From Massilia atriviolacea (GTDB taxonomy: Bacteria; Pseudomonadota; Gammaproteobacteria; Burkholderiales; Burkholderiaceae_D): DNA of 64,000 nt. The translations under genes were made by a program, and so were the position numbers. This document shows, piece by piece, positions 1-64,000 of the stretch. A model generated the notes under the pieces. That model had not been told where the DNA came from. It made no database searches and saw nothing but the letters and a program-made list of their open reading frames with translations. Numbering within the stretch: position 1 is the first letter of the stretch; each line of letters begins with the position of its first letter. The DNA lies in NCBI RefSeq assembly GCF_003953935.1, contig NZ_RXLQ01000019.1, positions 1-64,000 on the forward strand, read 5' to 3'.

Positions 1-16
1 CAGTCTTTGCGCTGCC

Positions 17-442
17 TCAGTCGTGCGCGGCGCCGCCGGGCAGGTCCTGGTCCGGGCCGGAGCCTTCCAGGCGCTGCGCGCGCGGGGCACCGGTGGGTAC
101 ATAGCGCAGCAGGTAAATCGTCACGCCGGCGCCGATACACAGCAGCATCAGGGTCAGGCCGGTGCGCTGCAGGCGCAGCATGGAATACCCCATCGACACC
201 CACATCAGTACCAGGATGGTGATCTTGGCGCGGCGCGGGATGCCGCGCCCCTGTTCGAAATCGCTCAGGTATTTGCCGAATACCTTGTTTGCCAGCAGCC
301 AGGCATGCAGGCGCGGCGAACCGCGCACGAAGCAGGCCGACGCGAGCAGCAGGAAGGGGGTGGTCGGCAACAGCGGCAGGAAAATCCCGAGGATGCCCAG
401 CAGCACGGCAAGACAACCGATGATGTTCAGCAGCAGTTTCAT
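17..442 (-). CDS. DUF454 (YbaN-like) small inner-membrane protein
   Basis: A 141-residue protein rich in hydrophobic segments. The N-terminus (MKLLLNIIGCLAVLLGILG) runs into a PLLPTTPFLLLASACF stretch, then a conserved-looking cytoplasmic patch with RGSPRLHAWL and FGKYLSDFEQGRGIPRRAK, then a second pair of membrane segments. That order of segments and the length match the DUF454/YbaN family, whose biochemical role is unknown. I chose the ATG at 442 because the protein begins there as a membrane helix; the residues upstream of it look non-coding. The C-terminal tail is Gly/Pro/Asp-rich and probably disordered. Confidence 0.85.
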   Translation of the reverse strand: MKLLLNIIGCLAVLLGILGIFLPLLPTTPFLLLASACFVRGSPRLHAWLLANKVFGKYLSDFEQGRGIPRRAKITILVLMWVSMGYSMLRLQRTGLTLMLLCIGAGVTIYLLRYVPTGAPRAQRLEGSGPDQDLPGGAAHD

Positions 443-527
443 GTCGTGTCCTTTGGTGGCCGTGGAGGAGGGCGCCGCCGGTCTCGATCCTGGCGCGAGC
501 GCGCATCCTACCACCTGGCCGCGGACG

Positions 528-1301
528 CTAGGAATACGGTCGTGTGGCGGTCATGCGTTCCCAGACGCGTTCGAGCAGTCCTTGCATGAAGTGTACGGCC
601 CTGTTGACCATCGATGTGTACGCCAGCGCAAAGGCCGGCGCCGGCGCCATGCGCGGGGCCGGGGCGCGTGGCGCCGGAGACGTCGCTGCCACCTTGGCCG
701 CCGCTTTCTGCGCCGAGCGCGAGGGTTCTTTTTCGACGCTGCAGTTGCAGCCGAGCAGATGCATGGTGCCGACCAGGCGCTGCGCCGTCACATGGTCGAG
801 CCGGCTGCGGATGACGGCATTCGGGGTGGCCAGCATCGTCACCGCCTGTTCGCGCGTGCACTTGAGCAGCGGCACCAGCTTGTCCAGCATGGCGCCCGTG
901 TTGACGTTTTTCTGGATGCTGGTGAGCACTACCCGGAAGCGCGCCGGACGGTACACCAGGCCGGCCTGGGTGTCGATCACCGTCAGCGACAGCGCACCGG
1001 CGCGGCGCAGCACGAAGGACAGCACCTCGACATTCTTGTACGTGAGAGTGATCACGCCGATGTCGCCGGTCAGGCAATCGCGCAGCGGGGTGTCGCCCCA
1101 GGGGCAGGCGGCCGCGCTGGCGCGGCTGTAGGCGCCGCTCGAGGCGCACGGATAGCGCGCCGTGATGGCCTCGTAAAACTGCAGCAAGCGTGCCGACGGC
1201 GGCAAGTCCATCGAGTTCAGCGCGAGCGTGTTGGCAAACCCCCGGACAGAGAGATTGTCGGAAGGCACTGGCGGGACCACCACTTTCAAGATGTAGCTCA
1301 T
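528..1301 (-). CDS. hypothetical protein, 257 residues
   Basis: I do not recognise a family. The protein starts with a regular beta-rich segment (MSYILKVVVPPVPSDNLSV) at an ATG that removes a low-complexity upstream extension. The middle is mixed alpha/beta with scattered cysteines (KCTREQAVTML, LGCNCSVEKEP). The last about 70 residues are Ala/Pro-rich and then amphipathic. There is no signal peptide or clear membrane helix. It stands alone between the DUF454 gene and the catalase gene, all on the minus strand, so co-transcription is possible but not shown. High-GC codon use matches the neighbours. Confidence 0.6.
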   Translation of the reverse strand: MSYILKVVVPPVPSDNLSVRGFANTLALNSMDLPPSARLLQFYEAITARYPCASSGAYSRASAAACPWGDTPLRDCLTGDIGVITLTYKNVEVLSFVLRRAGALSLTVIDTQAGLVYRPARFRVVLTSIQKNVNTGAMLDKLVPLLKCTREQAVTMLATPNAVIRSRLDHVTAQRLVGTMHLLGCNCSVEKEPSRSAQKAAAKVAATSPAPRAPAPRMAPAPAFALAYTSMVNRAVHFMQGLLERVWERMTATRPYS

Positions 1302-1437
1302 CCGGAAATCTTGATGCTTATGGGAAACGCGTAGTGTATGCCATTTAGTGCCTTGGCGAAAGAAGCATGCGGCAGCGTGGCGCGATTGAGACAATCGGCC
1401 GCGCTGCGCCCTTGCCGTCCAGCCGATCGCGGCGTGT

Positions 1438-2898
1438 TTACACGACCTTGTTCGGCGTTGCCGACGCCACGCCGCGCGCCAGCGCCGCCGCCACGCCGGC
1501 GCCATAGGCCGGGTCCGCCTTGCTGCAATTGGCGATATGCCGCTCCTGCACCGCGCGCGAGGCGCCGCCCAGCGAACGCGCGGTGTTTTCCATCAGTACC
1601 TCGCGCTGGGCTTGCGTCATCAGGCGGAACAGGGCGCCCGGCTGGCTGTAATAGTCTTCGTCGACCCGGTGATCCCAGTGCGCGGCGGCGCCCTCGATGG
1701 CCAGCGGCGGTTCCGAAAAATCGGGCTGCTGCTGCCACTGTCCCTTCGAATTGGGCTCGTAGCCGATGGTTGCGCCATGATTGCCGTCGACCCGCATGGC
1801 GCCGTCGCGGTGGTAGCTGTGCACCGGGCAGCGCGGGGCGTTGACGGGAATCTGGTGATGGTTCACGCCGAGCCGGTAGCGCTGCGCGTCGCCATAGGAA
1901 AACAGGCGAGACTGCAGCATCTTGTCCGGCGAAAAGCTCACGCCCGGCACCACGTTGGCGGGCGCAAACGCCGCCTGTTCCACGTCGGCGAAATAATTCT
2001 CGGCATTGCGGTTCAGTTCCAGCACGCCGACATCGATCAGCGGGTAATCCTTGTGCGGCCAGACCTTGGTCAGGTCGAAGGGATTGATGTGGTAGGTTGC
2101 CGCATCGCGTTCCGGCATCACCTGCACCTGGAAGCGCCAGCGCGGGAACTCGCCGTTCTCGATGCTGTCGAACAGGTCGCGCTGGTGGGTTTCGCGGTCG
2201 CGCCCGACCAGCTCGCTCGCTTCGGCATCGCTGAGGTTCTTGATGCCCTGCTGGCAAAGGAAGTGGAACTTCACCCAAAAGCGTTCGTTCGCGGCGTTGA
2301 TGAAGCTGTACGTGTGCGAGCCGAAGCCGTGCATGTGGCGGTACGAGGCTGGAATGCCGCGTTCGCTCATCACGATGGTGACCTGGTGCAGCGCTTCCGG
2401 CAGCAGGGTCCAGAAGTCCCAGTTGTTCTCGGCGCTGCGCAGATTGGTTTTGGGGTCGCGTTTGACCGCGTGGTTCAGGTCGGGGAACTTGAGCGGGTCG
2501 CGCATGAAAAACACGGGGGTGTTGTTGCCGACAATATCCCAGTTGCCTTGTTCGGTGTAGAGCTTGACGGCAAAACCGCGAATGTCGCGTTCGGCGTCGG
2601 CTGCGCCGCGCTCGCCGGCCACGGTGGAAAAGCGCATGAACAGGGGCGTCGTCTTGCCCACTTCGGCAAACAGGACGGCCTTGCTGTAGCGCGTGATGTC
2701 GTTGGTGACAATAAAGGTGCCGAAGGCGCCCGAGCCCTTGGCGTGCATGCGCCGCTCCGGGATCACTTCGCGGTCGAAGTGGGCCAGTTTTTCCAGGTGC
2801 CACACGTCCTGCAGCAGCAGCGGGCCGCGCGGGCCGGCGCTTTGCGTGTTCTGGTTGTCGGGCACCGGCGCGCCGGCGGCCGTGGTCAGTTTGGTCAT
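1438..2898 (-). CDS. Haem catalase, small-subunit (clade 3-like)
   Basis: A 486-residue monofunctional catalase that breaks hydrogen peroxide into water and oxygen. The N-terminal part carries the distal histidine in [13 protein letters not shown] and the distal asparagine region [17 protein letters not shown]. The proximal haem tyrosine lies in the [21 protein letters not shown] region. Length and lack of a C-terminal flavodoxin-like extension place it with the small-subunit catalases. I took the ATG at 2898; the in-frame residues before it are Arg-rich and unlike the family. An alpha/beta hydrolase gene lies 114 bases upstream on the same strand, so the two may share a transcript. No OxyR site could be assigned by eye. 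Confidence 0.95.
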
Positions 2899-2983
2899 GG
2901 AGGGTCTTTCAAGCGAATGGAGGGGAAGGCGGCGCCGCCAGGGGCGCCGGCCGGTGTGGGTGATGCGTGCTGCCTCAGTAGGC

Positions 2984-3025
2984 AATGTCAGGACTCGATG
3001 TCAGACTCGATGTCAGGACTGGATA
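2984..3025. repeat. Three short direct repeats around the hydrolase stop codon
   Basis: The sequence gtcaggactcgat recurs as gtcagactcgat and gtcaggactgg in direct succession at and just beyond the hydrolase stop codon (minus strand). The copies are 12-13 bases, so they may reflect slippage duplication of the stop region. No function is suggested. Confidence 0.6.
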
Positions 3026-3837
3026 AATGCCAGCAAGTCCGCGTTGACCCGGTCCTTGTGGGTGTCGGTCAGGCCATGCGGCGCGCCCGGATACACCAGC
3101 AGGGTCGCATGCGCGATCAATGTGGCAGCAGCCTTGCCGGCCGCCTCGATCGGCACCACCTGGTCGTCGTCGCCATGGATGATCAGGGTCGGCATGCTGA
3201 ATTTTTTCAGGTCCTCGGTGAAGTCGGTTTCCGAAAAGGCCTTGATCGAATCGTAGGTGTTCTTGTGCCCGCCCATCATGCCCTGCATCCACCACGCCTG
3301 CACCAGGCCCTCGGAGCGGACCGCGCCGGGGCGGTTGAAGTTGTAGAACGGGCCGCCCGCGATATCGCGGTACAGCTCGGCGCGGTTGGCCAGGGCGCCG
3401 GCGCGGATGCCGTCGAACACGCTGAGCGGCAGGCCGCCCGGGTTGGCTTCGGTCTTGAGCATCAGGGGCGGCACCGCCGAGATCAGCCCGGCCTTGGCCA
3501 CCCGCTGGCTGCCGTGGCGGCCGATGTAGCGCGCCACTTCGCCGCCGCCGGTCGAAAAGCCGAACAGCACGGCATCCTTGACGTCGAGCTTGTCGAGCAG
3601 CTGGGCCAGGTCGTCGGCGTAGTGGTCCATGTCGTTGCCATCCCAGGGCTGGCTGGAACGGCCGTGGCCGCGCCGGTCGTGGGCGATGCAGCGGTAGCCC
3701 TGGCCGGCCAGGAACAGCATCTGCGACTCCCAGCTGTCCGAATTGAGCGGCCAGCCGTGGCAGAACACGATCGGCTGGCCGCGTCCCCAGTCCTTGTAAT
3801 AGATCTCGACGCCGTCGCTGGTCGTAAATGTGCTCAT
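3013..3837 (-). CDS. Alpha/beta hydrolase, non-haem chloroperoxidase/esterase type
   Basis: A 274-residue alpha/beta hydrolase. The oxyanion-hole motif is FCHGWP (about residues 26-31), the nucleophile elbow is GFSTGGGE with Ser95, the acid is in HGDDDQVVP, and the catalytic histidine is in [10 protein letters not shown] near the C-terminus. The [12 protein letters not shown] motif and the start [13 protein letters not shown] are typical of the cofactor-free haloperoxidase/aryl-esterase group. The true substrate cannot be read from sequence. The ATG at 3837 matches the usual N-terminus. The catalase lies directly downstream on the same strand, so a shared role in peroxide or peracid metabolism is possible but only inferred. 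Confidence 0.9.
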
Positions 3838-3990
3838 GGGATTCTCCGTGGGATGGTTGGGATGTGCGGACGCTGCCCGCGCGAGCAGGATAGGGCGGCG
3901 CGCGCGCCGGCGCATCACCGGAAAGAGGGATGGCGGCGATGCCGCTGCCGTGGCAGGGGATGATTGCCGGCATCATGCGGCATGGGTTAA

Positions 3991-4009
3991 AATGAGAACA
4001 ATTCTCATT
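3991..4009. promoter_or_regulatory. Fur box in front of the FecI-type sigma gene
   Basis: AATGAGAACAATTCTCATT is a 19-base element with perfect 8-base inverted arms (AATGAGAA/TTCTCATT), the size and core of a ferric-uptake-regulator site. It ends 8 bases before the sigma-factor ATG at 4018, so bound Fur would cover the promoter or transcription start. Expected effect: repression of the sigma-antisigma-receptor operon when iron is plentiful. Confidence 0.85.
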
Positions 4010-4017
4010 TGCGTTTG

Positions 4018-4542
4018 ATGCCCATGTCCGCCGCCGAGCTCGCACAACAAGACGCCATGCACGCGCTGTATCGCGGCCATCACAGCTGGCTGACCGGCTG
4101 GCTGCGCCGCAGGCTCGGCTGCTCGGCCCAGGCCGCCGACCTGGCGCAGGACACTTTCGTGCGGGTGCTGGCGGCGCGCAACGCGACCCGCATCGCCGAG
4201 CCGCGCGCCTACCTGGCCACGGTCGCGCGCGGCATCCTGGTCAACTGGTACCGGCGCCAGGACCTGGAGCGGGCCTGGCTGGACGCCGTCGCCCTGCTGC
4301 CCGAGGCCAGCGTGCCTTCGCCGCAAGAGCGCTACCTGCTGCTCGAGACCCTGCAGCGGGTCGACGCCATGCTCGATGCGCTGCCGGCGCCGGTGCGGCG
4401 CGCCTTCCTCCTGTCCCAGCTCGACGGCATGGGCTACGACGCCATCGCCATCGAACTGGGCGTGTCGACCGTCACCATCAAGCGCTACATGAAACAAGCC
4501 TTCCTGCATTGCCTGCTGCTGGCTGGCCAGGACGGCGCATGA
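4018..4542 (+). CDS. fecI: ECF sigma factor, FecI type
   Basis: A 174-residue extracytoplasmic-function sigma factor. Region 2 is the segment with AADLAQDTFVRVL and PRAYLATVARGILVNWYRR; region 4 is the segment with LDGMGYDAIAIELGVSTVTIKRYM, a helix-turn-helix. There is no region 3, as expected for the class. I used the ATG at 4018; one at 4024 is also possible. The stop overlaps the start of the next gene (FecR type) by four bases, so the pair is translationally coupled. With the receptor further down this is the classic cell-surface signalling cassette for ferric siderophores, and the Fur box just upstream explains iron control. Confidence 0.93.
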   Translation: MPMSAAELAQQDAMHALYRGHHSWLTGWLRRRLGCSAQAADLAQDTFVRVLAARNATRIAEPRAYLATVARGILVNWYRRQDLERAWLDAVALLPEASVPSPQERYLLLETLQRVDAMLDALPAPVRRAFLLSQLDGMGYDAIAIELGVSTVTIKRYMKQAFLHCLLLAGQDGA

Positions 4543-5513
4543 GCGCGCCGATTGCGCCGATTGCGCCGATTTCCCCGCGCATCCTGGAACAGGCGGCGGC
4601 CTGGCTGGTGCAACTGCACAGCGGCGCCGCCGGCGATGCCGAGCGCGCCGCCTGCGCCCGCTGGGTCGGGCAGGATCCCGAACATGCGCGCGCCTGGGAA
4701 CGCGCCGAAGCGCTGATGAACCAGCTGGGCGGACTGCCGCCGGCGCTGGCGCGGCCCGTGCTCGGCCGGCCCGCCAGCGGCGCGCGGCGCAAGGCGCTGG
4801 CCGGCGCCGCCGGCTTGCTGGTGCTGCTGCCGGCCGGCTGGCTCGGCTGGCGCATGAGCGCGCCCGCGCACCGCACCGGCAGCGGCGAACGGCGCGAACT
4901 GCTGCTGGCCGACGGCAGCCGCGTCACCCTCAACAGCGGCAGCGCCATCGATGTGCATTTCGACTCCGCCGAGCGCCTGGTGCTGCTGCGCGAAGGCGAG
5001 ATACTGGTCAGTACCGCGCCCGACCAGGCTGGCGCCCGGCGTCCGTTCCGGGTCGCCAGCGCGCACGGCCGCATGCAGGCGCTCGGCACGCGTTTCACCG
5101 TGCGCGCGCACGCCAGCCGCACCGAGGTCGCGGTACTCGACGGGGCGGTGCGCATCGAGCCGGCCCATGGCGCCGCGCTGACCCTGCGCGCCGGCCAGCA
5201 AACCTCCTTCAGCGCCGGCGCCGCGGCCGCGGCCGCCGACACGGTCGACGCCGCCGCCTGGACGCGCGGCATGCTGCTGGCCGACAAAATGCCGCTGGCC
5301 GAACTGCTGGCCGAACTGGCGCGCTACCGTGGCGGCGTGCTGCGCTGCGACCCGGCGCTGGCGGCGCTGCCCGTGTCCGGCGCCTTCCCGGTCGGCAACC
5401 CGCGCGAGACCGAACGCGCGCTGGCCATGCTGGCCGCCACCTATCGGCTGCAAGTGCACACGCGCCTGGGCGGCTGGTGGACCACGCTGGTGCCGGCCAA
5501 AAAAGAAATGTGA
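4539..5513 (+). CDS. fecR: FecR-type transmembrane anti-sigma factor
   Basis: A 324-residue inner-membrane regulator. The N-terminal cytoplasmic part contains the DUF4880-like segment (QAAAWLVQLHSGAAGDAERAACARWVGQDPEHARAWER, quoted only as a region, residues 18-54). A single membrane helix follows at about residues 85-105, then the periplasmic FecR domain with LADGSRVTLNSGSAIDV and PFRVASAHGRMQALGTRFTV. The C-terminal part resembles a secretin/TonB short-N-terminal-like tail that would meet the receptor's signalling domain. It would relay ligand binding at the TonB receptor to the FecI-type sigma. Start ATG overlaps the sigma stop (ATGA). Confidence 0.92.
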   Translation: MSAPIAPIAPISPRILEQAAAWLVQLHSGAAGDAERAACARWVGQDPEHARAWERAEALMNQLGGLPPALARPVLGRPASGARRKALAGAAGLLVLLPAGWLGWRMSAPAHRTGSGERRELLLADGSRVTLNSGSAIDVHFDSAERLVLLREGEILVSTAPDQAGARRPFRVASAHGRMQALGTRFTVRAHASRTEVAVLDGAVRIEPAHGAALTLRAGQQTSFSAGAAAAAADTVDAAAWTRGMLLADKMPLAELLAELARYRGGVLRCDPALAALPVSGAFPVGNPRETERALAMLAATYRLQVHTRLGGWWTTLVPAKKEM

Positions 5514-5588
5514 AAAAAGCTGATACTTTTTTTCGGCTCGGTTGGCCTGCCTCGTGAACCCCTCATTTTCACGCAAAGGAAACCCGCC

Positions 5589-8012
5589 ATGCCGCAGCCC
5601 CGCCCGACCCGACTTCATCACGCCATCCGCAGCGCCTGCCTCGGGCTGGCCCTGGCCGCGCCGCTGGCCGGCGCCGCCCCGGTCACGCTCGACACCGCCC
5701 CGTTGCAAAGCTACAAGCTGCCGGCCGGCCCGCTGGGACGCGCGCTGTCGGGCTTCGCCGTCGACGCCGGCATCGCGCTCTCGTTCGATCCGGCCCTGAC
5801 CGAGGGCCTGATGGCCGCCCCGCTGGCCGGCAGCTACCCGGCGCGCGAAGCGGCGGCGCGCCTGCTGGCCGGCAGCGGCCTGGAACTGGCCGCGCGCGCC
5901 GACGGCAGCTACACGCTAAAAAAGTCGCCCGCCCCGGCCCCGGCCCCAGGGCCGGCGCCGACGGCCATCCTGCCCGGCGTGACCGTGACCGCCAGCGCTG
6001 AGACGTCCCCCGGCGAGCTGCCCGACGCCTACGCCGGCGGCCAGGTGGCGCGCGGCGGCCGCCTCGGCATGCTCGGCAACATCGACGCCATGGACACCCC
6101 GTTCAACCTGACCAGCTACACCGCCCAGGCCATCGAGAACCAGCAGGCGGCGACCATCGCCGACGTGGTCGCGCGCGACCCCTCGGTGCGCAGCACCGCC
6201 CCCAGCGGCGACGTGGCCGATTCCTTTTTCATCCGCGGCTTCGCCATCGGCGACAACAACATCGGCGAAATCGCCTTCGACGGCCTGTACGGCGTGGCCC
6301 CCAACTACCGCCTGCTGGCCGACTACGCCGAACGGGTCGATGTCCTCAAGGGCCCGGCGGCCATGGTCTACGGCATGTCGCCCAACAGCGGCGTGGGCGG
6401 CAGCATCAACGTGGTGCCCAAGCGCGCCGGCGCCGACCTGACCCGGGTGCAGGCCGACTACGCCGGCAGCTCGCAGGCCGGCGCCAGGGTCGACCTGGCG
6501 CGCCGCTTCGGCCCCGAGCGCGCATTCGGCGCGCGCTTCAACGGCGGCCGGCGCAGCGGCGACACCGCCATCGACATGCAGTCGCGCACATCGAGCCTGG
6601 GCGCGCTGGCGCTCGATTACCAGGGCCAACGCCTGCGCGCCACGCTCGACCTGATCGACCAGCGCGAGGATGTCGACGCCCCGTCGCGCCGGCCGTGGCT
6701 GAGCGCCGGCCTGGCCGTGCCGCGCGCGCCCGACGGCCGCACCAACCTGACCCAGCGCTGGGAATGGTACGACAGCCGCGAGCGCTCGGCCCTGCTGCGC
6801 GCCGACGTCCAGGCGCATGAGCGGCTGACCCTGTTCGCCAGCGCCGGCACGGCCCGCAGCGATGTCGACCGCCTGTTCAACACGCCGTCGATCGTCAACG
6901 CCGCCGGCGACACCACCGTCCTGCCGACCCGCGCCGTGTTCGACGTCGAGCGCAGTGCGCTCGGCGCCGGCCTGCGCGCGCGCCTCTCCAGCGGCGCCGT
7001 CAGGCATCAGCTCACGCTGGAGTGGAGCCAGTACCAGGACCGGCTGGCGATGGGCACCCGGGCCGGGCGCGCCTACACCTCGAACATGTACGCGCCGGTG
7101 GCGCAGCCGGCCCAGGACGTGGCGGCGCCGGCGGCGGTCGCCCCGCGCTCGACCACCCGCCTGGGCGGGGTGGCGCTGGCCGACATGCTGTCCATGTTCG
7201 ACGAGCGCCTGCAAGTGATGCTCGGCCTGCGCCGCCAGACCATCCGCGCCGACACGGTCGGCGCGGCCGGCATCGGCGCCGCCCGCTACCAGCAGAGCGC
7301 GGTCACGCCGATGGCCGGGGTGGTGCTCAAGCCGTGGCGCCAGGTGTCGCTGTATGCCAACCATATCGGCGGCTTGAGCAAGGGCGACAGCGCGCCCGAT
7401 AGCGCCGTCAACGCCGGCGAAGCCTTCGCCCCGTACAAGGCGAAGCAGAACGAGATCGGCGCCAAGCTCGACCATGGCAGCCTGGTGACCACCGTGAGCC
7501 TGTTCCAGATCACCCGTCCGAGCGGCCAGCTGACCGCCAACCGCTACGCCGCCGACGCCGAACAGCGCAATCGCGGGATCGAAGTGAACGCCTACGGCAA
7601 GCTGGGCGAGGCGGTGCGCTTGTACGGCGGCGCCAGCTGGACCGATGCCGAGCTGGTCAAGACCAACAGCGCCGCCACGCTCGGCAACACGGCGGTCGGC
7701 GTGCCGACACTGCACGCGACCATGAGCGCCGAATGGGACCTGGCGCAACTGCCCGGCCTGACCCTGACCGGCGCGCTGCAGCACAGCGGCGCGCAGTACG
7801 CCAACCAGGCCAACACCCAGCGCCTCGACAGCTGGACCAGCGTCGACCTGGGCGCGCGCTACCGCGGCACGGCCCTGGGCAAACCGCTGGTGCTGCGCGC
7901 CGGCCTGCGCAACGCGGCCGGCAAGCATTACTGGGCCGGCGCCTCGACCTGGGGCACCCTGATCGCGGGTGCGCCGCGCAGCGTGGTGCTGTCGGCGGCG
8001 CTCGACTTCTGA
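5589..8012 (+). CDS. TonB-dependent siderophore receptor with STN signalling domain
   Basis: An 807-residue outer-membrane receptor. A signal peptide covers about residues 1-31. The secretin/TonB short N-terminal (STN) domain follows (about 36-113, with LDTAPLQSYKLPAGPLGRAL and a DGSYTLKK end). A Pro/Ala linker leads to the plug (about 140-260, with YGVAPNYRLLADYAERVDVLKGPAAMVYG split across it) and a beta-barrel that ends in the usual terminal phenylalanine (SAALDF). The STN domain and the upstream sigma/anti-sigma pair mark it as a transducer of the FecA/FpvA/FoxA type: it imports a ferric siderophore and signals its presence. The ligand cannot be named. It lies 75 bases after the FecR gene. 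Confidence 0.93.
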   Translation: MPQPRPTRLHHAIRSACLGLALAAPLAGAAPVTLDTAPLQSYKLPAGPLGRALSGFAVDAGIALSFDPALTEGLMAAPLAGSYPAREAAARLLAGSGLELAARADGSYTLKKSPAPAPAPGPAPTAILPGVTVTASAETSPGELPDAYAGGQVARGGRLGMLGNIDAMDTPFNLTSYTAQAIENQQAATIADVVARDPSVRSTAPSGDVADSFFIRGFAIGDNNIGEIAFDGLYGVAPNYRLLADYAERVDVLKGPAAMVYGMSPNSGVGGSINVVPKRAGADLTRVQADYAGSSQAGARVDLARRFGPERAFGARFNGGRRSGDTAIDMQSRTSSLGALALDYQGQRLRATLDLIDQREDVDAPSRRPWLSAGLAVPRAPDGRTNLTQRWEWYDSRERSALLRADVQAHERLTLFASAGTARSDVDRLFNTPSIVNAAGDTTVLPTRAVFDVERSALGAGLRARLSSGAVRHQLTLEWSQYQDRLAMGTRAGRAYTSNMYAPVAQPAQDVAAPAAVAPRSTTRLGGVALADMLSMFDERLQVMLGLRRQTIRADTVGAAGIGAARYQQSAVTPMAGVVLKPWRQVSLYANHIGGLSKGDSAPDSAVNAGEAFAPYKAKQNEIGAKLDHGSLVTTVSLFQITRPSGQLTANRYAADAEQRNRGIEVNAYGKLGEAVRLYGGASWTDAELVKTNSAATLGNTAVGVPTLHATMSAEWDLAQLPGLTLTGALQHSGAQYANQANTQRLDSWTSVDLGARYRGTALGKPLVLRAGLRNAAGKHYWAGASTWGTLIAGAPRSVVLSAALDF

Positions 8013-8090
8013 GGCAAAGGGGAGGATCGGCCTGCGCCCGGAGAGGCGCGCGTGGGGTATGATCTGCGCTCCAACCGTTTCCCTCTCTCC

Positions 8091-8633
8091 ATGCACAGCC
8101 TGCGCCCCCTTGCCATCCTGCTGGCGATCTTCACCATCCCGGCAGTGCTGGGATGGGGCTTCGCCACGCTGATGGGCGCGCTGCTGCTCGTTCCTCACCA
8201 CGGCACGCGCTGGCTCGCGCATTTACCGCTCGCCGCGACCGCGTGCGGCATCATCCTGTTGGGCTGGACCGGCCTGGCGTCCCTGTTCTGGACCGCGCGC
8301 CACTTCGACGCCTACATCAGCCCCACGCCGCGCTGGGTGCTGGCCGGCTACCTGCTCTGCGCCCTGGTGTTTGGCCTGTTGCTCAAGGATCTGGCGCCGG
8401 GGCTGGCGAGCCTGCGCGATGCGCAATCCTTGCTTACCTATGCCGGCGGTCCGGCCGGCCTGCTCTTGCTGGCGCTGTGGCGCTTGTGGCGTATCCGCCG
8501 CTTTTACGCGACAGATATTGCCGAATTGCATCAAAATAGTGCATGCGCCGGCGCTGCCGATGGTACATTGGGTGCACCCACCGACCATCTTGCCGCCCCA
8601 TGTTCAAGCGACCCGCCTGCCTCCTCGCGCTGA
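8091..8633 (+). CDS. Small polytopic membrane protein, unknown function
   Basis: A 180-residue protein with about four hydrophobic helices: residues about 5-35 (LAILLAIFTIPAVLGWGFA onward), 45-65, 82-102 and 115-140. It then ends in a polar tail. No family is recognised. The start at the ATG at 8091 places the first helix at the N-terminus. Its 3' end overlaps the next gene by 34 bases in another frame, so the last residues may be a by-product of a shifted stop rather than functional sequence. Confidence 0.6.
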   Translation: MHSLRPLAILLAIFTIPAVLGWGFATLMGALLLVPHHGTRWLAHLPLAATACGIILLGWTGLASLFWTARHFDAYISPTPRWVLAGYLLCALVFGLLLKDLAPGLASLRDAQSLLTYAGGPAGLLLLALWRLWRIRRFYATDIAELHQNSACAGAADGTLGAPTDHLAAPCSSDPPASSR

Positions 8634-9328
8634 CCGTCCCGCTGTGCCTGCCGTTCGCGGCCGCCGCCGCCCCGGACCTGGTCATGATCGCGCCGCTGAA
8701 CCAGGTCATGCCGCTGGCGCAGTTCCGCGACGACAAGCTCAGTGGCGGCATCCTCAAGGACCTCGGCGACCTGCTGGCGCGCCGGCTGGGGCGCGGCATT
8801 GCCTACCTCAGCGTGGCGGGAGAGCAGGTCGGCGCCACGCTCGATGCCGGCACGGCCGACGGCATCTGTTATGTGCGTCCGTTCTGGATCGACGGGCATT
8901 TCGACTGGAGCCGTCCGCTGCTGCCGGACGCCGAGGTGATCGCTTCGCAGCAGGGCGCGCCGCGGGTGCGCTCGCTGGCCGACCTGCGCGACCGTCCGGT
9001 CGGCACCGTGGCCGGCTACCGCTATCCGCGCGTCGAGCAGGTGCTGGGCCTGCGCTTCCAGCGCAGCGAATCGCGCACCATGGAAGAGAATCTGCGCAAG
9101 CTGATGGCCGGCGCGGTGCGCCATACCGTGATCGGGCAGGCCACGCTGGCCTACCAGATGCGCGTCCACAAGGACCTGAAGCTGCGCCAGGACCTGGTGT
9201 TCGCCTCGTTCAAGGCGCAATGCGCGTTCTCGAAAAAGGCCGGGGTGCCGTTCGAGGAAATCGACCAGGCCATCAACGGCCTGATCGAGGATGGCAGCGT
9301 GGAGGCCATCCTGGCGCGCTACCGCTGA
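8600..9328 (+). CDS. Periplasmic solute-binding-protein-like (SBP_bac_3 type)
   Basis: A 242-residue secreted protein. Residues 1-23 are a signal peptide ending in a run of alanines. The mature part has the two-lobe layout of family 3 solute-binding proteins: GGILKDLGDLLARRLGR near the N-terminus, then DGICYVRPFWIDGHFDWS, a hinge-like DRPVGTVAGYRYPRVEQ, and a C-terminal EIDQAINGLIEDGSVEAILARYR, the usual last helix. No permease or ATPase gene is next to it, so it may be a sensor-like or orphan binding protein rather than part of an importer. It overlaps the preceding membrane-protein gene and converges with trpS. Confidence 0.8.
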   Translation: MFKRPACLLALTVPLCLPFAAAAAPDLVMIAPLNQVMPLAQFRDDKLSGGILKDLGDLLARRLGRGIAYLSVAGEQVGATLDAGTADGICYVRPFWIDGHFDWSRPLLPDAEVIASQQGAPRVRSLADLRDRPVGTVAGYRYPRVEQVLGLRFQRSESRTMEENLRKLMAGAVRHTVIGQATLAYQMRVHKDLKLRQDLVFASFKAQCAFSKKAGVPFEEIDQAINGLIEDGSVEAILARYR

Positions 9329-9344
9329 GGGCAGCGCACGCGCA

Positions 9345-10364
<1,020 letters not shown>

Positions 10365-10406
10365 TTCGATAGTCCTTGGTGGTTGCCCCTATCGGAAAAC
10401 GCTCAT

Positions 10407-10435
10407 AAAAAACGCCGCCCAATCGAGGCGGCGTT
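10407..10435 (-). terminator. Attenuator terminator in the trpS leader
   Basis: On the minus strand a 9-base-pair stem (AACGCCGCC at 10435-10427 in reverse, GGCGGCGTT at 10419-10411) closes a 7-base loop and runs straight into six T residues (10412-10407). It lies between the leader peptide and the trpS start, 40-odd bases before the coding region. An upstream leader segment (10461-10466) is complementary to its 5' arm and could form the antiterminator. Confidence 0.85.
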
Positions 10436-10472
10436 CATGGAAAACACATGATGGTGCAAGCGCCGCGCAATG

Positions 10473-10523
10473 TCAGCGCAGCCACCAATTCAAACTTTGG
10501 GCATGTGAATTAAACGTTGTCAT
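10473..10523 (-). CDS. trpS leader peptide (Trp-Trp attenuator peptide)
   Basis: A 16-residue ORF, MTTFNSHAQSLNWWLR, with tandem Trp codons (10482-10487 on the plus strand read as ccacca). A Shine-Dalgarno-like GAGGA lies about 8 bases before its ATG. The Trp codons sit in a segment that can pair with CACCA (plus-strand 10452-10456), forming a 1:2 hairpin. Segment 2 can alternatively pair with the 5' arm of the terminator. This is the full ribosome-stalling attenuator layout known from trp and pheST leaders. A perfect TTGACA lies at 10553-10558 (minus strand), though no convincing -10 element accompanies it. Confidence 0.85.
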   Translation of the reverse strand: MTTFNSHAQSLNWWLR

Positions 10524-10585
10524 GCTCGTATCCTCGCAGTTTTGCGCGGCCGTGTCAATCCGGTAAGGCCGCTTTCCTTCCCGCT

Positions 10586-11296
10586 TCAGCGTTGCCCGAT
10601 TGCGTGGCGCAGCGCGGCGCGCGCCAGCAGTCGGGTCGAGTCGAGCGTGGGCAGGGGCGAATTGCTGTTGTTCATGATCAGCGGAATCTCGGTGCAGCCC
10701 AGCAGGACCGCATCGCAGCCGCCATCCTTCATGCGCGCGATAGTTTTTTGGAAATACGCGACCGCCGCCGGCTTGCACTCGCCGTTGACCAGTTCGTCCA
10801 TGATGATGCGGTTGATTTCCATGCGCGCGGCCAGGCCCGGGCGCACTGTGGCCAGGCCGCGCGCGCCGAAGCGCTCCGGATAGACCTCGCTCTCGACCAG
10901 CCAGCGGGTGCCGGTCAGGCCGACGCGGCGGTAGCCGCGCGCCAGCGCTTCCCCTGCCACCACGTCGGCGATATGCAGCCAGGGCAGGGGCGAGCGCGCC
11001 AGTATGCCGGGCAGCGCCTGGTGAATGGTGTTGTCGGGACAGATCAGGAAATCGGCGCCGGCGGCGGCCAGCTTGTGCGCCGACGAGAGCATCAGTTCGC
11101 CCACGCCGTCCCAGTCGTCGGCGTCGATGCAGCGCAGGTAGGCGGCCAGCGCGTGCGAATGCATGCTCAGTTGCGGATGCTCGTAGGGCCCGAGCTGGCG
11201 CGCGCCCTCGTGGCAGATGGTGCGGTAGCACAGTGCCGCCCCTTCGGCCGAGCAGGCGACGATGCCGATATGCAGTTGAGCGGTGGGTGATTCCAT
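10586..11296 (-). CDS. Aspartate/glutamate racemase-family protein
   Basis: A 236-residue protein of the Asp/Glu racemase superfamily. The C-terminal catalytic cysteine is present in LLGCTEIPLIMNN (Cys201). The N-terminal catalytic position, normally Cys-Asn-Thr, reads Asp-Asn-Thr-Ile-His (Asp88), with a cysteine two residues earlier (Cys86). Some family members lack the first cysteine and act on only one enantiomer, so stereospecific racemase or a different hydrolase/decarboxylase-like reaction are both possible. The ATG at 11296 was preferred over an in-frame ATG at 11305 because MESPTAQLHIGIVACS reads directly into the first strand. It lies upstream of the trpS leader. Confidence 0.8.
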   Translation of the reverse strand: MESPTAQLHIGIVACSAEGAALCYRTICHEGARQLGPYEHPQLSMHSHALAAYLRCIDADDWDGVGELMLSSAHKLAAAGADFLICPDNTIHQALPGILARSPLPWLHIADVVAGEALARGYRRVGLTGTRWLVESEVYPERFGARGLATVRPGLAARMEINRIIMDELVNGECKPAAVAYFQKTIARMKDGGCDAVLLGCTEIPLIMNNSNSPLPTLDSTRLLARAALRHAIGQR

Positions 11297-11423
11297 GCAA
11301 GCCATCCTAGCACTGTCTTGCGCACCCTGTGGCGCACTCACGTTTTGTTACCTCGAACTTCTTGTCGCCACGGTGGCGCGCCACTTACAATTCTTTCTCA
11401 CCCTCACTTTTCCTGGATTCACG

Positions 11424-11603
11424 ATGAACGCCCGCCTTGTCTGCCGTCTCGCCACCATCCTCCTGCTGCCGGCCGTGCTGAGCGGTTGCGGCGTGCTGGC
11501 GGCGCCTTGCCGCGTCGGTTCGGCCGTGATCAAGATGGTCCCCGTGGTCGGGCATGCGGCGGCCTTGCCGACCGACGCCTGCGCCGCGGTGATCGATCCT
11601 TGA
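11424..11603 (+). CDS. Small lipoprotein, 59 residues
   Basis: MNARLVCRLATILLLPAVLSGCG shows a short charged start, a hydrophobic core and a lipobox (LSGC), so the mature chain would start at a lipidated cysteine at residue 22. Only about 38 residues follow, with two more cysteines (APCR, TDAC) that could form a disulfide. It resembles small Burkholderiales lipoproteins of unknown role. The next gene starts two bases after its stop, which suggests co-expression. Confidence 0.75.
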   Translation: MNARLVCRLATILLLPAVLSGCGVLAAPCRVGSAVIKMVPVVGHAAALPTDACAAVIDP

Positions 11604-11604
11604 C

Positions 11605-12120
11605 GTGCCCGAGATCCTGCCTGCGCCTGGCCCCGGCGGCGGGCCGCTGAGCATGGAACAGCTGCTGCGCCGCCACTGGCTCGCTTCGCTCCTGCTCGGG
11701 TCCGTCCTGCTGCCGCTGCTCTGGGCCGCGATGGCGCCGATTCCCCCGGGCAGTCGCGATTTTCTGCTCGACATTCCCGAACATGCGGCCGAGCGCCGCC
11801 GCGCCGGCGACAAGGCCGAGGTCTTGCCGGCCGTGGTGCGCCTGACCGTGGGCTTGCGCGACGTGCTCTTGCTGAGGAATAGCGACAGCGTGCCGCACCA
11901 GGTCGGGGGCCTGCGCCTGATGCCGGGCCAGGAATTCCGCCTGCCCTTCGAGCGCGCCACCGAATTGCAGCTGCCGTGCAGCGCGCGCGTCAGCGGCAGC
12001 TTGACGGTGCTGGTCGGCATCCATCCGAATCCCGGGCCGGACCGCTTGCGCTGGCGCCTGTACGCGCTCGAACAGGCGGTGCGCGGCTACGCTATCGAGG
12101 GACCGCCGCCGCGTAGTTGA
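11605..12120 (+). CDS. Membrane-anchored cupredoxin-like protein, unknown role
   Basis: Up to 171 residues from a GTG start at 11605 (an ATG at 11653 would give 155). A single membrane segment (about residues 24-44) is followed by a beta-rich domain whose pattern VVRLTVGLRDVLLLRN, SVPHQVGGLRLMPGQEF, LQLPCSARVSGSLTVLVG resembles the cupredoxin-like fold (one His and one Cys at the expected relative positions, but no complete copper-ligand set that I can confirm). The chain ends in EGPPPRS. Its last 29 bases overlap the 3' end of the convergent lipoprotein gene. Confidence 0.55.
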   Translation: MPEILPAPGPGGGPLSMEQLLRRHWLASLLLGSVLLPLLWAAMAPIPPGSRDFLLDIPEHAAERRRAGDKAEVLPAVVRLTVGLRDVLLLRNSDSVPHQVGGLRLMPGQEFRLPFERATELQLPCSARVSGSLTVLVGIHPNPGPDRLRWRLYALEQAVRGYAIEGPPPRS

Positions 12121-13933
12121 GGCGCCGCGCTTCGCGCAGGCGGCCGTTTTTCAGCTTGCCTTCCACCAGCTCATCGCCCAGCAGGGCGAACATGCGTCCC
12201 TGGACGAACAGCGGGCGGGCGTTGCCGTACCAGGCGGCGGCGTCCTCGGGCGCGCCGTGCTGGGCCTTGAGCGCGCCCAGTTCGCGCAGCCGCAGCGCGG
12301 TGTTGCGCAGGTACAGTAGCGAGGCCGCGTCCTCGCCCTCGTCGGCGCGCCCGGCTTCCACGATCGCCAGCGCCAGCATGCCCTGGCCGGGGCGCTGGGC
12401 GTCGTAGGCTGGCGGCCGCACCGGCGCCGGGGTTTCGCGCGCATTCGGATGGACATGCACGCTGGCCACGCTGGCTTGCTGGTCCGGCCCCGCTCCCTGT
12501 CCCAGCCGGACACTGCTCAGGTGCAGCGCGCTGCGCGCCTGGCCGGCCACCACCGCGTCGCCCCCCATGGCCGCGATGCGCTCGACCGGGTGCGCCAGCT
12601 GCAGGCGCTGCAGGCCGCCGGTGCCGTCCCAGCGCAGCGCGAACAGCGGCGCGCGGCCGTCGGCGCCGGCGCGGGCGCCGCCGTACACCAGCCAGGGACC
12701 GATGAAGCGGTTGCGCAGCGCTTGCATGGGCAGGTCGGGCAAGTCCTTGTAGCTGGACAGGGGGGCGCGCTGGTCGCCGTCGGAAAACGCTTGCAGCGGC
12801 AGGCGCAGCAGGGCCAGGGAGTCGGTCCCGGCCTCGCCGCGCCAGGACGGGCCGGCGCCGTCCGCGCCGACCAGCACGTTCAGGTGGGCGTCCGCGCTTT
12901 CATGGAAGGAAAACTGGTCGCGCGGCGCGCCCGACACCCGCAGCGCGCCCGGCGCGCCGCCGTTGAAGGGAATGCGCAGCAGGCCGGCGCCGGCCTCGCC
13001 GGCGTAGGGGAAGGTCCAGACATACACCGCTTGCGGCGCCATGTGGAAGGCGCGCGCCGGCGGCGCCAGCACCGCGCTGGCGTCGCAGCGCAGCGCGCGC
13101 CCGGCCAGGTCGCACACGGTGACGCTGTGCAGGGTAGGGCCACCCGGGGTAGGGCCGCCCGGGGTAGGGCCACCCGGGGTAGGGCCGCCCGGGGTAGGGC
13201 CACCCAGGGTAGGGCCGCCCGGGGTAGCGCCGCCCGGGGCAGGGCCACCCGGGGCAGGGCCGCCCGGGGCAGGGCCGCTGCCGATGGCGGCGTCGAGACG
13301 GTACACGCGGCTGGCGGGGACGATGCGCTCGAACCCGGCCGTCCCCGTGCGCAGCGCCGGCAGCCGGGCCAGCGGCTCGGCGCCGGCCTCGGTCGCGAGC
13401 GCGGCGTACAGGACCAGCTTGCTGTCGATCTGCTCGACGGCCGGGGCCTCCGGCGCCGCGCCGCGCAGCAGGTGGCTGGCGCGAAAAGCCAGGCGGCCGG
13501 CGGCGTCGATGTCGAACAGGACGATGCCGGTGCTGCGCTCCGGTTCGCTGTAGCCGATCACGGCCACCGTGTCGCCCGCCACGATCACGCGGTCGTAGCG
13601 GCTCATGGCGGCGCCGCCGGGGGCGAAGGCGTCCAGCGCCGCCACCGGCTTGAGCTGGTCCTTGCCGGTGTCGACGGTAAACAAGCGTCCCTGGCGCAGC
13701 AGCACCAGGTGCCTGCCGTGTTCGGCGGCCATGGCGGCCTCTTGCGCGTCGATGGGGCCCGCCGGCGCCGGCGCGGTCGTTGCGGGCGTTGCGCCATGGT
13801 CCTTGAAAAACGCCGCCAGCTGCGCATCGTCCTCGAACGCGCGCAGGGTTTTCTGTGGCGCCGGCTCGCTGGCGCGCTGCTGGCAGCCCGCGAGCAGCAG
13901 CAACGCCAGGCCGGCCGCAAAGAGATGCGACAT
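12092..13933 (-). CDS. Beta-propeller-like lipoprotein with a GGP(T/A)P repeat tract
   Basis: A 613-residue exported protein. A lipoprotein signal is clear (LALLLLAGC at residues 8-17). The chain then reads as a series of beta-blades (HLVLLRQGRLFTVDTG, RVIVAGDTVAVIGYS, YVWTFPYAGEAGAGLLRIPF, WLVYGGARAGADGRAPLFALRWD) that suggest a propeller fold; no catalytic site is visible. Near residues 219-268 there are about ten copies of a five-residue unit GGPTP/GGPAP, encoded by 15-base direct repeats. The start at 13933 was taken because the lipobox follows at once. The gene ends inside the convergent cupredoxin-like gene. Confidence 0.7.
   Translation of the reverse strand: MSHLFAAGLALLLLAGCQQRASEPAPQKTLRAFEDDAQLAAFFKDHGATPATTAPAPAGPIDAQEAAMAAEHGRHLVLLRQGRLFTVDTGKDQLKPVAALDAFAPGGAAMSRYDRVIVAGDTVAVIGYSEPERSTGIVLFDIDAAGRLAFRASHLLRGAAPEAPAVEQIDSKLVLYAALATEAGAEPLARLPALRTGTAGFERIVPASRVYRLDAAIGSGPAPGGPAPGGPAPGGATPGGPTLGGPTPGGPTPGGPTPGGPTPGGPTLHSVTVCDLAGRALRCDASAVLAPPARAFHMAPQAVYVWTFPYAGEAGAGLLRIPFNGGAPGALRVSGAPRDQFSFHESADAHLNVLVGADGAGPSWRGEAGTDSLALLRLPLQAFSDGDQRAPLSSYKDLPDLPMQALRNRFIGPWLVYGGARAGADGRAPLFALRWDGTGGLQRLQLAHPVERIAAMGGDAVVAGQARSALHLSSVRLGQGAGPDQQASVASVHVHPNARETPAPVRPPAYDAQRPGQGMLALAIVEAGRADEGEDAASLLYLRNTALRLRELGALKAQHGAPEDAAAWYGNARPLFVQGRMFALLGDELVEGKLKNGRLREARRLNYAAAVPR
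13129..13278. repeat. 15-base tandem repeat array encoding GGP(T/A)P units
   Basis: About ten near-identical 15-base units (for example ggggtagggccaccc) lie head to tail inside the propeller-like lipoprotein gene. Because the unit is a multiple of three, gain or loss of copies would keep the reading frame and change only the length of a flexible linker. Copies alternate between cca and ccg, and one carries a single change to cag. Confidence 0.9.
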
Positions 13934-14170
13934 GGGTTGGCTCTCCTGTTTGATGTCTTCCGGCGTCTTGCCTGAATCACGCCTTTTATATGTATGTCCG
14001 TTCCTGGCCCGCAGCGACGATTGCGCATTGGCGGGACATGGAATGTAACGGAAGCGGGCCGAAAAAGGGGTTGCTTGATGTAAAAAAAGTAAATTGGCGA
14101 CACACCCGCGCCGCTGGGCGGCGCCACAATCGTGCTTCGCTGCCAGCCCGGATTCTGGCATCATGGGGTG

Positions 14171-14788
14171 ATGGCGACCCTCACTTTCCCACTCTTTCCA
14201 CTTGGTACGGTCCTGTTCCCGGACGGCGTGCTGCCCCTGCAGGTTTTCGAGGTGCGCTACCTCGACATGGTGGGCAAGTGCATCGCCGGCGGCAGCCCGT
14301 TCGGGGTGGTGCTGCTGACCGAGGGGCGCGAGGTGCGCACGCCCGAGGGCCAGGAGCGCTTCCACCCGGGCGGCACCCTGGCTTCGGTGCACGACAGCGC
14401 CATGAGCGCGCCCGGCCTGATGCAGCTCAGCTGCCGTGGCGGCGCGCGCTTTCGCATCCTGGCCAGCGAGCGCCGTCCGAACGGCCTGTGGATGGCCGAG
14501 ACCGAGCTGGTCGACGACGACCACGCGGTGCCGGTGCCGTCCGAGCTGCAGGGCGCGGCCGACGCGCTCGACCGCGTGCTGGCCTCGCTCGACGAGGTGC
14601 CCGAGCAGCGCTGGCCGGTGCTGCCGCCGTTCCGCCTCGACGATTGCGGCTGGGTCGCGAACCGCTGGTGCGACCTGCTGCCGCTGCCGAACGAGCAGAA
14701 ATACCGTTTGCTGATGCTGGACAACCCGGTGATCCGGCTCGAATTATTGCACGACATGCTGGACGAACATGGCCTGATCACGTCCTGA
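14171..14788 (+). CDS. LON-substrate-binding (N-terminal Lon-like) domain protein
   Basis: A 205-residue stand-alone version of the substrate-binding domain of Lon protease. The opening LTFPLFPLGTVLFPDGVLPLQVFEVRYLDMV is diagnostic: the PLFPL..LFPG..LPL..FE.RY pattern of the LON domain. It is followed by FGVVLLTEG and a helical C-terminal half. There is no ATPase or protease domain, so it is the common free-standing paralogue whose partner proteins are unknown. I used the ATG at 14171 (the 13 codons before it encode no family-like sequence). Confidence 0.88.
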   Translation: MATLTFPLFPLGTVLFPDGVLPLQVFEVRYLDMVGKCIAGGSPFGVVLLTEGREVRTPEGQERFHPGGTLASVHDSAMSAPGLMQLSCRGGARFRILASERRPNGLWMAETELVDDDHAVPVPSELQGAADALDRVLASLDEVPEQRWPVLPPFRLDDCGWVANRWCDLLPLPNEQKYRLLMLDNPVIRLELLHDMLDEHGLITS

Positions 14789-14894
14789 CGCGGGTTCCGG
14801 GGCGCTCGCTTGCGCAGCCATGGCGCAATGATAAGATAGCGGCAAGGGCGCGTGCCCCTGCCGCACGGGAACCCGTTCAGACGAGGATGGCAGC

Positions 14895-15686
14895 ATGAGC
14901 TTTTCCGATGAAATCCTGAAGGCCTACGCCGACGGCGCGCTCGGCGACGCCACCCGCCAGGCGGTCGAGGCGGCCGTGCGCCAGGATCCGCTGCTGGCGG
15001 CCCGGGTACGCCAGTTGCAGGCCCAGCGCAGCAACGCCTTTGCCGGTTTCGGACAGGGCGGGGCCGAGGGGGCGGCCCAGCGCCAGGCGGCGCCGCCGCG
15101 TTCGGCCAAGGTGGTGCACCTGCATGCCGTGCGCAGCCCGCGCGTGGCCGCCGCCGCGCCGGCCGACGACACCCCGCACACCTGGACCTGGCCGGCCTGG
15201 GCCAGGCTGGGCGGCATGCTGTCGGTCGCCGTGCTGGCCGGCGCCGGCCTCGGCTACGCGGTGCAGCCGGTCCCGCTGGCGCTGGCCGACGGCGACGGCG
15301 CGGCCATGATGGCGCGCGGCGCGCTGGCGCTGGCGCTGACCCGGCAATTGTCGGGCGCGGGCGGCGACGCGGCGCACGCCGATCCGGTACACGCCGACCG
15401 GGGATACGCCGACATGCCGGTGCGCATCGATCAGAGTTTCCTGTCCAAAGACGGCGCCTATTGCCGCAGCTTCCGGCTTGCCAACGGCGGCGGCCTGGCT
15501 TGCCGCGCCGAAGGCGGGGCCTGGCAGATCGCGCTGTTCGCCGCCATGGACGGCCCGGCCGCCGAATACCGCAGCCCCGGCAAGGGCATGCCGTCGGCGG
15601 TGCTGGCCGCCGTCAACCGGCGCGCCGACGAGCAGCTCGACCCGATCGCCGAACGGGCCGCGCGCGACCGCGGCTGGACCCGCTGA
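14895..15686 (+). CDS. Transmembrane anti-sigma-factor-like protein (orphan)
   Basis: A 263-residue protein with the layout of anti-sigma factors: an acidic helical N-terminal domain (SDEILKAYADGALGDATRQAVEAAV, residues 3-28), one membrane helix at about residues 107-127, and a periplasmic C-terminal domain with DGAYCRSFRLANGGGLACR (two cysteines). The N-terminal domain has no visible zinc-binding His-x3-Cys-x2-Cys motif. No sigma-factor gene lies beside it (the nearest, at 4 kb, has its own FecR), so its partner is elsewhere or it has another binding target. It has its own upstream region of about 100 bases. Confidence 0.7.
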   Translation: MSFSDEILKAYADGALGDATRQAVEAAVRQDPLLAARVRQLQAQRSNAFAGFGQGGAEGAAQRQAAPPRSAKVVHLHAVRSPRVAAAAPADDTPHTWTWPAWARLGGMLSVAVLAGAGLGYAVQPVPLALADGDGAAMMARGALALALTRQLSGAGGDAAHADPVHADRGYADMPVRIDQSFLSKDGAYCRSFRLANGGGLACRAEGGAWQIALFAAMDGPAAEYRSPGKGMPSAVLAAVNRRADEQLDPIAERAARDRGWTR

Positions 15687-15722
15687 GCGCGGCTTCGCCA
15701 CGGCGCCGTCCCAACGGCAGGC

Positions 15723-18700
15723 TCAGGCGCACATCGCGCGGTTGCGGCCGTCGGTCTTGGCGCGGTACATGGCGCGGTCGGCCTGTTCGATCAATTGTTC
15801 CGGCCCGCCGCTCTCGTCCGGCATCAGCGAGGCCACCCCGATACTGATGGTCACCACCCCGTACGGCGACTTGGCGTGCGGCAGCGCCAGCTGTTCCAGC
15901 GCCAGGCACAGCGCGCTGGCCAGTTCGTGCGCTTCGGCCACGCTGGTGGCCGGCGCCAGCAGCGCGAATTCCTCCCCGCCGTAGCGCGCCACCAGGTCGG
16001 ACGGCCGGCGCGCGTGCGCCGCGATCACCCCCGCCACCGCGCGCAGGCACTGGTCGCCGGCCTGGTGCCCGTAATGGTCGTTGTAGCTCTTGAAATGGTC
16101 GACGTCGAGCATCGCCAGCGCCACCGGATAGCCGTTGCGCGCGCCGCGCCGCCATTCGGCTTCGAGCGCGTTGTCGAAGCCGCGCCGGTTGTTGATGCCG
16201 GTCAGCCCGTCCGTGCTCGACAGTGCGGCCAGCTTGGCGTTGCTCGCTTCCAGCTCGGCGGTGCGCTCGGCCACCATGTGCTGCAGCTGCTTCTGGCGCC
16301 GGGTCAGGTCGCGCACGCGCGCGCGGTAGGCCGCGCTCAGCAGCGCCAGCGCCAGCAGGGCCAGGATGGTGCGGAACCACCAGGTCTTCCACCAGGGCGG
16401 CAGGATCGTCACCGTCATGCTGGCCGCGTTCTCGCTGCGCATGCCTTGGTGGTTGGCGGCGCGCACCGAAAAGGTGTAGGTGCCGGGATCGAGGTTGGTG
16501 TAGGTGGCGCTGCGGTGGGCGGCGTCGGTGAGCACCCAGGCGCGGTCGAAGCCGGCCAGCCGGTATTCGTAGGTGTTGCGCACCGGGTCGGTGAAGTGCA
16601 GGGCGGCGAATTCGATCGAGAACACCGAGCCGTCGCCGGCCAGGGTCAGGTTGACCGGGGCCGTCACCGGCCCCTCGAGTTTCAGTCCCGGCACCGCGCG
16701 CCCGTCGCGCAGCGAGCGGTTGAACACGCTGATATCGGTGATCGCCACCTGCGGCGGCGAGGACACGCTGCGCACCGCCGCCGGGGTCACCCCGGTGATG
16801 CCCTTGACCCCGCCGAAGTACAGGCGGCCGTCCGGCGCGGCGTGCGCGGCGCCCGAGGAAAAGCCTTCCGACAGGCCGTCGGCGGGGGAAAAGCGCGCCA
16901 CCGTGCCGCTCTCCGGATCGAGCCGCAGCAAGCCGTTGGCGGTGCTCAGCCATAACTGGCCGGCGCGGTCGCTGCGCATCGCCAGGATCTTCAGCGGGCC
17001 AACGCTGCCGGGGCCGTCGTAGCGGCGGAAGCTGATCGCCCCCCTGGCGTCGGTCATGATCTGGTTGACGCCGCGCGCGGTGCCGGCCCACAGGCGCCCC
17101 TGCGGGTCCTGGTACAGCGAGACCACATTGTTGTCCGACAGCGAATGCGGGTCGCCGGCGCGCTGGCGCAGGTGGCGGAAGGTGCCGCTGGCCTGGTCCA
17201 GCACGTCGAGCCCGCCGCCGCCCCATTCCGAGCCCATCCACACGCGCCCGAGCCTGTCTTCGACGATGCTGGTGGTGCCGCTCACGCTCCTGCTGCTCGG
17301 CTGCGCCGGGTCGGACGGGTAGGGCGTGCTGCTGCCGCTGGCCGGGTCGTAGCGCAGCACGTGCTGGCCGGTGCCGATCCACAGGGCGCCGCCGGAGGCC
17401 GGGGCGATGGTATTGATGAAGTCGCTGCCGACCGAACCGAAGCTGACCACCTGGACCGGCGCGTCGAGCGCGTCCAGCCGGTTCAGGCCGGCCGAGGTGC
17501 CGATCCACAAGGGACCGTCCGGCTGCTGGTACAGGCTGTAGACGATATTGCTGCTCAGCGCGCTTGGAGAGGCGGCGCCCGGCCGGGTGTCGGCGCGGTA
17601 GCTGCGCAGCACGGCGCCGCTGGCGCTGTCGAACAGCGACAGGCCGGCGTTATTGGCCAGCCACAGGCGCCCGTCGGGCGCTCCTTCCATGGCGCGCATG
17701 GCATTGTTGGGGCGCAGGTTGTTCGCTTCCACGTCGAAGGGAATGAAGCGCTGGAAGCCTTCGCTGTTCAGGTTGACGAGGCTGATGCCGTCGGTGATCG
17801 AGCCGATCCACAGCATGCCGCTGCGGTCGTGCATCACGGCGCGGATATCGTCCGAGGGCAGGCTGTAGGAATCGTTGGCGCGGTGCACGTAATGCACGGC
17901 CTTGGCGGCCGCCCCGTGCGGGTCCCCCTCGGGCTCGCGCTTCTTGTCCCAGCGCAGCAGGCCGGCGCCCAGGGTGCCGGCCCAGACCGTGCCGTTGCGG
18001 TCGCCGTACAGGGTGTTGATGCGGGTCGCGGGCGAATCGACCTGGCGCCGCGTGTGCCAGCCCTGGCCGGCGCGCCAGGTGACCACCCCGGTCTCGGTGC
18101 CGATCCACAGGGTGCGGTCGGGCGCGAAGTGCAGCGCGCGCACGATGTTGCGCTTGGGGTCGGGCGACTCGGGGCGGTCGACCCGGAAGTGGACGAAGCT
18201 GCTCGCGCCCGGCGCCAGGTAATCGAGTCCGCCGGGCCAGGTGGCGGCCCACAGGCCGCCGTCGGCGTCCAGCGCGATGGCGTTCAGGTCGTTCGAAGCC
18301 AGGCTGCCGGCGCGCGCCGCGTCGTGCAGGTGCAGGGTGAAAGTGGCGCTGGCCGGATCGAAATGCTGCAGCCCGCCCCAGGTGGCCAGCCACATGCCGC
18401 CCTTGCCGTCGCCGATGATTTTCTTGACGATGCGCTGCGAGGCCGGCCCCGGCGGCGGCACGAAGCGGGTGAAATTATTGGTTTCGGGATTGAAGCGCGC
18501 CAGGCCGTTCTGGGTCGCCACCCAGATCGTGCCGGCCGCGTCCTCGTACAGGTCGGAGACGCGGTCGTGCGGCAGGTTGCCGCCGCTGTTGGCGTTGCTG
18601 GCGTACTTGACCGCGTGGTAGCCGTTGTAGCGGTACAGTCCGCCGCTATGGGTGCCGATCCAGACAAAACCCTGGCGGTCCTGCAGCAGCGCCAGGATCG

Positions 18701-18884
18701 ACAGCTCGTCCGAGCCGAACGAGGGCAGGCGCTTGAAGCGCAGCGGCGAGGTGGGGGTGGTGCCGGCATGGGCCGGCTGCTGCAGGCAGGGAAGGACTCC
18801 CAGCATGGCGCACAGGCACGCCCACAGCAGCAGGCGCGGCAGGGCGGAGGGATGACGGGCGAAGGCGGTAAATACGCTGAACAT
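15723..18884 (-). CDS. Membrane-anchored diguanylate cyclase with two-component-type propeller sensor
   Basis: A 1053-residue protein. An N-terminal signal/anchor (about 5-40) precedes a long extracytoplasmic region made of repeated Reg_prop-like units (LWIGTHSGGLYRYN, IWVATQNGLARFN, LWIGTETGVVTW, LWAGTARGVNQI), which form two seven-bladed propellers in relatives, then a Y_Y_Y domain and one membrane helix (TILALLALALLSAAY). A coiled linker leads to a GGDEF domain with the active-site motif GGEEF (about 968-972) and an inhibitory RxxD site (RPSD) five residues before it. It should make cyclic di-GMP in response to an external, probably carbohydrate, signal. Start at 18884 puts the signal helix first. 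Confidence 0.9.
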   Translation of the reverse strand: MFSVFTAFARHPSALPRLLLWACLCAMLGVLPCLQQPAHAGTTPTSPLRFKRLPSFGSDELSILALLQDRQGFVWIGTHSGGLYRYNGYHAVKYASNANSGGNLPHDRVSDLYEDAAGTIWVATQNGLARFNPETNNFTRFVPPPGPASQRIVKKIIGDGKGGMWLATWGGLQHFDPASATFTLHLHDAARAGSLASNDLNAIALDADGGLWAATWPGGLDYLAPGASSFVHFRVDRPESPDPKRNIVRALHFAPDRTLWIGTETGVVTWRAGQGWHTRRQVDSPATRINTLYGDRNGTVWAGTLGAGLLRWDKKREPEGDPHGAAAKAVHYVHRANDSYSLPSDDIRAVMHDRSGMLWIGSITDGISLVNLNSEGFQRFIPFDVEANNLRPNNAMRAMEGAPDGRLWLANNAGLSLFDSASGAVLRSYRADTRPGAASPSALSSNIVYSLYQQPDGPLWIGTSAGLNRLDALDAPVQVVSFGSVGSDFINTIAPASGGALWIGTGQHVLRYDPASGSSTPYPSDPAQPSSRSVSGTTSIVEDRLGRVWMGSEWGGGGLDVLDQASGTFRHLRQRAGDPHSLSDNNVVSLYQDPQGRLWAGTARGVNQIMTDARGAISFRRYDGPGSVGPLKILAMRSDRAGQLWLSTANGLLRLDPESGTVARFSPADGLSEGFSSGAAHAAPDGRLYFGGVKGITGVTPAAVRSVSSPPQVAITDISVFNRSLRDGRAVPGLKLEGPVTAPVNLTLAGDGSVFSIEFAALHFTDPVRNTYEYRLAGFDRAWVLTDAAHRSATYTNLDPGTYTFSVRAANHQGMRSENAASMTVTILPPWWKTWWFRTILALLALALLSAAYRARVRDLTRRQKQLQHMVAERTAELEASNAKLAALSSTDGLTGINNRRGFDNALEAEWRRGARNGYPVALAMLDVDHFKSYNDHYGHQAGDQCLRAVAGVIAAHARRPSDLVARYGGEEFALLAPATSVAEAHELASALCLALEQLALPHAKSPYGVVTISIGVASLMPDESGGPEQLIEQADRAMYRAKTDGRNRAMCA

Positions 18885-19197
18885 GGCAAATAGTTGTCTA
18901 CAGTACCGGCCACCCCGGGAATGCCGGGGAACTCGGGCAGTGTAAACCAAGTTGGCTGTGCGGCAATACCTCTTTCAAGATGTATTATCGATGTACAGTT
19001 GCCGTGATTTAGGGTATCGTTTACGGCACTATTATTGCATCTACGTCCGTACGCCCGGTTCTGCCGACGCTGTCGTGGCACTATTCGAGCTGGCCCCGGT
19101 CTTGCCATTACGCCCGGCTCGTTCCCGTCCATCCTGGAAGTTCCCCGCGTCGGCCTGCGCGGGCGTAGAGCATATCGAACCAACGCCCGGAAAACTT
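18885..19197. other. Divergent intergenic region between the diguanylate cyclase and rhlE
   Basis: 313 bases with no convincing gene. The part from about 18950 to 19050 is much richer in A/T than its surroundings, as expected for two back-to-back promoters, but I could not define hexamers with confidence. The remaining 150 bases before rhlE would form a long leader, which is common for cold-inducible RNA helicases; no cold-shock box was recognised. Confidence 0.5.
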
Positions 19198-20706
19198 ATG
19201 CCTGAAACACCGATTACCATCGAAGCCGACAGTGCACCCACCGTCAAGTTCGCCGATTTCGGCCTTGCGCCGGAGATCCTGCGCGCACTGACGGACCAGG
19301 GCTACATCCATCCGACGCCGATCCAGGCCGCGGCCATTCCCATCGTGCTGCAGGGCCGCGACGTCATGGGCGCGGCCCAGACCGGCACCGGCAAGACCGC
19401 CAGTTTTTCGCTGCCGATCATCCAGCTGCTGCTGGCGCACGCCAATCCGAGCATGTCGCCGGCGCGCCACCCGGTGCGCGCGCTGGTGCTCACGCCGACC
19501 CGCGAGCTGGCGGTGCAGGTGGCCGAGAACGTCAAGGCCTACGCCCAGCACACCCCGCTGCGCTCGACCGTGGTGTTCGGCGGCATGGACATGAAGGGCC
19601 AGACCGTGATCCTCAAGGGCGGGGTCGAGATCGTGATTGCCACCCCGGGCCGCCTGCTCGACCATATCGAACAGAAGAACGTCAGCCTGGGCCAGGTCCA
19701 GATGCTGGTCATGGACGAAGCCGACCGCATGCTGGACATGGGCTTCCTGCCGGACTTGCAGCGCATCATCAACCTGCTGCCGAAGAAGCGCCAGAACCTG
19801 ATGTTCTCGGCCACCTTCTCGCCAGAAATCAAGAAGCTGGCCAACAGTTTCCTGACCGATCCGGCGACCATCGAAGTGGCGCGCAGCAACGCCACCGCCG
19901 ACAAGGTCACCCAGATCGTCTACAAGGTCGCCGACGAAGCCAAGCGCGACGTGGTCGAATTCCTGATCCGCGGGCGCGACCTGAAGCAGGTGCTGGTCTT
20001 TTCGAACACCAAGATCGGCGCCTCGCGCCTGTCGCGCCACCTGGAGCAGGGCGGCATCAAGGCCACCGCGATCCACGGCGACAAGACCCAGCAGGAGCGC
20101 ATGGCCGCCCTGGACGCCTTCAAGAAGGGCGAGATCGACGTGCTGGTCGCCACCGACGTGGCCGCGCGCGGGCTCGACATTTCCGACCTGCCGTGCGTGA
20201 TCAACTTCGACCTGCCCTACAACGCCGAAGACTATGTGCACCGGATCGGCCGCACCGGCCGCGCCGGCGCCTCGGGCGACGCGCTGTCGGTGTTTTCGGA
20301 CAAGGACGAGCGCCTGCTGGTCGACATCGAAAAACTGATCAAGCAAACCATCACGCGCGGCGAACTGGCCGGCTTCGTGGCCAGCAGCGGCAGTAGTGGC
20401 AGCGGCGCGCGCGGCGAAGCGGGCGGCGAACGCCGTCCGCGCCGCGACGAGGGCGCCGGCGGCGCGCGTTCCTCCGGCCGTGCGCCCGAACGCGAACGCG
20501 GCGGCGAGCGCAGTTTCGGCGCCGAACGCGGCGCCGCGTCCGGCCGTTCCGGCCCGTATCCGCGCCGCGAAAAAGTCGATCCCTGGTTCCTGACCCCCTA
20601 CGAACCGGCCAAGAAGAGTGCGCCGGTGGCGGTCGAGCAGGTCGGCGCCAGCGCCAAGCCCAAGCAGAAGATCGCCGTGCTGCTCGGCGGCTCGCCCAAG
20701 CAGTAA
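19198..20706 (+). CDS. rhlE: ATP-dependent RNA helicase RhlE
   Basis: A 502-residue DEAD-box helicase. All core motifs are present: Q motif (GYIHPTPIQAAAIP), motif I (AQTGTGKT), Ia (PTRELAVQ), II (DEAD in VMDEADRMLDMGF), III (SATF), IV-VI up to HRIGRTGRAG. After the core a Gly/Arg/Ser-rich low-complexity tail (about 385-450), then a basic C-terminus with GPYPRREKVDPWFLTPYEP. This domain order is that of RhlE, involved in ribosome assembly and RNA turnover. The start at 19198 is chosen because the family begins MxxxxF..FGL. It is preceded by a 313-base gap and followed by an attenuator-like hairpin. Confidence 0.95.
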   Translation: MPETPITIEADSAPTVKFADFGLAPEILRALTDQGYIHPTPIQAAAIPIVLQGRDVMGAAQTGTGKTASFSLPIIQLLLAHANPSMSPARHPVRALVLTPTRELAVQVAENVKAYAQHTPLRSTVVFGGMDMKGQTVILKGGVEIVIATPGRLLDHIEQKNVSLGQVQMLVMDEADRMLDMGFLPDLQRIINLLPKKRQNLMFSATFSPEIKKLANSFLTDPATIEVARSNATADKVTQIVYKVADEAKRDVVEFLIRGRDLKQVLVFSNTKIGASRLSRHLEQGGIKATAIHGDKTQQERMAALDAFKKGEIDVLVATDVAARGLDISDLPCVINFDLPYNAEDYVHRIGRTGRAGASGDALSVFSDKDERLLVDIEKLIKQTITRGELAGFVASSGSSGSGARGEAGGERRPRRDEGAGGARSSGRAPERERGGERSFGAERGAASGRSGPYPRREKVDPWFLTPYEPAKKSAPVAVEQVGASAKPKQKIAVLLGGSPKQ

Positions 20707-20765
20707 GACGCCGGCCGGCACACCCTCGGGGCGCGGCGGCGCGCTGCGCGGCGGTCCCTCGAGTG

Positions 20766-20782
20766 TTGCCTGGATGTATAAT
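20766..20782 (+). promoter_or_regulatory. Promoter-like element TTGCC-N4-TG-TATAAT before the glycan operon
   Basis: TATAAT at 20777-20782 with TG directly before it and TTGCC four bases further upstream. The same 17-base architecture occurs at 38181-38197 ahead of the acyltransferase gene. No -35 hexamer at normal spacing is visible. A start near 20789 would place a strong hairpin immediately after it. Confidence 0.45.
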
Positions 20783-20795
20783 TTGCCCAAATGTA

Positions 20796-20850
20796 ATGCC
20801 GCAACGCGCCCGGCCGTCCGGCCACCCGCTGCGGCGTTGTTCTTTTTATT
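20796..20850 (+). terminator. Hairpin and T-rich tract between rhlE and the GT2 gene
   Basis: The outer stem ATGCCGCA (20796-20803) pairs with TGCGGCGT (20830-20837, one G-T pair); an inner GGCC/GGCC stem sits within the loop. It is followed by tgttctttttatt. It probably terminates rhlE transcription, and if the promoter at 20777 is used it would also act as a leader attenuator for the glycan operon. Confidence 0.65.
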
Positions 20851-20862
20851 CACTGTATAGCC

Positions 20863-21807
20863 ATGAACAAACTCATTAATCAAAGCATCGCCATCCTCGT
20901 GCCTTGTTACAACGAGGAGCTGACGGTTGCCGCGATTGTTCGCGACTTCAACGCTTGCCTGCCGCAGGCGGTAGTGTATGTTTTCGACAACAATTCCAAG
21001 GATGCCACCGTGCGCCTGGCGCGCGAAGCCGGCGCCGTGGTGCGCAGCGTGCCGCTGCAGGGCAAGGGCAATGTGATCCGGCGCATGTTCGCCGACGTCG
21101 ACGCCGATATCTACATCATGGTCGACGGCGACAATACCTACGACGCCAGCGTGGCCCCCCGGCTGGCCGAAAAACTGGTCGACGAAGGCCTCGACATGGT
21201 GGTCGGCACGCGCGTGTCGACCGAGCAGGAAGCCTACCGCTTCGGCCACCGCTTCGGCAACCGCATGCTGACCGGCTCGGTCGCGGCGGTGTTCGGCAAT
21301 ACCTTCACCGACATGCTGTCGGGCTACCGCGTGTTTTCGCGGCGCTACGCCAAGTCCTTCGCGGCGCACTCGGCCGGCTTCGAAACCGAAACCGAGCTGA
21401 CCGTGCACGCGCTGGAACTGCGCATGCCGGTGGCCGAGGTCGAAACCATCTACCGCTCGCGTCCCGAGGGCTCGGTCAGCAAGCTCAACACCTACCGCGA
21501 CGGCATCCGCATCCTGTGGACCATCATCAAGCTGTTCAAGACCGAAAAGCCGCTGGCCTTCTTTTCGCTGGCCTTCTTCGCCTTCATGCTGGCCGCGCTC
21601 GGCTTCGCCCTGCCGCTGCTGCAGACCTACCTCGACACCGGCCTGGTGCCGCGCCTGCCGACCGCGATCCTGTCGGTGGCGCTGAGCCTGTTCGGCGTGA
21701 TCTCGCTCAACTGCGGCCTGATCCTCGACACCGTCACCAAGGGCCGCATCGAACAGAAGCGCTTCGCCTACCTGGCGATCTCCGGACCGCGCGTGAAAAA
21801 TGCCTGA
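20863..21807 (+). CDS. GtrB-like family 2 glycosyltransferase (bactoprenol sugar transferase)
   Basis: A 314-residue GT2 enzyme. The N-terminal catalytic domain shows ILVPCYNEELTVAAIV, the DxD-type MVDGDNTYDAS and the acceptor region DMLSGYRVFSRRYAKSF. Two membrane helices close the chain (about 230-252 and 265-290). This is the architecture of GtrB/DPM1-type enzymes that transfer a sugar from a nucleotide donor to undecaprenyl phosphate at the cytoplasmic face. The next genes encode a GtrA-type flippase and a large membrane protein, which together give the three-component Gtr system used to decorate O-antigen. The start is the ATG at 20863. Confidence 0.88.
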   Translation: MNKLINQSIAILVPCYNEELTVAAIVRDFNACLPQAVVYVFDNNSKDATVRLAREAGAVVRSVPLQGKGNVIRRMFADVDADIYIMVDGDNTYDASVAPRLAEKLVDEGLDMVVGTRVSTEQEAYRFGHRFGNRMLTGSVAAVFGNTFTDMLSGYRVFSRRYAKSFAAHSAGFETETELTVHALELRMPVAEVETIYRSRPEGSVSKLNTYRDGIRILWTIIKLFKTEKPLAFFSLAFFAFMLAALGFALPLLQTYLDTGLVPRLPTAILSVALSLFGVISLNCGLILDTVTKGRIEQKRFAYLAISGPRVKNA

Positions 21808-21861
21808 GTTCGGCAGTAAGGGCGGGGCCCGCGTGCGCCCCATCGACGCCGCGCCGGCGCC

Positions 21862-22254
21862 ATGAAGCTCGGCGTGCAGCTGCTGCGCTTCGGCGTGGTC
21901 GGCGTGGCCGGGCTGCTGGTCGACCTGGGCGTGCTGGCGCTGGCGCGCAGCGCCGGCCTCGACCCGTATGCCGGGCGCGCGCTCTCCTTCCTGTGCGCCG
22001 TGTTCGCCACCTGGCAAATCAACCGCCGCTATACCTTCCACCCGGCCGGCATCTCGCTGTGGACCGAATGGTGGCGCTACCTGCTGGCCATGAGCGGCGG
22101 CGGGGCGGTCAATCTGGCCACCTACAGCGCCATCGTCTGGTGCTTTCCCGGCGTGCCGCAGATTGCTTACTGGGGCGTGTGCGCCGGTTCGCTGGCCGGG
22201 ATGACGGTCAATTTCGTGGGCGCGCGCTGCTTCGTGTTTCAACGTAAATCGTAA
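21862..22254 (+). CDS. GtrA-family membrane protein (polyprenyl-linked sugar flippase)
   Basis: A 130-residue protein with four hydrophobic helices (about residues 5-25, 35-53, 70-92, 100-122) and the family signatures RFGVVGVAGLLVDLGVL at the start and NFVGARCFVFQRKS at the end. GtrA proteins are thought to flip undecaprenyl-phosphate-linked sugars to the periplasm. It lies 54 bases after the GtrB-like gene and before the GT-C-like gene. The sugar cannot be predicted from the sequence. Confidence 0.9.
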   Translation: MKLGVQLLRFGVVGVAGLLVDLGVLALARSAGLDPYAGRALSFLCAVFATWQINRRYTFHPAGISLWTEWWRYLLAMSGGGAVNLATYSAIVWCFPGVPQIAYWGVCAGSLAGMTVNFVGARCFVFQRKS

Positions 22255-22309
22255 GGGCTGACGCGCCCCCTTTCTCTTCTTTCTCTTAACTATTGATCGC
22301 AGGATTCGC

Positions 22310-24049
22310 ATGAATGTCGTGACTCGGGCAATTTCGCGTGTGGACGCCGGCGTGCTGCGCCTGTGGGAGGGACTCGACCGCGCCGCCGCGCTGCGCCTGT
22401 CCCTGTGGCTGGGCCCGCTGCTGGCCGGCCTGGTCTCGATGCAGCTGGGGCAGGATGCCAACTGGGACTTGCGCAACTATCACTGGTATAACCCCTACGC
22501 TTTCCTGAACGGCAAAATCGGCGTCGACCTCAATCCGGGCCAGTTCCAGAGCTATTTCAATCCCACCATCGACCTGCTGTATTACGGCCTGGCCACGCAT
22601 TTTCCGACCCGCGTGACCGGTTTCGTGATGGGCTTCCTGCACGGGCTCAATTTCGTGCTGCTGATCGCGATCGTGCGCCAGGTATTGCACAGCGCCGAGC
22701 CGGCCGCGCTGGGCGGCGCGCGCTGGCGCCTGCCGCTGCTGCTGGGCGTGGCCGGTTGCCTGGGATTTTCCTTCCTGACCCAGCTCGGCAACACCATGGG
22801 CGACAACCTGACCTCGCTCACCGTGCTGGGCGCCATCGCGCTGCTGCTGCGCCAATGGCCGCAACTGCTGGCCGGCGGCGCGCGCGCGATGATGGTGGCC
22901 GCCCTGGCCGGCCTGATCATCGGCGCCGGCACCGGACTCAAGCTCACCAACGCCAATTACGCGCTGGCCCTGTGCCTGGCGCTGCTGACCTTGCGCGCCA
23001 GCCTGTGGCAGCGCTTTTGCACGGCCTTCGTGTTCGGCCTGGGCACCCTGGCCGGCATCGCCGCCAGCGCCGGCCACTGGTACTGGCTGATGTGGAAGCA
23101 GTTCGGCAATCCCCTGTACCCGCAATTTAACAATATCTTCAAGGCGCCGCTGGCCTCGCAGATCGCCGTGGCCGACATGGGCTGGGTGCCCAAGAACGCG
23201 CTCGAAGCGCTGCTGTGGCCCTTCATCTTCACCTTCAATTCGAAGCGCGTGATCGAGCTGCCGATGACCCAGATCATCTGGCCGCTGGTCTACATCGCCT
23301 TTATCGCGCTGGCCGCGCAGCGCCTGCGCCGCCTGTGGCTGGCCGCGCCCGCGCCCGCCGCCATCCCCGCGTCCGACACCCCCGGCGCGCGCCTGCTGCT
23401 GGTGTTCTTTGCGATTTCCTACCTGATCTGGCTCAAGCTGTTCGGCATCTACCGCTACATGGTGCCGCTCGAACTGCTCGCGCCGCTGGTGCTGTGGCTG
23501 CTGCTGCACCGCCTGTGCAGCGCGCCGGTGGCGCGCGCCATGGGCGCCTGGTGCATCGTGCTGGCGGCCATCGCCGGCCTGCCGCGCGTGAACTGGGGCC
23601 ACCATTACAATGGCGACAAGAGTTTCACGGTGCAGGTGCCGGCCTTTGCCGCGCCGGAGCAGAGCATGGTGTTTACCGTGCATGGCGACCCGCCGATGTC
23701 GTGGCTGGTGCCGCATTTTCCGCAGCGCCTGGCGTTCGCCGCGCTCGGCTCGGGCTTTCCCGAGTCGCCCGCGTTCGCCGAGCGCGTGGCCCGGATGGTG
23801 GCCGCGCGCAAGGGGCCCCTGTACGTGATGCTGGCCGCCGGCGGTTTGCCGCCGGGACCGCGCAGCGGCGCGCCCGCGCTCGATGCCGAGGCCGCCCAGC
23901 GCCAGCGCCGCCTGTACGACGCCGGCCAGGAAATCCTGCAGCGCTACCGCCTCACCTTCGACGAAGCGAGCTGCGTCGTGTACGACGCCCGCTTCGGCGG
24001 CGGCGGCAGCGATCCGTATCAACTCTGTGAAGTAGGGCACCTGCCATGA
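22310..24049 (+). CDS. GT-C-like polytopic membrane protein (candidate Gtr-type glycosyltransferase)
   Basis: A 579-residue protein with about ten to twelve membrane helices and a soluble C-terminal part (about 430-579). An acidic first loop, QDANWDLRNYHWYNPYAFLNG (residues about 48-68), sits where GT-C enzymes carry their catalytic Asp. It follows the GtrB-like and GtrA-like genes, so it is the likely third component that moves the lipid-linked sugar onto a glycan in the periplasm. I infer the role from topology and neighbours; no specific family name is certain. The stop overlaps the next start by four bases (ATGA). Confidence 0.7.
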   Translation: MNVVTRAISRVDAGVLRLWEGLDRAAALRLSLWLGPLLAGLVSMQLGQDANWDLRNYHWYNPYAFLNGKIGVDLNPGQFQSYFNPTIDLLYYGLATHFPTRVTGFVMGFLHGLNFVLLIAIVRQVLHSAEPAALGGARWRLPLLLGVAGCLGFSFLTQLGNTMGDNLTSLTVLGAIALLLRQWPQLLAGGARAMMVAALAGLIIGAGTGLKLTNANYALALCLALLTLRASLWQRFCTAFVFGLGTLAGIAASAGHWYWLMWKQFGNPLYPQFNNIFKAPLASQIAVADMGWVPKNALEALLWPFIFTFNSKRVIELPMTQIIWPLVYIAFIALAAQRLRRLWLAAPAPAAIPASDTPGARLLLVFFAISYLIWLKLFGIYRYMVPLELLAPLVLWLLLHRLCSAPVARAMGAWCIVLAAIAGLPRVNWGHHYNGDKSFTVQVPAFAAPEQSMVFTVHGDPPMSWLVPHFPQRLAFAALGSGFPESPAFAERVARMVAARKGPLYVMLAAGGLPPGPRSGAPALDAEAAQRQRRLYDAGQEILQRYRLTFDEASCVVYDARFGGGGSDPYQLCEVGHLP

Positions 24050-25248
24050 CCACCATTCTCGCGCACCTGCGCCGGCATTCGGCCAAGATCTCGATCGTCG
24101 CCCTGCTGGCCCTGCCGGCGCTGCTGTCGCTGCAGCGCGCCATCGGCAACGCGCCCGATCCCAACCTGGCCCCGCTGCCGCCCAGGCCCCAAAGCCTCGC
24201 GGACTGGACCGCCGCGCCGTCCAAGCTCAGCGCCTGGGTCGACGACCATTTTGGCGGACGCAGGAATTTCATCCGCGTCGGTACCTTCGTGCGTTTTCAC
24301 CTGTTTAAGGAATTTCCGACGATCCAGATGGCGGCCGGCCAGCACGGCCGCTATTTCCTCGCCGCCCACGGCACCAACGTGGCGCGCTACCAGGCCATCA
24401 CCACCGTGTGCGGCAAGGGCGTGGCCAACGCCACCACCATCCCCTACCTGAACAGGATGTTCGGCGCCTTCCACGCCGCCGGGCTGCAGCCGAAACTGCT
24501 GGTGGTGCCGTCCGCGCCGGCGGTGCACCCGGAAGACGTGCCGCCCGCCCTGGTGGCCGAATGCAGCAGCGAGCGCACCGCCGTCACCACGGTCCTGGCG
24601 GCGCCGGAACTGGCGCGCGAGGCGTCCGCGAACATGTTTTATCCGCTCAAGGAAATGCGCGAAATCAAGAAAAGCGCGACCCTGTTCCCCGACACCTGGT
24701 TCCACTGGACCGGCGCCGGACTGGACCAGGTGGCGCGCCTGTCCCTGACCCGCTTCTGGCAGCGCCCGCTCGACCAGGGGCCGGCCCTGGCCACCCGCCG
24801 CCATGTGGCGGGCTCGGACGTGTCGCACCTGTTCGACGGCATCACCCTGAGCAGCGAGATCGTCGAGCCCGACCTGGAGGCGTCCGGCATCAAGGGCTGT
24901 TTCGGAGGCGAGTGCTTCCCGGAAGTGGCGGCCGCGCGCATCCTGCAGGACGTCAGCCGCTTCGACAATCCCAGGGCCCCGGCGCGCCGCCTCCTGATCG
25001 TGTCCGACTCCTTCGGCGTGAAGATCGCGCCCTGGTACGCGCGCTACTACCGCCAGGTCGAGCACATGGCCACCAACCGGGTCGACCAGCTGTCGGCGCC
25101 GCAGATGGCGGAACTGAAGACCTTCCTGTACCGCGATCCGGCCCAGACCGACATCCTGATCCTGTACCACGACGGCGGCGCCATGTACGACACCTTGCGC
25201 CTGGGAACCGAAAACATGCTCCCCGCCGCCGTGCCGAAGCAGGGCTGA
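24046..25248 (+). CDS. AlgJ/AlgX-like SGNH-type acetyltransferase partner, copy J1
   Basis: A 400-residue envelope protein. One N-terminal membrane helix (about 14-32) anchors an extracytoplasmic domain. Family marks are WVDDHFGGRRNFIR (residues 64-77), the Ser motif LLIVSDSFG (Ser322) and the His motif FHWTGAG (His220), then LILYHDGGAMYD. These match AlgJ/AlgX enzymes that pass acetyl groups from an MBOAT protein to a polysaccharide. The Asp normally two residues before the His (DxH) is replaced by Trp218; Asp216 is four before. It is the first of three paralogues that alternate with two MBOAT genes. Confidence 0.82.
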   Translation: MTTILAHLRRHSAKISIVALLALPALLSLQRAIGNAPDPNLAPLPPRPQSLADWTAAPSKLSAWVDDHFGGRRNFIRVGTFVRFHLFKEFPTIQMAAGQHGRYFLAAHGTNVARYQAITTVCGKGVANATTIPYLNRMFGAFHAAGLQPKLLVVPSAPAVHPEDVPPALVAECSSERTAVTTVLAAPELAREASANMFYPLKEMREIKKSATLFPDTWFHWTGAGLDQVARLSLTRFWQRPLDQGPALATRRHVAGSDVSHLFDGITLSSEIVEPDLEASGIKGCFGGECFPEVAAARILQDVSRFDNPRAPARRLLIVSDSFGVKIAPWYARYYRQVEHMATNRVDQLSAPQMAELKTFLYRDPAQTDILILYHDGGAMYDTLRLGTENMLPAAVPKQG

Positions 25249-25304
25249 CGCGCTGCTTACGATAATTTCTTATTTGCAAGTTTTCGATTATTGCAATAGG
25301 GCGA

Positions 25305-25313
25305 TGCTATAAT
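25305..25313 (+). promoter_or_regulatory. Extended -10 promoter (TGCTATAAT) ahead of the first MBOAT gene
   Basis: TGCTATAAT fits the extended -10 consensus TGnTATAAT exactly. It lies 55 bases before the MBOAT start in the only sizeable A/T-rich gap (25249-25367) within the glycan operon. No good -35 hexamer is at the usual distance. It may give the J-I-J-I-J part an internal promoter. Confidence 0.5.
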
Positions 25314-25353
25314 TCCGCGCTTTAGCAGCGCCGCCATCGCCGCCGTGTTCATC

Positions 25354-26792
25354 TGACGAGACATCTTATGGTTTTCAGTTCGGCCGTTTTCCTGTTCTAT
25401 TTTTTCCCCCTCTTCCTGCTGCTGTATTACGTTTTGCCGTGGAAAAACGGCGTCCTGCTGATCGGCAGCCTGGCGTTTTACGCCTGGGGCGAACCGCGCT
25501 TCGTGCCGCTGCTGATGCTGTCGGCCTTCCTGAACTACAGCGTCGGCTACCTGATCGCGCGCGCCCACGGCCAGCGCAAGGCGCTGCTGGTCCTGGGGAT
25601 CGGCCTGAACCTGGCGATGCTCGGCTATTACAAATACCTGGGTTTCTTCGCCGGCATCCTGAACGCCGTCGGCCTGCGCGAAGGCGCGCTGCCGGCCATC
25701 GTGCTGCCGCTGGGGATTTCGTTCTTCGTGTTCCAGGGCATTTCCTACCTGATCGACGTGTACCGGCGCGACATCACCGCGCAAAGCAGCTTCCTGCGCT
25801 TCGCCATGTACAAGGCCATGTTCCCGCAGCTGATCGCCGGCCCGATCGTGCGCTACAGCCAGATCGCCGATGAAGTCGATCACCGCTCGCTGAGCAATGA
25901 ACGGATCTGGATGGGTTTCCGCCTGTTCGTGCTGGGCCTGGCGCAAAAAACCCTGATCGCCAACTACGTGGCCTTGCCGGCCGACCGCATCTTCGCGGTC
26001 GATCCGGCCCAGCTCGACGCCCCCGGCGCCTGGCTCGGCATCGCCTGCTACACGATCCAGATCCTGTTCGACTTCGCCGGCTACTCGAACATGGCGATCG
26101 GCATCGGCCACATGCTCGGCTTTACCTATCCGCCCAACTTCAACCGCCCGTATGCGGCCACCTCGATCACCGATTTCTGGCGCCGCTGGCACATCAGCCT
26201 GTCGAGCTGGTTCCGCGATTACCTGTACATCCCGCTGGGCGGCAACCGCGCCTCACCAGTGCGCACTTACTTCAACCTGGCGCTGGTGTTCTTCCTGTGC
26301 GGCCTGTGGCACGGCGCCGCCTGGACCTTCGTGATCTGGGGCCTGTGGCACGGCGCCCTGCTGGTGCTCGAACGCCTGGGCGGCGCGGCCCTGCTGGCGC
26401 GCCTGCCGGGCGTGGTGGCGCAAGCCTGGACCATGCTGTGCGTGATGATCGGCTGGGTCTTCTTCCGCGCCAACGACGTGCCGTATGCGCTCAAGTACCT
26501 GGGCAGCATGTTCGGCGCCTATGACGGGGTAGCCGTGCTGCATCCGTGGCGCCATGACATCGACAACACCGCGGCCTGGGCGCTGGCGATCGGCATCGTG
26601 CTGGCATGCTGGCGCCTGCGTCCGGCCGCCGGCCGCAAGCCCGAAGCGAAGGCGGTGCCGGCCATCGTGGCGCCGCGCGCCGGCGTGCTGGCCAACAGCG
26701 CCAGCGTGCTGGCCACCTCCGCGCTGGGCCTGCTGTGCATCGCCAGCCTGGCCGCCGGCACTTACAACCCCTTCATCTATTTCAGGTTCTGA
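25354..26792 (+). repeat. Duplicated MBOAT gene, copy 1 (copy 2 at 28076-29513)
   Basis: Long direct repeat: the stretch from the ribosome-binding region through most of the MBOAT coding sequence is nearly the same in both places, separated by about 2.7 kb that holds the J2 gene. Such a repeat could support deletion or amplification of one MBOAT-J unit by recombination. Confidence 0.8.
25368..26792 (+). CDS. MBOAT O-acyltransferase, AlgI-like, copy I1
   Basis: A 474-residue polytopic enzyme of the membrane-bound O-acyltransferase family. The characteristic block WRRWHISLSSWFRDYLYIPLGG (residues 271-292, quoted as a region) and the two active-site histidines His315 and His328 in LWHGAAWTFVIWGLWHG are intact. 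AlgI-type proteins carry an acetyl group across the inner membrane and hand it to an AlgJ/AlgX partner, which acetylates the polymer. The gene is almost identical to the copy at 28089, and differs mainly in its C-terminal 80 residues. An ATG at 25368 follows gacgagacatctt, a block duplicated with the gene. Confidence 0.95.
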   Translation: MVFSSAVFLFYFFPLFLLLYYVLPWKNGVLLIGSLAFYAWGEPRFVPLLMLSAFLNYSVGYLIARAHGQRKALLVLGIGLNLAMLGYYKYLGFFAGILNAVGLREGALPAIVLPLGISFFVFQGISYLIDVYRRDITAQSSFLRFAMYKAMFPQLIAGPIVRYSQIADEVDHRSLSNERIWMGFRLFVLGLAQKTLIANYVALPADRIFAVDPAQLDAPGAWLGIACYTIQILFDFAGYSNMAIGIGHMLGFTYPPNFNRPYAATSITDFWRRWHISLSSWFRDYLYIPLGGNRASPVRTYFNLALVFFLCGLWHGAAWTFVIWGLWHGALLVLERLGGAALLARLPGVVAQAWTMLCVMIGWVFFRANDVPYALKYLGSMFGAYDGVAVLHPWRHDIDNTAAWALAIGIVLACWRLRPAAGRKPEAKAVPAIVAPRAGVLANSASVLATSALGLLCIASLAAGTYNPFIYFRF

Positions 26793-26793
26793 C

Positions 26794-28002
26794 ATGGCGC
26801 CAGCCTTACTTGCGCGCGTGGGCGGGCACTCGGCCAAGGCCATCATCACCTGCATGCTGGCCATGCCGGCCTACCTGTCGCTGGGCGCATTGCGCCTGCC
26901 GGACGACCCCAACCTGACGCCGCTGCCGCCGCGTCCGCACAGCGTCAAGGAGGCGGTCGAGCTGCCGCCCAAGCTGACGGCATGGGTGAGCGATCACTTC
27001 GGTTTTCGCACCAGCTTCATCGAAGCCGGCAATATCCTGCGTTTCAGGCTGTTCCACGAGTTTTCGACGGTCCAGCTGGCCTATGGCCAGAACGGGCGCT
27101 ACTTCATGGCGGCGCACGCCAAGACGGTCGGCCCCTACCAGGCCATGACCACAGTGTGCGGCAAGGGCAAGGCCAACGACAGCACGATTCCCTACCTGAA
27201 CAAGCTGTTTACCGCCTTCCACGCCGCCGGCATGCAGCCGAAGTTGCTGGTGGTGCCCTCGTCGCCGGCGGTGTATCCCGAAGACGTGCCGTCGAGCCTG
27301 GTGGAAGAATGCACCAGCACCGACACGGCGGCCGCGCGCGTGCTGGCCGCGCCCGAGCTGCTGCCGGAAGCGCGCAGCGCGATCCTGTATCCGCTCAAGG
27401 AAATGCGCGAGATCAAGAAAACAGCGACCCTGTTTCCCAAGACCTGGTTCCACTGGGGCGGCGCAGGCCTGGACCAGGTCGCGCGCCTGACCGTGAGCAC
27501 CTTCTGGCAAATGCCGCTGGACCAGCCGCCGCTGAAGCTGCGCACCTATATGGACCGGTCGGACCTGGCGCACATGATGATCGGCATCGATCTGAAGAGT
27601 GAAATGACCGATCCCGACCATGGCGCCTCCGGCATCCAGGCCTGCTTCGGCGGCGATTGTTTCCCCGAAATCGCCAGCGTGTCGCGCATCCTGGGCGACG
27701 TCAGCCGCTTCCGCAATCCGCATGCGCCCAAGCGCCGCCTGCTGATCGTGTCCGATTCCTTCGGCGCCAAGATGGCGCAGTGGCTGAGCCGCTATTACGG
27801 CGAGGTCGAGCATTTCTGCAGCAGCCATACCTTCGAGCTCTCGCCGCAACAGGTCGATGAAATGAAGGCGTATATCTACCGCCAGCCGGCCGACACCGAC
27901 ATCCTGTTCCTGTACCATGACGGCGGCGCCATGTATGACGTGCTGAGAAACGGCACCCAGATGATCCTGCCGGCCCCGCTGGCGCCCACCCCCACGCCCT
28001 GA
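26794..28002 (+). CDS. AlgJ/AlgX-like partner, copy J2
   Basis: A 402-residue paralogue of J1 with the same layout: an N-terminal membrane helix (about 16-34), WVSDHFGFRTSFIE, the His in KTWFHWGGAG and the Ser in LLIVSDSFGAK. The residue at the Asp position of DxH is Trp, and the residue four before the His is Lys rather than Asp. It starts one base after the I1 stop, so the pair is coupled. Sequence differs from J1 and J3 more than the MBOAT copies differ from each other, so the accessory partners may have specialised for different acceptors or positions. Confidence 0.82.
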   Translation: MAPALLARVGGHSAKAIITCMLAMPAYLSLGALRLPDDPNLTPLPPRPHSVKEAVELPPKLTAWVSDHFGFRTSFIEAGNILRFRLFHEFSTVQLAYGQNGRYFMAAHAKTVGPYQAMTTVCGKGKANDSTIPYLNKLFTAFHAAGMQPKLLVVPSSPAVYPEDVPSSLVEECTSTDTAAARVLAAPELLPEARSAILYPLKEMREIKKTATLFPKTWFHWGGAGLDQVARLTVSTFWQMPLDQPPLKLRTYMDRSDLAHMMIGIDLKSEMTDPDHGASGIQACFGGDCFPEIASVSRILGDVSRFRNPHAPKRRLLIVSDSFGAKMAQWLSRYYGEVEHFCSSHTFELSPQQVDEMKAYIYRQPADTDILFLYHDGGAMYDVLRNGTQMILPAPLAPTPTP

Positions 28003-28088
28003 GATCCCGGCCGCGCCGTTCACATTCTTTCTACTCATGTCGAGCGCGCGCCCACGGGGCGCCGCTGTATTCCTCTGACGAGACATCC

Positions 28089-29513
28089 ATGGTTTTCAGT
28101 TCAGCCGTTTTCCTGTTCTACTTCTTTCCCTGCTTCCTGCTGCTGTATTACGTTTTGCCATGGAAAAACGCCGTCCTGCTGATCGGCAGCCTGCTGTTCT
28201 ACGCCTGGGGCGAACCGCGCTTCGTGCCGCTGCTGATGCTGTCGGCCTTCCTGAACTACAGCGTCGGCTACCTGATCGCGCGCGCGCGCGCCCAGCGCAA
28301 GGCGCTGCTGGTCCTGGGCATCGGCCTGAACCTGGCGATGCTCGGCTACTACAAATACCTGGGTTTTTTCGCCGGCATCCTGAACGCCGTCGGCCTGCGC
28401 GACGGCGCGCTGCCGGCCATCGTGCTGCCGCTGGGGATTTCGTTTTTCGTGTTCCAGGGCATTTCCTACCTGATCGACGTCTATCGGCGCGACATCGCGG
28501 CGCAAAGCAGCTTCCTGCGCTTCGCCATGTACAAGGCCATGTTCCCGCAGCTGATCGCCGGCCCGATCGTGCGCTACAGCCAGATCGCCCACGAAGTCGA
28601 GCGGCGCACGATCGGCAATGCGCGCCTGTGGCTGGGGTTTCGCCTGTTCGTGCTGGGCCTGGCGCAAAAAGTGCTGATCGCCAATACCGTGGCCCTGGGG
28701 GCCGACCGCATCTTCGCCATCGATCCCGCCCAGCTCGATGCCGCCGGGGCCTGGCTCGGCATCGCCTGCTACACGATCCAGATCCTGTTCGACTTCGGCG
28801 GCTACTCGCTGATGGCGATCGGCATCGGCCACATGCTCGGCTTTAGCTATCCACCCAATTTCAACCGTCCGTATTCGGCCGCCTCGATCACCGATTTCTG
28901 GCGCCGCTGGCACATCAGCCTGTCGAGCTGGTTCCGCGATTACCTGTACATTCCGCTGGGCGGCAACCGCGCCGGGCCGGCGCGCACCTACTTCAACCTG
29001 GCGCTGGTGTTCTTCCTGTGCGGCCTGTGGCACGGCGCCGCCTGGACCTTCGTGATCTGGGGCCTGTGGCACGGCGCCCTGCTGGTGCTCGAACGCCTGG
29101 GCGGCGCGGCCCTGCTGGCGCGCCTGCCGGGTATCGCCGGCCAGGCCTGGACCATGCTGTGCGTGATGATCGGCTGGGTCTTCTTCCGCGCCGACGACGT
29201 GCCGCACGCGCTCAAGTACCTGGGCGCCATGTTCGGCGGCCATGACGGCCAGGCCTACCTGCATCCGTGGCGCATGGACGTCGGCACCAGCGCGCTGCTG
29301 GCGCTGGCCGTCGGCAGCCTGCTGGCCTGCTGGCGCCGCCCCGGCGCGGACCTGCCGAAGGACGGCGCGGCGCACGCCCGCGCGCCTGGCGCGCGCCTGC
29401 CCGCCGCGCTGCTGCAGGGCGGCCAGGCCGCGCTGACGGCGTCGCTGGCGCTGCTGTGCGTCGCCAGCCTGGCGGCCGGCACCTACAATCCCTTCATCTA
29501 TTTCCGCTTCTGA
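28089..29513 (+). CDS. MBOAT O-acyltransferase, AlgI-like, copy I2
   Basis: A 474-residue near-duplicate of the MBOAT at 25368, with the same WRRWHISLSS core and both active-site histidines. Identity is very high in the first about 390 residues and drops in the C-terminal hydrophobic segment. The duplicated DNA starts at the shared ctgacgagacatc just before the start codon and runs to the shared end TYNPFIYFRF, so a whole gene was copied. Start at 28089, 86 bases after the J2 stop. The J3 gene begins one base after its stop. Confidence 0.95.
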   Translation: MVFSSAVFLFYFFPCFLLLYYVLPWKNAVLLIGSLLFYAWGEPRFVPLLMLSAFLNYSVGYLIARARAQRKALLVLGIGLNLAMLGYYKYLGFFAGILNAVGLRDGALPAIVLPLGISFFVFQGISYLIDVYRRDIAAQSSFLRFAMYKAMFPQLIAGPIVRYSQIAHEVERRTIGNARLWLGFRLFVLGLAQKVLIANTVALGADRIFAIDPAQLDAAGAWLGIACYTIQILFDFGGYSLMAIGIGHMLGFSYPPNFNRPYSAASITDFWRRWHISLSSWFRDYLYIPLGGNRAGPARTYFNLALVFFLCGLWHGAAWTFVIWGLWHGALLVLERLGGAALLARLPGIAGQAWTMLCVMIGWVFFRADDVPHALKYLGAMFGGHDGQAYLHPWRMDVGTSALLALAVGSLLACWRRPGADLPKDGAAHARAPGARLPAALLQGGQAALTASLALLCVASLAAGTYNPFIYFRF

Positions 29514-29514
29514 T

Positions 29515-30720
29515 ATGAGCAACCCTGTTTTCGCCATGCTGGCCCGGAATGCCGGCAAGTTCCTGGTGGTGGCGCTGCTGGCGGCGCCGGCCCTGATCTC
29601 GCTGCACGATGCGCGCACCAAACCGGCCGATCCCAACCTGGCGCAGCTGCCGCCGCGCCCGGCCAGCGGCGCCGAACTGCTGGAAACGCCGTCCCGGTTC
29701 AATGCCTGGGTCAACGACCATTTCGGCTACCGGGTCGACCTGGTCAAGTTCAACAACCGCCTGCGCTTCAAGCTGTTCCACGAATTCCCCTCGGTGCAGA
29801 TGGCGGCCGGACGCAACGGCCGCTATTTCCTGTCGGCCCACGGCACCACCATGGCGCCGTTCCAGGCGGTGACGACCGTGTGCAGCCGGGGCGTGGCGCG
29901 CGACTCGACAGTGCCGCACCTGAACCGCCTGTTCGGCGCCTTCCACGCCGCCGGCCTGGACCCGAAACTGCTGGTGGTGCCGTCGGCGCCGGTGGTCTAT
30001 CCCGAAGACCTGCCGCCGTTCCTGGAGAGCGAGTGCGCCAGCGAGCGCAATCCGGTCGACGCCGTGATCGCCTCGCCGCGGCTGGACCCGGCCGCGGCGG
30101 GCGCCATCTATTACCCCTTGAAGGAAATGCGCGAGATCAAGAAGAGCGCGGTGCTGTACCCGAAGAGCTGGTTCCACTGGACCGGCGACGGGCTGGACCA
30201 GGTGGCGCGCCTGTCGCTGGCGCATTTCTGGCAGCGTCCGCTCGACCAGGGGCCCGCGCTGCCGCACAAAAAGCGGATGCAGATTTCCGATGTCTCGCAC
30301 CTGTTCGACGGCATCCTGCTGGAAAGCGAAACGGTCGAACCGGACCTCGAGCGTGCCGGCGTGAAGGGATGCTGGGGCGGCGAGTGCTTCCCCGAGATCG
30401 CCGACATCGCCAAAACCCTGCGCGATGTCAGCCGCTTCGACAATCCCAAGGCGCCGCGGCGGCGTCTGCTGATCATCTCGGATTCGTTCGGCTCGAAAGT
30501 GTCGGCCTGGTATGCGCGCTACTACGGCCAGGTGGAGCAGTTCGCCACCAACGGCGTCGACCAGCTCACGCCCGCGCAGCTGGACGCGTTCAAGGCCTAT
30601 ATCTACCGCGAACGCGGCGCCACCGACATCCTGATCCTGTACCACGACGGCGGCGCCATGTACGACGTGCTGCGCTTCGGCACCGAACGCCTGTTGCCGG
30701 CGCCGCTGCCGAAGGCCTAG
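29515..30720 (+). CDS. AlgJ/AlgX-like partner, copy J3
   Basis: A 401-residue third paralogue. It has the N-terminal helix, WVNDHFGYRVDLVK, the His in KSWFHWTGDG and the Ser in LLIISDSFGSK, with Trp again at the usual Asp position. It is closer to J1 than to J2 in several stretches (CGGEC-type cysteine pair GCWGGECFPE, and FWQRPLDQGPAL). It closes the plus-strand operon; its stop lies one base from the stop of the convergent glycosyltransferase gene, with no terminator between them. Confidence 0.82.
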   Translation: MSNPVFAMLARNAGKFLVVALLAAPALISLHDARTKPADPNLAQLPPRPASGAELLETPSRFNAWVNDHFGYRVDLVKFNNRLRFKLFHEFPSVQMAAGRNGRYFLSAHGTTMAPFQAVTTVCSRGVARDSTVPHLNRLFGAFHAAGLDPKLLVVPSAPVVYPEDLPPFLESECASERNPVDAVIASPRLDPAAAGAIYYPLKEMREIKKSAVLYPKSWFHWTGDGLDQVARLSLAHFWQRPLDQGPALPHKKRMQISDVSHLFDGILLESETVEPDLERAGVKGCWGGECFPEIADIAKTLRDVSRFDNPKAPRRRLLIISDSFGSKVSAWYARYYGQVEQFATNGVDQLTPAQLDAFKAYIYRERGATDILILYHDGGAMYDVLRFGTERLLPAPLPKA

Positions 30721-30721
30721 C

Positions 30722-33700
30722 CTACTTGCCCGGCGCGGTCGGCTGCCACGCCAGGTCGCCGCCGCGCCCGTCGAGCACGGCCAGCAACTGGCCGGCGTTG
30801 TCGCGCCAGGTGATCCACGGCATGCCGGCCGAGTCGGGCACGGTGCCGGCGCTGCGCCGCTCCAGCCAGGCGCGCAGGGCCTGCGCCAGTTCGGTCCCCT
30901 GCATCCCGCTGAAGTAGGCCGCATGCGTGCCCGCCACTTCGCGGAACACCGGCAGATCGCGCGCCAGCACCGGCAGGCCGTAGCGCGCCGCCTCGATCAG
31001 CGGCAGGCCGAATCCTTCGCCCTCGCTCGGTACCAGCAGGCAGGAACTGGACTGGTACAGGGCCAGCAGTTCGGCGTCGCCGATCCCCTGCCGCCATTCC
31101 AGGCGCTTGCCCAGTTCCGCATGCCCGCGCAGGCGTTCGACGATGCGCGGAATGGTGCGCCGCGCCGCCGCCGGCAGCGGGGTCCAGCCCTCGGCGCCGA
31201 CGATCGTCAGGCGCACGTCCAGCCCTTCGCGCCACAGCACTTCGAAGGCGTCGAGCGCCTGCAGGTGGCCCTTGCGCGGCTCGATCGTGCCGACCATCAG
31301 GAAGGTGGCTGGACCGTCGCGCCGGGCGGCGGCGGGCGCCGGCGCGGGCGCGGCGCCGATGTCGGCGCCGTGGTGCAGCACCGCCAGCTTGAGCGGGGCG
31401 CGCAGTTCCAGCCGCGCCGCCGACCTGCCCAGCCAGTCCTGCAACTCGCTGCGCACGGCCTGCGAGATGCACAGCAGGCGGTCGGCATTGGCGGCGATGC
31501 AGCCCAAGAAGGCGTCATGGCCGGCGTCCGCGCCTTGCGGGAAGAACTCGGGACGCAGCACCGGCAGCAGGTCGTGGATCAGGAAGCTCACTTCCACCCC
31601 GCGCGCGCGCCAGGCCGCGAACAGGCCGTCGCGCGCCGCCGCCAGCACCGCGCCGGGCGCGTAGTCGGCGCAGTAGAAGCGGTCGCCCGCCTGTACTTGC
31701 ACCGCCTGGTCGGGCGGCAGCGGCGCGTCGATGCCGTACAGGCTGCGCGCATAGGCGCGCGCATAGCGGTATTCGCTGCGCCCGTCGTGCTCGGCCAGGT
31801 ACACCGGTTCGATGCGCAGGCCCGGCTCCACGCGCGCCAGCAGTTCGCTCAACTGCATGCGCACCACCCGCTCGATGCCGGTATTGAGCCCATGGCGCGC
31901 GGTCGAGGTGACGTCGACCAGCAACTGGCGCGGCGCCAGCGCTTCGGGCGCGGTGGCGATGCATTGGGCGCTGCGGCGCACCAGCGCGTCGTCGTCCTGC
32001 AGGGCCGGCTGGGCCGCCAGCGCGCCGATCAGCGCGGCGCGCGAGCCGGGCGCGCCGGCGTAGGTTTCTTCGATGGCGGCGGCGTACAGGGCGGCGCAAT
32101 GGGCCGGGCTGTGCAGCGTGTGCAGCAGGGCGCGCGCGCGTTCGCCCAGCGCCGCGCGGCGCGCCGGATCGGCGTGCAGGCCTTCCAGCGCCTCGCGCAG
32201 CTGGTCCTGGGTGAACAGGTCGGGCAAGCCCCACACCGCGTCGGCCGGCAGTTCGGCCATCGAGCCGTTGGCGTTGACGATGGTCGGCAAGCCGTAATTG
32301 AGGCAGTCCAGCACCGCGGCCGAGGTTTCGCCGCGCGACTGGCAGCGCAGCTGCACGCCGACATCGGCCGCGTGCAGGTATTGCTGGTAGACCGTTTCGT
32401 CGGTCCAGCCGGCCACGCGCATGCGCTTGCCGCCGGCAGCCACGGTGGCGGCCACGCGCACGCCGTACTCGCCGCCGTCGTTGGCGCCGACCAGCACCAG
32501 GTGGCAGCGCGGGTCGCGCTGCAGGCTCGACGCCATCCAGGCGTCCAGCAATTCCTGGCTATGCTTGGTGTTGGCGACAAAGCCGAAACTGCACACCAAA
32601 AACGCATCGTCGGCGATGCCCAGCGCGCGCCGCGCGCTGGCGCGCTCGCCCGGCGCGGGCAGGGCGCGCGGCAGCGGCACCACGCTCCAGTCGCCCGCCG
32701 CCAGCGGTCCGTACCAGTGGCGCGCCAGGCTGCGCGCGTGTTCGGAATGGACCACCACCCGGCGCGCCTGCTGCAGCACGGCCAGGTTGCAGGGATACAG
32801 GCTGCGCGTTTCCAGCGCGCGCTCGGCCTTCAGGCCGGCCAGCAGGGCGGCCATGCCGTGCGAGTGGAACAGGGCATCGGTCCAGGCATTGGGAATGCCG
32901 CCGGTCAGCTGCTCGTAGGCGAGCACGCTGCTGATGAAGAAGTCGTGCAGCACTACCACGCCCGGATGGCGCGCCAGCATGCCGAACATATGGCTGTGGA
33001 AGGGGCTGTTGCCGAACTGGTAGACGATGCGTTCGAACTGGCCGGCGTTCTGCTCGAACCAGGCCGCGCTGCGCTGGGGCAGGGCGGCCAGCGCCGGCGG
33101 CAGCACCACCTTGTCCTGGTGCACGATCAGCTCGATCTCGTAGTGCGCCAGCATGGCCGGCAGCACCTGCGCGGCGTAGTCGGCGATGCCGGTGCGCTCG
33201 GGCGGCAGGGGCGAGACGAAGGCCAGCTTGGGACGCCTGGCCGGCGCGCCTGGCGGCACTTGCGGCGCGCGCGCGCCGAAGCGCCGCTCGAGCGCGCGCA
33301 GGGCCTTGCGCGCGCTCTCGTCCCACGAAAAGCGTTTGGCCTGGGCCCGCCCGTGCGCGCGCAGGCGCGCCTGCATGGCGGGGTCCTGCAGCACCTGGCC
33401 GATCTTTTCGGCGATCGATTGCGGGCGGTCGGCGTCGAACAGCGCTTCGGCGCAGCCCACCACTTCGGGAATGCTGGTGTTGTTGGCGCCGATGACGATC
33501 GCGCCGCAAGCCATCGCTTCCAGCGCCGGCAGGCCGAAGCCTTCGTGGCGCGACGGGAAGATGAACAGGTCGGTGATCCGGTACAGGCGAATCAGGTCGG
33601 CGTCGCTGACGTAGCCGGTCAGGATCAGGTGCTCCTTTTCCATGCCGCGCTTGGCCGCGTGGGCCAGCAGGTCGGCCCGGTCGCGCTCGCCGAGCTTGCT

Positions 33701-34495
33701 GGCGATCAGCAGCTGGTGGCTCTCGCGCAGGGCCGGCGGCAGCAGGCAGTAGGCGGTGATCAGGCCATCGATGTTCTTGCGCGCGTCGAAGCCGCCCGGC
33801 GCGTACATCAGCAGGCCGCGCGTGATGCCGAAGCGGGCCCGCAGCTCGGCCACCTGCTCCGGGCTCTGGGCGGCGTCCGGGCAGAAGCTCTCGTCCACCG
33901 CGGTCGAGATGGCGTGCACCGAGTCGGGATCGAGCGCCAGCGCGTCGATCGCTTCCTGGCGCGAGTAGTCGGAAATGGCCAGCAGCAGGCCGGCCGCGCG
34001 CAGGGAGGCGATCTTGCGCTCGTAATAGGCGCGCTGGATCGGGCTGCCGAGGTAAGCCTCGGGATTGAGGAAGGGAATCAGGTCGTACAGCACCACCGCC
34101 GTGCGCTCGGCGCCGGCGAAGGCGCCGACCGAGACCACGGCATCGTCGACGAAGCCTTCGAACAGGCTGGTGACCAGCAGCGCGTCCGGGCGCAGCTGGG
34201 CGATGGCGTGTTCGCGCGTCAGTTCGGCGGCGCGGCAACGGCCGCTGTTGCCCGGTTCGATCTCGGCCACCGGGCCGGCGATGTCGAACACGCGGATCCG
34301 TTCGGGCGGCACCAGGCCGGCAAAGGCGCGCCGCAGGTCGACGATCGAGGCGCCCAGGGCGCCGTTAAGTACCAGCCAGATCTCGTGCTCGCCGGCGTTG
34401 CGCGCCATGCCCAGCGCCAGGGCCAGCGAGTAGCGGCCGATGCCGCGAAAGCGGCTTTCCGACTGGGCGCCCTGGAGGTCGATCACAATGCGCAT
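30722..34495 (-). CDS. Three-domain family 4 glycosyltransferase (O-antigen polymerising type)
   Basis: A 1257-residue cytoplasmic enzyme made of three GT-B-like units: about residues 1-405, 425-810 and 858-1240. Unit 1 has HEGFGLPALEAMACGAIVIG (317-336) and unit 3 has EGEGFGLPLIEAARYG (1158-1173), the donor-binding EX7E region of GT4. Unit 2 has a degenerate counterpart (RGETSAAVLDCLNYGLPTI). Multi-domain GT4 proteins of this kind (WbdA type) build the repeating unit of ABC-exported O-antigens. The start ATG overlaps the preceding methyltransferase stop by one base. It is the last gene of the wzm-wzt operon. Confidence 0.88.
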   Translation of the reverse strand: MRIVIDLQGAQSESRFRGIGRYSLALALGMARNAGEHEIWLVLNGALGASIVDLRRAFAGLVPPERIRVFDIAGPVAEIEPGNSGRCRAAELTREHAIAQLRPDALLVTSLFEGFVDDAVVSVGAFAGAERTAVVLYDLIPFLNPEAYLGSPIQRAYYERKIASLRAAGLLLAISDYSRQEAIDALALDPDSVHAISTAVDESFCPDAAQSPEQVAELRARFGITRGLLMYAPGGFDARKNIDGLITAYCLLPPALRESHQLLIASKLGERDRADLLAHAAKRGMEKEHLILTGYVSDADLIRLYRITDLFIFPSRHEGFGLPALEAMACGAIVIGANNTSIPEVVGCAEALFDADRPQSIAEKIGQVLQDPAMQARLRAHGRAQAKRFSWDESARKALRALERRFGARAPQVPPGAPARRPKLAFVSPLPPERTGIADYAAQVLPAMLAHYEIELIVHQDKVVLPPALAALPQRSAAWFEQNAGQFERIVYQFGNSPFHSHMFGMLARHPGVVVLHDFFISSVLAYEQLTGGIPNAWTDALFHSHGMAALLAGLKAERALETRSLYPCNLAVLQQARRVVVHSEHARSLARHWYGPLAAGDWSVVPLPRALPAPGERASARRALGIADDAFLVCSFGFVANTKHSQELLDAWMASSLQRDPRCHLVLVGANDGGEYGVRVAATVAAGGKRMRVAGWTDETVYQQYLHAADVGVQLRCQSRGETSAAVLDCLNYGLPTIVNANGSMAELPADAVWGLPDLFTQDQLREALEGLHADPARRAALGERARALLHTLHSPAHCAALYAAAIEETYAGAPGSRAALIGALAAQPALQDDDALVRRSAQCIATAPEALAPRQLLVDVTSTARHGLNTGIERVVRMQLSELLARVEPGLRIEPVYLAEHDGRSEYRYARAYARSLYGIDAPLPPDQAVQVQAGDRFYCADYAPGAVLAAARDGLFAAWRARGVEVSFLIHDLLPVLRPEFFPQGADAGHDAFLGCIAANADRLLCISQAVRSELQDWLGRSAARLELRAPLKLAVLHHGADIGAAPAPAPAAARRDGPATFLMVGTIEPRKGHLQALDAFEVLWREGLDVRLTIVGAEGWTPLPAAARRTIPRIVERLRGHAELGKRLEWRQGIGDAELLALYQSSSCLLVPSEGEGFGLPLIEAARYGLPVLARDLPVFREVAGTHAAYFSGMQGTELAQALRAWLERRSAGTVPDSAGMPWITWRDNAGQLLAVLDGRGGDLAWQPTAPGK

Positions 34496-35943
34496 CAGTT
34501 CTTCCTTGAGTCGATAGCTTGTTTGAGTTCTTGGTAAATGTGCTGCGCGCGCGGGCTCAGGTCGCCGGCGCTGTCCGGAAAGGGCGAGGCCGGCGGCGGC
34601 GCCGGCGGCGCGGCGCTGCCGCGCCGCAGCACGCCGTACAGGCGCGCGTGCAGGCCGGGGAAGCGGCGCAGCACGGACAGCGCGGCGCGCTTGGCGCGCG
34701 GGCGGCGCAGCAGGGCGCGCATCAGCGCCAGCAGCGGCGGCGTGACGCGGCGCTTGAGGCCGGGCACGATGCGGCCGTCGCGCGCGGCGTCGCGCAGGCG
34801 GTAGGCGTAGCCGGTGACCATGCGCAGCGGCGCGGTGACGCGCCACGAGGTGCTGTCGAGCAGTTCTTCCACGCGGCGCTGGTGCTGGGCCGCGCGCTCT
34901 TCGGCCGTGCCGACGCGCTGGGCCAGCGCAGCGAGGTGTTCCTGGAAGGCGGCCTGGGTTTGCTGCGCCAGTTGCGCCTGCTGTTCCTGGCGCTGCAGCA
35001 GCTGGTCGTCGCGCGCGCGCAAGTCGTGCAGTTGCGCTTCGGCCGCATCGTGGCGCAGGCGGTTGCTCTCGACGCCTTCAGCGATGCGCGCCAGGCCCTT
35101 GTGCAGGATGTCGAAGGTGGCGCTGTCGGCCTGCTCGCGGCGGCCGACCCGGTCGCCCAGCTGCCCCAGGGCCTGGTGCAGTTCGGCGCGGCGGCTGTGG
35201 TCCTGCTCTTCGAAGCGCAGCGCCAGGTCGGACAGGGAGATGCCGTAGCTGGCCGCGAACGGCGCGCCGAACGGGGCCAGGATCGCCTCCGGCGCCTGCT
35301 TCTGGCCGAGCACCGCGTAATCGGGGCTGACGCCGTCGAGCACGTCGATCAGGCCGATCGGCTTGCCCTCGTGGAGTTGCGCCGCTTCCTGCAGGCGCAG
35401 CACCTTCTGGCGCGCAAAGCCGGCGAAGCCGACCACGAAGTCGAGCAGCGGCGGCGGAATCGGGCGCAGGTGCGAGGGGTCCATGTAGAAGCTGGAGGCG
35501 CCCACCACCAGGTTTTCGGGGTTCGGCGTTTCCATCACCAGCAAGCCGCCCGGCAGCAGCACGCGGCGCGCTTCGCGGATCAGTTCCTGCACCATCTCGA
35601 AGGGAATGTGTTCGACCAGGTGGAAGGCCGAGACCATGGCCACGCTGGCGTCGGCGCGCGCGCGCAGCGCGGACAGGGCGTCGGTCAGTTCGACGCGCAG
35701 GCCGCGTTCGCGGCAGGCCGCCAGCATGCCGTCGTCGAGGTCGACGCCGAAGGTGTCGAAGCCCTGTTCGCCGAGCAGTTCCAGCCATTCGCCGCGCCCG
35801 CAGCCCAGGTCGAGCACCGTGGCGCCCGGATACAGCGCGGCCAGCGGCGCGTAGAACGGCTGGTAGGCCGCCAGGCGCGCCTTGATCAGTTCGCGCGAAC
35901 CGCGGTAGCGGTCTTCGAAAGCGCGGTAAAAATTGTCGCTCAT
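34495..35943 (-). CDS. SAM methyltransferase with coiled coil, candidate O-antigen chain terminator
   Basis: A 482-residue protein. Residues about 40-190 form a class I methyltransferase with the SAM motif VLDLGCGRGEW (43-53). Residues about 270-365 form a long Gln/Ala/Glu-rich coiled coil, then the SWRVTAPLR segment and a basic tail. In E. coli O8/O9a the WbdD chain terminator couples a methyltransferase to a coiled-coil ruler that sets O-antigen length; this protein has both parts but lacks a visible kinase domain. It overlaps both neighbours (wzt by four bases, glycosyltransferase by one), which supports joint function. Confidence 0.82.
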   Translation of the reverse strand: MSDNFYRAFEDRYRGSRELIKARLAAYQPFYAPLAALYPGATVLDLGCGRGEWLELLGEQGFDTFGVDLDDGMLAACRERGLRVELTDALSALRARADASVAMVSAFHLVEHIPFEMVQELIREARRVLLPGGLLVMETPNPENLVVGASSFYMDPSHLRPIPPPLLDFVVGFAGFARQKVLRLQEAAQLHEGKPIGLIDVLDGVSPDYAVLGQKQAPEAILAPFGAPFAASYGISLSDLALRFEEQDHSRRAELHQALGQLGDRVGRREQADSATFDILHKGLARIAEGVESNRLRHDAAEAQLHDLRARDDQLLQRQEQQAQLAQQTQAAFQEHLAALAQRVGTAEERAAQHQRRVEELLDSTSWRVTAPLRMVTGYAYRLRDAARDGRIVPGLKRRVTPPLLALMRALLRRPRAKRAALSVLRRFPGLHARLYGVLRRGSAAPPAPPPASPFPDSAGDLSPRAQHIYQELKQAIDSRKN

Positions 35944-37160
35944 CGCAGGATCTCCACGCGCGGTTCAAGCCAGTTGGTGCCGACGAAATACTTGCGGTTC
36001 ATGTTCATCACGATGAACAGGAAGGCCAGGTCGCGCCACTCGTAGTTGTCGCCCAGATGGGTTTCGGTGCTGGTCAGGGCGGTGGTCAGCGAATAGCTGC
36101 CTTCGCCCAGGTTGAGCGGGAAGGCGAAGCGGAACGTGAGTTCTTCGCCAGGGGCGACATCGTGCAGCACCATGTCCATGTGGTGGGTGTTGGTGCCGTA
36201 CATCTGCTGGCCGAGGCGGTCCTTGATCATGTAGCCGAGCACCAGGCGCGCGATCGGGGCGTGCGCCCTGACCTTGATGCACAGGGTCACGGCGGCGCCC
36301 ACGTTGACCGTCTCCAGCGCGCGCCCTTCCTCGTCTTCCAGCGTGATGCGGGTCACGCTCGCCTCGCCGGTGCCGGAACTGGTCTGGGTGCGCCCCGCTT
36401 CGGTGACGACCTGCTCGACCCCGGCGCCGTCGCGCGCGGCGATCAGGGCGTTGTAGTAATCCATCACCTGTTCCGGGCTGCCCTGCGAGGCCAGGCGGCC
36501 GCCGTCGAGCAGCAGGGCGCGTTCGCAGATCGACTGGATCGCGGCGCGGTCGTGGCTGACGATCAGGAGGGTGGTGCCGAGCTGCTGGAACTGGCGGATG
36601 CGTTCGAAGCTCTTGTGCTGGAAGTAGGCGTCGCCGACCGACAGCGCTTCGTCGACGATCAGCACGTCGGGGCGCTTGACGGTGGCCACGCTGAAGGCCA
36701 GGCGCATCTGCATGCCCGAGGAATACACCCGCACCGGCTGGTCGATGTACTCGCCGATGTCGGCGAAGGCTTCGATCTCGGGCATCAGGGCGGCGATTTC
36801 ATCGACCGTCAGGCCGATCAGCTGGCCCGCCATGAAGCAGTTCTGGCGCCCGCTGAAGTCGGGATGGAAGCCCATCCCCAGTTCCAGCAGGGCCGCCACG
36901 CGGCCGCTGATCTGCACGCTGCCGGTGGTCGGGGTGGTGGTGCCGGTGATCAGTTTCAGCAGGGTGCTCTTGCCGGCCCCGTTGATGCCGATGATGCCCA
37001 CCGCTTCGCCCGGCGCGAGCTGGAAGCTGACATCCTGGATCACCCATTTGAGGCGGTGGCGCGGGCCGAGGAAGGGCAGGACCCATTCCAGCAGGCGAGC
37101 CCAGCGGTTGCCGTATTGTTTGTAGGCCTTGCCCAGTTGATTGACGCGTATGGTACCCAT
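35940..37160 (-). CDS. wzt: O-antigen ABC exporter ATPase with C-terminal carbohydrate-binding domain
   Basis: A 406-residue ATPase. Walker A is GINGAGKST (58-66), the signature is YSSGMQMRLAFS, Walker B is DVLIVDEALSVGD and the H-loop is LLIVSHD. After about residue 250 there is a beta-rich C-terminal domain (VTRITLEDEEGRALETVNVGAAVTL, YGTNTHHMDMVLHD) of the Wzt_C type, which in relatives binds the modified end of the O-antigen before export. That extension fits the methyltransferase chain terminator next door. The start overlaps the permease stop by one base. Confidence 0.95.
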   Translation of the reverse strand: MGTIRVNQLGKAYKQYGNRWARLLEWVLPFLGPRHRLKWVIQDVSFQLAPGEAVGIIGINGAGKSTLLKLITGTTTPTTGSVQISGRVAALLELGMGFHPDFSGRQNCFMAGQLIGLTVDEIAALMPEIEAFADIGEYIDQPVRVYSSGMQMRLAFSVATVKRPDVLIVDEALSVGDAYFQHKSFERIRQFQQLGTTLLIVSHDRAAIQSICERALLLDGGRLASQGSPEQVMDYYNALIAARDGAGVEQVVTEAGRTQTSSGTGEASVTRITLEDEEGRALETVNVGAAVTLCIKVRAHAPIARLVLGYMIKDRLGQQMYGTNTHHMDMVLHDVAPGEELTFRFAFPLNLGEGSYSLTTALTSTETHLGDNYEWRDLAFLFIVMNMNRKYFVGTNWLEPRVEILR

Positions 37161-37960
37161 CAGAGTTCATCCACCATTTCGCCGGAGCGCTTGCGGAACA
37201 GTAAGAGGCCCATCAGGCAGCACAGCACGGTGAGCACAAGGATCGGCAGCATGGCGGCCCAGTCGGGCGCGCGGCCGTGCACCAGGATGGTCTGGTAGGC
37301 GGCGATCACCGAGGCCATGGGATTGAAGACCAGCAGTTCGCGGATCGGCTTGGGCAGCGCCGTGGCCGGGTACACGATGGGGGTAAACCAGAACCAGAAT
37401 TGCAGCAGGATCGAAAAGAACTGGCCGACGTCGCGGAAGAACACGTTCAGCACGCCGAGCACCATGCCCAGGCCGATCGAAAACAGGATCTGCAGCGCCA
37501 GCACCGGGAACAGCAGCAGGTAGACCGGGCCGGGAAAGGTGCCGGACCAGGCCAGGAACAGGGTGAACAGGCCGAAGATGATGGCGAAGTTGACGCAGGC
37601 GTTGAGCACCACGATGATCGGCAGGCAGATGCGCGGGAATTGCAGCTTCTTGATCAGGTTGGCGTTTTCGATGAACACCGTCTGCGCGCGCGTGGTGATT
37701 TCGGCGAACAAGCCCCAGGTCAGCGCCCCGGCGCACAGGTAGATGCTATAGGCGAAGGTCGAATCGACGCCCTGCAGGCGGCTGCCCATGACTTCGGAAA
37801 AGATCACGGTGTAGACGGTGATCATGGCCAGCGGATTGAGCACGGTCCAGACCGCCCCGAACAGGGAATTGCGGTACTTGGACTGGAATTCGCGCTTGAC
37901 GCTGCCGAGCACGAAGCCGCGGTAGCGCCAGACGCCGCGGAACATCGACAGCGAAATCAT
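37160..37960 (-). CDS. wzm: O-antigen/polysaccharide ABC exporter permease
   Basis: A 266-residue ABC-2-type permease with six hydrophobic segments. The N-terminal cytoplasmic FVLGSVKREFQSKYRNSLFGAVWTVLNPL and the segment LPIIVVLNACVNFAIIF are typical of Wzm/TagG. It exports the completed lipid-linked polysaccharide with the adjacent ATPase. It is the first gene of a four-gene minus-strand operon whose genes all overlap by one to four bases. The ATG at 37960 agrees with family N-termini. Confidence 0.95.
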   Translation of the reverse strand: MISLSMFRGVWRYRGFVLGSVKREFQSKYRNSLFGAVWTVLNPLAMITVYTVIFSEVMGSRLQGVDSTFAYSIYLCAGALTWGLFAEITTRAQTVFIENANLIKKLQFPRICLPIIVVLNACVNFAIIFGLFTLFLAWSGTFPGPVYLLLFPVLALQILFSIGLGMVLGVLNVFFRDVGQFFSILLQFWFWFTPIVYPATALPKPIRELLVFNPMASVIAAYQTILVHGRAPDWAAMLPILVLTVLCCLMGLLLFRKRSGEMVDEL

Positions 37961-38180
37961 GCGCGCGGGGCGCGGCGCGCGGGCAATCGGGGAGGAAGCG
38001 CAGGCGCACAGGCGGCGAACGGCAAGGTCATGGTGTGGGTCGTTTTATCAGGCATATGGGAAGTCACGGGTCGCGCCGCACCGCGCATGGTCTGGCCGGG
38101 GCTGCGGGGCGGAAGATTATAGCATGCAGCTTTTCAGCCACGCCGGCCCGAAAAGGGGGCGGCGGCCGGCAATGGCGGCC

Positions 38181-38197
38181 TTGCCGCGCTGTATAAT
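38181..38197 (+). promoter_or_regulatory. Promoter-like TTGCC-N4-TG-TATAAT before the acyltransferase gene
   Basis: TATAAT at 38192-38197, with TG and TTGCC placed exactly as in the element at 20766-20782. It lies 30 bases before the acyltransferase ATG in the 266-base divergent gap 37961-38226. The wzm promoter must lie in the same gap on the other strand but was not resolved. Confidence 0.5.
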
Positions 38198-38226
38198 CTT
38201 GCATCGATTCCAGATGTTTTTCCACG

Positions 38227-39372
38227 ATGCACGCTCACGACACCGCCCCTCCGCCCGCCGCCATGAACCTGGCCGGGATCGACCTGCTGCGCTTCGCCAG
38301 CGCGCTGGCGGTGCTGTTCTGGCATTACCAGCATTTTTCTTTCGTGGGCGCGGTGCCGTTCGAGTTCGATAACCGGGAAGAGCCGTTCTACGGCGCCCTG
38401 TCGATGTTTTATCATTACGGCAAGTTCGGTGTACAAGTGTTCTGGAGCATTTCCGGCTTCATCTTTTTCTGGAAATATGGCGAGGCGATCGCCGCCGGGC
38501 GCATCCAGGCCGGGCGCTTCGCGCTGCTGCGCTTTTCGCGCCTGTATCCGCTGCATCTGTTGACCCTGCTGCTGGTGGCGCTCGGACAGCTGCTGTTCCG
38601 CGCCAGCCATCCGGCGTATTTTGTCTACCAGGACAACAGCCTGGCGAGTTTCTTCCTGCAATTGGGCGTGATCGGCCACTGGTTCTATCCGCTGTTGAGC
38701 AGTGTCTCGTTCAACGGCCCGATCTGGAGCGTGGCGCTGGAACTGCTGGCTTACCTGCTGTTCTTTTTGCTCAGCCGGCGCATCGGCGTGGGCGCGCGCG
38801 CGACTCTGGCCACGGTGGCGCTGCTGGCCCTGGGCCATTATGGAACCGGCCTGCCGGCCTTCGAATGCCTGCTGTTCTTTTACCTGGGCGGGGTCGTGTG
38901 GCTGGCGGCGCGCCGTGCGGCGCTGTGGAGCCGGCGCCGCCGGCAGATCGTCAACGGGGCGGTCGCGCTGCTGTTCCTGGCCACCTGCGCCGCCGTGCGC
39001 CTGCGCCTGGTGTGGGCCGACCATGTGGTGGTGCCGATGGTGCCGCTGCTGGTGTATGTGTTCCTGCAAGGGGTGCAGCCGGTCAGCGCGCGCCTGCGCC
39101 GGGTTTTCGGCGAACTGGGCAACCTGACCTACGCCAGCTACCTGCTGCATTTTCCGCTGCAACTGTATATCGCGCTGGCCTGCGGCTGGCTGGGACGCGA
39201 GGTGCCGTGGCGCTCGCCCTGGCTGTTCATCGGCTTCGTGACGGCCACCATGCTGCTGTCGTATTGGTGCTACCGCCATGTCGAGCGGCCGCTGCAGGAC
39301 TGGATCCGGGGCAGGTGGGGTGCGCCGGCGGGCCTGACGAAGCCGCTGGGCGGCAGCGCGGCGCCGGTGTGA
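38227..39372 (+). CDS. Acyltransferase-3 family membrane protein
   Basis: A 381-residue integral membrane enzyme with about ten helices. It starts with the family pattern NLAGIDLLRFASALAVLFWHYQHF (Arg and His of the RxxR/H catalytic region) and has GVQVFWSISGFIFFW and an ending HVERPLQDW typical of the OafA/ExoZ/NodX group. These enzymes O-acetylate or otherwise acylate sugars of O-antigen or exopolysaccharide in the membrane. It diverges from the O-antigen operon, which suggests the same target. The ATG at 38263 is an alternative start. Confidence 0.92.
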   Translation: MHAHDTAPPPAAMNLAGIDLLRFASALAVLFWHYQHFSFVGAVPFEFDNREEPFYGALSMFYHYGKFGVQVFWSISGFIFFWKYGEAIAAGRIQAGRFALLRFSRLYPLHLLTLLLVALGQLLFRASHPAYFVYQDNSLASFFLQLGVIGHWFYPLLSSVSFNGPIWSVALELLAYLLFFLLSRRIGVGARATLATVALLALGHYGTGLPAFECLLFFYLGGVVWLAARRAALWSRRRRQIVNGAVALLFLATCAAVRLRLVWADHVVVPMVPLLVYVFLQGVQPVSARLRRVFGELGNLTYASYLLHFPLQLYIALACGWLGREVPWRSPWLFIGFVTATMLLSYWCYRHVERPLQDWIRGRWGAPAGLTKPLGGSAAPV

Positions 39373-39682
39373 TGGACCCCATTGGCGAATCGCTGCCGGG
39401 TGGCGCGCCGCCCCAGCCGGCACCCGTGCACCACGCGCAACGCTGTGTGCATGCCTTTGATGGCGGGAAGCCAGTTTGTCACCATTTGTCGTAAACAGGC
39501 ATCATTTAAAAACTGGCACTCAAATTTCTTTCTGAGAAATTTTAATCTACTCATGCAATTTTGCTGAATTATTAATCTGCGAGGTGGCATACATTATCCA
39601 CCTCGTCGCCATTCGTCGCTGCTCCATCCATGAATCCGAGGACCACAGCATACGCTGTTGCCGCGCCAAGCTTTGCGTGAAC
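39373..39682. other. A/T-rich intergenic region with a hairpin (composition boundary)
   Basis: 310 bases without a gene. Base composition drops sharply from about 39490. An 8-base stem, CGAGGTGG (39580-39587) and CCACCTCG (39598-39605), encloses a 10-base A/T-rich loop and could end the minus-strand operon that stops at 39683, although no long T tract follows on that strand. This marks the left edge of the lower-GC region that holds the Lux-type genes. Confidence 0.5.
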
Positions 39683-40960
39683 TCAGGCAAAACGACGATC
39701 GATCACGCGCTTGAGCTTTCCCGAGCGGGGATTGATTTCCAGCGCCGTCGCATCCACCCATTCTATGTCGATGGGCAGGATCTTGCCTTGCGCCAGCAAT
39801 TGAGCATACATGGGGCGATGCTCGTAGATCGCGGCGATGATCTGCGCGCTGAGCGCCGGATCGGCATTGCGATTGCCGATCCGCAGTATCAACCCATCCT
39901 TTCCGTCACGATGGATGGTCAGCAATTGAAAATCGCAGGCGCCCTGGCAAGCCGGAAACGACGCCAGTACCGACCTTACATCTTCCGGATACAGCGTGAC
40001 CGGTCCGATCCTGGCCGATTCATCGGAACGCCCCCGTAACAGAAACTTGCGATGCGCCGTACCATGGGCATCGACCCACCTGGCCCTGTCACCGACCGGA
40101 TAGCGCAGGATCGGCATCAAATGGCGGCGCAGGGCCGTGACCACGGCCAGCCCTTCGATGCCCGGCGCGACGATGGGCGAGCCCGTTTCTTCATCGATAA
40201 TTTCGAACAGCGCATCATCATCGTAGCAGCGAAATTCATTGGGGCCGCATGAAAGATCGGCGAATCCCAGCAATCCGGCATCCGTGCTCGCATAACCGAT
40301 GGAGCGGATCTCGACGCCTGGAAAGCATGCTTCCAACCTGGCGCGCTGATCGGGATACATGGCTTCGCCGGCAAACAGGATCAATCTGACCGTCGACGCG
40401 GCTGGATCGCCTCCCACCTTGTCAATGTGATCTACCAGACTCATCATTGTGGTCGGCACGCCAGCCAGGACCGTGGCCTTGAATTCCTTGATAAAGCGAT
40501 AGACATCGTCGGGTGTCGTGGCGCCCGCAATCGGGAGTTGCATGACCCGCTTGGGGCACTCTTCGAGCGCCTTGTGGGTAAACAAGAACGATCCATACAA
40601 CTCGCCGACATAAAACAGATTGGCGACCCGGTCGCCATCCTGCAGACCTCCCAGCGCCAGTCCGCGGGAAAAGGCTGTGACAAACACATTCCACTCAGTC
40701 CGGCTGAACACCGAGAACTTGGGGTTGCCGGTGGTTCCGCCACTTTTCAAGACGATGCCATCGTGCATTTCCCCCGTCAGCAATTGCCCACCCTCCAGAC
40801 GGTTGGCTTCCCAAAACGCTTGCTGGCTCAACACGGGCAACTGTTCGATCGCGTGTACCGTTTCCGGCAATGCGCGGTAAAGATCGCCATAAAATGGCGA
40901 ATTTTCTCGGGCAAACGCGATCAGTGAGGGAAGTATTTCCCGGCTAATTTCCATGCTCAT
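39683..40960 (-). CDS. PaaK-like adenylate-forming enzyme
   Basis: A 425-residue member of the ANL superfamily close to phenylacetate-CoA ligases and LuxE-like enzymes. The ATP-loop is KSGGTTGNPK (72-81), then YASTDAGLLGF, YPVGDRARW and LRGRSDESARIG in order, with a closing lysine in RSGKLKRVIDRR. It would activate a carboxylic acid as the acyl-AMP and pass it to CoA, a protein thiol or an amine; the substrate is unknown. It is a paralogue of the C-terminal half of the fusion protein upstream. The true start is the ATG at 40960, which overlaps that gene's stop by one base. Confidence 0.82.
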   Translation of the reverse strand: MSMEISREILPSLIAFARENSPFYGDLYRALPETVHAIEQLPVLSQQAFWEANRLEGGQLLTGEMHDGIVLKSGGTTGNPKFSVFSRTEWNVFVTAFSRGLALGGLQDGDRVANLFYVGELYGSFLFTHKALEECPKRVMQLPIAGATTPDDVYRFIKEFKATVLAGVPTTMMSLVDHIDKVGGDPAASTVRLILFAGEAMYPDQRARLEACFPGVEIRSIGYASTDAGLLGFADLSCGPNEFRCYDDDALFEIIDEETGSPIVAPGIEGLAVVTALRRHLMPILRYPVGDRARWVDAHGTAHRKFLLRGRSDESARIGPVTLYPEDVRSVLASFPACQGACDFQLLTIHRDGKDGLILRIGNRNADPALSAQIIAAIYEHRPMYAQLLAQGKILPIDIEWVDATALEINPRSGKLKRVIDRRFA

Positions 40961-43491
40961 CAACGCGCTCTCCGATCCAGCACACGAATCAATTTTCCGC
41001 TTCCCGCAGTCCTGTGGAATTCATCGATTCCCACCGCTTGTACTTCAAACAGCAGCGTTTCATCGGTCAGCACGGCTTCCTGCAAATCCAGGTAGTTTTC
41101 CAGGAAAATCTCTCGGCAACGCAGCGCCGGCAAGCGCTCCGAATCGGAAATCAACAAGATGACCTTGTCCTTGATCCCGGCTTGCGCCAGGATCAGCTGC
41201 GCTTCGCCCGCATAGGCGAAGTGCGTCGCCAGGATGCGGATGAATTCCTGATAATTGAGGAAAGTGGAACCGATCCGACAAATATCCCCCGTCCGTCCCA
41301 GCAATCGAAAGCGCGGCGCGGCCCTGCCGCAGGCGCAAATGCCATCCGGATCGGCGATCCAGTGGCCGACATCGCCGATTTCGTAGCGCAATGGCTTATT
41401 GACCGACAACATGCGCGGCGTGAAAACCAACCGGCCGACTTCCTCGCCTTGCACCGCTCGATCTTCATCCATTTTCAAAATTTCGAGGTATTGAAGCTGT
41501 TGCTGAAGATGGTGGACGCCGCCATCGCTATGTTCGCACTGGAACCCGATCGGACCGATATCGACGCTGCCATAGGCGGCCGAGCGTATCGCATCGACCT
41601 GGAAGGACTCGCGCAGATAATTTCGCTGGGCGGGACTGAAATGTTCTCCGCCATAATAGATCTTCTTGACTCCCCGATAGGCGGAGAGAATGTCAGCTTC
41701 CTTTTCAAACAGTTGCAGAATATACGATGGCATGCCGAGCAAGACATTCACCTTGTTCTTGACGATTTCCTGGGCGACCATGCGGGTATCGCCATGGGCC
41801 GCCATGGGGAACTGGATGGCGCCCAGCTGTTCGAGCGCCGAAAAAAAGCTGATGAAGCCACCGTAGAGTCCCCCGCCAAAGAACAGATTCATCGCCCGGT
41901 CGCCGAGCGGATCGAAGCCCGCCGCGTACAAACCCTCGGCACCGAGCCGGATATGTTCATGGTATTGCTGGTAGCTGAACGTCGACAGTTTTGGTTCGCC
42001 CGTGCTACCGCCCGACTTGAAGAAAAGATGGGCTTGGGCAGGATCGGCCGGCACCGACTGGAACTGCTCCTTGGCGGTAACGGCCGGAACGGGGTCCCAC
42101 TGCAGCGGAGGGAATTTTCTCAACTCATCGAAATTGGAAATCCCCTGCGCTTCATGGGCCAACTGCAAGCTCACTCTGCGGCAATAGCGTTGCAACGCAT
42201 AGACACCGTCATGCGGCTCGCCGGGGTATCCTCCCGTCATTTCGCCAATACGCCGGATACGGATCGCACCCGCACGCAAGAAAGAGCGCGACAGCGGATG
42301 AATTTCCGAGAGTTTGCAACAGATCGCCACTGTTTGCAGATAGTTGCGCATGGGCCGCAAGACCCGGATGATGTCGGTGCGCGGCAAGGGCTTGACCCAG
42401 ATGCTGCGGTACAGCGGCGATGCCGCCAGCGCCGCATGCTCGTCGATGTAAATGCGCCACCCGCCATCTGGTGCTTCGATGAGGCGAGCATTGCCGAGAC
42501 ACGATTCGAGCCTGTGACACTCGCTGACCAAAGCAATTTCGCCGGCACTGGCGGTATCGGGCAACTGGCGCGGCAGTTCGTGCGCCACCAGCGTCAAGGC
42601 ATCGGCAAGCCGCTCGCCAAACCGCTGCAATTCATTCCAGTCCGACGTGTCGAGATAGACACATTGCGGACTAGAACACGCTTGCTGTTCCATCAGGCAG
42701 CATTCCATGGCGAGTTGTTTCAGCGTATGGGGATCCTGGGCAGCTTCCATGGAAAGAAATGCCAACGATATCTTGTGTCCCCACTCGACCATGCGCACGC
42801 TGGCAGGGGCCATGGCGCGTATCGATTGAATCGACTCTTCACCGCCCCAGGCGGCAATGCCGTCGGCCCCGGCAAATACCGGCTCCAGCAGATCTTTTCG
42901 CTTCGACGAGATTGTCGCCACGATAATGAATTTCTCAAGCTGGGCGCTCGGATCGCACTTGCCCAAGGCATGTAACAAGATCTGGGGGAAGGAGCTCTCT
43001 TGCGGACTCGTCTTGAGAAAGTTAAAATTTCCAGAAAGCAATCCTTCGAGCACGCTCATCGGCCCGACCGTGAAGGCATTTTGCGGTGAAATGTGGACCA
43101 GGAAACCCAACGGCGCCCAGGCTTCGAAGATCGCATCGTCGAATTGGGTGCGGCAAGCGAGCAAGGGATTGCTGGAACCGAGTTCACGGATGAGCTTCTT
43201 TTCCAGATTCGCACGGCGCAAGACATCCGCTATTTCAAGCAAGGCCAGATCGATTTCGTCCGACGTAAATTGACCGGTGCCAGACAAGCAGTTCTTCAAT
43301 TCGGTAAAAATAGCCGATTTTTCCCTGATATTTTTCCCGAGTAAATCCCCGGCCGCCAGCACCGTCTCGATATCGAGTTCGCACGCCATTTGCCGGGCCA
43401 CCAAGGATTGTATATCGCCGATCCTGCTGGCCAGTTCTTGATCGCCGATCCACTCGCCTTGCCAGAGGTGTTGCTTGTTCATATCTTCCAT
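40960..43491 (-). CDS. Fusion of LuxC-type acyl-CoA reductase and PaaK-like adenylate-forming domain
   Basis: An 843-residue two-part protein. Residues about 30-440 match LuxC, the acyl-CoA/acyl-protein reductase of bioluminescence operons: the nucleophile loop is MEQQACSSPQ with Cys272, preceded by a SPQNAFTVGP-type cofactor region (135-144). Residues about 455-843 form a PaaK-like adenylating domain with FKSGGSTGEPKLS (491-503), AYGSVDIGPIG (639-649), YEIGDVGHW, LGRTGDICRIG and the terminal lysine in GSGKLIRVLDRR. One chain could therefore activate an acid and reduce an acyl group to an aldehyde. It follows the LuxE-type gene by two bases; GAGG precedes its ATG. Confidence 0.82.
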   Translation of the reverse strand: MEDMNKQHLWQGEWIGDQELASRIGDIQSLVARQMACELDIETVLAAGDLLGKNIREKSAIFTELKNCLSGTGQFTSDEIDLALLEIADVLRRANLEKKLIRELGSSNPLLACRTQFDDAIFEAWAPLGFLVHISPQNAFTVGPMSVLEGLLSGNFNFLKTSPQESSFPQILLHALGKCDPSAQLEKFIIVATISSKRKDLLEPVFAGADGIAAWGGEESIQSIRAMAPASVRMVEWGHKISLAFLSMEAAQDPHTLKQLAMECCLMEQQACSSPQCVYLDTSDWNELQRFGERLADALTLVAHELPRQLPDTASAGEIALVSECHRLESCLGNARLIEAPDGGWRIYIDEHAALAASPLYRSIWVKPLPRTDIIRVLRPMRNYLQTVAICCKLSEIHPLSRSFLRAGAIRIRRIGEMTGGYPGEPHDGVYALQRYCRRVSLQLAHEAQGISNFDELRKFPPLQWDPVPAVTAKEQFQSVPADPAQAHLFFKSGGSTGEPKLSTFSYQQYHEHIRLGAEGLYAAGFDPLGDRAMNLFFGGGLYGGFISFFSALEQLGAIQFPMAAHGDTRMVAQEIVKNKVNVLLGMPSYILQLFEKEADILSAYRGVKKIYYGGEHFSPAQRNYLRESFQVDAIRSAAYGSVDIGPIGFQCEHSDGGVHHLQQQLQYLEILKMDEDRAVQGEEVGRLVFTPRMLSVNKPLRYEIGDVGHWIADPDGICACGRAAPRFRLLGRTGDICRIGSTFLNYQEFIRILATHFAYAGEAQLILAQAGIKDKVILLISDSERLPALRCREIFLENYLDLQEAVLTDETLLFEVQAVGIDEFHRTAGSGKLIRVLDRRAR

Positions 43492-43493
43492 GA

Positions 43494-44654
43494 TTACCGC
43501 CTCAACAGTTCAGCCGCCGCAATGGCGCAGCTTTTGTTTTTACTTGTTCCAGCCCGTCCGTGAATGACGAAATACGGCCGCTCATTTCCGCAAGCACAGG
43601 ATTCGCCGGGATACAGTGTCGCCATGTCGCCCATCAAGACACTCTGGGCAGGCACTGAGGTGATGTAGGGCGTGAGAAATTGCAGAAAGCCCGCTTCACC
43701 GAATTTCCTTGGTTTCAGGGTACGCACATCGCGGATGATCACCTGCGACCAGACGGGAACATGAAATTGGTGGTGTGCGCACTCCGCGTACGGGACGGCA
43801 TGCTCGACCGAGCCGAAGCTGTCGCGGATACGCAGGTCGGGAATGCCAAGCTGCTCGTGAATGCGGGCGTACAGATCGTGTTTGGCGATCGCCTGGTCGG
43901 CATTGCCTTTCCATCCACCGCCGAGGAATACCAGCGAATCGGCGGAGAGTTTGAGCGGCGGCAAGCCCAGCTCGCGCATCCGCTTCAGTGTAAAAAACAG
44001 AAATGCCGGGAAACCGAAAATGCGTACCGGAAGACCTTCTGCGGCGTAGTGCTGCAGCTTTTCGATGCAACCAAAGACATCGAACTCGTGCGACGCGCCG
44101 CCCGCCGCCGTTGTTGGCGCGCCGGTCCTGCGCAAAGCATAAAATGCCGATGCAACGGGTGCATACTTGCACAGGAAATTGTCGGTGTGGGCCGTTCCCA
44201 GTTGCGAATCCGGTGCGGTTTCATACGAATACAGCAGATAGTTGGTCTTGACATCCGGCGTGTTCCAGCCAAAGTGCTCGAAGACCGCGTCGATCATCTT
44301 TTGCCCGGCGCTCAATGACCAGGCATCGAACGAGACTTGCGACTTTTGACCGGTGGTTCCGGAAGAAGTCAGGTGCAGCTTGATGTCATCGCGCGCAACC
44401 GAAAGAAGTTCGTGCGACTTGAAAAACGTCGCAGGAACGAAGGGGATGCTCGCCAGGTCATCGATCGAGGTCAGCGTGGCGGCATCGAATTGTTTCATTT
44501 CCAGCAATTTACGATAAAATGGCGATTGCTCTCGGTGCCAGTTGATATTTTCCTTCATGGCATCGACAAACAGCGATTCCTGCGCGGCGGAGGAAGCGAA
44601 GGGATGGCGTTGTTCGCAAACGCCCTGGACCGCGTGCATAGTCTTGATATTCAT
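43494..44654 (-). CDS. LuxE-type acyl-protein synthetase
   Basis: A 386-residue adenylate-forming enzyme of the LuxE family. The ATP motif is LTSSGTTGQKSQVSF (95-109), with RDSFGSVEHAVPY (278-290) and a conserved C-terminus SCACGNERPYFVIHGRAG (352-369). Cys376 in NKSCAIAAAELLRR lies ten residues from the end, where LuxE carries the cysteine that receives the acyl group. In the lux pathway LuxE activates a fatty acid with ATP and passes it via this cysteine to LuxC. The LuxC-type domain is encoded by the very next gene. An AGGGA ribosome-binding site precedes the ATG, which overlaps the MFS stop. Confidence 0.9.
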   Translation of the reverse strand: MNIKTMHAVQGVCEQRHPFASSAAQESLFVDAMKENINWHREQSPFYRKLLEMKQFDAATLTSIDDLASIPFVPATFFKSHELLSVARDDIKLHLTSSGTTGQKSQVSFDAWSLSAGQKMIDAVFEHFGWNTPDVKTNYLLYSYETAPDSQLGTAHTDNFLCKYAPVASAFYALRRTGAPTTAAGGASHEFDVFGCIEKLQHYAAEGLPVRIFGFPAFLFFTLKRMRELGLPPLKLSADSLVFLGGGWKGNADQAIAKHDLYARIHEQLGIPDLRIRDSFGSVEHAVPYAECAHHQFHVPVWSQVIIRDVRTLKPRKFGEAGFLQFLTPYITSVPAQSVLMGDMATLYPGESCACGNERPYFVIHGRAGTSKNKSCAIAAAELLRR

Positions 44655-45865
44655 ATTTCCCTAAATTCCCGATAAAATGCGGTGGCCAGTGATATCGTCA
44701 ACAACCCGAGCGCGAGACATATCGTCATTTTTGTCAAATCGATTTTTTCAATCAAGCTTCCCACAATCAGCATCGATATCGGCAAGGCGCCAATACTGAT
44801 CGTATTGACCCAGCTCATGACCACGGGGACATCGGCCGGCGCCGGCCGCGATTGAAACAGCGTCAATAGCGACACATTGACGACGGCCAGTGCCAGCCCC
44901 AGGCCAGCCAGTGCCAGGCAAGCCAATACGGGATTGTGGTTCAAGCCGAAGAAAAGGTAGAGCAGGGACACGGCGCTCAAGCCGGCGATCGCCCGCTTGC
45001 CCCTATTGAGCGGAAATTCCGCGACCGAAAGCAACAAACTTCCCGCCACCATTCCCATGCCGATCGACACCTCGAAGGCGGCCAGCATGGCAAGATTGCC
45101 GGCGAACCGGGTCTGGACGAACAAGGGGAGCAAGGCCATCAAGGGTGTCAGCGCAAGATTCATCAGGAAAAATGCCGACAACATGAAGCGTATCAAGGGA
45201 TCGGCAAACATCGACCGCCCGGGTATCGCTGGCGCCATGTCGGCATTCGCCGGCGCCGATTCGACCGTTTCCGGATTAGCAGGATCGAGGCGGATTCCCC
45301 CTTCCAGCCCTGCCGCCAGCAAATAGCTAAGCCCATTCAATACAAGCAGACCCGACAAACCAAGCCAAGGATAGAGCAGGGCGGAAATCGCTGGCCCAAC
45401 TACCGTCCCCAGGGAAAAGCAGGAATCGACCATGGCGGTCAACTGTGGGACCAATTCCTTTTTAGGCATGAGCCCGGGCAGCGTAAAGACAGCGATATTG
45501 AACAGCGCGCCAAGCAAATTTGAAACAAACGTCAGGATAAATAGCGTGGTCAGCGAATGGTGCTTGAAATAGGCGAGCCACAACAGTCCGACCAGCAAGA
45601 AGATGATGCCCCTTAATACGTCGGTGTGTATCAGCGTCCTCAGGACGCCGATTCTTTGCACCAGCTTGCCCCCACTGCTGGCCAGCAACAGATGGGGAAG
45701 CGCGCCTACCGCCAGGAACCACGGTATCATTTGTATGGATTGCTCCTGAGAAATAACCCAGACCAGGCCGAGGGTCATCATCTTGTCGCAGATTTGTGAA
45801 ATGAATTGCCCGACGAAAAGCCGGGATGAATTCTGGTCCTTGAATACTGCTATTGAAAATTTCAT
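44651..45865 (-). CDS. MFS exporter
   Basis: A 404-residue major facilitator with about twelve membrane helices and a motif-A-like segment GGKLVQRIGVLRTLI between helices 2 and 3. The NSRLFVGQFISQICDKMMTLGLVWVI start and the overall pattern resemble the MFS_3/EntS-type exporters that release small secreted metabolites. An ATG at 45865 has an AGGA six bases upstream and is preferred over one at 45871. The gene is placed between the GNAT and LuxE genes with 4-base gaps or overlaps, so it probably exports the operon's product. Confidence 0.82.
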   Translation of the reverse strand: MKFSIAVFKDQNSSRLFVGQFISQICDKMMTLGLVWVISQEQSIQMIPWFLAVGALPHLLLASSGGKLVQRIGVLRTLIHTDVLRGIIFLLVGLLWLAYFKHHSLTTLFILTFVSNLLGALFNIAVFTLPGLMPKKELVPQLTAMVDSCFSLGTVVGPAISALLYPWLGLSGLLVLNGLSYLLAAGLEGGIRLDPANPETVESAPANADMAPAIPGRSMFADPLIRFMLSAFFLMNLALTPLMALLPLFVQTRFAGNLAMLAAFEVSIGMGMVAGSLLLSVAEFPLNRGKRAIAGLSAVSLLYLFFGLNHNPVLACLALAGLGLALAVVNVSLLTLFQSRPAPADVPVVMSWVNTISIGALPISMLIVGSLIEKIDLTKMTICLALGLLTISLATAFYREFREI

Positions 45866-45875
45866 GATCATCCTG

Positions 45876-47036
45876 TCACGCTGCGCACGCCGGTTCCGGC
45901 TCCAGCGAATTTTTTTTCCAGAATTGCAGATACTGGTTCAAATATTCGCGATTAATGCCTTCCAGGCGGATATTTCTGAAATTCAGTATTTCATAAGATC
46001 GGCTGAATATGACGAAATCATAGCGCTGCGCGCCAATCAAATGCATGGCGGGGAAATAGGCGCAGGGAATGAAACCGGCTTGCATGGCGATTTCTATTTT
46101 CGCCGACTCATCGGCGCGAATAATGAATTCGATATAGCGCACACCCAGGTCCTGCAAGATTACCGATGCCTTTTCCACGATATCGGCGAATCCTGCATTG
46201 CACAGATCGTGAATGCCGATCAACACGCAATGTTTGTCCGTCTCTGAAAAATAACAGAAAACCTCCACGTCCTGATCGGCCGAGCTGATCAGCAGATTGG
46301 GTTCTTGAAACGGGAAAAAAGTATGGTGGTCCTGCGCCACCAGCGCGTTCTTGCCCTCGTCAAAACGGCGCTTGGTCAGGCGCGGTGCATGGATCAATTC
46401 GAGTTCCAGCGCGGAGCGTGCGCGCGAAAAATTTTCGGCGCTGGTATGGGGAATCCAATCGTCGGGAATCGCGGGCAAGCCGCATTCGCGCCGGACTATG
46501 TCAAAAAGGGGACGCAGGCGTGGATGCAGGGCAAAATCGGTAAAGCGCGAATCGAACGCGCTTTTCGTAAATAATGCAGTAAGGCAATGCGTTTCATACC
46601 CACTCGTCTTGTGAACATTTGGGAAAATTCCCAGTTTTCGGTAGCCCAGATTCGCCGTTAATTTTTGCGGTGCCGAAGAAACCGTTCTGGTTGTGGCGTA
46701 GACGACTTCGACATGTGCGATGGCGCGCAATTGCGCATAGCCGAATTCCATCATGCGTTCCGTCAAATTCTGTCCGCGACAGTCATTTTCAATGACTGCG
46801 CCAAAGACTTTGGCAAACCCGGTCAGCGTGTGCTGATAGACAACGGACCCGACAATTCGGTCATCGATGGACGCCACAATCCAGTAATAGTCATCCCGCC
46901 CGAGCGCAGCGCGCAGTCGCGCCGTCTCCGACATCATTGGATCACTGTAATCACCTTGGTAGACGCTCTGGTAGAGGTCGACGATCTGAGCGGCATCTCG
47001 TGGAATGGCTTTTCTTAAGGTAATATTTTTTTCCAT
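45876..47036 (-). CDS. GNAT-family N-acyltransferase with C-terminal extension
   Basis: A 386-residue protein. Residues about 5-170 are a GNAT domain: ITLRKAIPRDAAQIVDLYQSVY, the acetyl-CoA-loop region VIENDCRGQNLTERMMEFGYAQLRA and NLGYRKLGIFPNV. The remaining about 210 residues form a second mixed alpha/beta half with an internal ADESAKIEIAMQAGFIPCAYFP that looks like a second, degenerate GNAT fold. The family moves an acyl group from CoA (or another carrier) to an amine. It is the first gene of the operon, downstream of a strong promoter at 47113-47141. No good ribosome-binding site is visible. Confidence 0.75.
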   Translation of the reverse strand: MEKNITLRKAIPRDAAQIVDLYQSVYQGDYSDPMMSETARLRAALGRDDYYWIVASIDDRIVGSVVYQHTLTGFAKVFGAVIENDCRGQNLTERMMEFGYAQLRAIAHVEVVYATTRTVSSAPQKLTANLGYRKLGIFPNVHKTSGYETHCLTALFTKSAFDSRFTDFALHPRLRPLFDIVRRECGLPAIPDDWIPHTSAENFSRARSALELELIHAPRLTKRRFDEGKNALVAQDHHTFFPFQEPNLLISSADQDVEVFCYFSETDKHCVLIGIHDLCNAGFADIVEKASVILQDLGVRYIEFIIRADESAKIEIAMQAGFIPCAYFPAMHLIGAQRYDFVIFSRSYEILNFRNIRLEGINREYLNQYLQFWKKNSLEPEPACAA

Positions 47037-47112
47037 AATATTTTTTTTGACCGTGTATTATCTTATTGGAATAGCGCCGCTTTATTGGTGTGCAAGTTAA
47101 TCATGGCGCCGA

Positions 47113-47141
47113 ATTCTATATAAGGCAACATTGAAAGTCAA
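47113..47141 (-). promoter_or_regulatory. Sigma-70-type promoter of the GNAT/Lux-type operon
   Basis: On the minus strand TTGACT (47141-47136) is followed after exactly 17 bases by TAGAAT (47118-47113), close to the TTGACA/TATAAT consensus at ideal spacing. Transcription would start near 47106, about 70 bases before the GNAT ATG. It is the best housekeeping promoter I saw in the window. Confidence 0.8.
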
Positions 47142-47304
47142 GCAGGGAAATATGACGGCTTGGTGACGACGAAGAAAATATCAGGCCGGGGCCGAATAAT
47201 TACTCAAGGTGGACAATAAATTAAGCGGAAAATTGTCATCAATTTGTAACGCAAAAAATGCAATAAGCATTTTATTTGCCACGGATCCGGTTTTTCTTAA
47301 AACA

Positions 47305-47333
47305 GCCAGAGCGACGCGTCTCGTCGCTCTGGC
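47305..47333. terminator. 12-base-pair perfect inverted repeat
   Basis: gccagagcgacg and cgtcgctctggc flank a 5-base loop. On the minus strand the stem is followed by tgttttaag, weakly T-rich, so it may be a terminator that insulates the Lux-type operon from transcription coming from the Crp side; it could also be an end sequence of a lost mobile element. Confidence 0.6.
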
Positions 47334-47786
47334 AAACCATGTGATACCTTGCCAGTCGATAAACTCGGCGCTCCCGACATAATGTGACGCTTTTATGACC
47401 GACATGCAGCGCCTTGGGCGGCATGCTTTGGAGGCAAAGCGTTCACCTGACAAGGCTCCTGCTGGCGTCGTCGCCGTCGTGGCAATGGAGGCTCTTGCAA
47501 AACTTGCTTAGCAGGGGAGTAGCTTGGGATGGCAAGCAAAAGGGAGGGGGGGCACCAAAACGCCCCACGCCATGGATGCTCCCGGCGCGATCTGATCATG
47601 CAACGCCGGAACGCGATTCAAGATGATGTTACGCCCGCGTTGCGTAGCGAAATTGGCATCGTGACGCCGACATTGGCGCGCGTGGTGCATATTCTGGATC
47701 GGGCATATCAGCCGGGACGGTACTGCGATCGCGGCACGCGAGCGGCCTGTCGCGCCAGGAGCGGCCGAAGCCGCTGTTGCGCCCGG

Positions 47787-48030
47787 CGAGAAAAGCGCGT
47801 GCAAGCGTCAAGGCAAGCGCGCAGTGCCGGCGTCAGCCTCCCCGATCCGGCGCCAGCGCAGCCAGTCGCTGCCGGCATGCTGGCGGAATTGCCCACTGCC
47901 TGTGCCTGCGGCACAAAGTGCAACGCGCAAGGCTACAAAATGAGCTGGAACGGCTACAAGCTGCATATCGGCAGCGCCGACTGCGGCGTACCGGTCGCCG
48001 CTTTGCTGTGCTCGGCCTCTGTGCATCGAT
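47787..48030 (+). pseudogene. Remnant of a DDE transposase (IS5/IS1182-like)
   Basis: A reading-frame fragment includes MLAELPTACACGTKCNAQGY at 47877-47936, followed by SWNGYKLHIGSADCGVPVA and LLCSASVH, ending near 48026. This recalls the core of transposases with GTKRNAKGYxxSWxGYKLHxDxADGDIPV and LTSASLHDSQ. Several expected residues are changed (Asp to Gly in HIGSAD, Gly to Cys after it), the Asp of SLHDSQ is lost, and the sequence leaves the frame soon after. No terminal repeats or intact start are visible. It is a decayed insertion sequence beside the lower-GC operon. The family name is from memory of the motif and is tentative. Confidence 0.6.
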
Positions 48031-48202
48031 ATGCCGGTAGATCTTCCCACCGGCCCCTGACTGAAGTAATTCGCCCGGCCGCGCAGCATCGGAATCAAGT
48101 CTTTGACCCGCGTCTCCGGCGTTGCCGCGAACCATAAGCTCGTCGTGTCGGCATGTATGTGCTTCCGTTATCGCATTCTTCCAACGGCAGACAGCGGTGT
48201 AT

Positions 48203-48979
48203 TTAATTCTGCGCCAGCTTGTGCAGCTCCGCCGGATTGAGGATGATGAGCCGGTGCGTGCCCTTTTCGATGATGCCTTGCTGTACCAGCGCGAGCAGGG
48301 TGCGGGTCACCGTTTCGCGGCTGGTGTTGATCATGTTGGCGATATCCTGGTGGGTCGGCAGGTTTTCCACCACTTCCACATCGCCTTCCTTCTTTTCCTT
48401 CATCAGTTCGAGGAAGGTGTAGATGCGCTTGGCGGTGTTGTGAATGCTCAGCAGCGCGCGGAACTGCGAATCGCGCTGCACTTTTTCGGCCAGGAAGCGC
48501 AGCATGTGCTTGGCCACCGACGGCGAGTGCGAAAACAGGTGCAGCGCGGTGTTGCGCGGCAGCAGCGCCACCATCACCGGACTGAGGGCCACCACCGAGG
48601 CCGAGCGGGTCGAGCCGTTGATCACCGCAATCTCGCCGAAGAAGTCGCCGGGCGCGAGCATGCGCAGGCCGATCGCGCGTCCGTCTTCGGTGACGTCGAT
48701 CACTTGCAGCTGGCCCGACAGCAGGAACAGCAGGCTGTCGCCGCTGGCGCCCTTTTGCAGCACCACGTCGCGCTTGGCGTAGGTGCGGATGCGCAGGTCG
48801 GTCATGACCTGGCGCATTTCATCCTCGCTCAGCTGGGCCAGCAGGGGAATCTTGCGCAGGTGGATCTGGACGCTGACCTTGTTCTGCGAATCCTTGGGCA
48901 CCGGCATCACCGAGGCATCCTCGGGACCGAGCGGAACCCCGTTCTTGGTGGCGGTGACGATGAAGTTATCTGTACTCAT
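48203..48979 (-). CDS. Crp-type cyclic-nucleotide-dependent transcription regulator
   Basis: A 258-residue Crp/Fnr-family protein. After about 40 extra N-terminal residues a cyclic-nucleotide-binding domain carries the phosphate-binding cassette FGEIAVINGSTRSASV (114-129), which has the Glu and the Arg-Ser pair used by E. coli CRP to hold cAMP. There are no Fnr-type cysteines. The C-terminal winged helix has THQDIANMINTSRETVTRTL (209-228), whose RETVxR matches the CRP recognition helix that reads TGTGA. Its gene is the last of a likely four-gene operon that begins with an adenylate cyclase. Sites of the predicted type lie upstream of three nearby surface-protein transcription units. Confidence 0.92.
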   Translation of the reverse strand: MSTDNFIVTATKNGVPLGPEDASVMPVPKDSQNKVSVQIHLRKIPLLAQLSEDEMRQVMTDLRIRTYAKRDVVLQKGASGDSLLFLLSGQLQVIDVTEDGRAIGLRMLAPGDFFGEIAVINGSTRSASVVALSPVMVALLPRNTALHLFSHSPSVAKHMLRFLAEKVQRDSQFRALLSIHNTAKRIYTFLELMKEKKEGDVEVVENLPTHQDIANMINTSRETVTRTLLALVQQGIIEKGTHRLIILNPAELHKLAQN

Positions 48980-48991
48980 GCACGGTTTCCG

Positions 48992-49321
48992 TCATAGATA
49001 GGCATGCGCCAGCGGCGCGCACAGCGCCACCGTGGCGATGCCGGCGGCATTGGCCGCCATGTCGCGCCAGCAAAACTTCCTGCCTGGCACTAAATTCTGC
49101 AGGATTTCGATGAGGAGGGCGGCGCCCAGCAAGCCCAGCAGGCATAGCTGCAGGATCCAGCCCCCCGGGACCATACGTGCCAGCAACAGGGCGAGCAGGC
49201 CGAACGCCAGGAAATGCAGCAGCTTGTCGTTCGGCAATGGGGGCAGCCATTCGTTGGGCACCAGGCAGCCCGCCACGATGCCCACCGTGGCCAGTAAAAA
49301 CACAATCAATTCCCAAGTCAT
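48992..49321 (-). CDS. VanZ-like small membrane protein
   Basis: A 109-residue protein with about four helices and the VanZ-like signature PNDKLLHFLAFGLLALLLA and EILQNLVPGRKFCWRDMAANAAG. This family has a recognisable fold pattern but no established reaction here; in some bacteria members affect envelope permeability or antibiotic tolerance. I used the ATG at 49321, preceded by GGATAAG, rather than a GTG at 49330. It lies 12 bases before the Crp-type gene and 89 bases after the barrel-protein gene. Confidence 0.8.
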   Translation of the reverse strand: MTWELIVFLLATVGIVAGCLVPNEWLPPLPNDKLLHFLAFGLLALLLARMVPGGWILQLCLLGLLGAALLIEILQNLVPGRKFCWRDMAANAAGIATVALCAPLAHAYL

Positions 49322-49410
49322 CTTATCCACATCAACAGTCGATCCGCCGGCGCCGGGACCTCCCGCGGGGTGTCCCGTGCCAGCGCCAGCAGGCGTGCCG
49401 GAGCGGTATC

Positions 49411-50772
49411 TTACCAGTTGTCGGTGCGCCAGCTGAACTGGAGCCAGCGGCTGTCGTACTGGAACAGGGGAATGTTCTCGCGATTGAAGGTGCGCCGCAC
49501 TTCCAGCTGCAGGGCGCTGTGGGTGCCGACCGGGAACAGCAGGCTGGCGCGCAGCTGGGTGGTGTCCTGGTCGCGCCGGGTCTCGATGAAGTCTTGCGAG
49601 TAGATGCGCGAACCGCGCCAGGACTGGCGCGACAGGCCGGCTTCGGCGATGGCTTTCTCGCCCAGCAGCGCGACCAGGTTGGCGCCGCCGTACCAGCCGT
49701 GGCGGTCGCCGCCGGGACGGGCCGTCTTGCCGGCGTCGGCCAGCAGGCCGGCCGAGAGCACCACGGTGCGCTGCTTGCCGCGCATGGCCAGGCTGGTGCC
49801 CAGGTCGAGCGTGCGCGCATCGTAATAGCGCCGGGTCGGATAGATGGCGCTGCTAAAGCCGGCGCTGAGCGACCAGCCGAGCGATTCGCCCAGGTCGAGC
49901 GGCGGCACGGCGCGCAGCAGCACCTGGGCCTGGCGCTGGTACAGCTCGCCGCCGAGGCGGACCAGGCCGTAGGCGGCGGTGGCGCGCCCGGTCCAGCCGG
50001 CGCCGCTCCACGGCCGTTCCAGGGCGAGCAGGGCCGAATCGCTGTCCTGGCTGGTCACGTCGGTATGGCGCAGGGCGCGCAACTGGGCGATCAGGAGCAT
50101 GCCGCGGCTGCCGATCGGCTGGTTGAAGTCGCCCGACAGGACCTTGAAATGGTCGGCGCGCGGGCGCGAGTCGGTTCCCAGTTCCACCTGCTGCAGGTTG
50201 TTGGTGCTGCCGAGCATGACGAAGCGGCTGCTCGAACCCTGGTTGACGTTGGTGTCGTAACCGGCGCCGAGCTTGAAGGACATCGAGCGCGGATGGCTGC
50301 GCTGCCCCTTGCAGCCCGAATTGCGGTAGTGGGCGATCAGTTGCAGGATCGACTCGGACGGATGGAAACGCTGTTCGATCTGGTCGAACAGGCGCTCGGC
50401 CTCGGCCTTGTTGCCCAGTTCGCAATGGCTGATCGCCAGGTCGAGCCAGGCGCCGGCGTGCAGGGCGTTCTTTTCCAGCAGCCGGCTGAGCTTGGTGGTG
50501 GCTTCGTCGGGACGTCCTTCGGACAGCGAACGCAGGGCGTCGAGGTACAGTTTTTCTTCCTGGGCCGCCTGCTCGTCGCTGAGCGGGGCCGGGGCCTCGG
50601 GTGCGGGCGATTCGGCCGCAGCTGTTACCGGCGCCGGCGTGTCGGGCGCCGCCGTGTCGGCCGCTGGCGGCGCCGCGTTTTCCGGCGCCTCGCCCAGCTG
50701 GGCGCGCGCCGGGGCGAGCGCGCCCAGCGCCAGCAGCATGGCCAGCAGCGGCGTCAGGAACGGGCGCCTCAT
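49411..50772 (-). CDS. Outer-membrane barrel protein with TPR-like N-terminal region
   Basis: A 453-residue exported protein. Signal peptide: residues 1-24 (ends in ALAPARA). An Ala/Pro/Glu-rich linker (about 25-70) leads to helical TPR-like repeats (LYLDALRSLSEGRPDEATTKLSRLLEKN, AWLDLAISHCELGNKAEAERLFDQIEQ; residues about 74-135), then an alternating beta pattern from FKLGAGYDTNVNQGS (about 160) to the end (LQFSWRTDNW), which is consistent with a beta-barrel such as DUF560/Slam-like modules. Function unknown; an export or surface-sensor role is plausible. The start overlaps the stop of the cyclase gene (ATGA). Confidence 0.72.
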   Translation of the reverse strand: MRRPFLTPLLAMLLALGALAPARAQLGEAPENAAPPAADTAAPDTPAPVTAAAESPAPEAPAPLSDEQAAQEEKLYLDALRSLSEGRPDEATTKLSRLLEKNALHAGAWLDLAISHCELGNKAEAERLFDQIEQRFHPSESILQLIAHYRNSGCKGQRSHPRSMSFKLGAGYDTNVNQGSSSRFVMLGSTNNLQQVELGTDSRPRADHFKVLSGDFNQPIGSRGMLLIAQLRALRHTDVTSQDSDSALLALERPWSGAGWTGRATAAYGLVRLGGELYQRQAQVLLRAVPPLDLGESLGWSLSAGFSSAIYPTRRYYDARTLDLGTSLAMRGKQRTVVLSAGLLADAGKTARPGGDRHGWYGGANLVALLGEKAIAEAGLSRQSWRGSRIYSQDFIETRRDQDTTQLRASLLFPVGTHSALQLEVRRTFNRENIPLFQYDSRWLQFSWRTDNW

Positions 50773-52598
50773 GCCAGCTCCTCCAGCGTGTACAGCTCGA
50801 TCGGCACTTCCTTGCCGCGCAGCGCGTGGCGGCCCAGGCTGAGGAAGCGGTGGCGCGTGGCGTAGCCGACCGTGCCCTGGCCGATGATCACATCGTGCGG
50901 GAAGTCGCGCGCCGCCTGTTCCAGGCGCGAGGCGGTGTTGACGCTGTCGCCGACCGCCGTATAAATGCTGCGGAAGGCGGTGCCGTAGTCGCCCACCATG
51001 GCCAACCCGCTTTCGATGCCGATGCGTACGCGCAGCGGCTGGCCGCCGGCGCGCACCCGGGCCGCGCTCAGGATGGCGACTTCGCGCAGGATGCGGGCCG
51101 CCGCGTCCAGCGCCAGGTCGGCGTGCTGTTCGTTGGGAATCGGCGCGCCCCAGAAGGCGACCAGGCCGTCGCCGGTGTATTTGTCGAGCGTGCCCTTGTT
51201 TTCCAGCACCGGACGGGTCAGGCAATCGAGGAAGTCGGTGGTCAGCCTGGCCGCTTCCTCGACCGGCAGCGCTTCGACCTGCGAGGTGTAGCCCTGCATG
51301 TCGGCGATCAGGGTGGTGACCTGCAGCTGGCGCGGCGCGAGCGGGTCTTTCAGGCCGCTGCGCAGCAGTTCGTCGACCACTTCGCCGGCCACGTAGCGGC
51401 GCATGGTGTCGAGCAGGCGCCGCGAACCGGACTGGGCCAGCTGCCAGTGGAAGGGCACGCCCACCGCCAGCAGGAAGGCGATCGACAGCAGCGGGCCGCT
51501 CACCGAAAAATCGGGATCGTGCGCGGACAGGCCGTAGGCCAGCAGGGCCCAGGTCAGCGAAGCGAGCGCCAGCATCAGCACATTGACGGCGGCCGACAGG
51601 CGCGCGAAGGTGTAGCCGGCCAGGGCCGCGACGGCGCTGGCGAACAGCACCGCCATCAGGCGTCCGGGCCAGGGCGCCGGGGCCAGCCCGGCCTGGCGGT
51701 CGAGCAGGGTGGTGAGCATCGAGGCGTGTACCAGCAGTCCCGGGCTGGAACGCCCGAGCGGGGTGGCGACGCGGTCGCCGATGCTCAGCGACGAGGAGCC
51801 GATCAGCACCAGGCGCCCTGCCACCATGGCCGGGTCGACCCGGCCGTCGAGGATCTCGCCGGCCTTGGCCACGGTGTAGGCGTCGAGCGAACGGCTGAAG
51901 GGGACGCGCTGGTAGCCGTCCTGCGGGCCGGGCGCCGGTGCTGCGGCGGGCGTGCCGCAGCAGTCGAGCAGCGCGCGCGACAGGGTCGGAAAGCGGCGCT
52001 GTTCGAACCAGGTATACATGGGGACGCGGCGCAGCACGCCGTCGGGATCGGGGCGCACCCCGATATTGCCCACGTGCGGGGCCAGCGCCAGCCCGGCGTG
52101 GTTGGCAATGAAGCCGTAGGCCGGCACGGCCCCGCCCGCCGCTGCGGACGGGATGCCGCCGGCCGGGCGCCCGAAACGCAGCGCCTGCGGGCGCTGTTCG
52201 TAATCGAACAGCTGGGCCAGCACCAGCGGGCCCTGCCCGGCCAGCACGGCCAGCCGCAGGTCGCCGGCCGGGTCGCCCGGCTCGCCTTGCAGGATGTCGA
52301 GCGCGACCGCGCGCGCACCGTCGCCGATCAGGGTTTCCACCAGTTCGGCCAGGCGCTCGCGCGACCATGGCCAGGGATGCGCCGCCAGGCTGGTTTCGTC
52401 GATATCGACCACCAGGATGCGCGGCTCGGGCGTGTCGACCGCCTGCGCCACCACGAAGCGGTCGCGCAGCCATTCGTCGGCCGCGTCCAGCACAGACGGC
52501 CCGCGCGGCCATTGCGCCCAGACGGCCAGCATCAGCGCCGCCAGGGGAATCGACAGGTGCAGCAGGGAAGAGGGGGAAAAGGAGCGCAAGTGGGCCAA
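50769..52598 (-). CDS. CHASE2-domain class III adenylate cyclase
   Basis: A 609-residue membrane enzyme. An N-terminal helix (about 12-30) and a periplasmic CHASE2 sensor (about 55-300, with ILVVDIDETSL and GRLVLIGSSSLSIGD) precede three membrane helices (about 312-385) and a cyclase domain (about 425-609). Catalytic positions are intact: metal-binding Asp433 (IADMQGYT) and Asp477 (KYTGDG), purine-specifying Lys473 and Thr547, and transition-state Asn554 and Arg558 (SVNTASRLE). Lys plus Thr points to ATP, so cAMP is the likely product. The only usable start in frame is a TTG at 52598, without a clear ribosome-binding site, so the N-terminus is uncertain. Confidence 0.9.
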   Translation of the reverse strand: MAHLRSFSPSSLLHLSIPLAALMLAVWAQWPRGPSVLDAADEWLRDRFVVAQAVDTPEPRILVVDIDETSLAAHPWPWSRERLAELVETLIGDGARAVALDILQGEPGDPAGDLRLAVLAGQGPLVLAQLFDYEQRPQALRFGRPAGGIPSAAAGGAVPAYGFIANHAGLALAPHVGNIGVRPDPDGVLRRVPMYTWFEQRRFPTLSRALLDCCGTPAAAPAPGPQDGYQRVPFSRSLDAYTVAKAGEILDGRVDPAMVAGRLVLIGSSSLSIGDRVATPLGRSSPGLLVHASMLTTLLDRQAGLAPAPWPGRLMAVLFASAVAALAGYTFARLSAAVNVLMLALASLTWALLAYGLSAHDPDFSVSGPLLSIAFLLAVGVPFHWQLAQSGSRRLLDTMRRYVAGEVVDELLRSGLKDPLAPRQLQVTTLIADMQGYTSQVEALPVEEAARLTTDFLDCLTRPVLENKGTLDKYTGDGLVAFWGAPIPNEQHADLALDAAARILREVAILSAARVRAGGQPLRVRIGIESGLAMVGDYGTAFRSIYTAVGDSVNTASRLEQAARDFPHDVIIGQGTVGYATRHRFLSLGRHALRGKEVPIELYTLEELA

Positions 52599-52665
52599 TG
52601 GGTTTGTCGTGCCGGCCGACGGGCGATGGTGCTCCCGGCGCGGCCGCGCGACCTGAAATAACGCA

Positions 52666-52671
52666 AGTATA
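52666..52671 (-). promoter_or_regulatory. Candidate -10 element for the cyclase-crp operon
   Basis: On the minus strand TATACT lies about 70 bases before the cyclase start. No good -35 hexamer sits 17 bases upstream of it. I mention it because it is the only hexamer close to consensus on this strand in the 294-base gap (52599-52892). Confidence 0.35.
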
Positions 52672-52830
52672 ACGCCAGACAGACAGCAATACTACCAAAG
52701 CAACTGTTTTTGCAACATTACTTCCCGCACAAGGTTTTCGTGCGCTCAGAGGGCGCACGGTAATCATACTGGCAAGGACCGGGCAAGAGATGTTGCGCAA
52801 GCGTCTCAGATTTGTATCAGAATGCAATAA

Positions 52831-52846
52831 TGTGACGTGCAACACA
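52831..52846 (+). promoter_or_regulatory. CRP-like site before the FecR-domain gene
   Basis: TGTGA-N6-ACACA, nine of ten half-site bases matching TGTGA-N6-TCACA. A CATAAT at 52868-52873 is the likely -10 element; it gives a start near 52880, so the site is centred at about -41.5, the standard class II activating position. AAGGGAGA is the ribosome-binding site, and the leader would be only about 13 bases long. Confidence 0.6.
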
Positions 52847-52892
52847 TTTTGAGGGGTTTTGCGGGCGCATAATCCGTACTAAGGGAGAATTT

Positions 52893-54251
52893 ATGTTTAA
52901 TCAATCCATTGCCACATTCCGCTATCTGTCTGTTGCGTCCGTTGCGCTGGCGCTGTCCTGCGCCGCGGCCGGGCAGGCCGGCGCCGCCGAAGCGGGGCGC
53001 ATCGTGTTCGTCACCGGCGAGGTCCAGGTGGCCAGCAAGGCGGGCGTGCTCGACGCGCCGGTCCAGGAAGGCGACGAGCTGAGCACGGGCGCGCAGGGCT
53101 ATGTGTATATGAAGACCGTCGACGGCGGCTTCCTCATCCTGCGTCCCAACAGCAAGGCGCGCGTGATCGCCTACAAGGTCGACGCGGCCAATCCGGGCAA
53201 TACGCGGGTCAAGCTCGAACTGCTCAGCGGTGTTGCGCGCAGCATTTCGGGCCAGGGCGTCAAGCTGTCGCGCCAGAACTTCCGTTTCAATACGCCGGTG
53301 GCGGCGATCGGCGTGCGCGGCACCGACTTCATCGTCTCGACCGACCAGCAGACCACGCGCATCGCGGTGGTCTCCGGCGGCGTGGTGGTGAGCGGCTTTG
53401 CCGGCGCCTGCGGTCCGGAAGGCTCCGGTCCGTGCGAGGGGCGCAGCAGCCGCGAGCTGTTCGCCGGCCAGCCGGGCATGCTGCTGCAGGTCGACAAGGG
53501 CCAGCACGAGCCCAAATTGCTGAACAATCCTGGCGCCAGCCCGAACCAGGTGGTGCCGCCGCGCAGCGACGAGCCGAGCGGGCGTGCGCCTGCGGCGACC
53601 ACGACCGTACCTGCCTTGCCCGGCACGGCCGTCAATCTGGACGCCAAGAAAGACAGCGTCAACCAGCTTAACAAGCCGCCGGTCGCGCCGGTGCTGCCGC
53701 CGGTGCCGCCGGTGGTGGTGACGCCGCCGGTTGTGCCGAAAGGCCCGGAGGTGATCTGGGGCCGCTGGCTGCGCATTGCCAATACGCCGCCCGACCCGGC
53801 AGTGATCGCCAGGCTGGCCAATCCCGACTACGACGACGGCACGGTGATCGGCTCGTATGCGATCAAGCGCCGCCTCGACAGCAATATGGTCTTGCCGACG
53901 GAAGGCAAAGCCTCGTTTGCGCTGGCCGAAGGCGAGGCCAGTCTGCAGCGCAAGGGCGGCGACGCGCTGGCGGCCAAGATCAACGACGCCAGCCTGAATG
54001 TCAATTTCGGCGCTCGCAGCTTTGAAACCAGCATGCTTGTATACAGTCCGGAAGGCGAAATGCGGGTGCGCGCCACGGGCGATGTGCATTCCAAGGGCGA
54101 TCTGGTTAACGGCTCGGCCTCGAACACCATCGTGCAGGGTTACCTCACGGGCGAAAAAGCCGACGGCGCGCAGTTTATTTTCAAGACCAAGGACACCGGA
54201 CAAGACTGGAATGCCGAAGGTTATACGCGCTGGACACGCCAGCCGCGTTAA
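52893..54251 (+). CDS. Secreted FecR-domain protein with proline-rich linker
   Basis: A 452-residue exported protein. Signal peptide: about 1-31 (ends AGAAEAG). A FecR-type domain (about 35-190) carries GRIVFVTGEVQVASKAG, DGGFLILRPNSKARV, FRFNTPVAAIGVRGTDFIVST and IAVVSGGVVVSG. A Pro/Val-rich linker (about 255-300) joins a beta-rich C-terminal part (about 310-452). Unlike anti-sigma FecR it has no membrane helix or sigma gene nearby; this stand-alone class often co-occurs with CHASE2 cyclases. It is divergent from the cyclase operon, with a CRP-like site in between, and is followed by a terminator. Confidence 0.85.
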   Translation: MFNQSIATFRYLSVASVALALSCAAAGQAGAAEAGRIVFVTGEVQVASKAGVLDAPVQEGDELSTGAQGYVYMKTVDGGFLILRPNSKARVIAYKVDAANPGNTRVKLELLSGVARSISGQGVKLSRQNFRFNTPVAAIGVRGTDFIVSTDQQTTRIAVVSGGVVVSGFAGACGPEGSGPCEGRSSRELFAGQPGMLLQVDKGQHEPKLLNNPGASPNQVVPPRSDEPSGRAPAATTTVPALPGTAVNLDAKKDSVNQLNKPPVAPVLPPVPPVVVTPPVVPKGPEVIWGRWLRIANTPPDPAVIARLANPDYDDGTVIGSYAIKRRLDSNMVLPTEGKASFALAEGEASLQRKGGDALAAKINDASLNVNFGARSFETSMLVYSPEGEMRVRATGDVHSKGDLVNGSASNTIVQGYLTGEKADGAQFIFKTKDTGQDWNAEGYTRWTRQPR

Positions 54252-54327
54252 TGGCGGGCGGCGCCGGCTAATGCTGACGGCGCCGCGATATATATCGGCC
54301 TGATTATCTGGCCGGCGACATGCGAGA

Positions 54328-54356
54328 AAAGGCTGCCTTGATGGCGGCCTTTTTTT
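54328..54356 (+). terminator. Rho-independent terminator after the FecR-domain gene
   Basis: A 10-base-pair stem AAAGGCTGCC/GGCGGCCTTT (one T-G pair) with loop ttgat, followed by a run of T to 54356, lies about 75 bases after the stop codon. Confidence 0.9.
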
Positions 54357-54708
54357 ATGGCGTTGCGATAAGCGGCGCGACGCCTGCCGCGACCCGCCGC
54401 GCGCCCTGCCGGGCAGGGGTGCGGCCCCTGTTATGCAAGTGCAATGCCAGTGCGATGCGCCTGCGGGCGAGTGTATTGATGGGATGTCCGGATTATCAGC
54501 GCCGACGCGATTTTTGATAAAGCCGGGTATTTAATCCGGTGTCCGGCAGGCGGCGCGGCATGGCGCCCGCCACCGTGCGGGCAGGGGGGAGCGATTGTAC
54601 AAAGATTGCCCGATTCGGCGGCAAGTGCTAAAGAAATAGGCAGAAAGATGTTCAATATCAAATTAAATTCACGAAATTTCAGTAAAAAAAGCGGATTAAT
54701 CTGGATTT

Positions 54709-54753
54709 TGTGATGGTGGTCACAACCCGTGCCCCACGATGTGGCAATATACT
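54709..54753 (+). promoter_or_regulatory. Perfect CRP site and promoter of the S-layer-like gene
   Basis: TTGTGATGGTGGTCACAA holds a perfect TGTGA-N6-TCACA palindrome (54709-54724). TATACT at 54748-54753 is a good -10 hexamer; transcription would start near 54760, which places the CRP site at about -43.5, next to the -35 region. The A/T-rich tract just upstream could add UP-element activity. AAAGGA at 54837-54842 is a well-spaced ribosome-binding site. Confidence 0.75.
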
Positions 54754-54848
54754 CCCTGTTCTGCAAAAAAGGGACCGCAAGAGGTGGATTTCACCCCTGG
54801 CGGACCGCAGAAATCTGGTTATATCTAAGCTCAACTAAAGGATCCATC

Positions 54849-57800
54849 ATGGCCGTAGCAACCGAGTACACAAAAGTAGCACAAGAACTTTACCTTTCCT
54901 ATTTTGGCCGTCCAGCCGATGCAAAAGGTCTGGCAAGCATGACCGAAGCCCTCGCGGCTGCTAAGGCTCCTACGGACACCGCAGGCCTGAGCGTTGCTTA
55001 CAAAACCAACACCGCTGTGAAAGCGCTGATGGACAGCTTCGGCACCAGCGCCGAATCGGCTGCCCTGTACCCAGGCTCGACCGCTGACTTCGTCAAAGCC
55101 GTCTACGCCAACCTGTTCGGCCGCGCTCCAGATGCTGAAGGCGCAGCTTACTGGATCGGTCAGATCGACACCGGCGTCGTCAGCAAAGGTGCAGCTGCTT
55201 ACAACATCCTGACCGGCGCTATCGACGCTAAAGGCGCGGATGCAGCAACCGTGAACAAAAAAGTCACGATCGCGACCAACTTCACCAAAGCCATCGACAC
55301 CGAAGCTGAAATCAATGCTTACAACGGCGCTGGCGCCGCTGCCGAAGCACGCAAGCTGCTGACCGCTGTCAACGCTAACACCGATGCAACCGCTTACCAG
55401 GGCACCGTCAACTCGGTCCTGGCTAACATGGTTCTCGGCACCACCCCAGGCTCGACCTTCAGCCTGACCGCACAGCGCGACGCGCTGGTCGGCACCGATG
55501 CCAACGATACCTTCGTCGGCACCATCTTCGACAACCAGAACACCCTGCAAGGCGGCGACAACATCGCTGGCGGCGGCGGCAACGACACCCTGCGCGCCGA
55601 CATCGGCAATTCGCAGAAATTTGCTTTCCGCGCAGAAACCACCAGCGTTGAAAACATCGTTCTGAGCGCACAAACCGTTTCGACCGACGCAACCGACAAC
55701 AACACCACCAGCACCAGCGAAGTCCAGGTTGACGCTGAGCGCATGAACGGTGTTAACCGTTGGGAAGACAACAACAGCCGCGCCGACCTGCTGATCGAAG
55801 ATGTCCGCATCCTCGACCAACAGATCACCCGCGACATCACCATCGCCATGGTCAGCACCGACCCAGGCAACGTTGATTTCGGCGTGTACTTCGACCAGCA
55901 CTCCCTGCGCGCAGCTCCTGTTGCCGCCAGCGGCGCAACCCTGCGTCTGCAACTGATGGACACCCGTTCGAACGATGCAGGTACCGCACCGCTGCTGAAC
56001 AACCCGTACAACGGCTTCCAGTTCACCTTCAACGGCACCGCAGTGCGCGTTGCTTCGGAAGCGATCGACCAGGCCAAGACCTACGCCGACCTGCTGACCG
56101 CCATCAAGGCAGCTGTTGCCAACACCCCAGCCATCTCGAACTTCGAAGTGACCCTGGGCACCGCCTTTACCGCAGCTGACACCCTGTCGGGCCGCGTACA
56201 GACCGGTACCGAAATCGTCATCAAGAACCCAGGTGCAGGCACCATCGTTCTGGACGAAACGTCGGGCTGGCTGGCTAACGCACCAGTGCCACCAAGCTCC
56301 GGTCTGCACACCGCGATCCTGACCGCGCCAGCATCGACCACCGCATTCAAAATCACCAGCACCGTCATCCTGGACGACGTGGGCCGTGGTTCGAACGGCG
56401 GCGACCTGGTCATCGGTGGCCTGTCGACCGGCGACACCTCGACCTCGATCGGCGTTGAGCGTTTCGAAGTCACCGTTGAGCGCAACAGCAAGCTGCAAAC
56501 GATGAACTCGACCGACAACAAGCTGGAAGAAGTTGTCTTCATCAACGGCGCTGTCAACAAAGGCAACGTATCGATCATCGGTAACCAGAACCGCGGCGCG
56601 AACCTGGGTATCGACGCATACAACCCAGCTGCACTGCCTAACAACGGCCTGCCAAAAATCGTTCAGAACCCAGCTGGCACCCCAGTGGGCACCCTGCGCG
56701 ACGAAGCACTGCCAGGCACCGACACCATCAACGGCGGCAAACAGCATGGCGACATGTACGGTTTCCACGACATTCGTCTGATCGATGCACAGACCATGGT
56801 CGGCAGCCTGAACATGACCGCAGTCATCACCGACCGCGCAGTGACCAAGTACATCACCAAAGTCGACACCCAAGCCAACTCGGCAGCTGACAACATCGCT
56901 TTCAGCTACACCGGCGGCGGCAACAACGACGTCATGACCGTGGACCTGGACGCTGGCGTTGCCGGCAGCCGTAGCCACATCCTGAGCGGCCTGGAAGACT
57001 TCACGTTCGCCCTGAACGGCGGCGCCGGTAACGATCAGCTGACCCTGCGCGTTGTTCCTGCAGCAGCTGGCAGCACCGCACCGACCACCAACTGGCAGAA
57101 CAACCAGGACCTGAACAACAACATCACCATCAGCGGCGGCGACGGCAACGACACCATCCGCAAACCAGGCGATGGCGATACCCGTATCGAAGGCGGCGCT
57201 GGCGATGACACGATCTACGCCGAAAACACCGGCGTACTGCCAGGCTTCATGAACGCGTACGGCAGCGCCGACAAGGTAGCGACCAACACCACCGCAACCT
57301 GGGCGTTCAACACGACCAACCAGACCGCGCTGAATGCTTACCTGGAAGATCGTAACATCGGTAACGTCCGTGCCGACACGAACGAAACCTACAATCTGTA
57401 TGGCACCAAAGTCACCGTGACCTACCGCGGCATCAGCAGCGTTGTCACCCTGACCGACAACGTCACGTACCGCACCAGCGACCTGCAGATCAACCAGGCC
57501 ATCAAGAACGCGATCAACAACAACCCAGTGCTGAACAAGCTGTTGCTGGCTTCGGATTCCGCATCGGGCGCCCTGATCGTCGGTTCGCTGACCGACGGCG
57601 TGCACGTCGCTGGCGACCTGACCGTGGGCCTGACCGCTCCAACCGCAGCTGTTGGCGCCCTGTCGGCTTCCGACCTGACCGCTATTGCGACGGCTTACGG
57701 CCTGACCGCTGACGCGACCGGCGCCAATGTGTACGCTGCAATGGTAACCGCGCTGGCTACGTACACCGCCAACGGCGACTACGCTTCGGCATTCGCTACC

Positions 57801-59105
57801 GCCTATGACTCGAACCAGCCAGCAGCAGTGCTGCGCGAAATGGTCGGCAAAGACGGCGACGCTATCAGCGACAACATCATCACCGGCGGCACGGGTAATG
57901 ACGTGATCGTTCTGGGCACCCGCGAAGCGCTGAACGGTGGCGCGCAGATCCTGGCTCCAACCGTTGCCGATTTCGCTGCTTCGGATAACGATACCCTGGT
58001 CTACGCTCCTGCATTCGGCAACGACACGGTCCTGAACTTCAACGCCGTCGGCGCTGGCGTCGACCACCTGGACTTCACCGCACTGGGCGGCACCACCCTG
58101 ACCAATGCGTTCACGGCTGACAAGTCGATCACCATCGGTGCTCCGACCGCAACCGCAGCCGCACTGACCACGACCGCGATCGCTGCTCTGTACAACGCGA
58201 ACAACGCTGCTGCACAGACCCACGTGTACGTTGCTGTCGATCTGGACAACATCGGTACCGTGTACACGATCGCTGACGCTGTTGGCGCAACCAACGCAGT
58301 GGTGACCGTTGCCGGCACGATCGATATGGCTGACACCGCCTGGGGCACCCTGACCCAGACTAACTTCGTCAATTCGTCTGCCGCTAACTACTACCTGCTG
58401 GAAGGTGCTTCGGCCTTCGTTGCTCCAGTTGTTGTCGTGCCGCCTACGACCGCTGCTGTTACCCTGAACAACACGGTTCCAGGTTACAACGCTGGTAACA
58501 ACACCAACGTGACCTTCACCGCAGCTGCACAAAACTTCTCTTCGACGCTGAGCAACTTTGCTGCTGGCGACAAGATCGTTCTGCCAGCAGGTTCGGTTAT
58601 CACCGTGACCGATACTGTTGTCGGTAACAATGAAGTTGTGGTCTCGGCAACTGCCGGTGGTTTCACCCAGAACATCACCGTTCAGACCCAGGCGCCAGCA
58701 GTGATCGGTACCGCGGTTAACACCGTTGCGCTGTTCAACACCTTCTTCGGTGCTAACTCGCTGACGATCGCTTCGTCGACGGTGGCTGTTGCTGTCAGCA
58801 GCGGCAACACCAACTTCGATGCAGCGACGCTGGACTACGCGTTCAACATCGCAACCGGTACCTACACCGCGAACGTCACCAACTTCGCAGCTGGTGATGT
58901 GTTGAATTTCGTCAACGGCAGCGTTGTTACCACCAACAATGCAGTCCTGAACGACAACATCATCGACATCGTTTCGGTCAACGGTGGCACCACCACCACC
59001 ATCCACCTGGTTGGTGCTGGCGTTGATGCCGGTCTGGCTGTCGGTAACGCAGGTACCGTTGCTGCATACAACGCTGTGATCCCTGGCGCAATCGTCATCG
59101 CCTAA
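54849..59105 (+). CDS. S-layer/RTX-like DUF4214 secreted protein (type I secretion substrate)
   Basis: A 1418-residue protein with no signal peptide and no cysteine. The N-terminal 160 residues show a DUF4214 pattern (AQELYLSYFGRPADAKGLASM, YANLFGRAPDAEGAAYWIGQI). Calcium-binding RTX-like units occur at about 240 (GGGGNDTL), 763-790 (GGDGNDTIRKPGDGDTRIEGGAGDDTI, region) and 1014 (GGTGNDVI). Two related modules of about 108 residues close the chain (shared NFAAGD). The low-charge hydrophobic tail (IPGAIVIA) suits type I export, and exporter genes follow. Codon use (CCA, GCT, GCA, GTT) differs from every neighbour and suggests very high expression. The ATG at 54849 has a good ribosome-binding site. 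Confidence 0.9.
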   Translation: MAVATEYTKVAQELYLSYFGRPADAKGLASMTEALAAAKAPTDTAGLSVAYKTNTAVKALMDSFGTSAESAALYPGSTADFVKAVYANLFGRAPDAEGAAYWIGQIDTGVVSKGAAAYNILTGAIDAKGADAATVNKKVTIATNFTKAIDTEAEINAYNGAGAAAEARKLLTAVNANTDATAYQGTVNSVLANMVLGTTPGSTFSLTAQRDALVGTDANDTFVGTIFDNQNTLQGGDNIAGGGGNDTLRADIGNSQKFAFRAETTSVENIVLSAQTVSTDATDNNTTSTSEVQVDAERMNGVNRWEDNNSRADLLIEDVRILDQQITRDITIAMVSTDPGNVDFGVYFDQHSLRAAPVAASGATLRLQLMDTRSNDAGTAPLLNNPYNGFQFTFNGTAVRVASEAIDQAKTYADLLTAIKAAVANTPAISNFEVTLGTAFTAADTLSGRVQTGTEIVIKNPGAGTIVLDETSGWLANAPVPPSSGLHTAILTAPASTTAFKITSTVILDDVGRGSNGGDLVIGGLSTGDTSTSIGVERFEVTVERNSKLQTMNSTDNKLEEVVFINGAVNKGNVSIIGNQNRGANLGIDAYNPAALPNNGLPKIVQNPAGTPVGTLRDEALPGTDTINGGKQHGDMYGFHDIRLIDAQTMVGSLNMTAVITDRAVTKYITKVDTQANSAADNIAFSYTGGGNNDVMTVDLDAGVAGSRSHILSGLEDFTFALNGGAGNDQLTLRVVPAAAGSTAPTTNWQNNQDLNNNITISGGDGNDTIRKPGDGDTRIEGGAGDDTIYAENTGVLPGFMNAYGSADKVATNTTATWAFNTTNQTALNAYLEDRNIGNVRADTNETYNLYGTKVTVTYRGISSVVTLTDNVTYRTSDLQINQAIKNAINNNPVLNKLLLASDSASGALIVGSLTDGVHVAGDLTVGLTAPTAAVGALSASDLTAIATAYGLTADATGANVYAAMVTALATYTANGDYASAFATAYDSNQPAAVLREMVGKDGDAISDNIITGGTGNDVIVLGTREALNGGAQILAPTVADFAASDNDTLVYAPAFGNDTVLNFNAVGAGVDHLDFTALGGTTLTNAFTADKSITIGAPTATAAALTTTAIAALYNANNAAAQTHVYVAVDLDNIGTVYTIADAVGATNAVVTVAGTIDMADTAWGTLTQTNFVNSSAANYYLLEGASAFVAPVVVVPPTTAAVTLNNTVPGYNAGNNTNVTFTAAAQNFSSTLSNFAAGDKIVLPAGSVITVTDTVVGNNEVVVSATAGGFTQNITVQTQAPAVIGTAVNTVALFNTFFGANSLTIASSTVAVAVSSGNTNFDAATLDYAFNIATGTYTANVTNFAAGDVLNFVNGSVVTTNNAVLNDNIIDIVSVNGGTTTTIHLVGAGVDAGLAVGNAGTVAAYNAVIPGAIVIA

Positions 59106-59129
59106 GTGTTGTTATAAGTAGCAAGGAAT

Positions 59130-59192
59130 CGCAGGCTTCGGCCTGCGTTTCCAGGCACTCGAAAGGCCAGGCTTTACCGCCTGGCCTTTTTT
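59130..59192 (+). terminator. Tandem terminator hairpins after the S-layer-like gene
   Basis: First CGCAGGC-ttcg-GCCTGCG (59130-59147), a UUCG tetraloop stem followed by TTT. Then an 11-base-pair stem AAAGGCCAGGC/GCCTGGCCTTT (59162-59172 and 59179-59189) followed by TTTT-type tract to 59192. Strong double termination would keep the abundant message separate from the exporter operon. Confidence 0.92.
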
Positions 59193-59466
59193 CATCACCC
59201 CTGCCGTTCGCGCCGGGTAGAAACCCATAAAGGCAGCGCTGTCATGCTGCGTTCAGTTAATCTTCTCTGGCGTAAAAACCTGCCCTGTGCTAAGCTTTCG
59301 AACTTGTGATCCACATCACATTTCCAAGCGGATTTTTTTGACATCCTGTCGTCCTGCTCACGTCGCCCAGCTCCGACAGGCAATGGCGAACACCTATGCC
59401 AGAAGCGGGAAGTCGCCGCTTTCCGCGCCGCCCTCGTGAATTACTAAACAATTGTGTTGGCCTCAA
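59193..59466. other. Leader region of the type I secretion operon
   Basis: 274 bases between the terminator and the exporter ATPase gene. It contains the perfect CRP site at 59305-59320. No clear -10 hexamer lies at class I or II distance, and no Shine-Dalgarno sequence is obvious before the ATG at 59467. Confidence 0.5.
59305..59320 (+). promoter_or_regulatory. Perfect CRP site before the type I secretion operon
   Basis: TGTGATCCACATCACA is an exact TGTGA-N6-TCACA palindrome. It lies about 145 bases before the exporter ATPase start. Because it is a match at all ten conserved positions, and a second perfect copy lies before the substrate gene, shared control is likely. Confidence 0.75.
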
Positions 59467-61275
59467 ATGAAAAAACTTTTCGATAAAAAGAACGAAATTG
59501 GGCAGGCGCTGCTCATGTTCAAGGGCACCTTCTACACAGTCGGTATCTTCAGCGCGATCACCAATCTGTTGATGCTGGTGCCCTCGCTGTACATGCTGCA
59601 GGTGTACGACCGCGTGCTGGCCAGCCAGAACGAGATCACCCTGCTCATGCTGACCTTGCTGATGCTGGGCGCCTATGTCCTCATGAGCGCGCTGGAATTG
59701 ATGCGCAGCATGATCCTGGTGCGCGTCGGCGCCCGTTTCGACATGAAGATGAACAAGCGCGTGTACACCGCCGCGTTCGAGCGCAACCTCAGAAAGGCGG
59801 GCGGCAACGCCGGCCAGGCCCTGAGCGACCTGACCAACATCCGCCAGTTCCTCACCGGCAGCGCGCTGTTCGCCTTCTTCGATGCGCCCTGGTTCCCGAT
59901 CTACCTGCTGGTGATCTTCTTCTTCCAGCCGATCCTCGGCTGGTTCGCCCTGGGCGGCACCCTGATCCTGGTGATCCTGGCGGTCATCAACGAACGCGTC
60001 TCGCACAAGCCCCTGGCTGAAGCGAACACCACCGCCATCCTGGCCGGCAATATGGCCACCAACAACCTGCGCAACGCCGAAGTCATCGAAGCGATGGGCA
60101 TGCTGCCGAACATGCAGTCGCGCTGGTACAAGCTGCACGCGAAATTCCTGCAGTTGCAGGCCGAAGCGAGCGCCAAGGCCGGTACCGTCGGCGCCGTCAC
60201 CAAGTTCTTCCAGGTCGCGCTGCAATCGCTGATCCTGGGCCTGGGCGCGCTGCTGGTGATCGAAGGCAAACTGACCCCGGGCATGATGATCGCCGCCTCC
60301 ATCCTGGTCGGCCGCGCCATGGCGCCGGTACAGCAGGTCATCGGCGTGTGGAAGTCGGTAGCCGGCGTGCGCAGCTCCTACGAACGCCTCAGCGCCTTGC
60401 TGGAAGAAAACGAAGAACGCAAGGAAGGCATGAGCCTGCCGAAGCCGACCGGCCACCTGACCATCGACAACATCACCGCCGGCCCACCGGGCGCGACCGT
60501 GCCGGTCCTGAAGGGCGTCAGCTTCGCCATCCAGGCCGGCGACGTGCTCGGCGTGATCGGCCCCAGCGGCTCCGGCAAGTCGACCCTGGCGCGCCTGCTG
60601 GTCGGCGTCTGGCCTGCGCTGATCGGCAAGGTGCGCCTGGACGGCGCCGATATCTACCAGTGGAACAAGGATGAGCTCGGCCCTTACGTGGGTTACCTGC
60701 CGCAGGATATCGAATTGTTCGGTGGCACTGTCAGCGAAAACATCGCCCGTTTCGGCGTGGTCGAGCCGGAAAAAGTGGTGGAAGCGGCCAAGCGCACCGG
60801 CGTGCACGACATGATCCTGAAAATGCCGCAAGGCTACGACACCGTGCTCGGCGACGGCGGCGCCGGCCTCTCCGGCGGCCAGAAGCAGCGCCTCGGCCTG
60901 GCGCGCGCCATGTACGACGATCCGTCGCTGCTGGTGCTGGACGAACCGAATTCGAACCTGGACGAGGTCGGCGAACAAGCCCTGATGATGGCGGTGCACG
61001 ACCTGCGCCAGCGCGGTAAGACCATCGTGCTCATTACCCACCGTCCGTCCGCGATCAGCGTCTCGACCAAGCTGCTGGTGCTGCGCGACGGCGCCGTGCA
61101 GATGTTCGGCCCGACCAACCAGGTCTTGCAGGCGATCCAGGAAGCCAACCAGAAAATGGTCGAAGCACAGCAGCAGGCGGCGCGCCAGCAGCAGGCGCAG
61201 CAGGGAGGACAGCCGCCCCAGGCGGGCCAGCCCCAGCTGAACCCGGGCGCCGCAGTCACAACGGAAAAGGAATAA
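59467..61275 (+). CDS. Type I secretion ABC transporter ATPase (PrtD/RsaD type)
   Basis: A 602-residue fused membrane-ATPase protein. The N-terminal half has about six membrane helices (YTVGIFSAITNLLMLVPSLYMLQVYDRV typical of the family). The ATPase half has Walker A GPSGSGKST, the signature LSGGQKQR, Walker B LLVLDEPNSNLDEVG and the H-loop LITHRPS. A Gln-rich tail (about 560-602) follows. It exports proteins without a signal peptide from the cytoplasm directly to the outside. The immediately upstream S-layer-like protein is the obvious substrate. The ATG at 59467 is preferred over a TTG at 59452. Confidence 0.96.
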   Translation: MKKLFDKKNEIGQALLMFKGTFYTVGIFSAITNLLMLVPSLYMLQVYDRVLASQNEITLLMLTLLMLGAYVLMSALELMRSMILVRVGARFDMKMNKRVYTAAFERNLRKAGGNAGQALSDLTNIRQFLTGSALFAFFDAPWFPIYLLVIFFFQPILGWFALGGTLILVILAVINERVSHKPLAEANTTAILAGNMATNNLRNAEVIEAMGMLPNMQSRWYKLHAKFLQLQAEASAKAGTVGAVTKFFQVALQSLILGLGALLVIEGKLTPGMMIAASILVGRAMAPVQQVIGVWKSVAGVRSSYERLSALLEENEERKEGMSLPKPTGHLTIDNITAGPPGATVPVLKGVSFAIQAGDVLGVIGPSGSGKSTLARLLVGVWPALIGKVRLDGADIYQWNKDELGPYVGYLPQDIELFGGTVSENIARFGVVEPEKVVEAAKRTGVHDMILKMPQGYDTVLGDGGAGLSGGQKQRLGLARAMYDDPSLLVLDEPNSNLDEVGEQALMMAVHDLRQRGKTIVLITHRPSAISVSTKLLVLRDGAVQMFGPTNQVLQAIQEANQKMVEAQQQAARQQQAQQGGQPPQAGQPQLNPGAAVTTEKE

Positions 61276-61278
61276 GCA

Positions 61279-62640
61279 ATGAACGACCTGAAAAAGAAGA
61301 CCGACGTGACCGATGTGGTGGTGCGCGACGTCCAACCGCTGAACGGCGCCAGCGTCGATTCGGGCAAGTACGCCCGCATGGGCTGGATCATCGTGCTGGT
61401 CGGCTTTGTCGGCTTTATCCTGTGGGCCTCGCTGGCGCCGCTCGACCGCGGCGTGCCGCTGTCGGGTACGGTGGCCACCGAAACCAGCCGCAAGGCGGTC
61501 CAGCACTTGAGCGGCGGCATCGTCCAGGACATCCTGGTCAAGGACGGGGACGTGGTCAAGGCCGGCCAGGTGCTGGTGCGCATCGATCCGACCATCGCCC
61601 GCTCCGCTGCCGAAATGAGCCGCGCCCAGTATTTCGGTTCGCTGGCGGCGGAAGCGCGCCTGCTGGCCGAGCGCAGCGGCAAGTCGGAACCGGCGTTTCC
61701 CAAGGAATTGATGGATCGCAAGGACGACCCGCGCGCCGTCGAAGCCATGGAAGCCCAGAAGCAGCTGCTGGCCTCGCGCCAGTCCAGCCTGAAGAGCGAA
61801 CTGGCCGCGCTGGAAGAAAACGCCGCCGGCCTCAAGGCCCAGACCAAGGGCTTGCAGGAGTCGCTGGCATCGAAGAAAAGCCAGGCCGCGATCATCAAGG
61901 AACAGCTCGACGGCATGCGCGAACTGGCCAAGGATGGCTATGTGCCGCGCTCGCGCCTGCTGGAAATGGAACGTAACTTCATTTCGCTGCAAGGCACGAT
62001 TTCGGAAGATATCGGCAATATCAGCCGCGCCCAGAACCAGCTCATGGAACTGAGCCTGCGCCGCATCGTGCGGACCCAGGACTATCAGAAGGAAATCAAT
62101 GCCCAGCTGGCCGAGGTGCAGAAGGAAAGCGGCGCCATGGCCAGCCGCATCCAGGCCCAGGAGTTCGAACTGGCCAATGCCGAAGTCAAGGCGCCGGTCG
62201 ACGGCGTGGTGGTCGGCATGCAGATTTTCACCAAGGGCGGCGTGGTCGCTCCCGGCGCGCGCATGATGGATATCGTCCCGAGTTCGGATGCGATGGTGGT
62301 TGAAGGGCAACTGGCCGTCAACCTGATCGACAAGGTGCAGGTCGGCCTGCCGGTCGAATTCATCTTCTCGGCCTTTAACACCAACAAGACCCCGCACATT
62401 CCGGGCATCGTGACCCAGGTCTCGGCCGACCGGACGGTCGATGAGCGTACCGGCATGCCATACTACAAGATCAAAGCCCGCGTGACGCCGCAAGGCGCCA
62501 AGCTGATCGCTTCGCACAAGCTCGATATCCAGTCCGGCATGCCGGCCGAACTGTTCATCAAGACCGGCGAACGCACCATGATGAATTACCTGTTCAAGCC
62601 GATTTTCGATCGCGCCAAGACATCATTGTCGGAGGATTAA
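61279..62640 (+). CDS. Type I secretion periplasmic adaptor (HlyD/PrtE family)
   Basis: A 453-residue membrane-fusion protein. One N-terminal inner-membrane helix (about 36-58) is followed by a split lipoyl domain (VQHLSGGIVQDILVKDGDVVKAGQVLVRID), a long coiled-coil hairpin (about 130-290) and a C-terminal beta domain (VKAPVDGVVVGMQIFTKGGVVAPG, MPYYKIKARVTPQGAK). It bridges the ABC transporter and the TolC-type channel. It begins three bases after the ATPase stop, and GGAGGA at the end of the gene serves the next start. Confidence 0.96.
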   Translation: MNDLKKKTDVTDVVVRDVQPLNGASVDSGKYARMGWIIVLVGFVGFILWASLAPLDRGVPLSGTVATETSRKAVQHLSGGIVQDILVKDGDVVKAGQVLVRIDPTIARSAAEMSRAQYFGSLAAEARLLAERSGKSEPAFPKELMDRKDDPRAVEAMEAQKQLLASRQSSLKSELAALEENAAGLKAQTKGLQESLASKKSQAAIIKEQLDGMRELAKDGYVPRSRLLEMERNFISLQGTISEDIGNISRAQNQLMELSLRRIVRTQDYQKEINAQLAEVQKESGAMASRIQAQEFELANAEVKAPVDGVVVGMQIFTKGGVVAPGARMMDIVPSSDAMVVEGQLAVNLIDKVQVGLPVEFIFSAFNTNKTPHIPGIVTQVSADRTVDERTGMPYYKIKARVTPQGAKLIASHKLDIQSGMPAELFIKTGERTMMNYLFKPIFDRAKTSLSED

Positions 62641-62641
62641 G

Positions 62642-63988
62642 ATGACGTTTCGACTCACTGCGTTCCGCATCACCGCCCTGGGCCGCATGAAGGCCGCCGC
62701 CGGCGCCGCACTGCTGCTGGCCAGCGCCGGCGCGTCCGCCATCAATCTGCAGCAGGCTTACGAACAGGCGCTGCGGAACGATCCGACCTACCGTTCGGCG
62801 TTCTATGAAAACCAGAGCGGCAAGGAAAACGCGATCCTGGGGCGCGCCGGCCTGTTGCCCAATGTGCAGGCGAACTACAACGCGAGCAAGAACCACTCGG
62901 ACATCGAAACGCCGACCTCGATCACCCAGCCGGAATACATCAGCCGGGTCTCCAGCATCCAGCTGCGCCAGACCTTGTTCAATGTGGACGCGTATGCGCG
63001 CTTCAAGCAGGGCAAGGCCCAGGCCCTGCTGAGCGACCAGGTCTTCAGCGTGCGCGGCCAGGAAGTGCTGATCCGCGTCATCAGCGCCTATTTCGACGCC
63101 CTGTTCGCCGACGAGCAGGTGGCCCTGAACACGGCCCAGCGCGACGCCTACCTCGAACAGAGCGCGGTCAACACGCGCCTGCTCAAGCACGGCGAGGGGA
63201 CCCGCACCGATGTGCTCGAAGTACAGGCGCGCCTGGAACTGTCGGAAGCGACCCTGATCGAAGCGAAAGACAACCAGGCCACGGCGCGCAATACCCTGGC
63301 CGGCATCATCGGCGGCGACCCCGGCACCCTGGTCGGCCTGAACGATACCTTCCGCATGCTGCCGCTCTCGCCGAGCGGGCTGGAAGAGTGGAAGGCGATG
63401 GCGCTGCGGCAGAATCCGGAATTGCTGGCCCAGACCACCGCGCTCGAAGTGGCCAAGCAGGAAATCCTCAAAGCGCGCGCCGGCCATTCTCCGCGCCTCG
63501 ATTTCGTGGCCAGCTACAGCAAGAACGCCTCCGAAACCATCAATACCTACAACCAGGATTCGACCGTGCGCGCGATCGGCATCCAGCTCAACGTGCCGCT
63601 GTACTCGGGCGGCTCGGTCAACGCCACCTCGCGCCAGGCCGTGGCCGGCCTGGAGCGTTCGCGCGCCGACCTGCAAGCGAAGACCGACAAGGCCCTGATC
63701 GAAGTGAGCAAGCAGTACTCCGCCGTCCAGAGCGGCATCGCCAAGGTGAATGCGCTCAACCGCGCGGTGGAATCGAGCAACCTGTTGATCAAGGCGACCG
63801 AACAGAGCATCAAAGGCGGGGTGCGCATCAATCTCGACTTGCTCAATGCCCAGCAACAGCTGTTTACGACCAAGCGCGACCTCGCGCAAGCGCGCTATGG
63901 CTACCTGATGGCCTCGCTGCGCCTGCGCGCCGCCGCCGGCGCCCTGGATGCGAGCGACGTGAGCCGCACCGCATCCTACTTCCGCTGA
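62642..63988 (+). CDS. TolC-family outer-membrane channel (PrtF/TolC type)
   Basis: A 448-residue TolC-like protein. A signal peptide ends near AGASA (about residue 33). The mature chain shows the two structural repeats of the family: INLQQAYEQALRNDPTYRSAFYENQSGKENAILGRAGLLPNVQANYNAS early and AKQEILKARAGHSPRLDFVASYSKN in the second half, with DLLNAQQQLFTTKRDLAQARYGYLMASLRLRAAAGAL near the end. It forms the outer-membrane exit duct for the type I system. Start: ATG 62642, six bases after GGAGGA; an internal ATG at 62687 is possible. The gene ends 12 bases before the window does. Confidence 0.95.
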   Translation: MTFRLTAFRITALGRMKAAAGAALLLASAGASAINLQQAYEQALRNDPTYRSAFYENQSGKENAILGRAGLLPNVQANYNASKNHSDIETPTSITQPEYISRVSSIQLRQTLFNVDAYARFKQGKAQALLSDQVFSVRGQEVLIRVISAYFDALFADEQVALNTAQRDAYLEQSAVNTRLLKHGEGTRTDVLEVQARLELSEATLIEAKDNQATARNTLAGIIGGDPGTLVGLNDTFRMLPLSPSGLEEWKAMALRQNPELLAQTTALEVAKQEILKARAGHSPRLDFVASYSKNASETINTYNQDSTVRAIGIQLNVPLYSGGSVNATSRQAVAGLERSRADLQAKTDKALIEVSKQYSAVQSGIAKVNALNRAVESSNLLIKATEQSIKGGVRINLDLLNAQQQLFTTKRDLAQARYGYLMASLRLRAAAGALDASDVSRTASYFR

Positions 63989-64000
63989 CCAACCCCCCTG

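Follow-up and report, generated by a model that had tools for sequence, protein, structure and literature searches.

A mobile five-gene cassette with a LuxC-PaaK fusion in Massilia, a candidate route to an exported small molecule

A 64,000-nucleotide stretch of Massilia atriviolacea DNA (contig NZ_RXLQ01000019.1; hereafter the window) carries five densely packed minus-strand genes that combine LuxE- and LuxC-type enzymes with a GNAT-family acyltransferase, an MFS transporter and PaaK-like adenylating enzymes. On balance, we favour the view that these genes form a horizontally mobile biosynthetic cassette, complete in itself, that makes a small molecule for export; its chemistry we infer from sequence. 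Among the literature matches listed there was no described cluster with the same gene content, and the preliminary description of this DNA had known of none with exactly this gene order.

LuxC and LuxE are best known for supplying the luciferase substrate. Cryptic light production is rejected here because neither luxA nor luxB was found in the genome (a draft in 80 contigs, with an estimated completeness of 100%), consistent with the preliminary description of an operon without luciferase. The three luciferase-family (PF00296) proteins that the genome does encode are of the SsuD, MsnO8 and NtaA/DmoA types.

The five-gene operon and its composition

The genes occupy positions 39683-47036 and lie, with their surroundings, as follows.

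39591-47487, minus strand: mobile block of 7.8-7.9 kb; ends differ by copy (39591-39676 and 47433-47487)
47305-47333, minus strand: GC-rich 12-bp hairpin with a T tail, upstream of the promoter
47113-47141, minus strand: sigma-70-like promoter, TTGACT-17-TAGAAT, 10/12 matches
45876-47036, minus strand: GNAT-family acyltransferase, 386 aa; GNAT fold at about residues 17-119, long C-terminal half; PF00583, 2.4e-5
44651-45871, minus strand: MFS efflux-type transporter, 406 aa; PF07690 (MFS_1), 2.8e-23; TIGR00900 H+ antiporter subfamily, 3.2e-35, under cut-off
43494-44654, minus strand: LuxE-type acyl-protein synthetase, 386 aa; acyl-cysteine Cys376; PF04443, 7.3e-32
40960-43491, minus strand: LuxC-PaaK fusion, 843 aa; LuxC (1.1e-84) and AMP-binding (1.8e-6) in one chain
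42178-43242, minus strand: LuxC reductase domain of the fusion, residues 84-438; nucleophile Cys272
40963-42153, minus strand: PaaK-like adenylation domain of the fusion, residues 447-843; P-loop, Asp707, C652/H661/C719/C721 set, A10 Lys833
39683-40963, minus strand: stand-alone PaaK-like ligase, 426 aa, TTG start; AMP-binding, 7.9e-11; TIGR02155, 2.8e-28, under cut-off

From the GNAT gene to the stand-alone PaaK gene, the junctions are a 4-base gap, a 4-base overlap, a 2-base gap and a 4-base overlap. The preliminary description had read this stretch as a minus-strand operon with gaps or overlaps of at most 10 bases; reading frames, coordinates, junctions and Pfam families all agree, and its "extra PaaK-like enzymes" resolve into one fused to LuxC and one separate. 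It had also placed the base composition below that of the flanks, and this too holds. In a profile of 30-56 kb, 1-kb segments wholly within the operon have a G+C of 0.51-0.59, against 0.61-0.74 outside it. Two stretches depart from the latter range: 54-56 kb, at 0.56-0.60, and the edge at 46.5-48 kb, at 0.49-0.55. As it had further noted, luxA/B, luxD, carrier protein, aminotransferase and PKS/NRPS genes are absent from the five.

The promoter recurs with identical sequence ahead of GNAT in all five further Massilia copies; the scan returned 2 promoter-like sites in 801 bases, against 0.8 expected in shuffles. The hairpin, which the other copies have in an altered form, was the 1 found against 1.0 expected in shuffles; it may have served as terminator for an upstream gene since lost. 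Rfam gave no match at gathering threshold across 39300-48250.

The block in Massilia and its relatives

Comparison of the Massilia copies shows recent transfer of the block within the genus. It occurs in 6 of 17 Massilia genomes, with 96.9-97.7% DNA identity between the window copy and the five others, which lie at other sites. Surroundings are unrelated in all 15 pairs of the six copies, and synonymous divergence is 0.04-0.08 in the block versus 0.19-0.38 in neighbouring genes. Substitution rates also show purifying selection on the operon genes, with dN/dS of 0.10-0.29 for the MFS, LuxE, fusion and PaaK genes (window copy against the five others) and a GNAT dN of 0.008-0.012 against a dS of 0.043-0.080.

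The window copy adjoins Wzm/Wzt-type (O-antigen-type ABC transporter) genes and a CRP-type regulator. These neighbours are probably irrelevant, and we rejected a link to either of them, because the block sits elsewhere in the other five Massilia genomes, where the flanks of the window copy occur without it.

Beyond the genus, the gene set recurs in shuffled order on Streptomyces plasmids and in other Burkholderiales, Gammaproteobacteria and Thermoplasmatota archaea, with full-length fusion relatives in Streptomyces, other Pseudomonadota and archaea. Judged by gene neighbourhoods, the arrangement is not due to chance, because distantly related taxa keep this set of genes linked. The preliminary description had proposed a neighbourhood search for LuxC-PaaK fusions, in Oxalobacteraceae and elsewhere. 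In all 25 loci examined, which extend far beyond that family and include archaea, LuxE adjoins the fusion. A GNAT gene is present in 24 (the exception is at a contig end); 22 have a second PaaK of the bacterial type (one truncated), and 18 have an exporter gene. Archaeal copies have no orthologue of the second PaaK nearby, so this enzyme is not indispensable. Beside six bacterial copies, one of them close to the end of its contig, four transporter queries found no exporter gene, and a Salmonella plasmid cassette retains an exporter remnant only; a search of E. coli genomes requiring about 85% identity found no match to that cassette. Two copies in G435's family are degraded, and the trait can therefore be lost.

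Distance matrices of LuxE, LuxC, fused PaaK and PaaK are concordant (r 0.92-0.96, 0/999 permutations); at this level, they show the enzymes to be co-inherited across bacteria and archaea.

In archaeal cassettes, the GNAT and the exporter are each fused to RsbW-like ATPase domains and lie near a SpoIIE phosphatase gene.

Carriage by phages was set aside: one scan of viral contigs with two short patterns gave no relative, and the sole "phage" match, MT835565.1, is an unverified clone with ORFs that look bacterial by eye and an unfused LuxE-LuxC pair. A role in phage defence was rejected, since none of the five proteins has a PADLOC match.

Catalytic residues and a proposed pathway

LuxE scores 111.1 bits against PF04443 (curated cut-off 24.9) and LuxC 285.2 bits against PF05893 (cut-off 21). 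Both cysteines picked out earlier from the sequence align with the LuxC-LuxE complex 7xc6: Cys376, close to the LuxE C-terminus, with the acyl-cysteine of its LuxE, and the nucleophile Cys272 (EQQACSSPQ) with its LuxC. Like this bioluminescent pair, the cassette has both families and both catalytic cysteines in adjacent genes. It differs in lacking luxA, luxB and luxD among its five genes, in a LuxC that bears a C-terminal PaaK, and in a LuxE with a CxC motif that the 7xc6 protein does not show. Scores against the bioluminescence equivalogs are 92.5 bits for LuxE (NF052244, cut-off 550) and 69.1 bits for LuxC (NF052251, cut-off 750).

The AMP-binding match on the fusion, at 27.5 bits, is slightly below the cut-off of 29.9. 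The P-loop is present in the fused PaaK, as are the residues that we take to be the A7 Asp and A10 Lys. Across 18 aligned fusions, a set that omits two degraded copies and the five further Massilia ones, Cys272, P-loop residues S493/G494/G495/G498, Asp707, C652/H661/C719/C721 and Lys833 are invariant. LuxE, LuxC and the fused PaaK retain intact all the catalytic residues examined in them. The cassette enzymes resemble the PaaK ligases 4r1l, 2y4o and 2y27 in adenylation fold (by sequence), P-loop and A10 lysine, with the cysteine set as in 4r1l. Unlike those phenylacetate-CoA ligases, one copy is fused to LuxC, and both fall far under the 646-bit cut-off of the PaaK equivalog TIGR02155 (separate copy 98.6 bits, fused copy 66.4). 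Because all NCBIfam equivalog matches are far under their cut-offs, the cassette enzymes may act on other substrates than LuxC, LuxE and PaaK do. In trees, the stand-alone PaaK forms a clade apart from the fused one, and both copies lie in clades separate from seven other PaaK-like proteins. An AlphaFold model of the fusion had a pLDDT of 44.9 with 6 alignment rows used.

Cassette GNATs of different lineages match one another by profile at 92-97% probability (one match covers the N-terminal domain only), a kinship that could be generic; a PDB profile search with them returned only acetyltransferases of the general GNAT family. The AlphaFold model of the GNAT had a pLDDT of 30.7 with 4 alignment rows. 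Exporters vary between loci, comprising 2A0121-like MFS, MdfA/Bcr-like MFS and MATE types, and this difference in family points to product export rather than to one ancestral transporter. The earlier suggestion of a small molecule exported in place of light thus gains support for export, with an exporter of varying family linked in most copies; "in place of light" stands as an image only.

We propose the following pathway. LuxE would adenylate a free carboxylic acid and load the acyl group onto its own Cys376. From there the group would pass to LuxC Cys272, where the thioester would be reduced to an aldehyde with NAD(P)H, as happens in the LuxC-LuxE fatty-acid reductase. The fused PaaK, beside the reductase, and the separate PaaK would convert a second acid to its acyl-AMP or acyl-CoA form, and the GNAT would acylate an amine with an acyl group taken from CoA. 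The MFS protein would export the product, expected to be an N-acylated amino-aldehyde or a compound formed by its spontaneous condensation. No carrier protein would be required. The LuxE-LuxC steps from acid to aldehyde are likely, as is export; PaaK activation and GNAT acylation, in no set order, are plausible.

A broader reading, possible but tentative, is that four to five genes make up a carrier-free system for a natural product or a signal, which has crossed between bacterial phyla and archaea as a unit and yields an exported acylated aldehyde. In archaea, the RsbW-like fusions and nearby SpoIIE phosphatase would then mean that partner-switching phosphorylation switches synthesis and export.

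Alternative readings and implications

The alternative that survives best, although unlikely, is a single-chain aryl or fatty carboxylic acid reductase, in which PaaK loads LuxC directly while LuxE loads another acid, giving two aldehydes or mixed products. Adenylation and reductase sites are indeed both complete in the fusion. A precedent is grixazone GriC/GriD, compared here by description only: in the excerpted account, an AMP-binding protein and a reductase convert a free acid to 3-amino-4-hydroxybenzaldehyde (PMC10179220). That pair comprises two separate proteins, acting on 3,4-AHBA. Three unfused relatives speak against direct loading: they are LuxE-LuxC pairs with no PaaK beside them, so LuxE can serve such a reductase alone. 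The unfused Streptomyces europaeiscabiei LuxC groups with the Streptomyces fusions (84/93), and the LuxC tree does not decide whether unfused pairs are older than the fusion or secondarily PaaK-less. To our knowledge, neither a GNAT nor a second ligase is part of the grixazone system.

Carboxylic acid reductases (CARs; A-PCP-R) offer a further comparison, since they convert acids to aldehydes with ATP and NADPH in one fused protein. The cassette fusion shares this logic but has no carrier domain, carries a LuxC-type rather than a thioester-reductase domain, and reverses the domain order; a Pfam scan at E 0.01 found neither the phosphopantetheine carrier nor the thioester-reductase domain.

A catabolic or detoxifying operon, removing or taking up acids or aldehydes via CoA esters with LuxC as an acylating aldehyde dehydrogenase, is improbable. 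PaaK-type ligases are known from phenylacetate degradation and LuxC is a member of the aldehyde dehydrogenase superfamily, but the block holds no oxygenase, hydratase or beta-oxidation gene, the transporters resemble efflux families, and we know of no catabolic role for the LuxE acyl-cysteine.

Quite improbable is a role in modifying surface glycans or lipopolysaccharide. Flagellar glycosylation islands of Aeromonas and Enterobacteriaceae, in the portions of the two accounts at hand, do carry LuxC and LuxE without luciferase, together with ACP, ligase, ketoreductase and (in Aeromonas) glycosyltransferase genes (PMC7874193, PMC4875605), and the window copy adjoins the Wzm/Wzt-type genes. Against this, the block common to the six Massilia copies, at other sites in five of them, consists of the five genes only: linked genes of the island type are absent, the ACP, ketoreductase and glycosyltransferase of those partial accounts among them, and there is no glycosyltransferase, ACP or pse gene among the five. 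Three unfused LuxC proteins of Pseudomonadota, L040-L042, are also distant, at 22-27% identity, and branch separately.

Very improbable is a self-resistance unit in which the GNAT inactivates an antibiotic, the MFS protein exports it and the ligases modify it: GNAT and efflux are a usual pairing in resistance and the block is mobile, but resistance would not call for as much as three adenylation sites plus a reductase, and the missing PADLOC match speaks only to phage defence.

To return to the biosynthetic cassette that we favour, its mobility and its length of only five genes mean that expression of a single copy could reveal the product. If this reading is true, LuxC-PaaK and LuxE, nearly always near a GNAT, would represent a compact, carrier-free class of pathway, and such cassettes could escape genome-mining rules that look for PKS, NRPS or known core enzymes.

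The operon and its enzymes

The preliminary description had placed a lower-G+C operon of five minus-strand genes in the window, and its outline stands: all five open reading frames (ORFs) are present, neighbouring genes overlap by up to 4 bases or are separated by up to 4, and G+C content is clearly below that of the surroundings.

39683-47036, minus strand: five-gene cassette
47141-47113, minus strand: near-consensus promoter, TTGACT-17-TAGAAT

The promoter scan found 2 sites where 0.8 were expected, and the same sequence also lies 5' of the cassette in five other Massilia copies. Pfam and NCBIfam assign a GNAT, an MFS transporter, LuxE, LuxC with an AMP-binding domain (hereafter the fusion, whose C-terminal domain is PaaK-like) and a separate AMP-binding/PaaK-like enzyme. 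NCBIfam equivalog scores for LuxE (92.5, cut-off 550), LuxC (69.1, cut-off 750) and PaaK (98.6, cut-off 646) fall far short, so the family names are no guide to substrates. Alignment with 7xc6, a structure of the LuxC-LuxE complex, places the catalytic cysteines at Cys376 of LuxE and Cys272 of LuxC; the fused and separate PaaKs align with the phenylacetate-CoA ligases 4r1l and 2y4o. Close to the CRP-type regulator gene (48203-48979) lies another (50769-52598) whose protein joins a CHASE2 sensor to a guanylate/adenylate cyclase domain.

Spread of the block within Massilia

M. mucilaginosa, M. frigida, M. rubra, M. aquatica and G013, a one-contig genome with the complete set, carry all five genes at 97–99% protein identity; the fusion occurs in 6 of the 17 genus genomes compared. 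These five copies match the window at 96.9–97.7% DNA identity across 7.8–7.9 kb, and the match ends abruptly. In 15 of 15 pairs among the six copies, only the block is held in common, small pieces excepted. Outside it, the window shares two pieces with copy L006, each under 80 bp, and L006 and L037 have two in common, one of 54 bp and one of 557 bp (66% identity). Copies L005, L007 and L037 have about 150 bp more in common upstream than the others. L004 and L007, whose flank comparison is short (about 1 and 1.4 kb, with 0.2 kb on one side), share 61 bp directly past the downstream block end. This piece (L004 8867-8927, L007 8126-8186; 95% identity) is possibly an insertion-sequence end, and no other flank is common to the two.

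The genes flanking the window copy are found in the five other genomes at 72–92% identity (mostly 83–92%), away from the cassette. Elsewhere in the window, colinear pieces totalling 18.5 kb align with those five genomes at 73–92% (the six longest at 87–88%). The insertion spot itself is variable (window 39372-48207): genomes G002 and G013 keep the flanking acyltransferase and CRP-type genes, with 7.0 kb and 4.6 kb of other DNA, respectively, between them. Synonymous divergence (dS) from the window is 0.038–0.080 for the five cassette genes in the five copies, against 0.19–0.38 when five flanking genes are compared with G002 and G013. Recent spread of the block between species is the best explanation of this pattern. 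A profile scan around copies L004 and L037 found a transposase DNA-binding ORF adjoining the former and showed the latter to be flanked on either side by integrase or transposase ORFs; no transposase lies within the block. The cassette is under purifying selection: dN/dS is 0.10–0.29 for four genes, and the GNAT, computed apart, has a dN of 0.008–0.012 against a dS of 0.043–0.080.

Distribution and gene content beyond Massilia

The neighbourhood search proposed with the preliminary description revealed LuxE adjoining the fusion in distant bacteria and archaea. Full-length fusions occur on Streptantibioticus and Streptomyces plasmids (43–44% identity), on two Salmonella plasmids (37%), in the Burkholderiales genomes G108, G119 and G1083, in the gammaproteobacterium G435 and its family, and in Thermoplasmatota. 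The distribution is sparse. In partly overlapping genome samples, with Actinomycetota sampled from plasmids instead of whole genomes, the fusion was found in 8 of 148 relatives, 2 of 398 genomes of the phylum (3 more have unfused LuxC), 1 of 369 in G435's class, 9 of 246 in G435's family (2 of them shortened), 2 of 10 in G108's family and, at full length, 3 of 194 in the archaeal phylum (2 more have partial or interrupted matches). Two copies in G435's family, L088 and L089, are degraded, with fusion ORFs of 713 and 481 aa but LuxE and GNAT still open. Two further Thermoplasmatota matches, L052 (genome G560) and L053 (G551), carry in-frame TAG (2) or TGA (1) codons, which would fit decay, sequencing error or stop readthrough alike. 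Archaeal locus L056 adjoins the gene for TgtA, an archaeosine enzyme, which disfavours bin contamination there.

We compared 25 fusion loci: 6 from Massilia, 3 from Streptomycetaceae (of 4 plasmid matches), 1 Salmonella plasmid (of 2), 3 from other Burkholderiales, 9 from G435's family and 3 from archaea. LuxE adjoins the fusion in all 25, and GNAT is present in 24, the exception being the G119 locus, which is cut by a contig edge. Of the 25 loci, 22 have a second, bacterial-type PaaK (shortened in L089), which all 3 archaeal loci lack. Exporter genes occur in 18 (15 MFS, 3 MATE); four transporter queries found none at L085-L089 or at L049, which lies near a contig end. Upstream of luxE, the Salmonella plasmid retains a transporter remnant, a 121-aa ORF that aligns with residues 15-80 of the G108 protein. 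The Massilia MFS matches that of Streptomyces weakly (4e-11) and the MdfA/Bcr-like MFS of G108 hardly at all (0.023). Gene orders are as follows.

Massilia: GNAT-MFS-LuxE-fusion-PaaK
Streptomyces: PaaK-MFS-GNAT-LuxE-fusion
Several Pseudomonadota: MFS-LuxE-fusion-PaaK-GNAT
Archaea: GNAT-LuxE-fusion-MATE

Since order is shuffled, the enzymes are constant and exporter types differ, the loci fit a single pathway whose product would be exported.

The archaeal version, in three Thermoplasmatota, has further domains.

L008, 5690-14709: archaeal cluster
L055, 9311-17918: archaeal cluster
L056, 6123-14650: archaeal cluster

A HATPase_c_2 domain is N-terminal on the GNAT and C-terminal on the MATE exporter, and a SpoIIE phosphatase gene lies near the cassette (Pfam covered the three proteins of L008 and the phosphatase of L055; the rest was read from ORFs). 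The MATEs of L055 and L056 match that of L008 over the whole length. This set resembles bacterial partner switching, a likeness that suggests regulated synthesis and export; to our knowledge, archaea lack bacterial-type sigma factors.

Unfused LuxE-LuxC pairs were also found. In Streptomyces europaeiscabiei (L033, NZ_CP109155.1, 1883-10341), one sits beside DUF692, YcaO, MBL-fold, MFS and ABC-F genes; the locus may be a RiPP cluster employing a LuxC/LuxE reductase. Another pair (L067, MT835565.1, 219-7784) lies with a topoisomerase-like ORF and a gene for a small membrane protein; the record is labelled Bacteriophage sp. (unverified), and its ORFs look bacterial by eye.

Co-inheritance and proposed chemistry

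In the PaaK tree, the fused domains (12 rows) group in one clade and the separate cassette enzymes (9 rows) in another, each supported at 100/99 and both apart from seven other PaaK-like proteins (11 loci tried, four without a row; the tree program warns of long branches). Massilia and archaeal lineages are fully supported for both LuxC and LuxE, as is the Burkholderiales-gamma-Salmonella lineage for LuxC (91/100 for LuxE), with deeper forks open in both trees. The fused LuxCs were not recovered as a single clade in the LuxC tree, a result that would fit either gain or loss of PaaK; there, the unfused S. europaeiscabiei LuxC clusters with Streptomyces fusions (84/93), and a Chloroflexota and gut-clone pair has no placement.

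Pairwise distances of LuxE, LuxC, fused PaaK and PaaK agree (r 0.92–0.96, 0/999 permutations) across 18 loci, 15 with PaaK, the set excluding other Massilia and two degraded copies. This agreement shows co-inheritance and not interaction, because common ancestry inflates r. The LuxC cysteine, P-loop residues, Asp707, the Cys/His set and Lys833 are invariant in 18 fused proteins. GNATs of three lineages match one another's profiles at 92–97% probability; this kinship may partly be general GNAT likeness, since the Massilia-Streptomyces set matched the gamma set over the N-terminal domain alone.

The preliminary description named no known cluster with exactly this order; in the open-access literature, no title or abstract among the matches listed concerns a LuxC-PaaK fusion or this cluster. 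For this group of Massilia, the main text of two papers (PMC10213415, PMC9028926) contains no match to lux, acyl-CoA reductase or phenylacetate; one of them counts 17 antiSMASH clusters in M. frigida DJPM01. Related literature includes PMC11442133, PMC4875605, PMC7874193 and PMC11429834. GriC/GriD of grixazone biosynthesis (PMC10179220) is the closest precedent in print that we found for how the cassette might work.

The cassette is real, conserved and mobile, and represents a variation on the LuxC/LuxE acid-reductase kind.

In these enzyme families, LuxE binds the acyl group as a thioester to one of its own cysteines, LuxC reduces acyl-thioesters to aldehydes, PaaK-type sites yield acyl-AMP or acyl-CoA, and GNATs acylate amines with CoA esters as donors. 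In the cassette, LuxE would accordingly hold the acyl-thioester that LuxC would reduce to an aldehyde, the PaaK sites would form acyl-AMP or acyl-CoA, and the GNAT would acylate an amine from a CoA ester. Together, these steps would yield an exported acylated aldehyde, or a condensation product of it.
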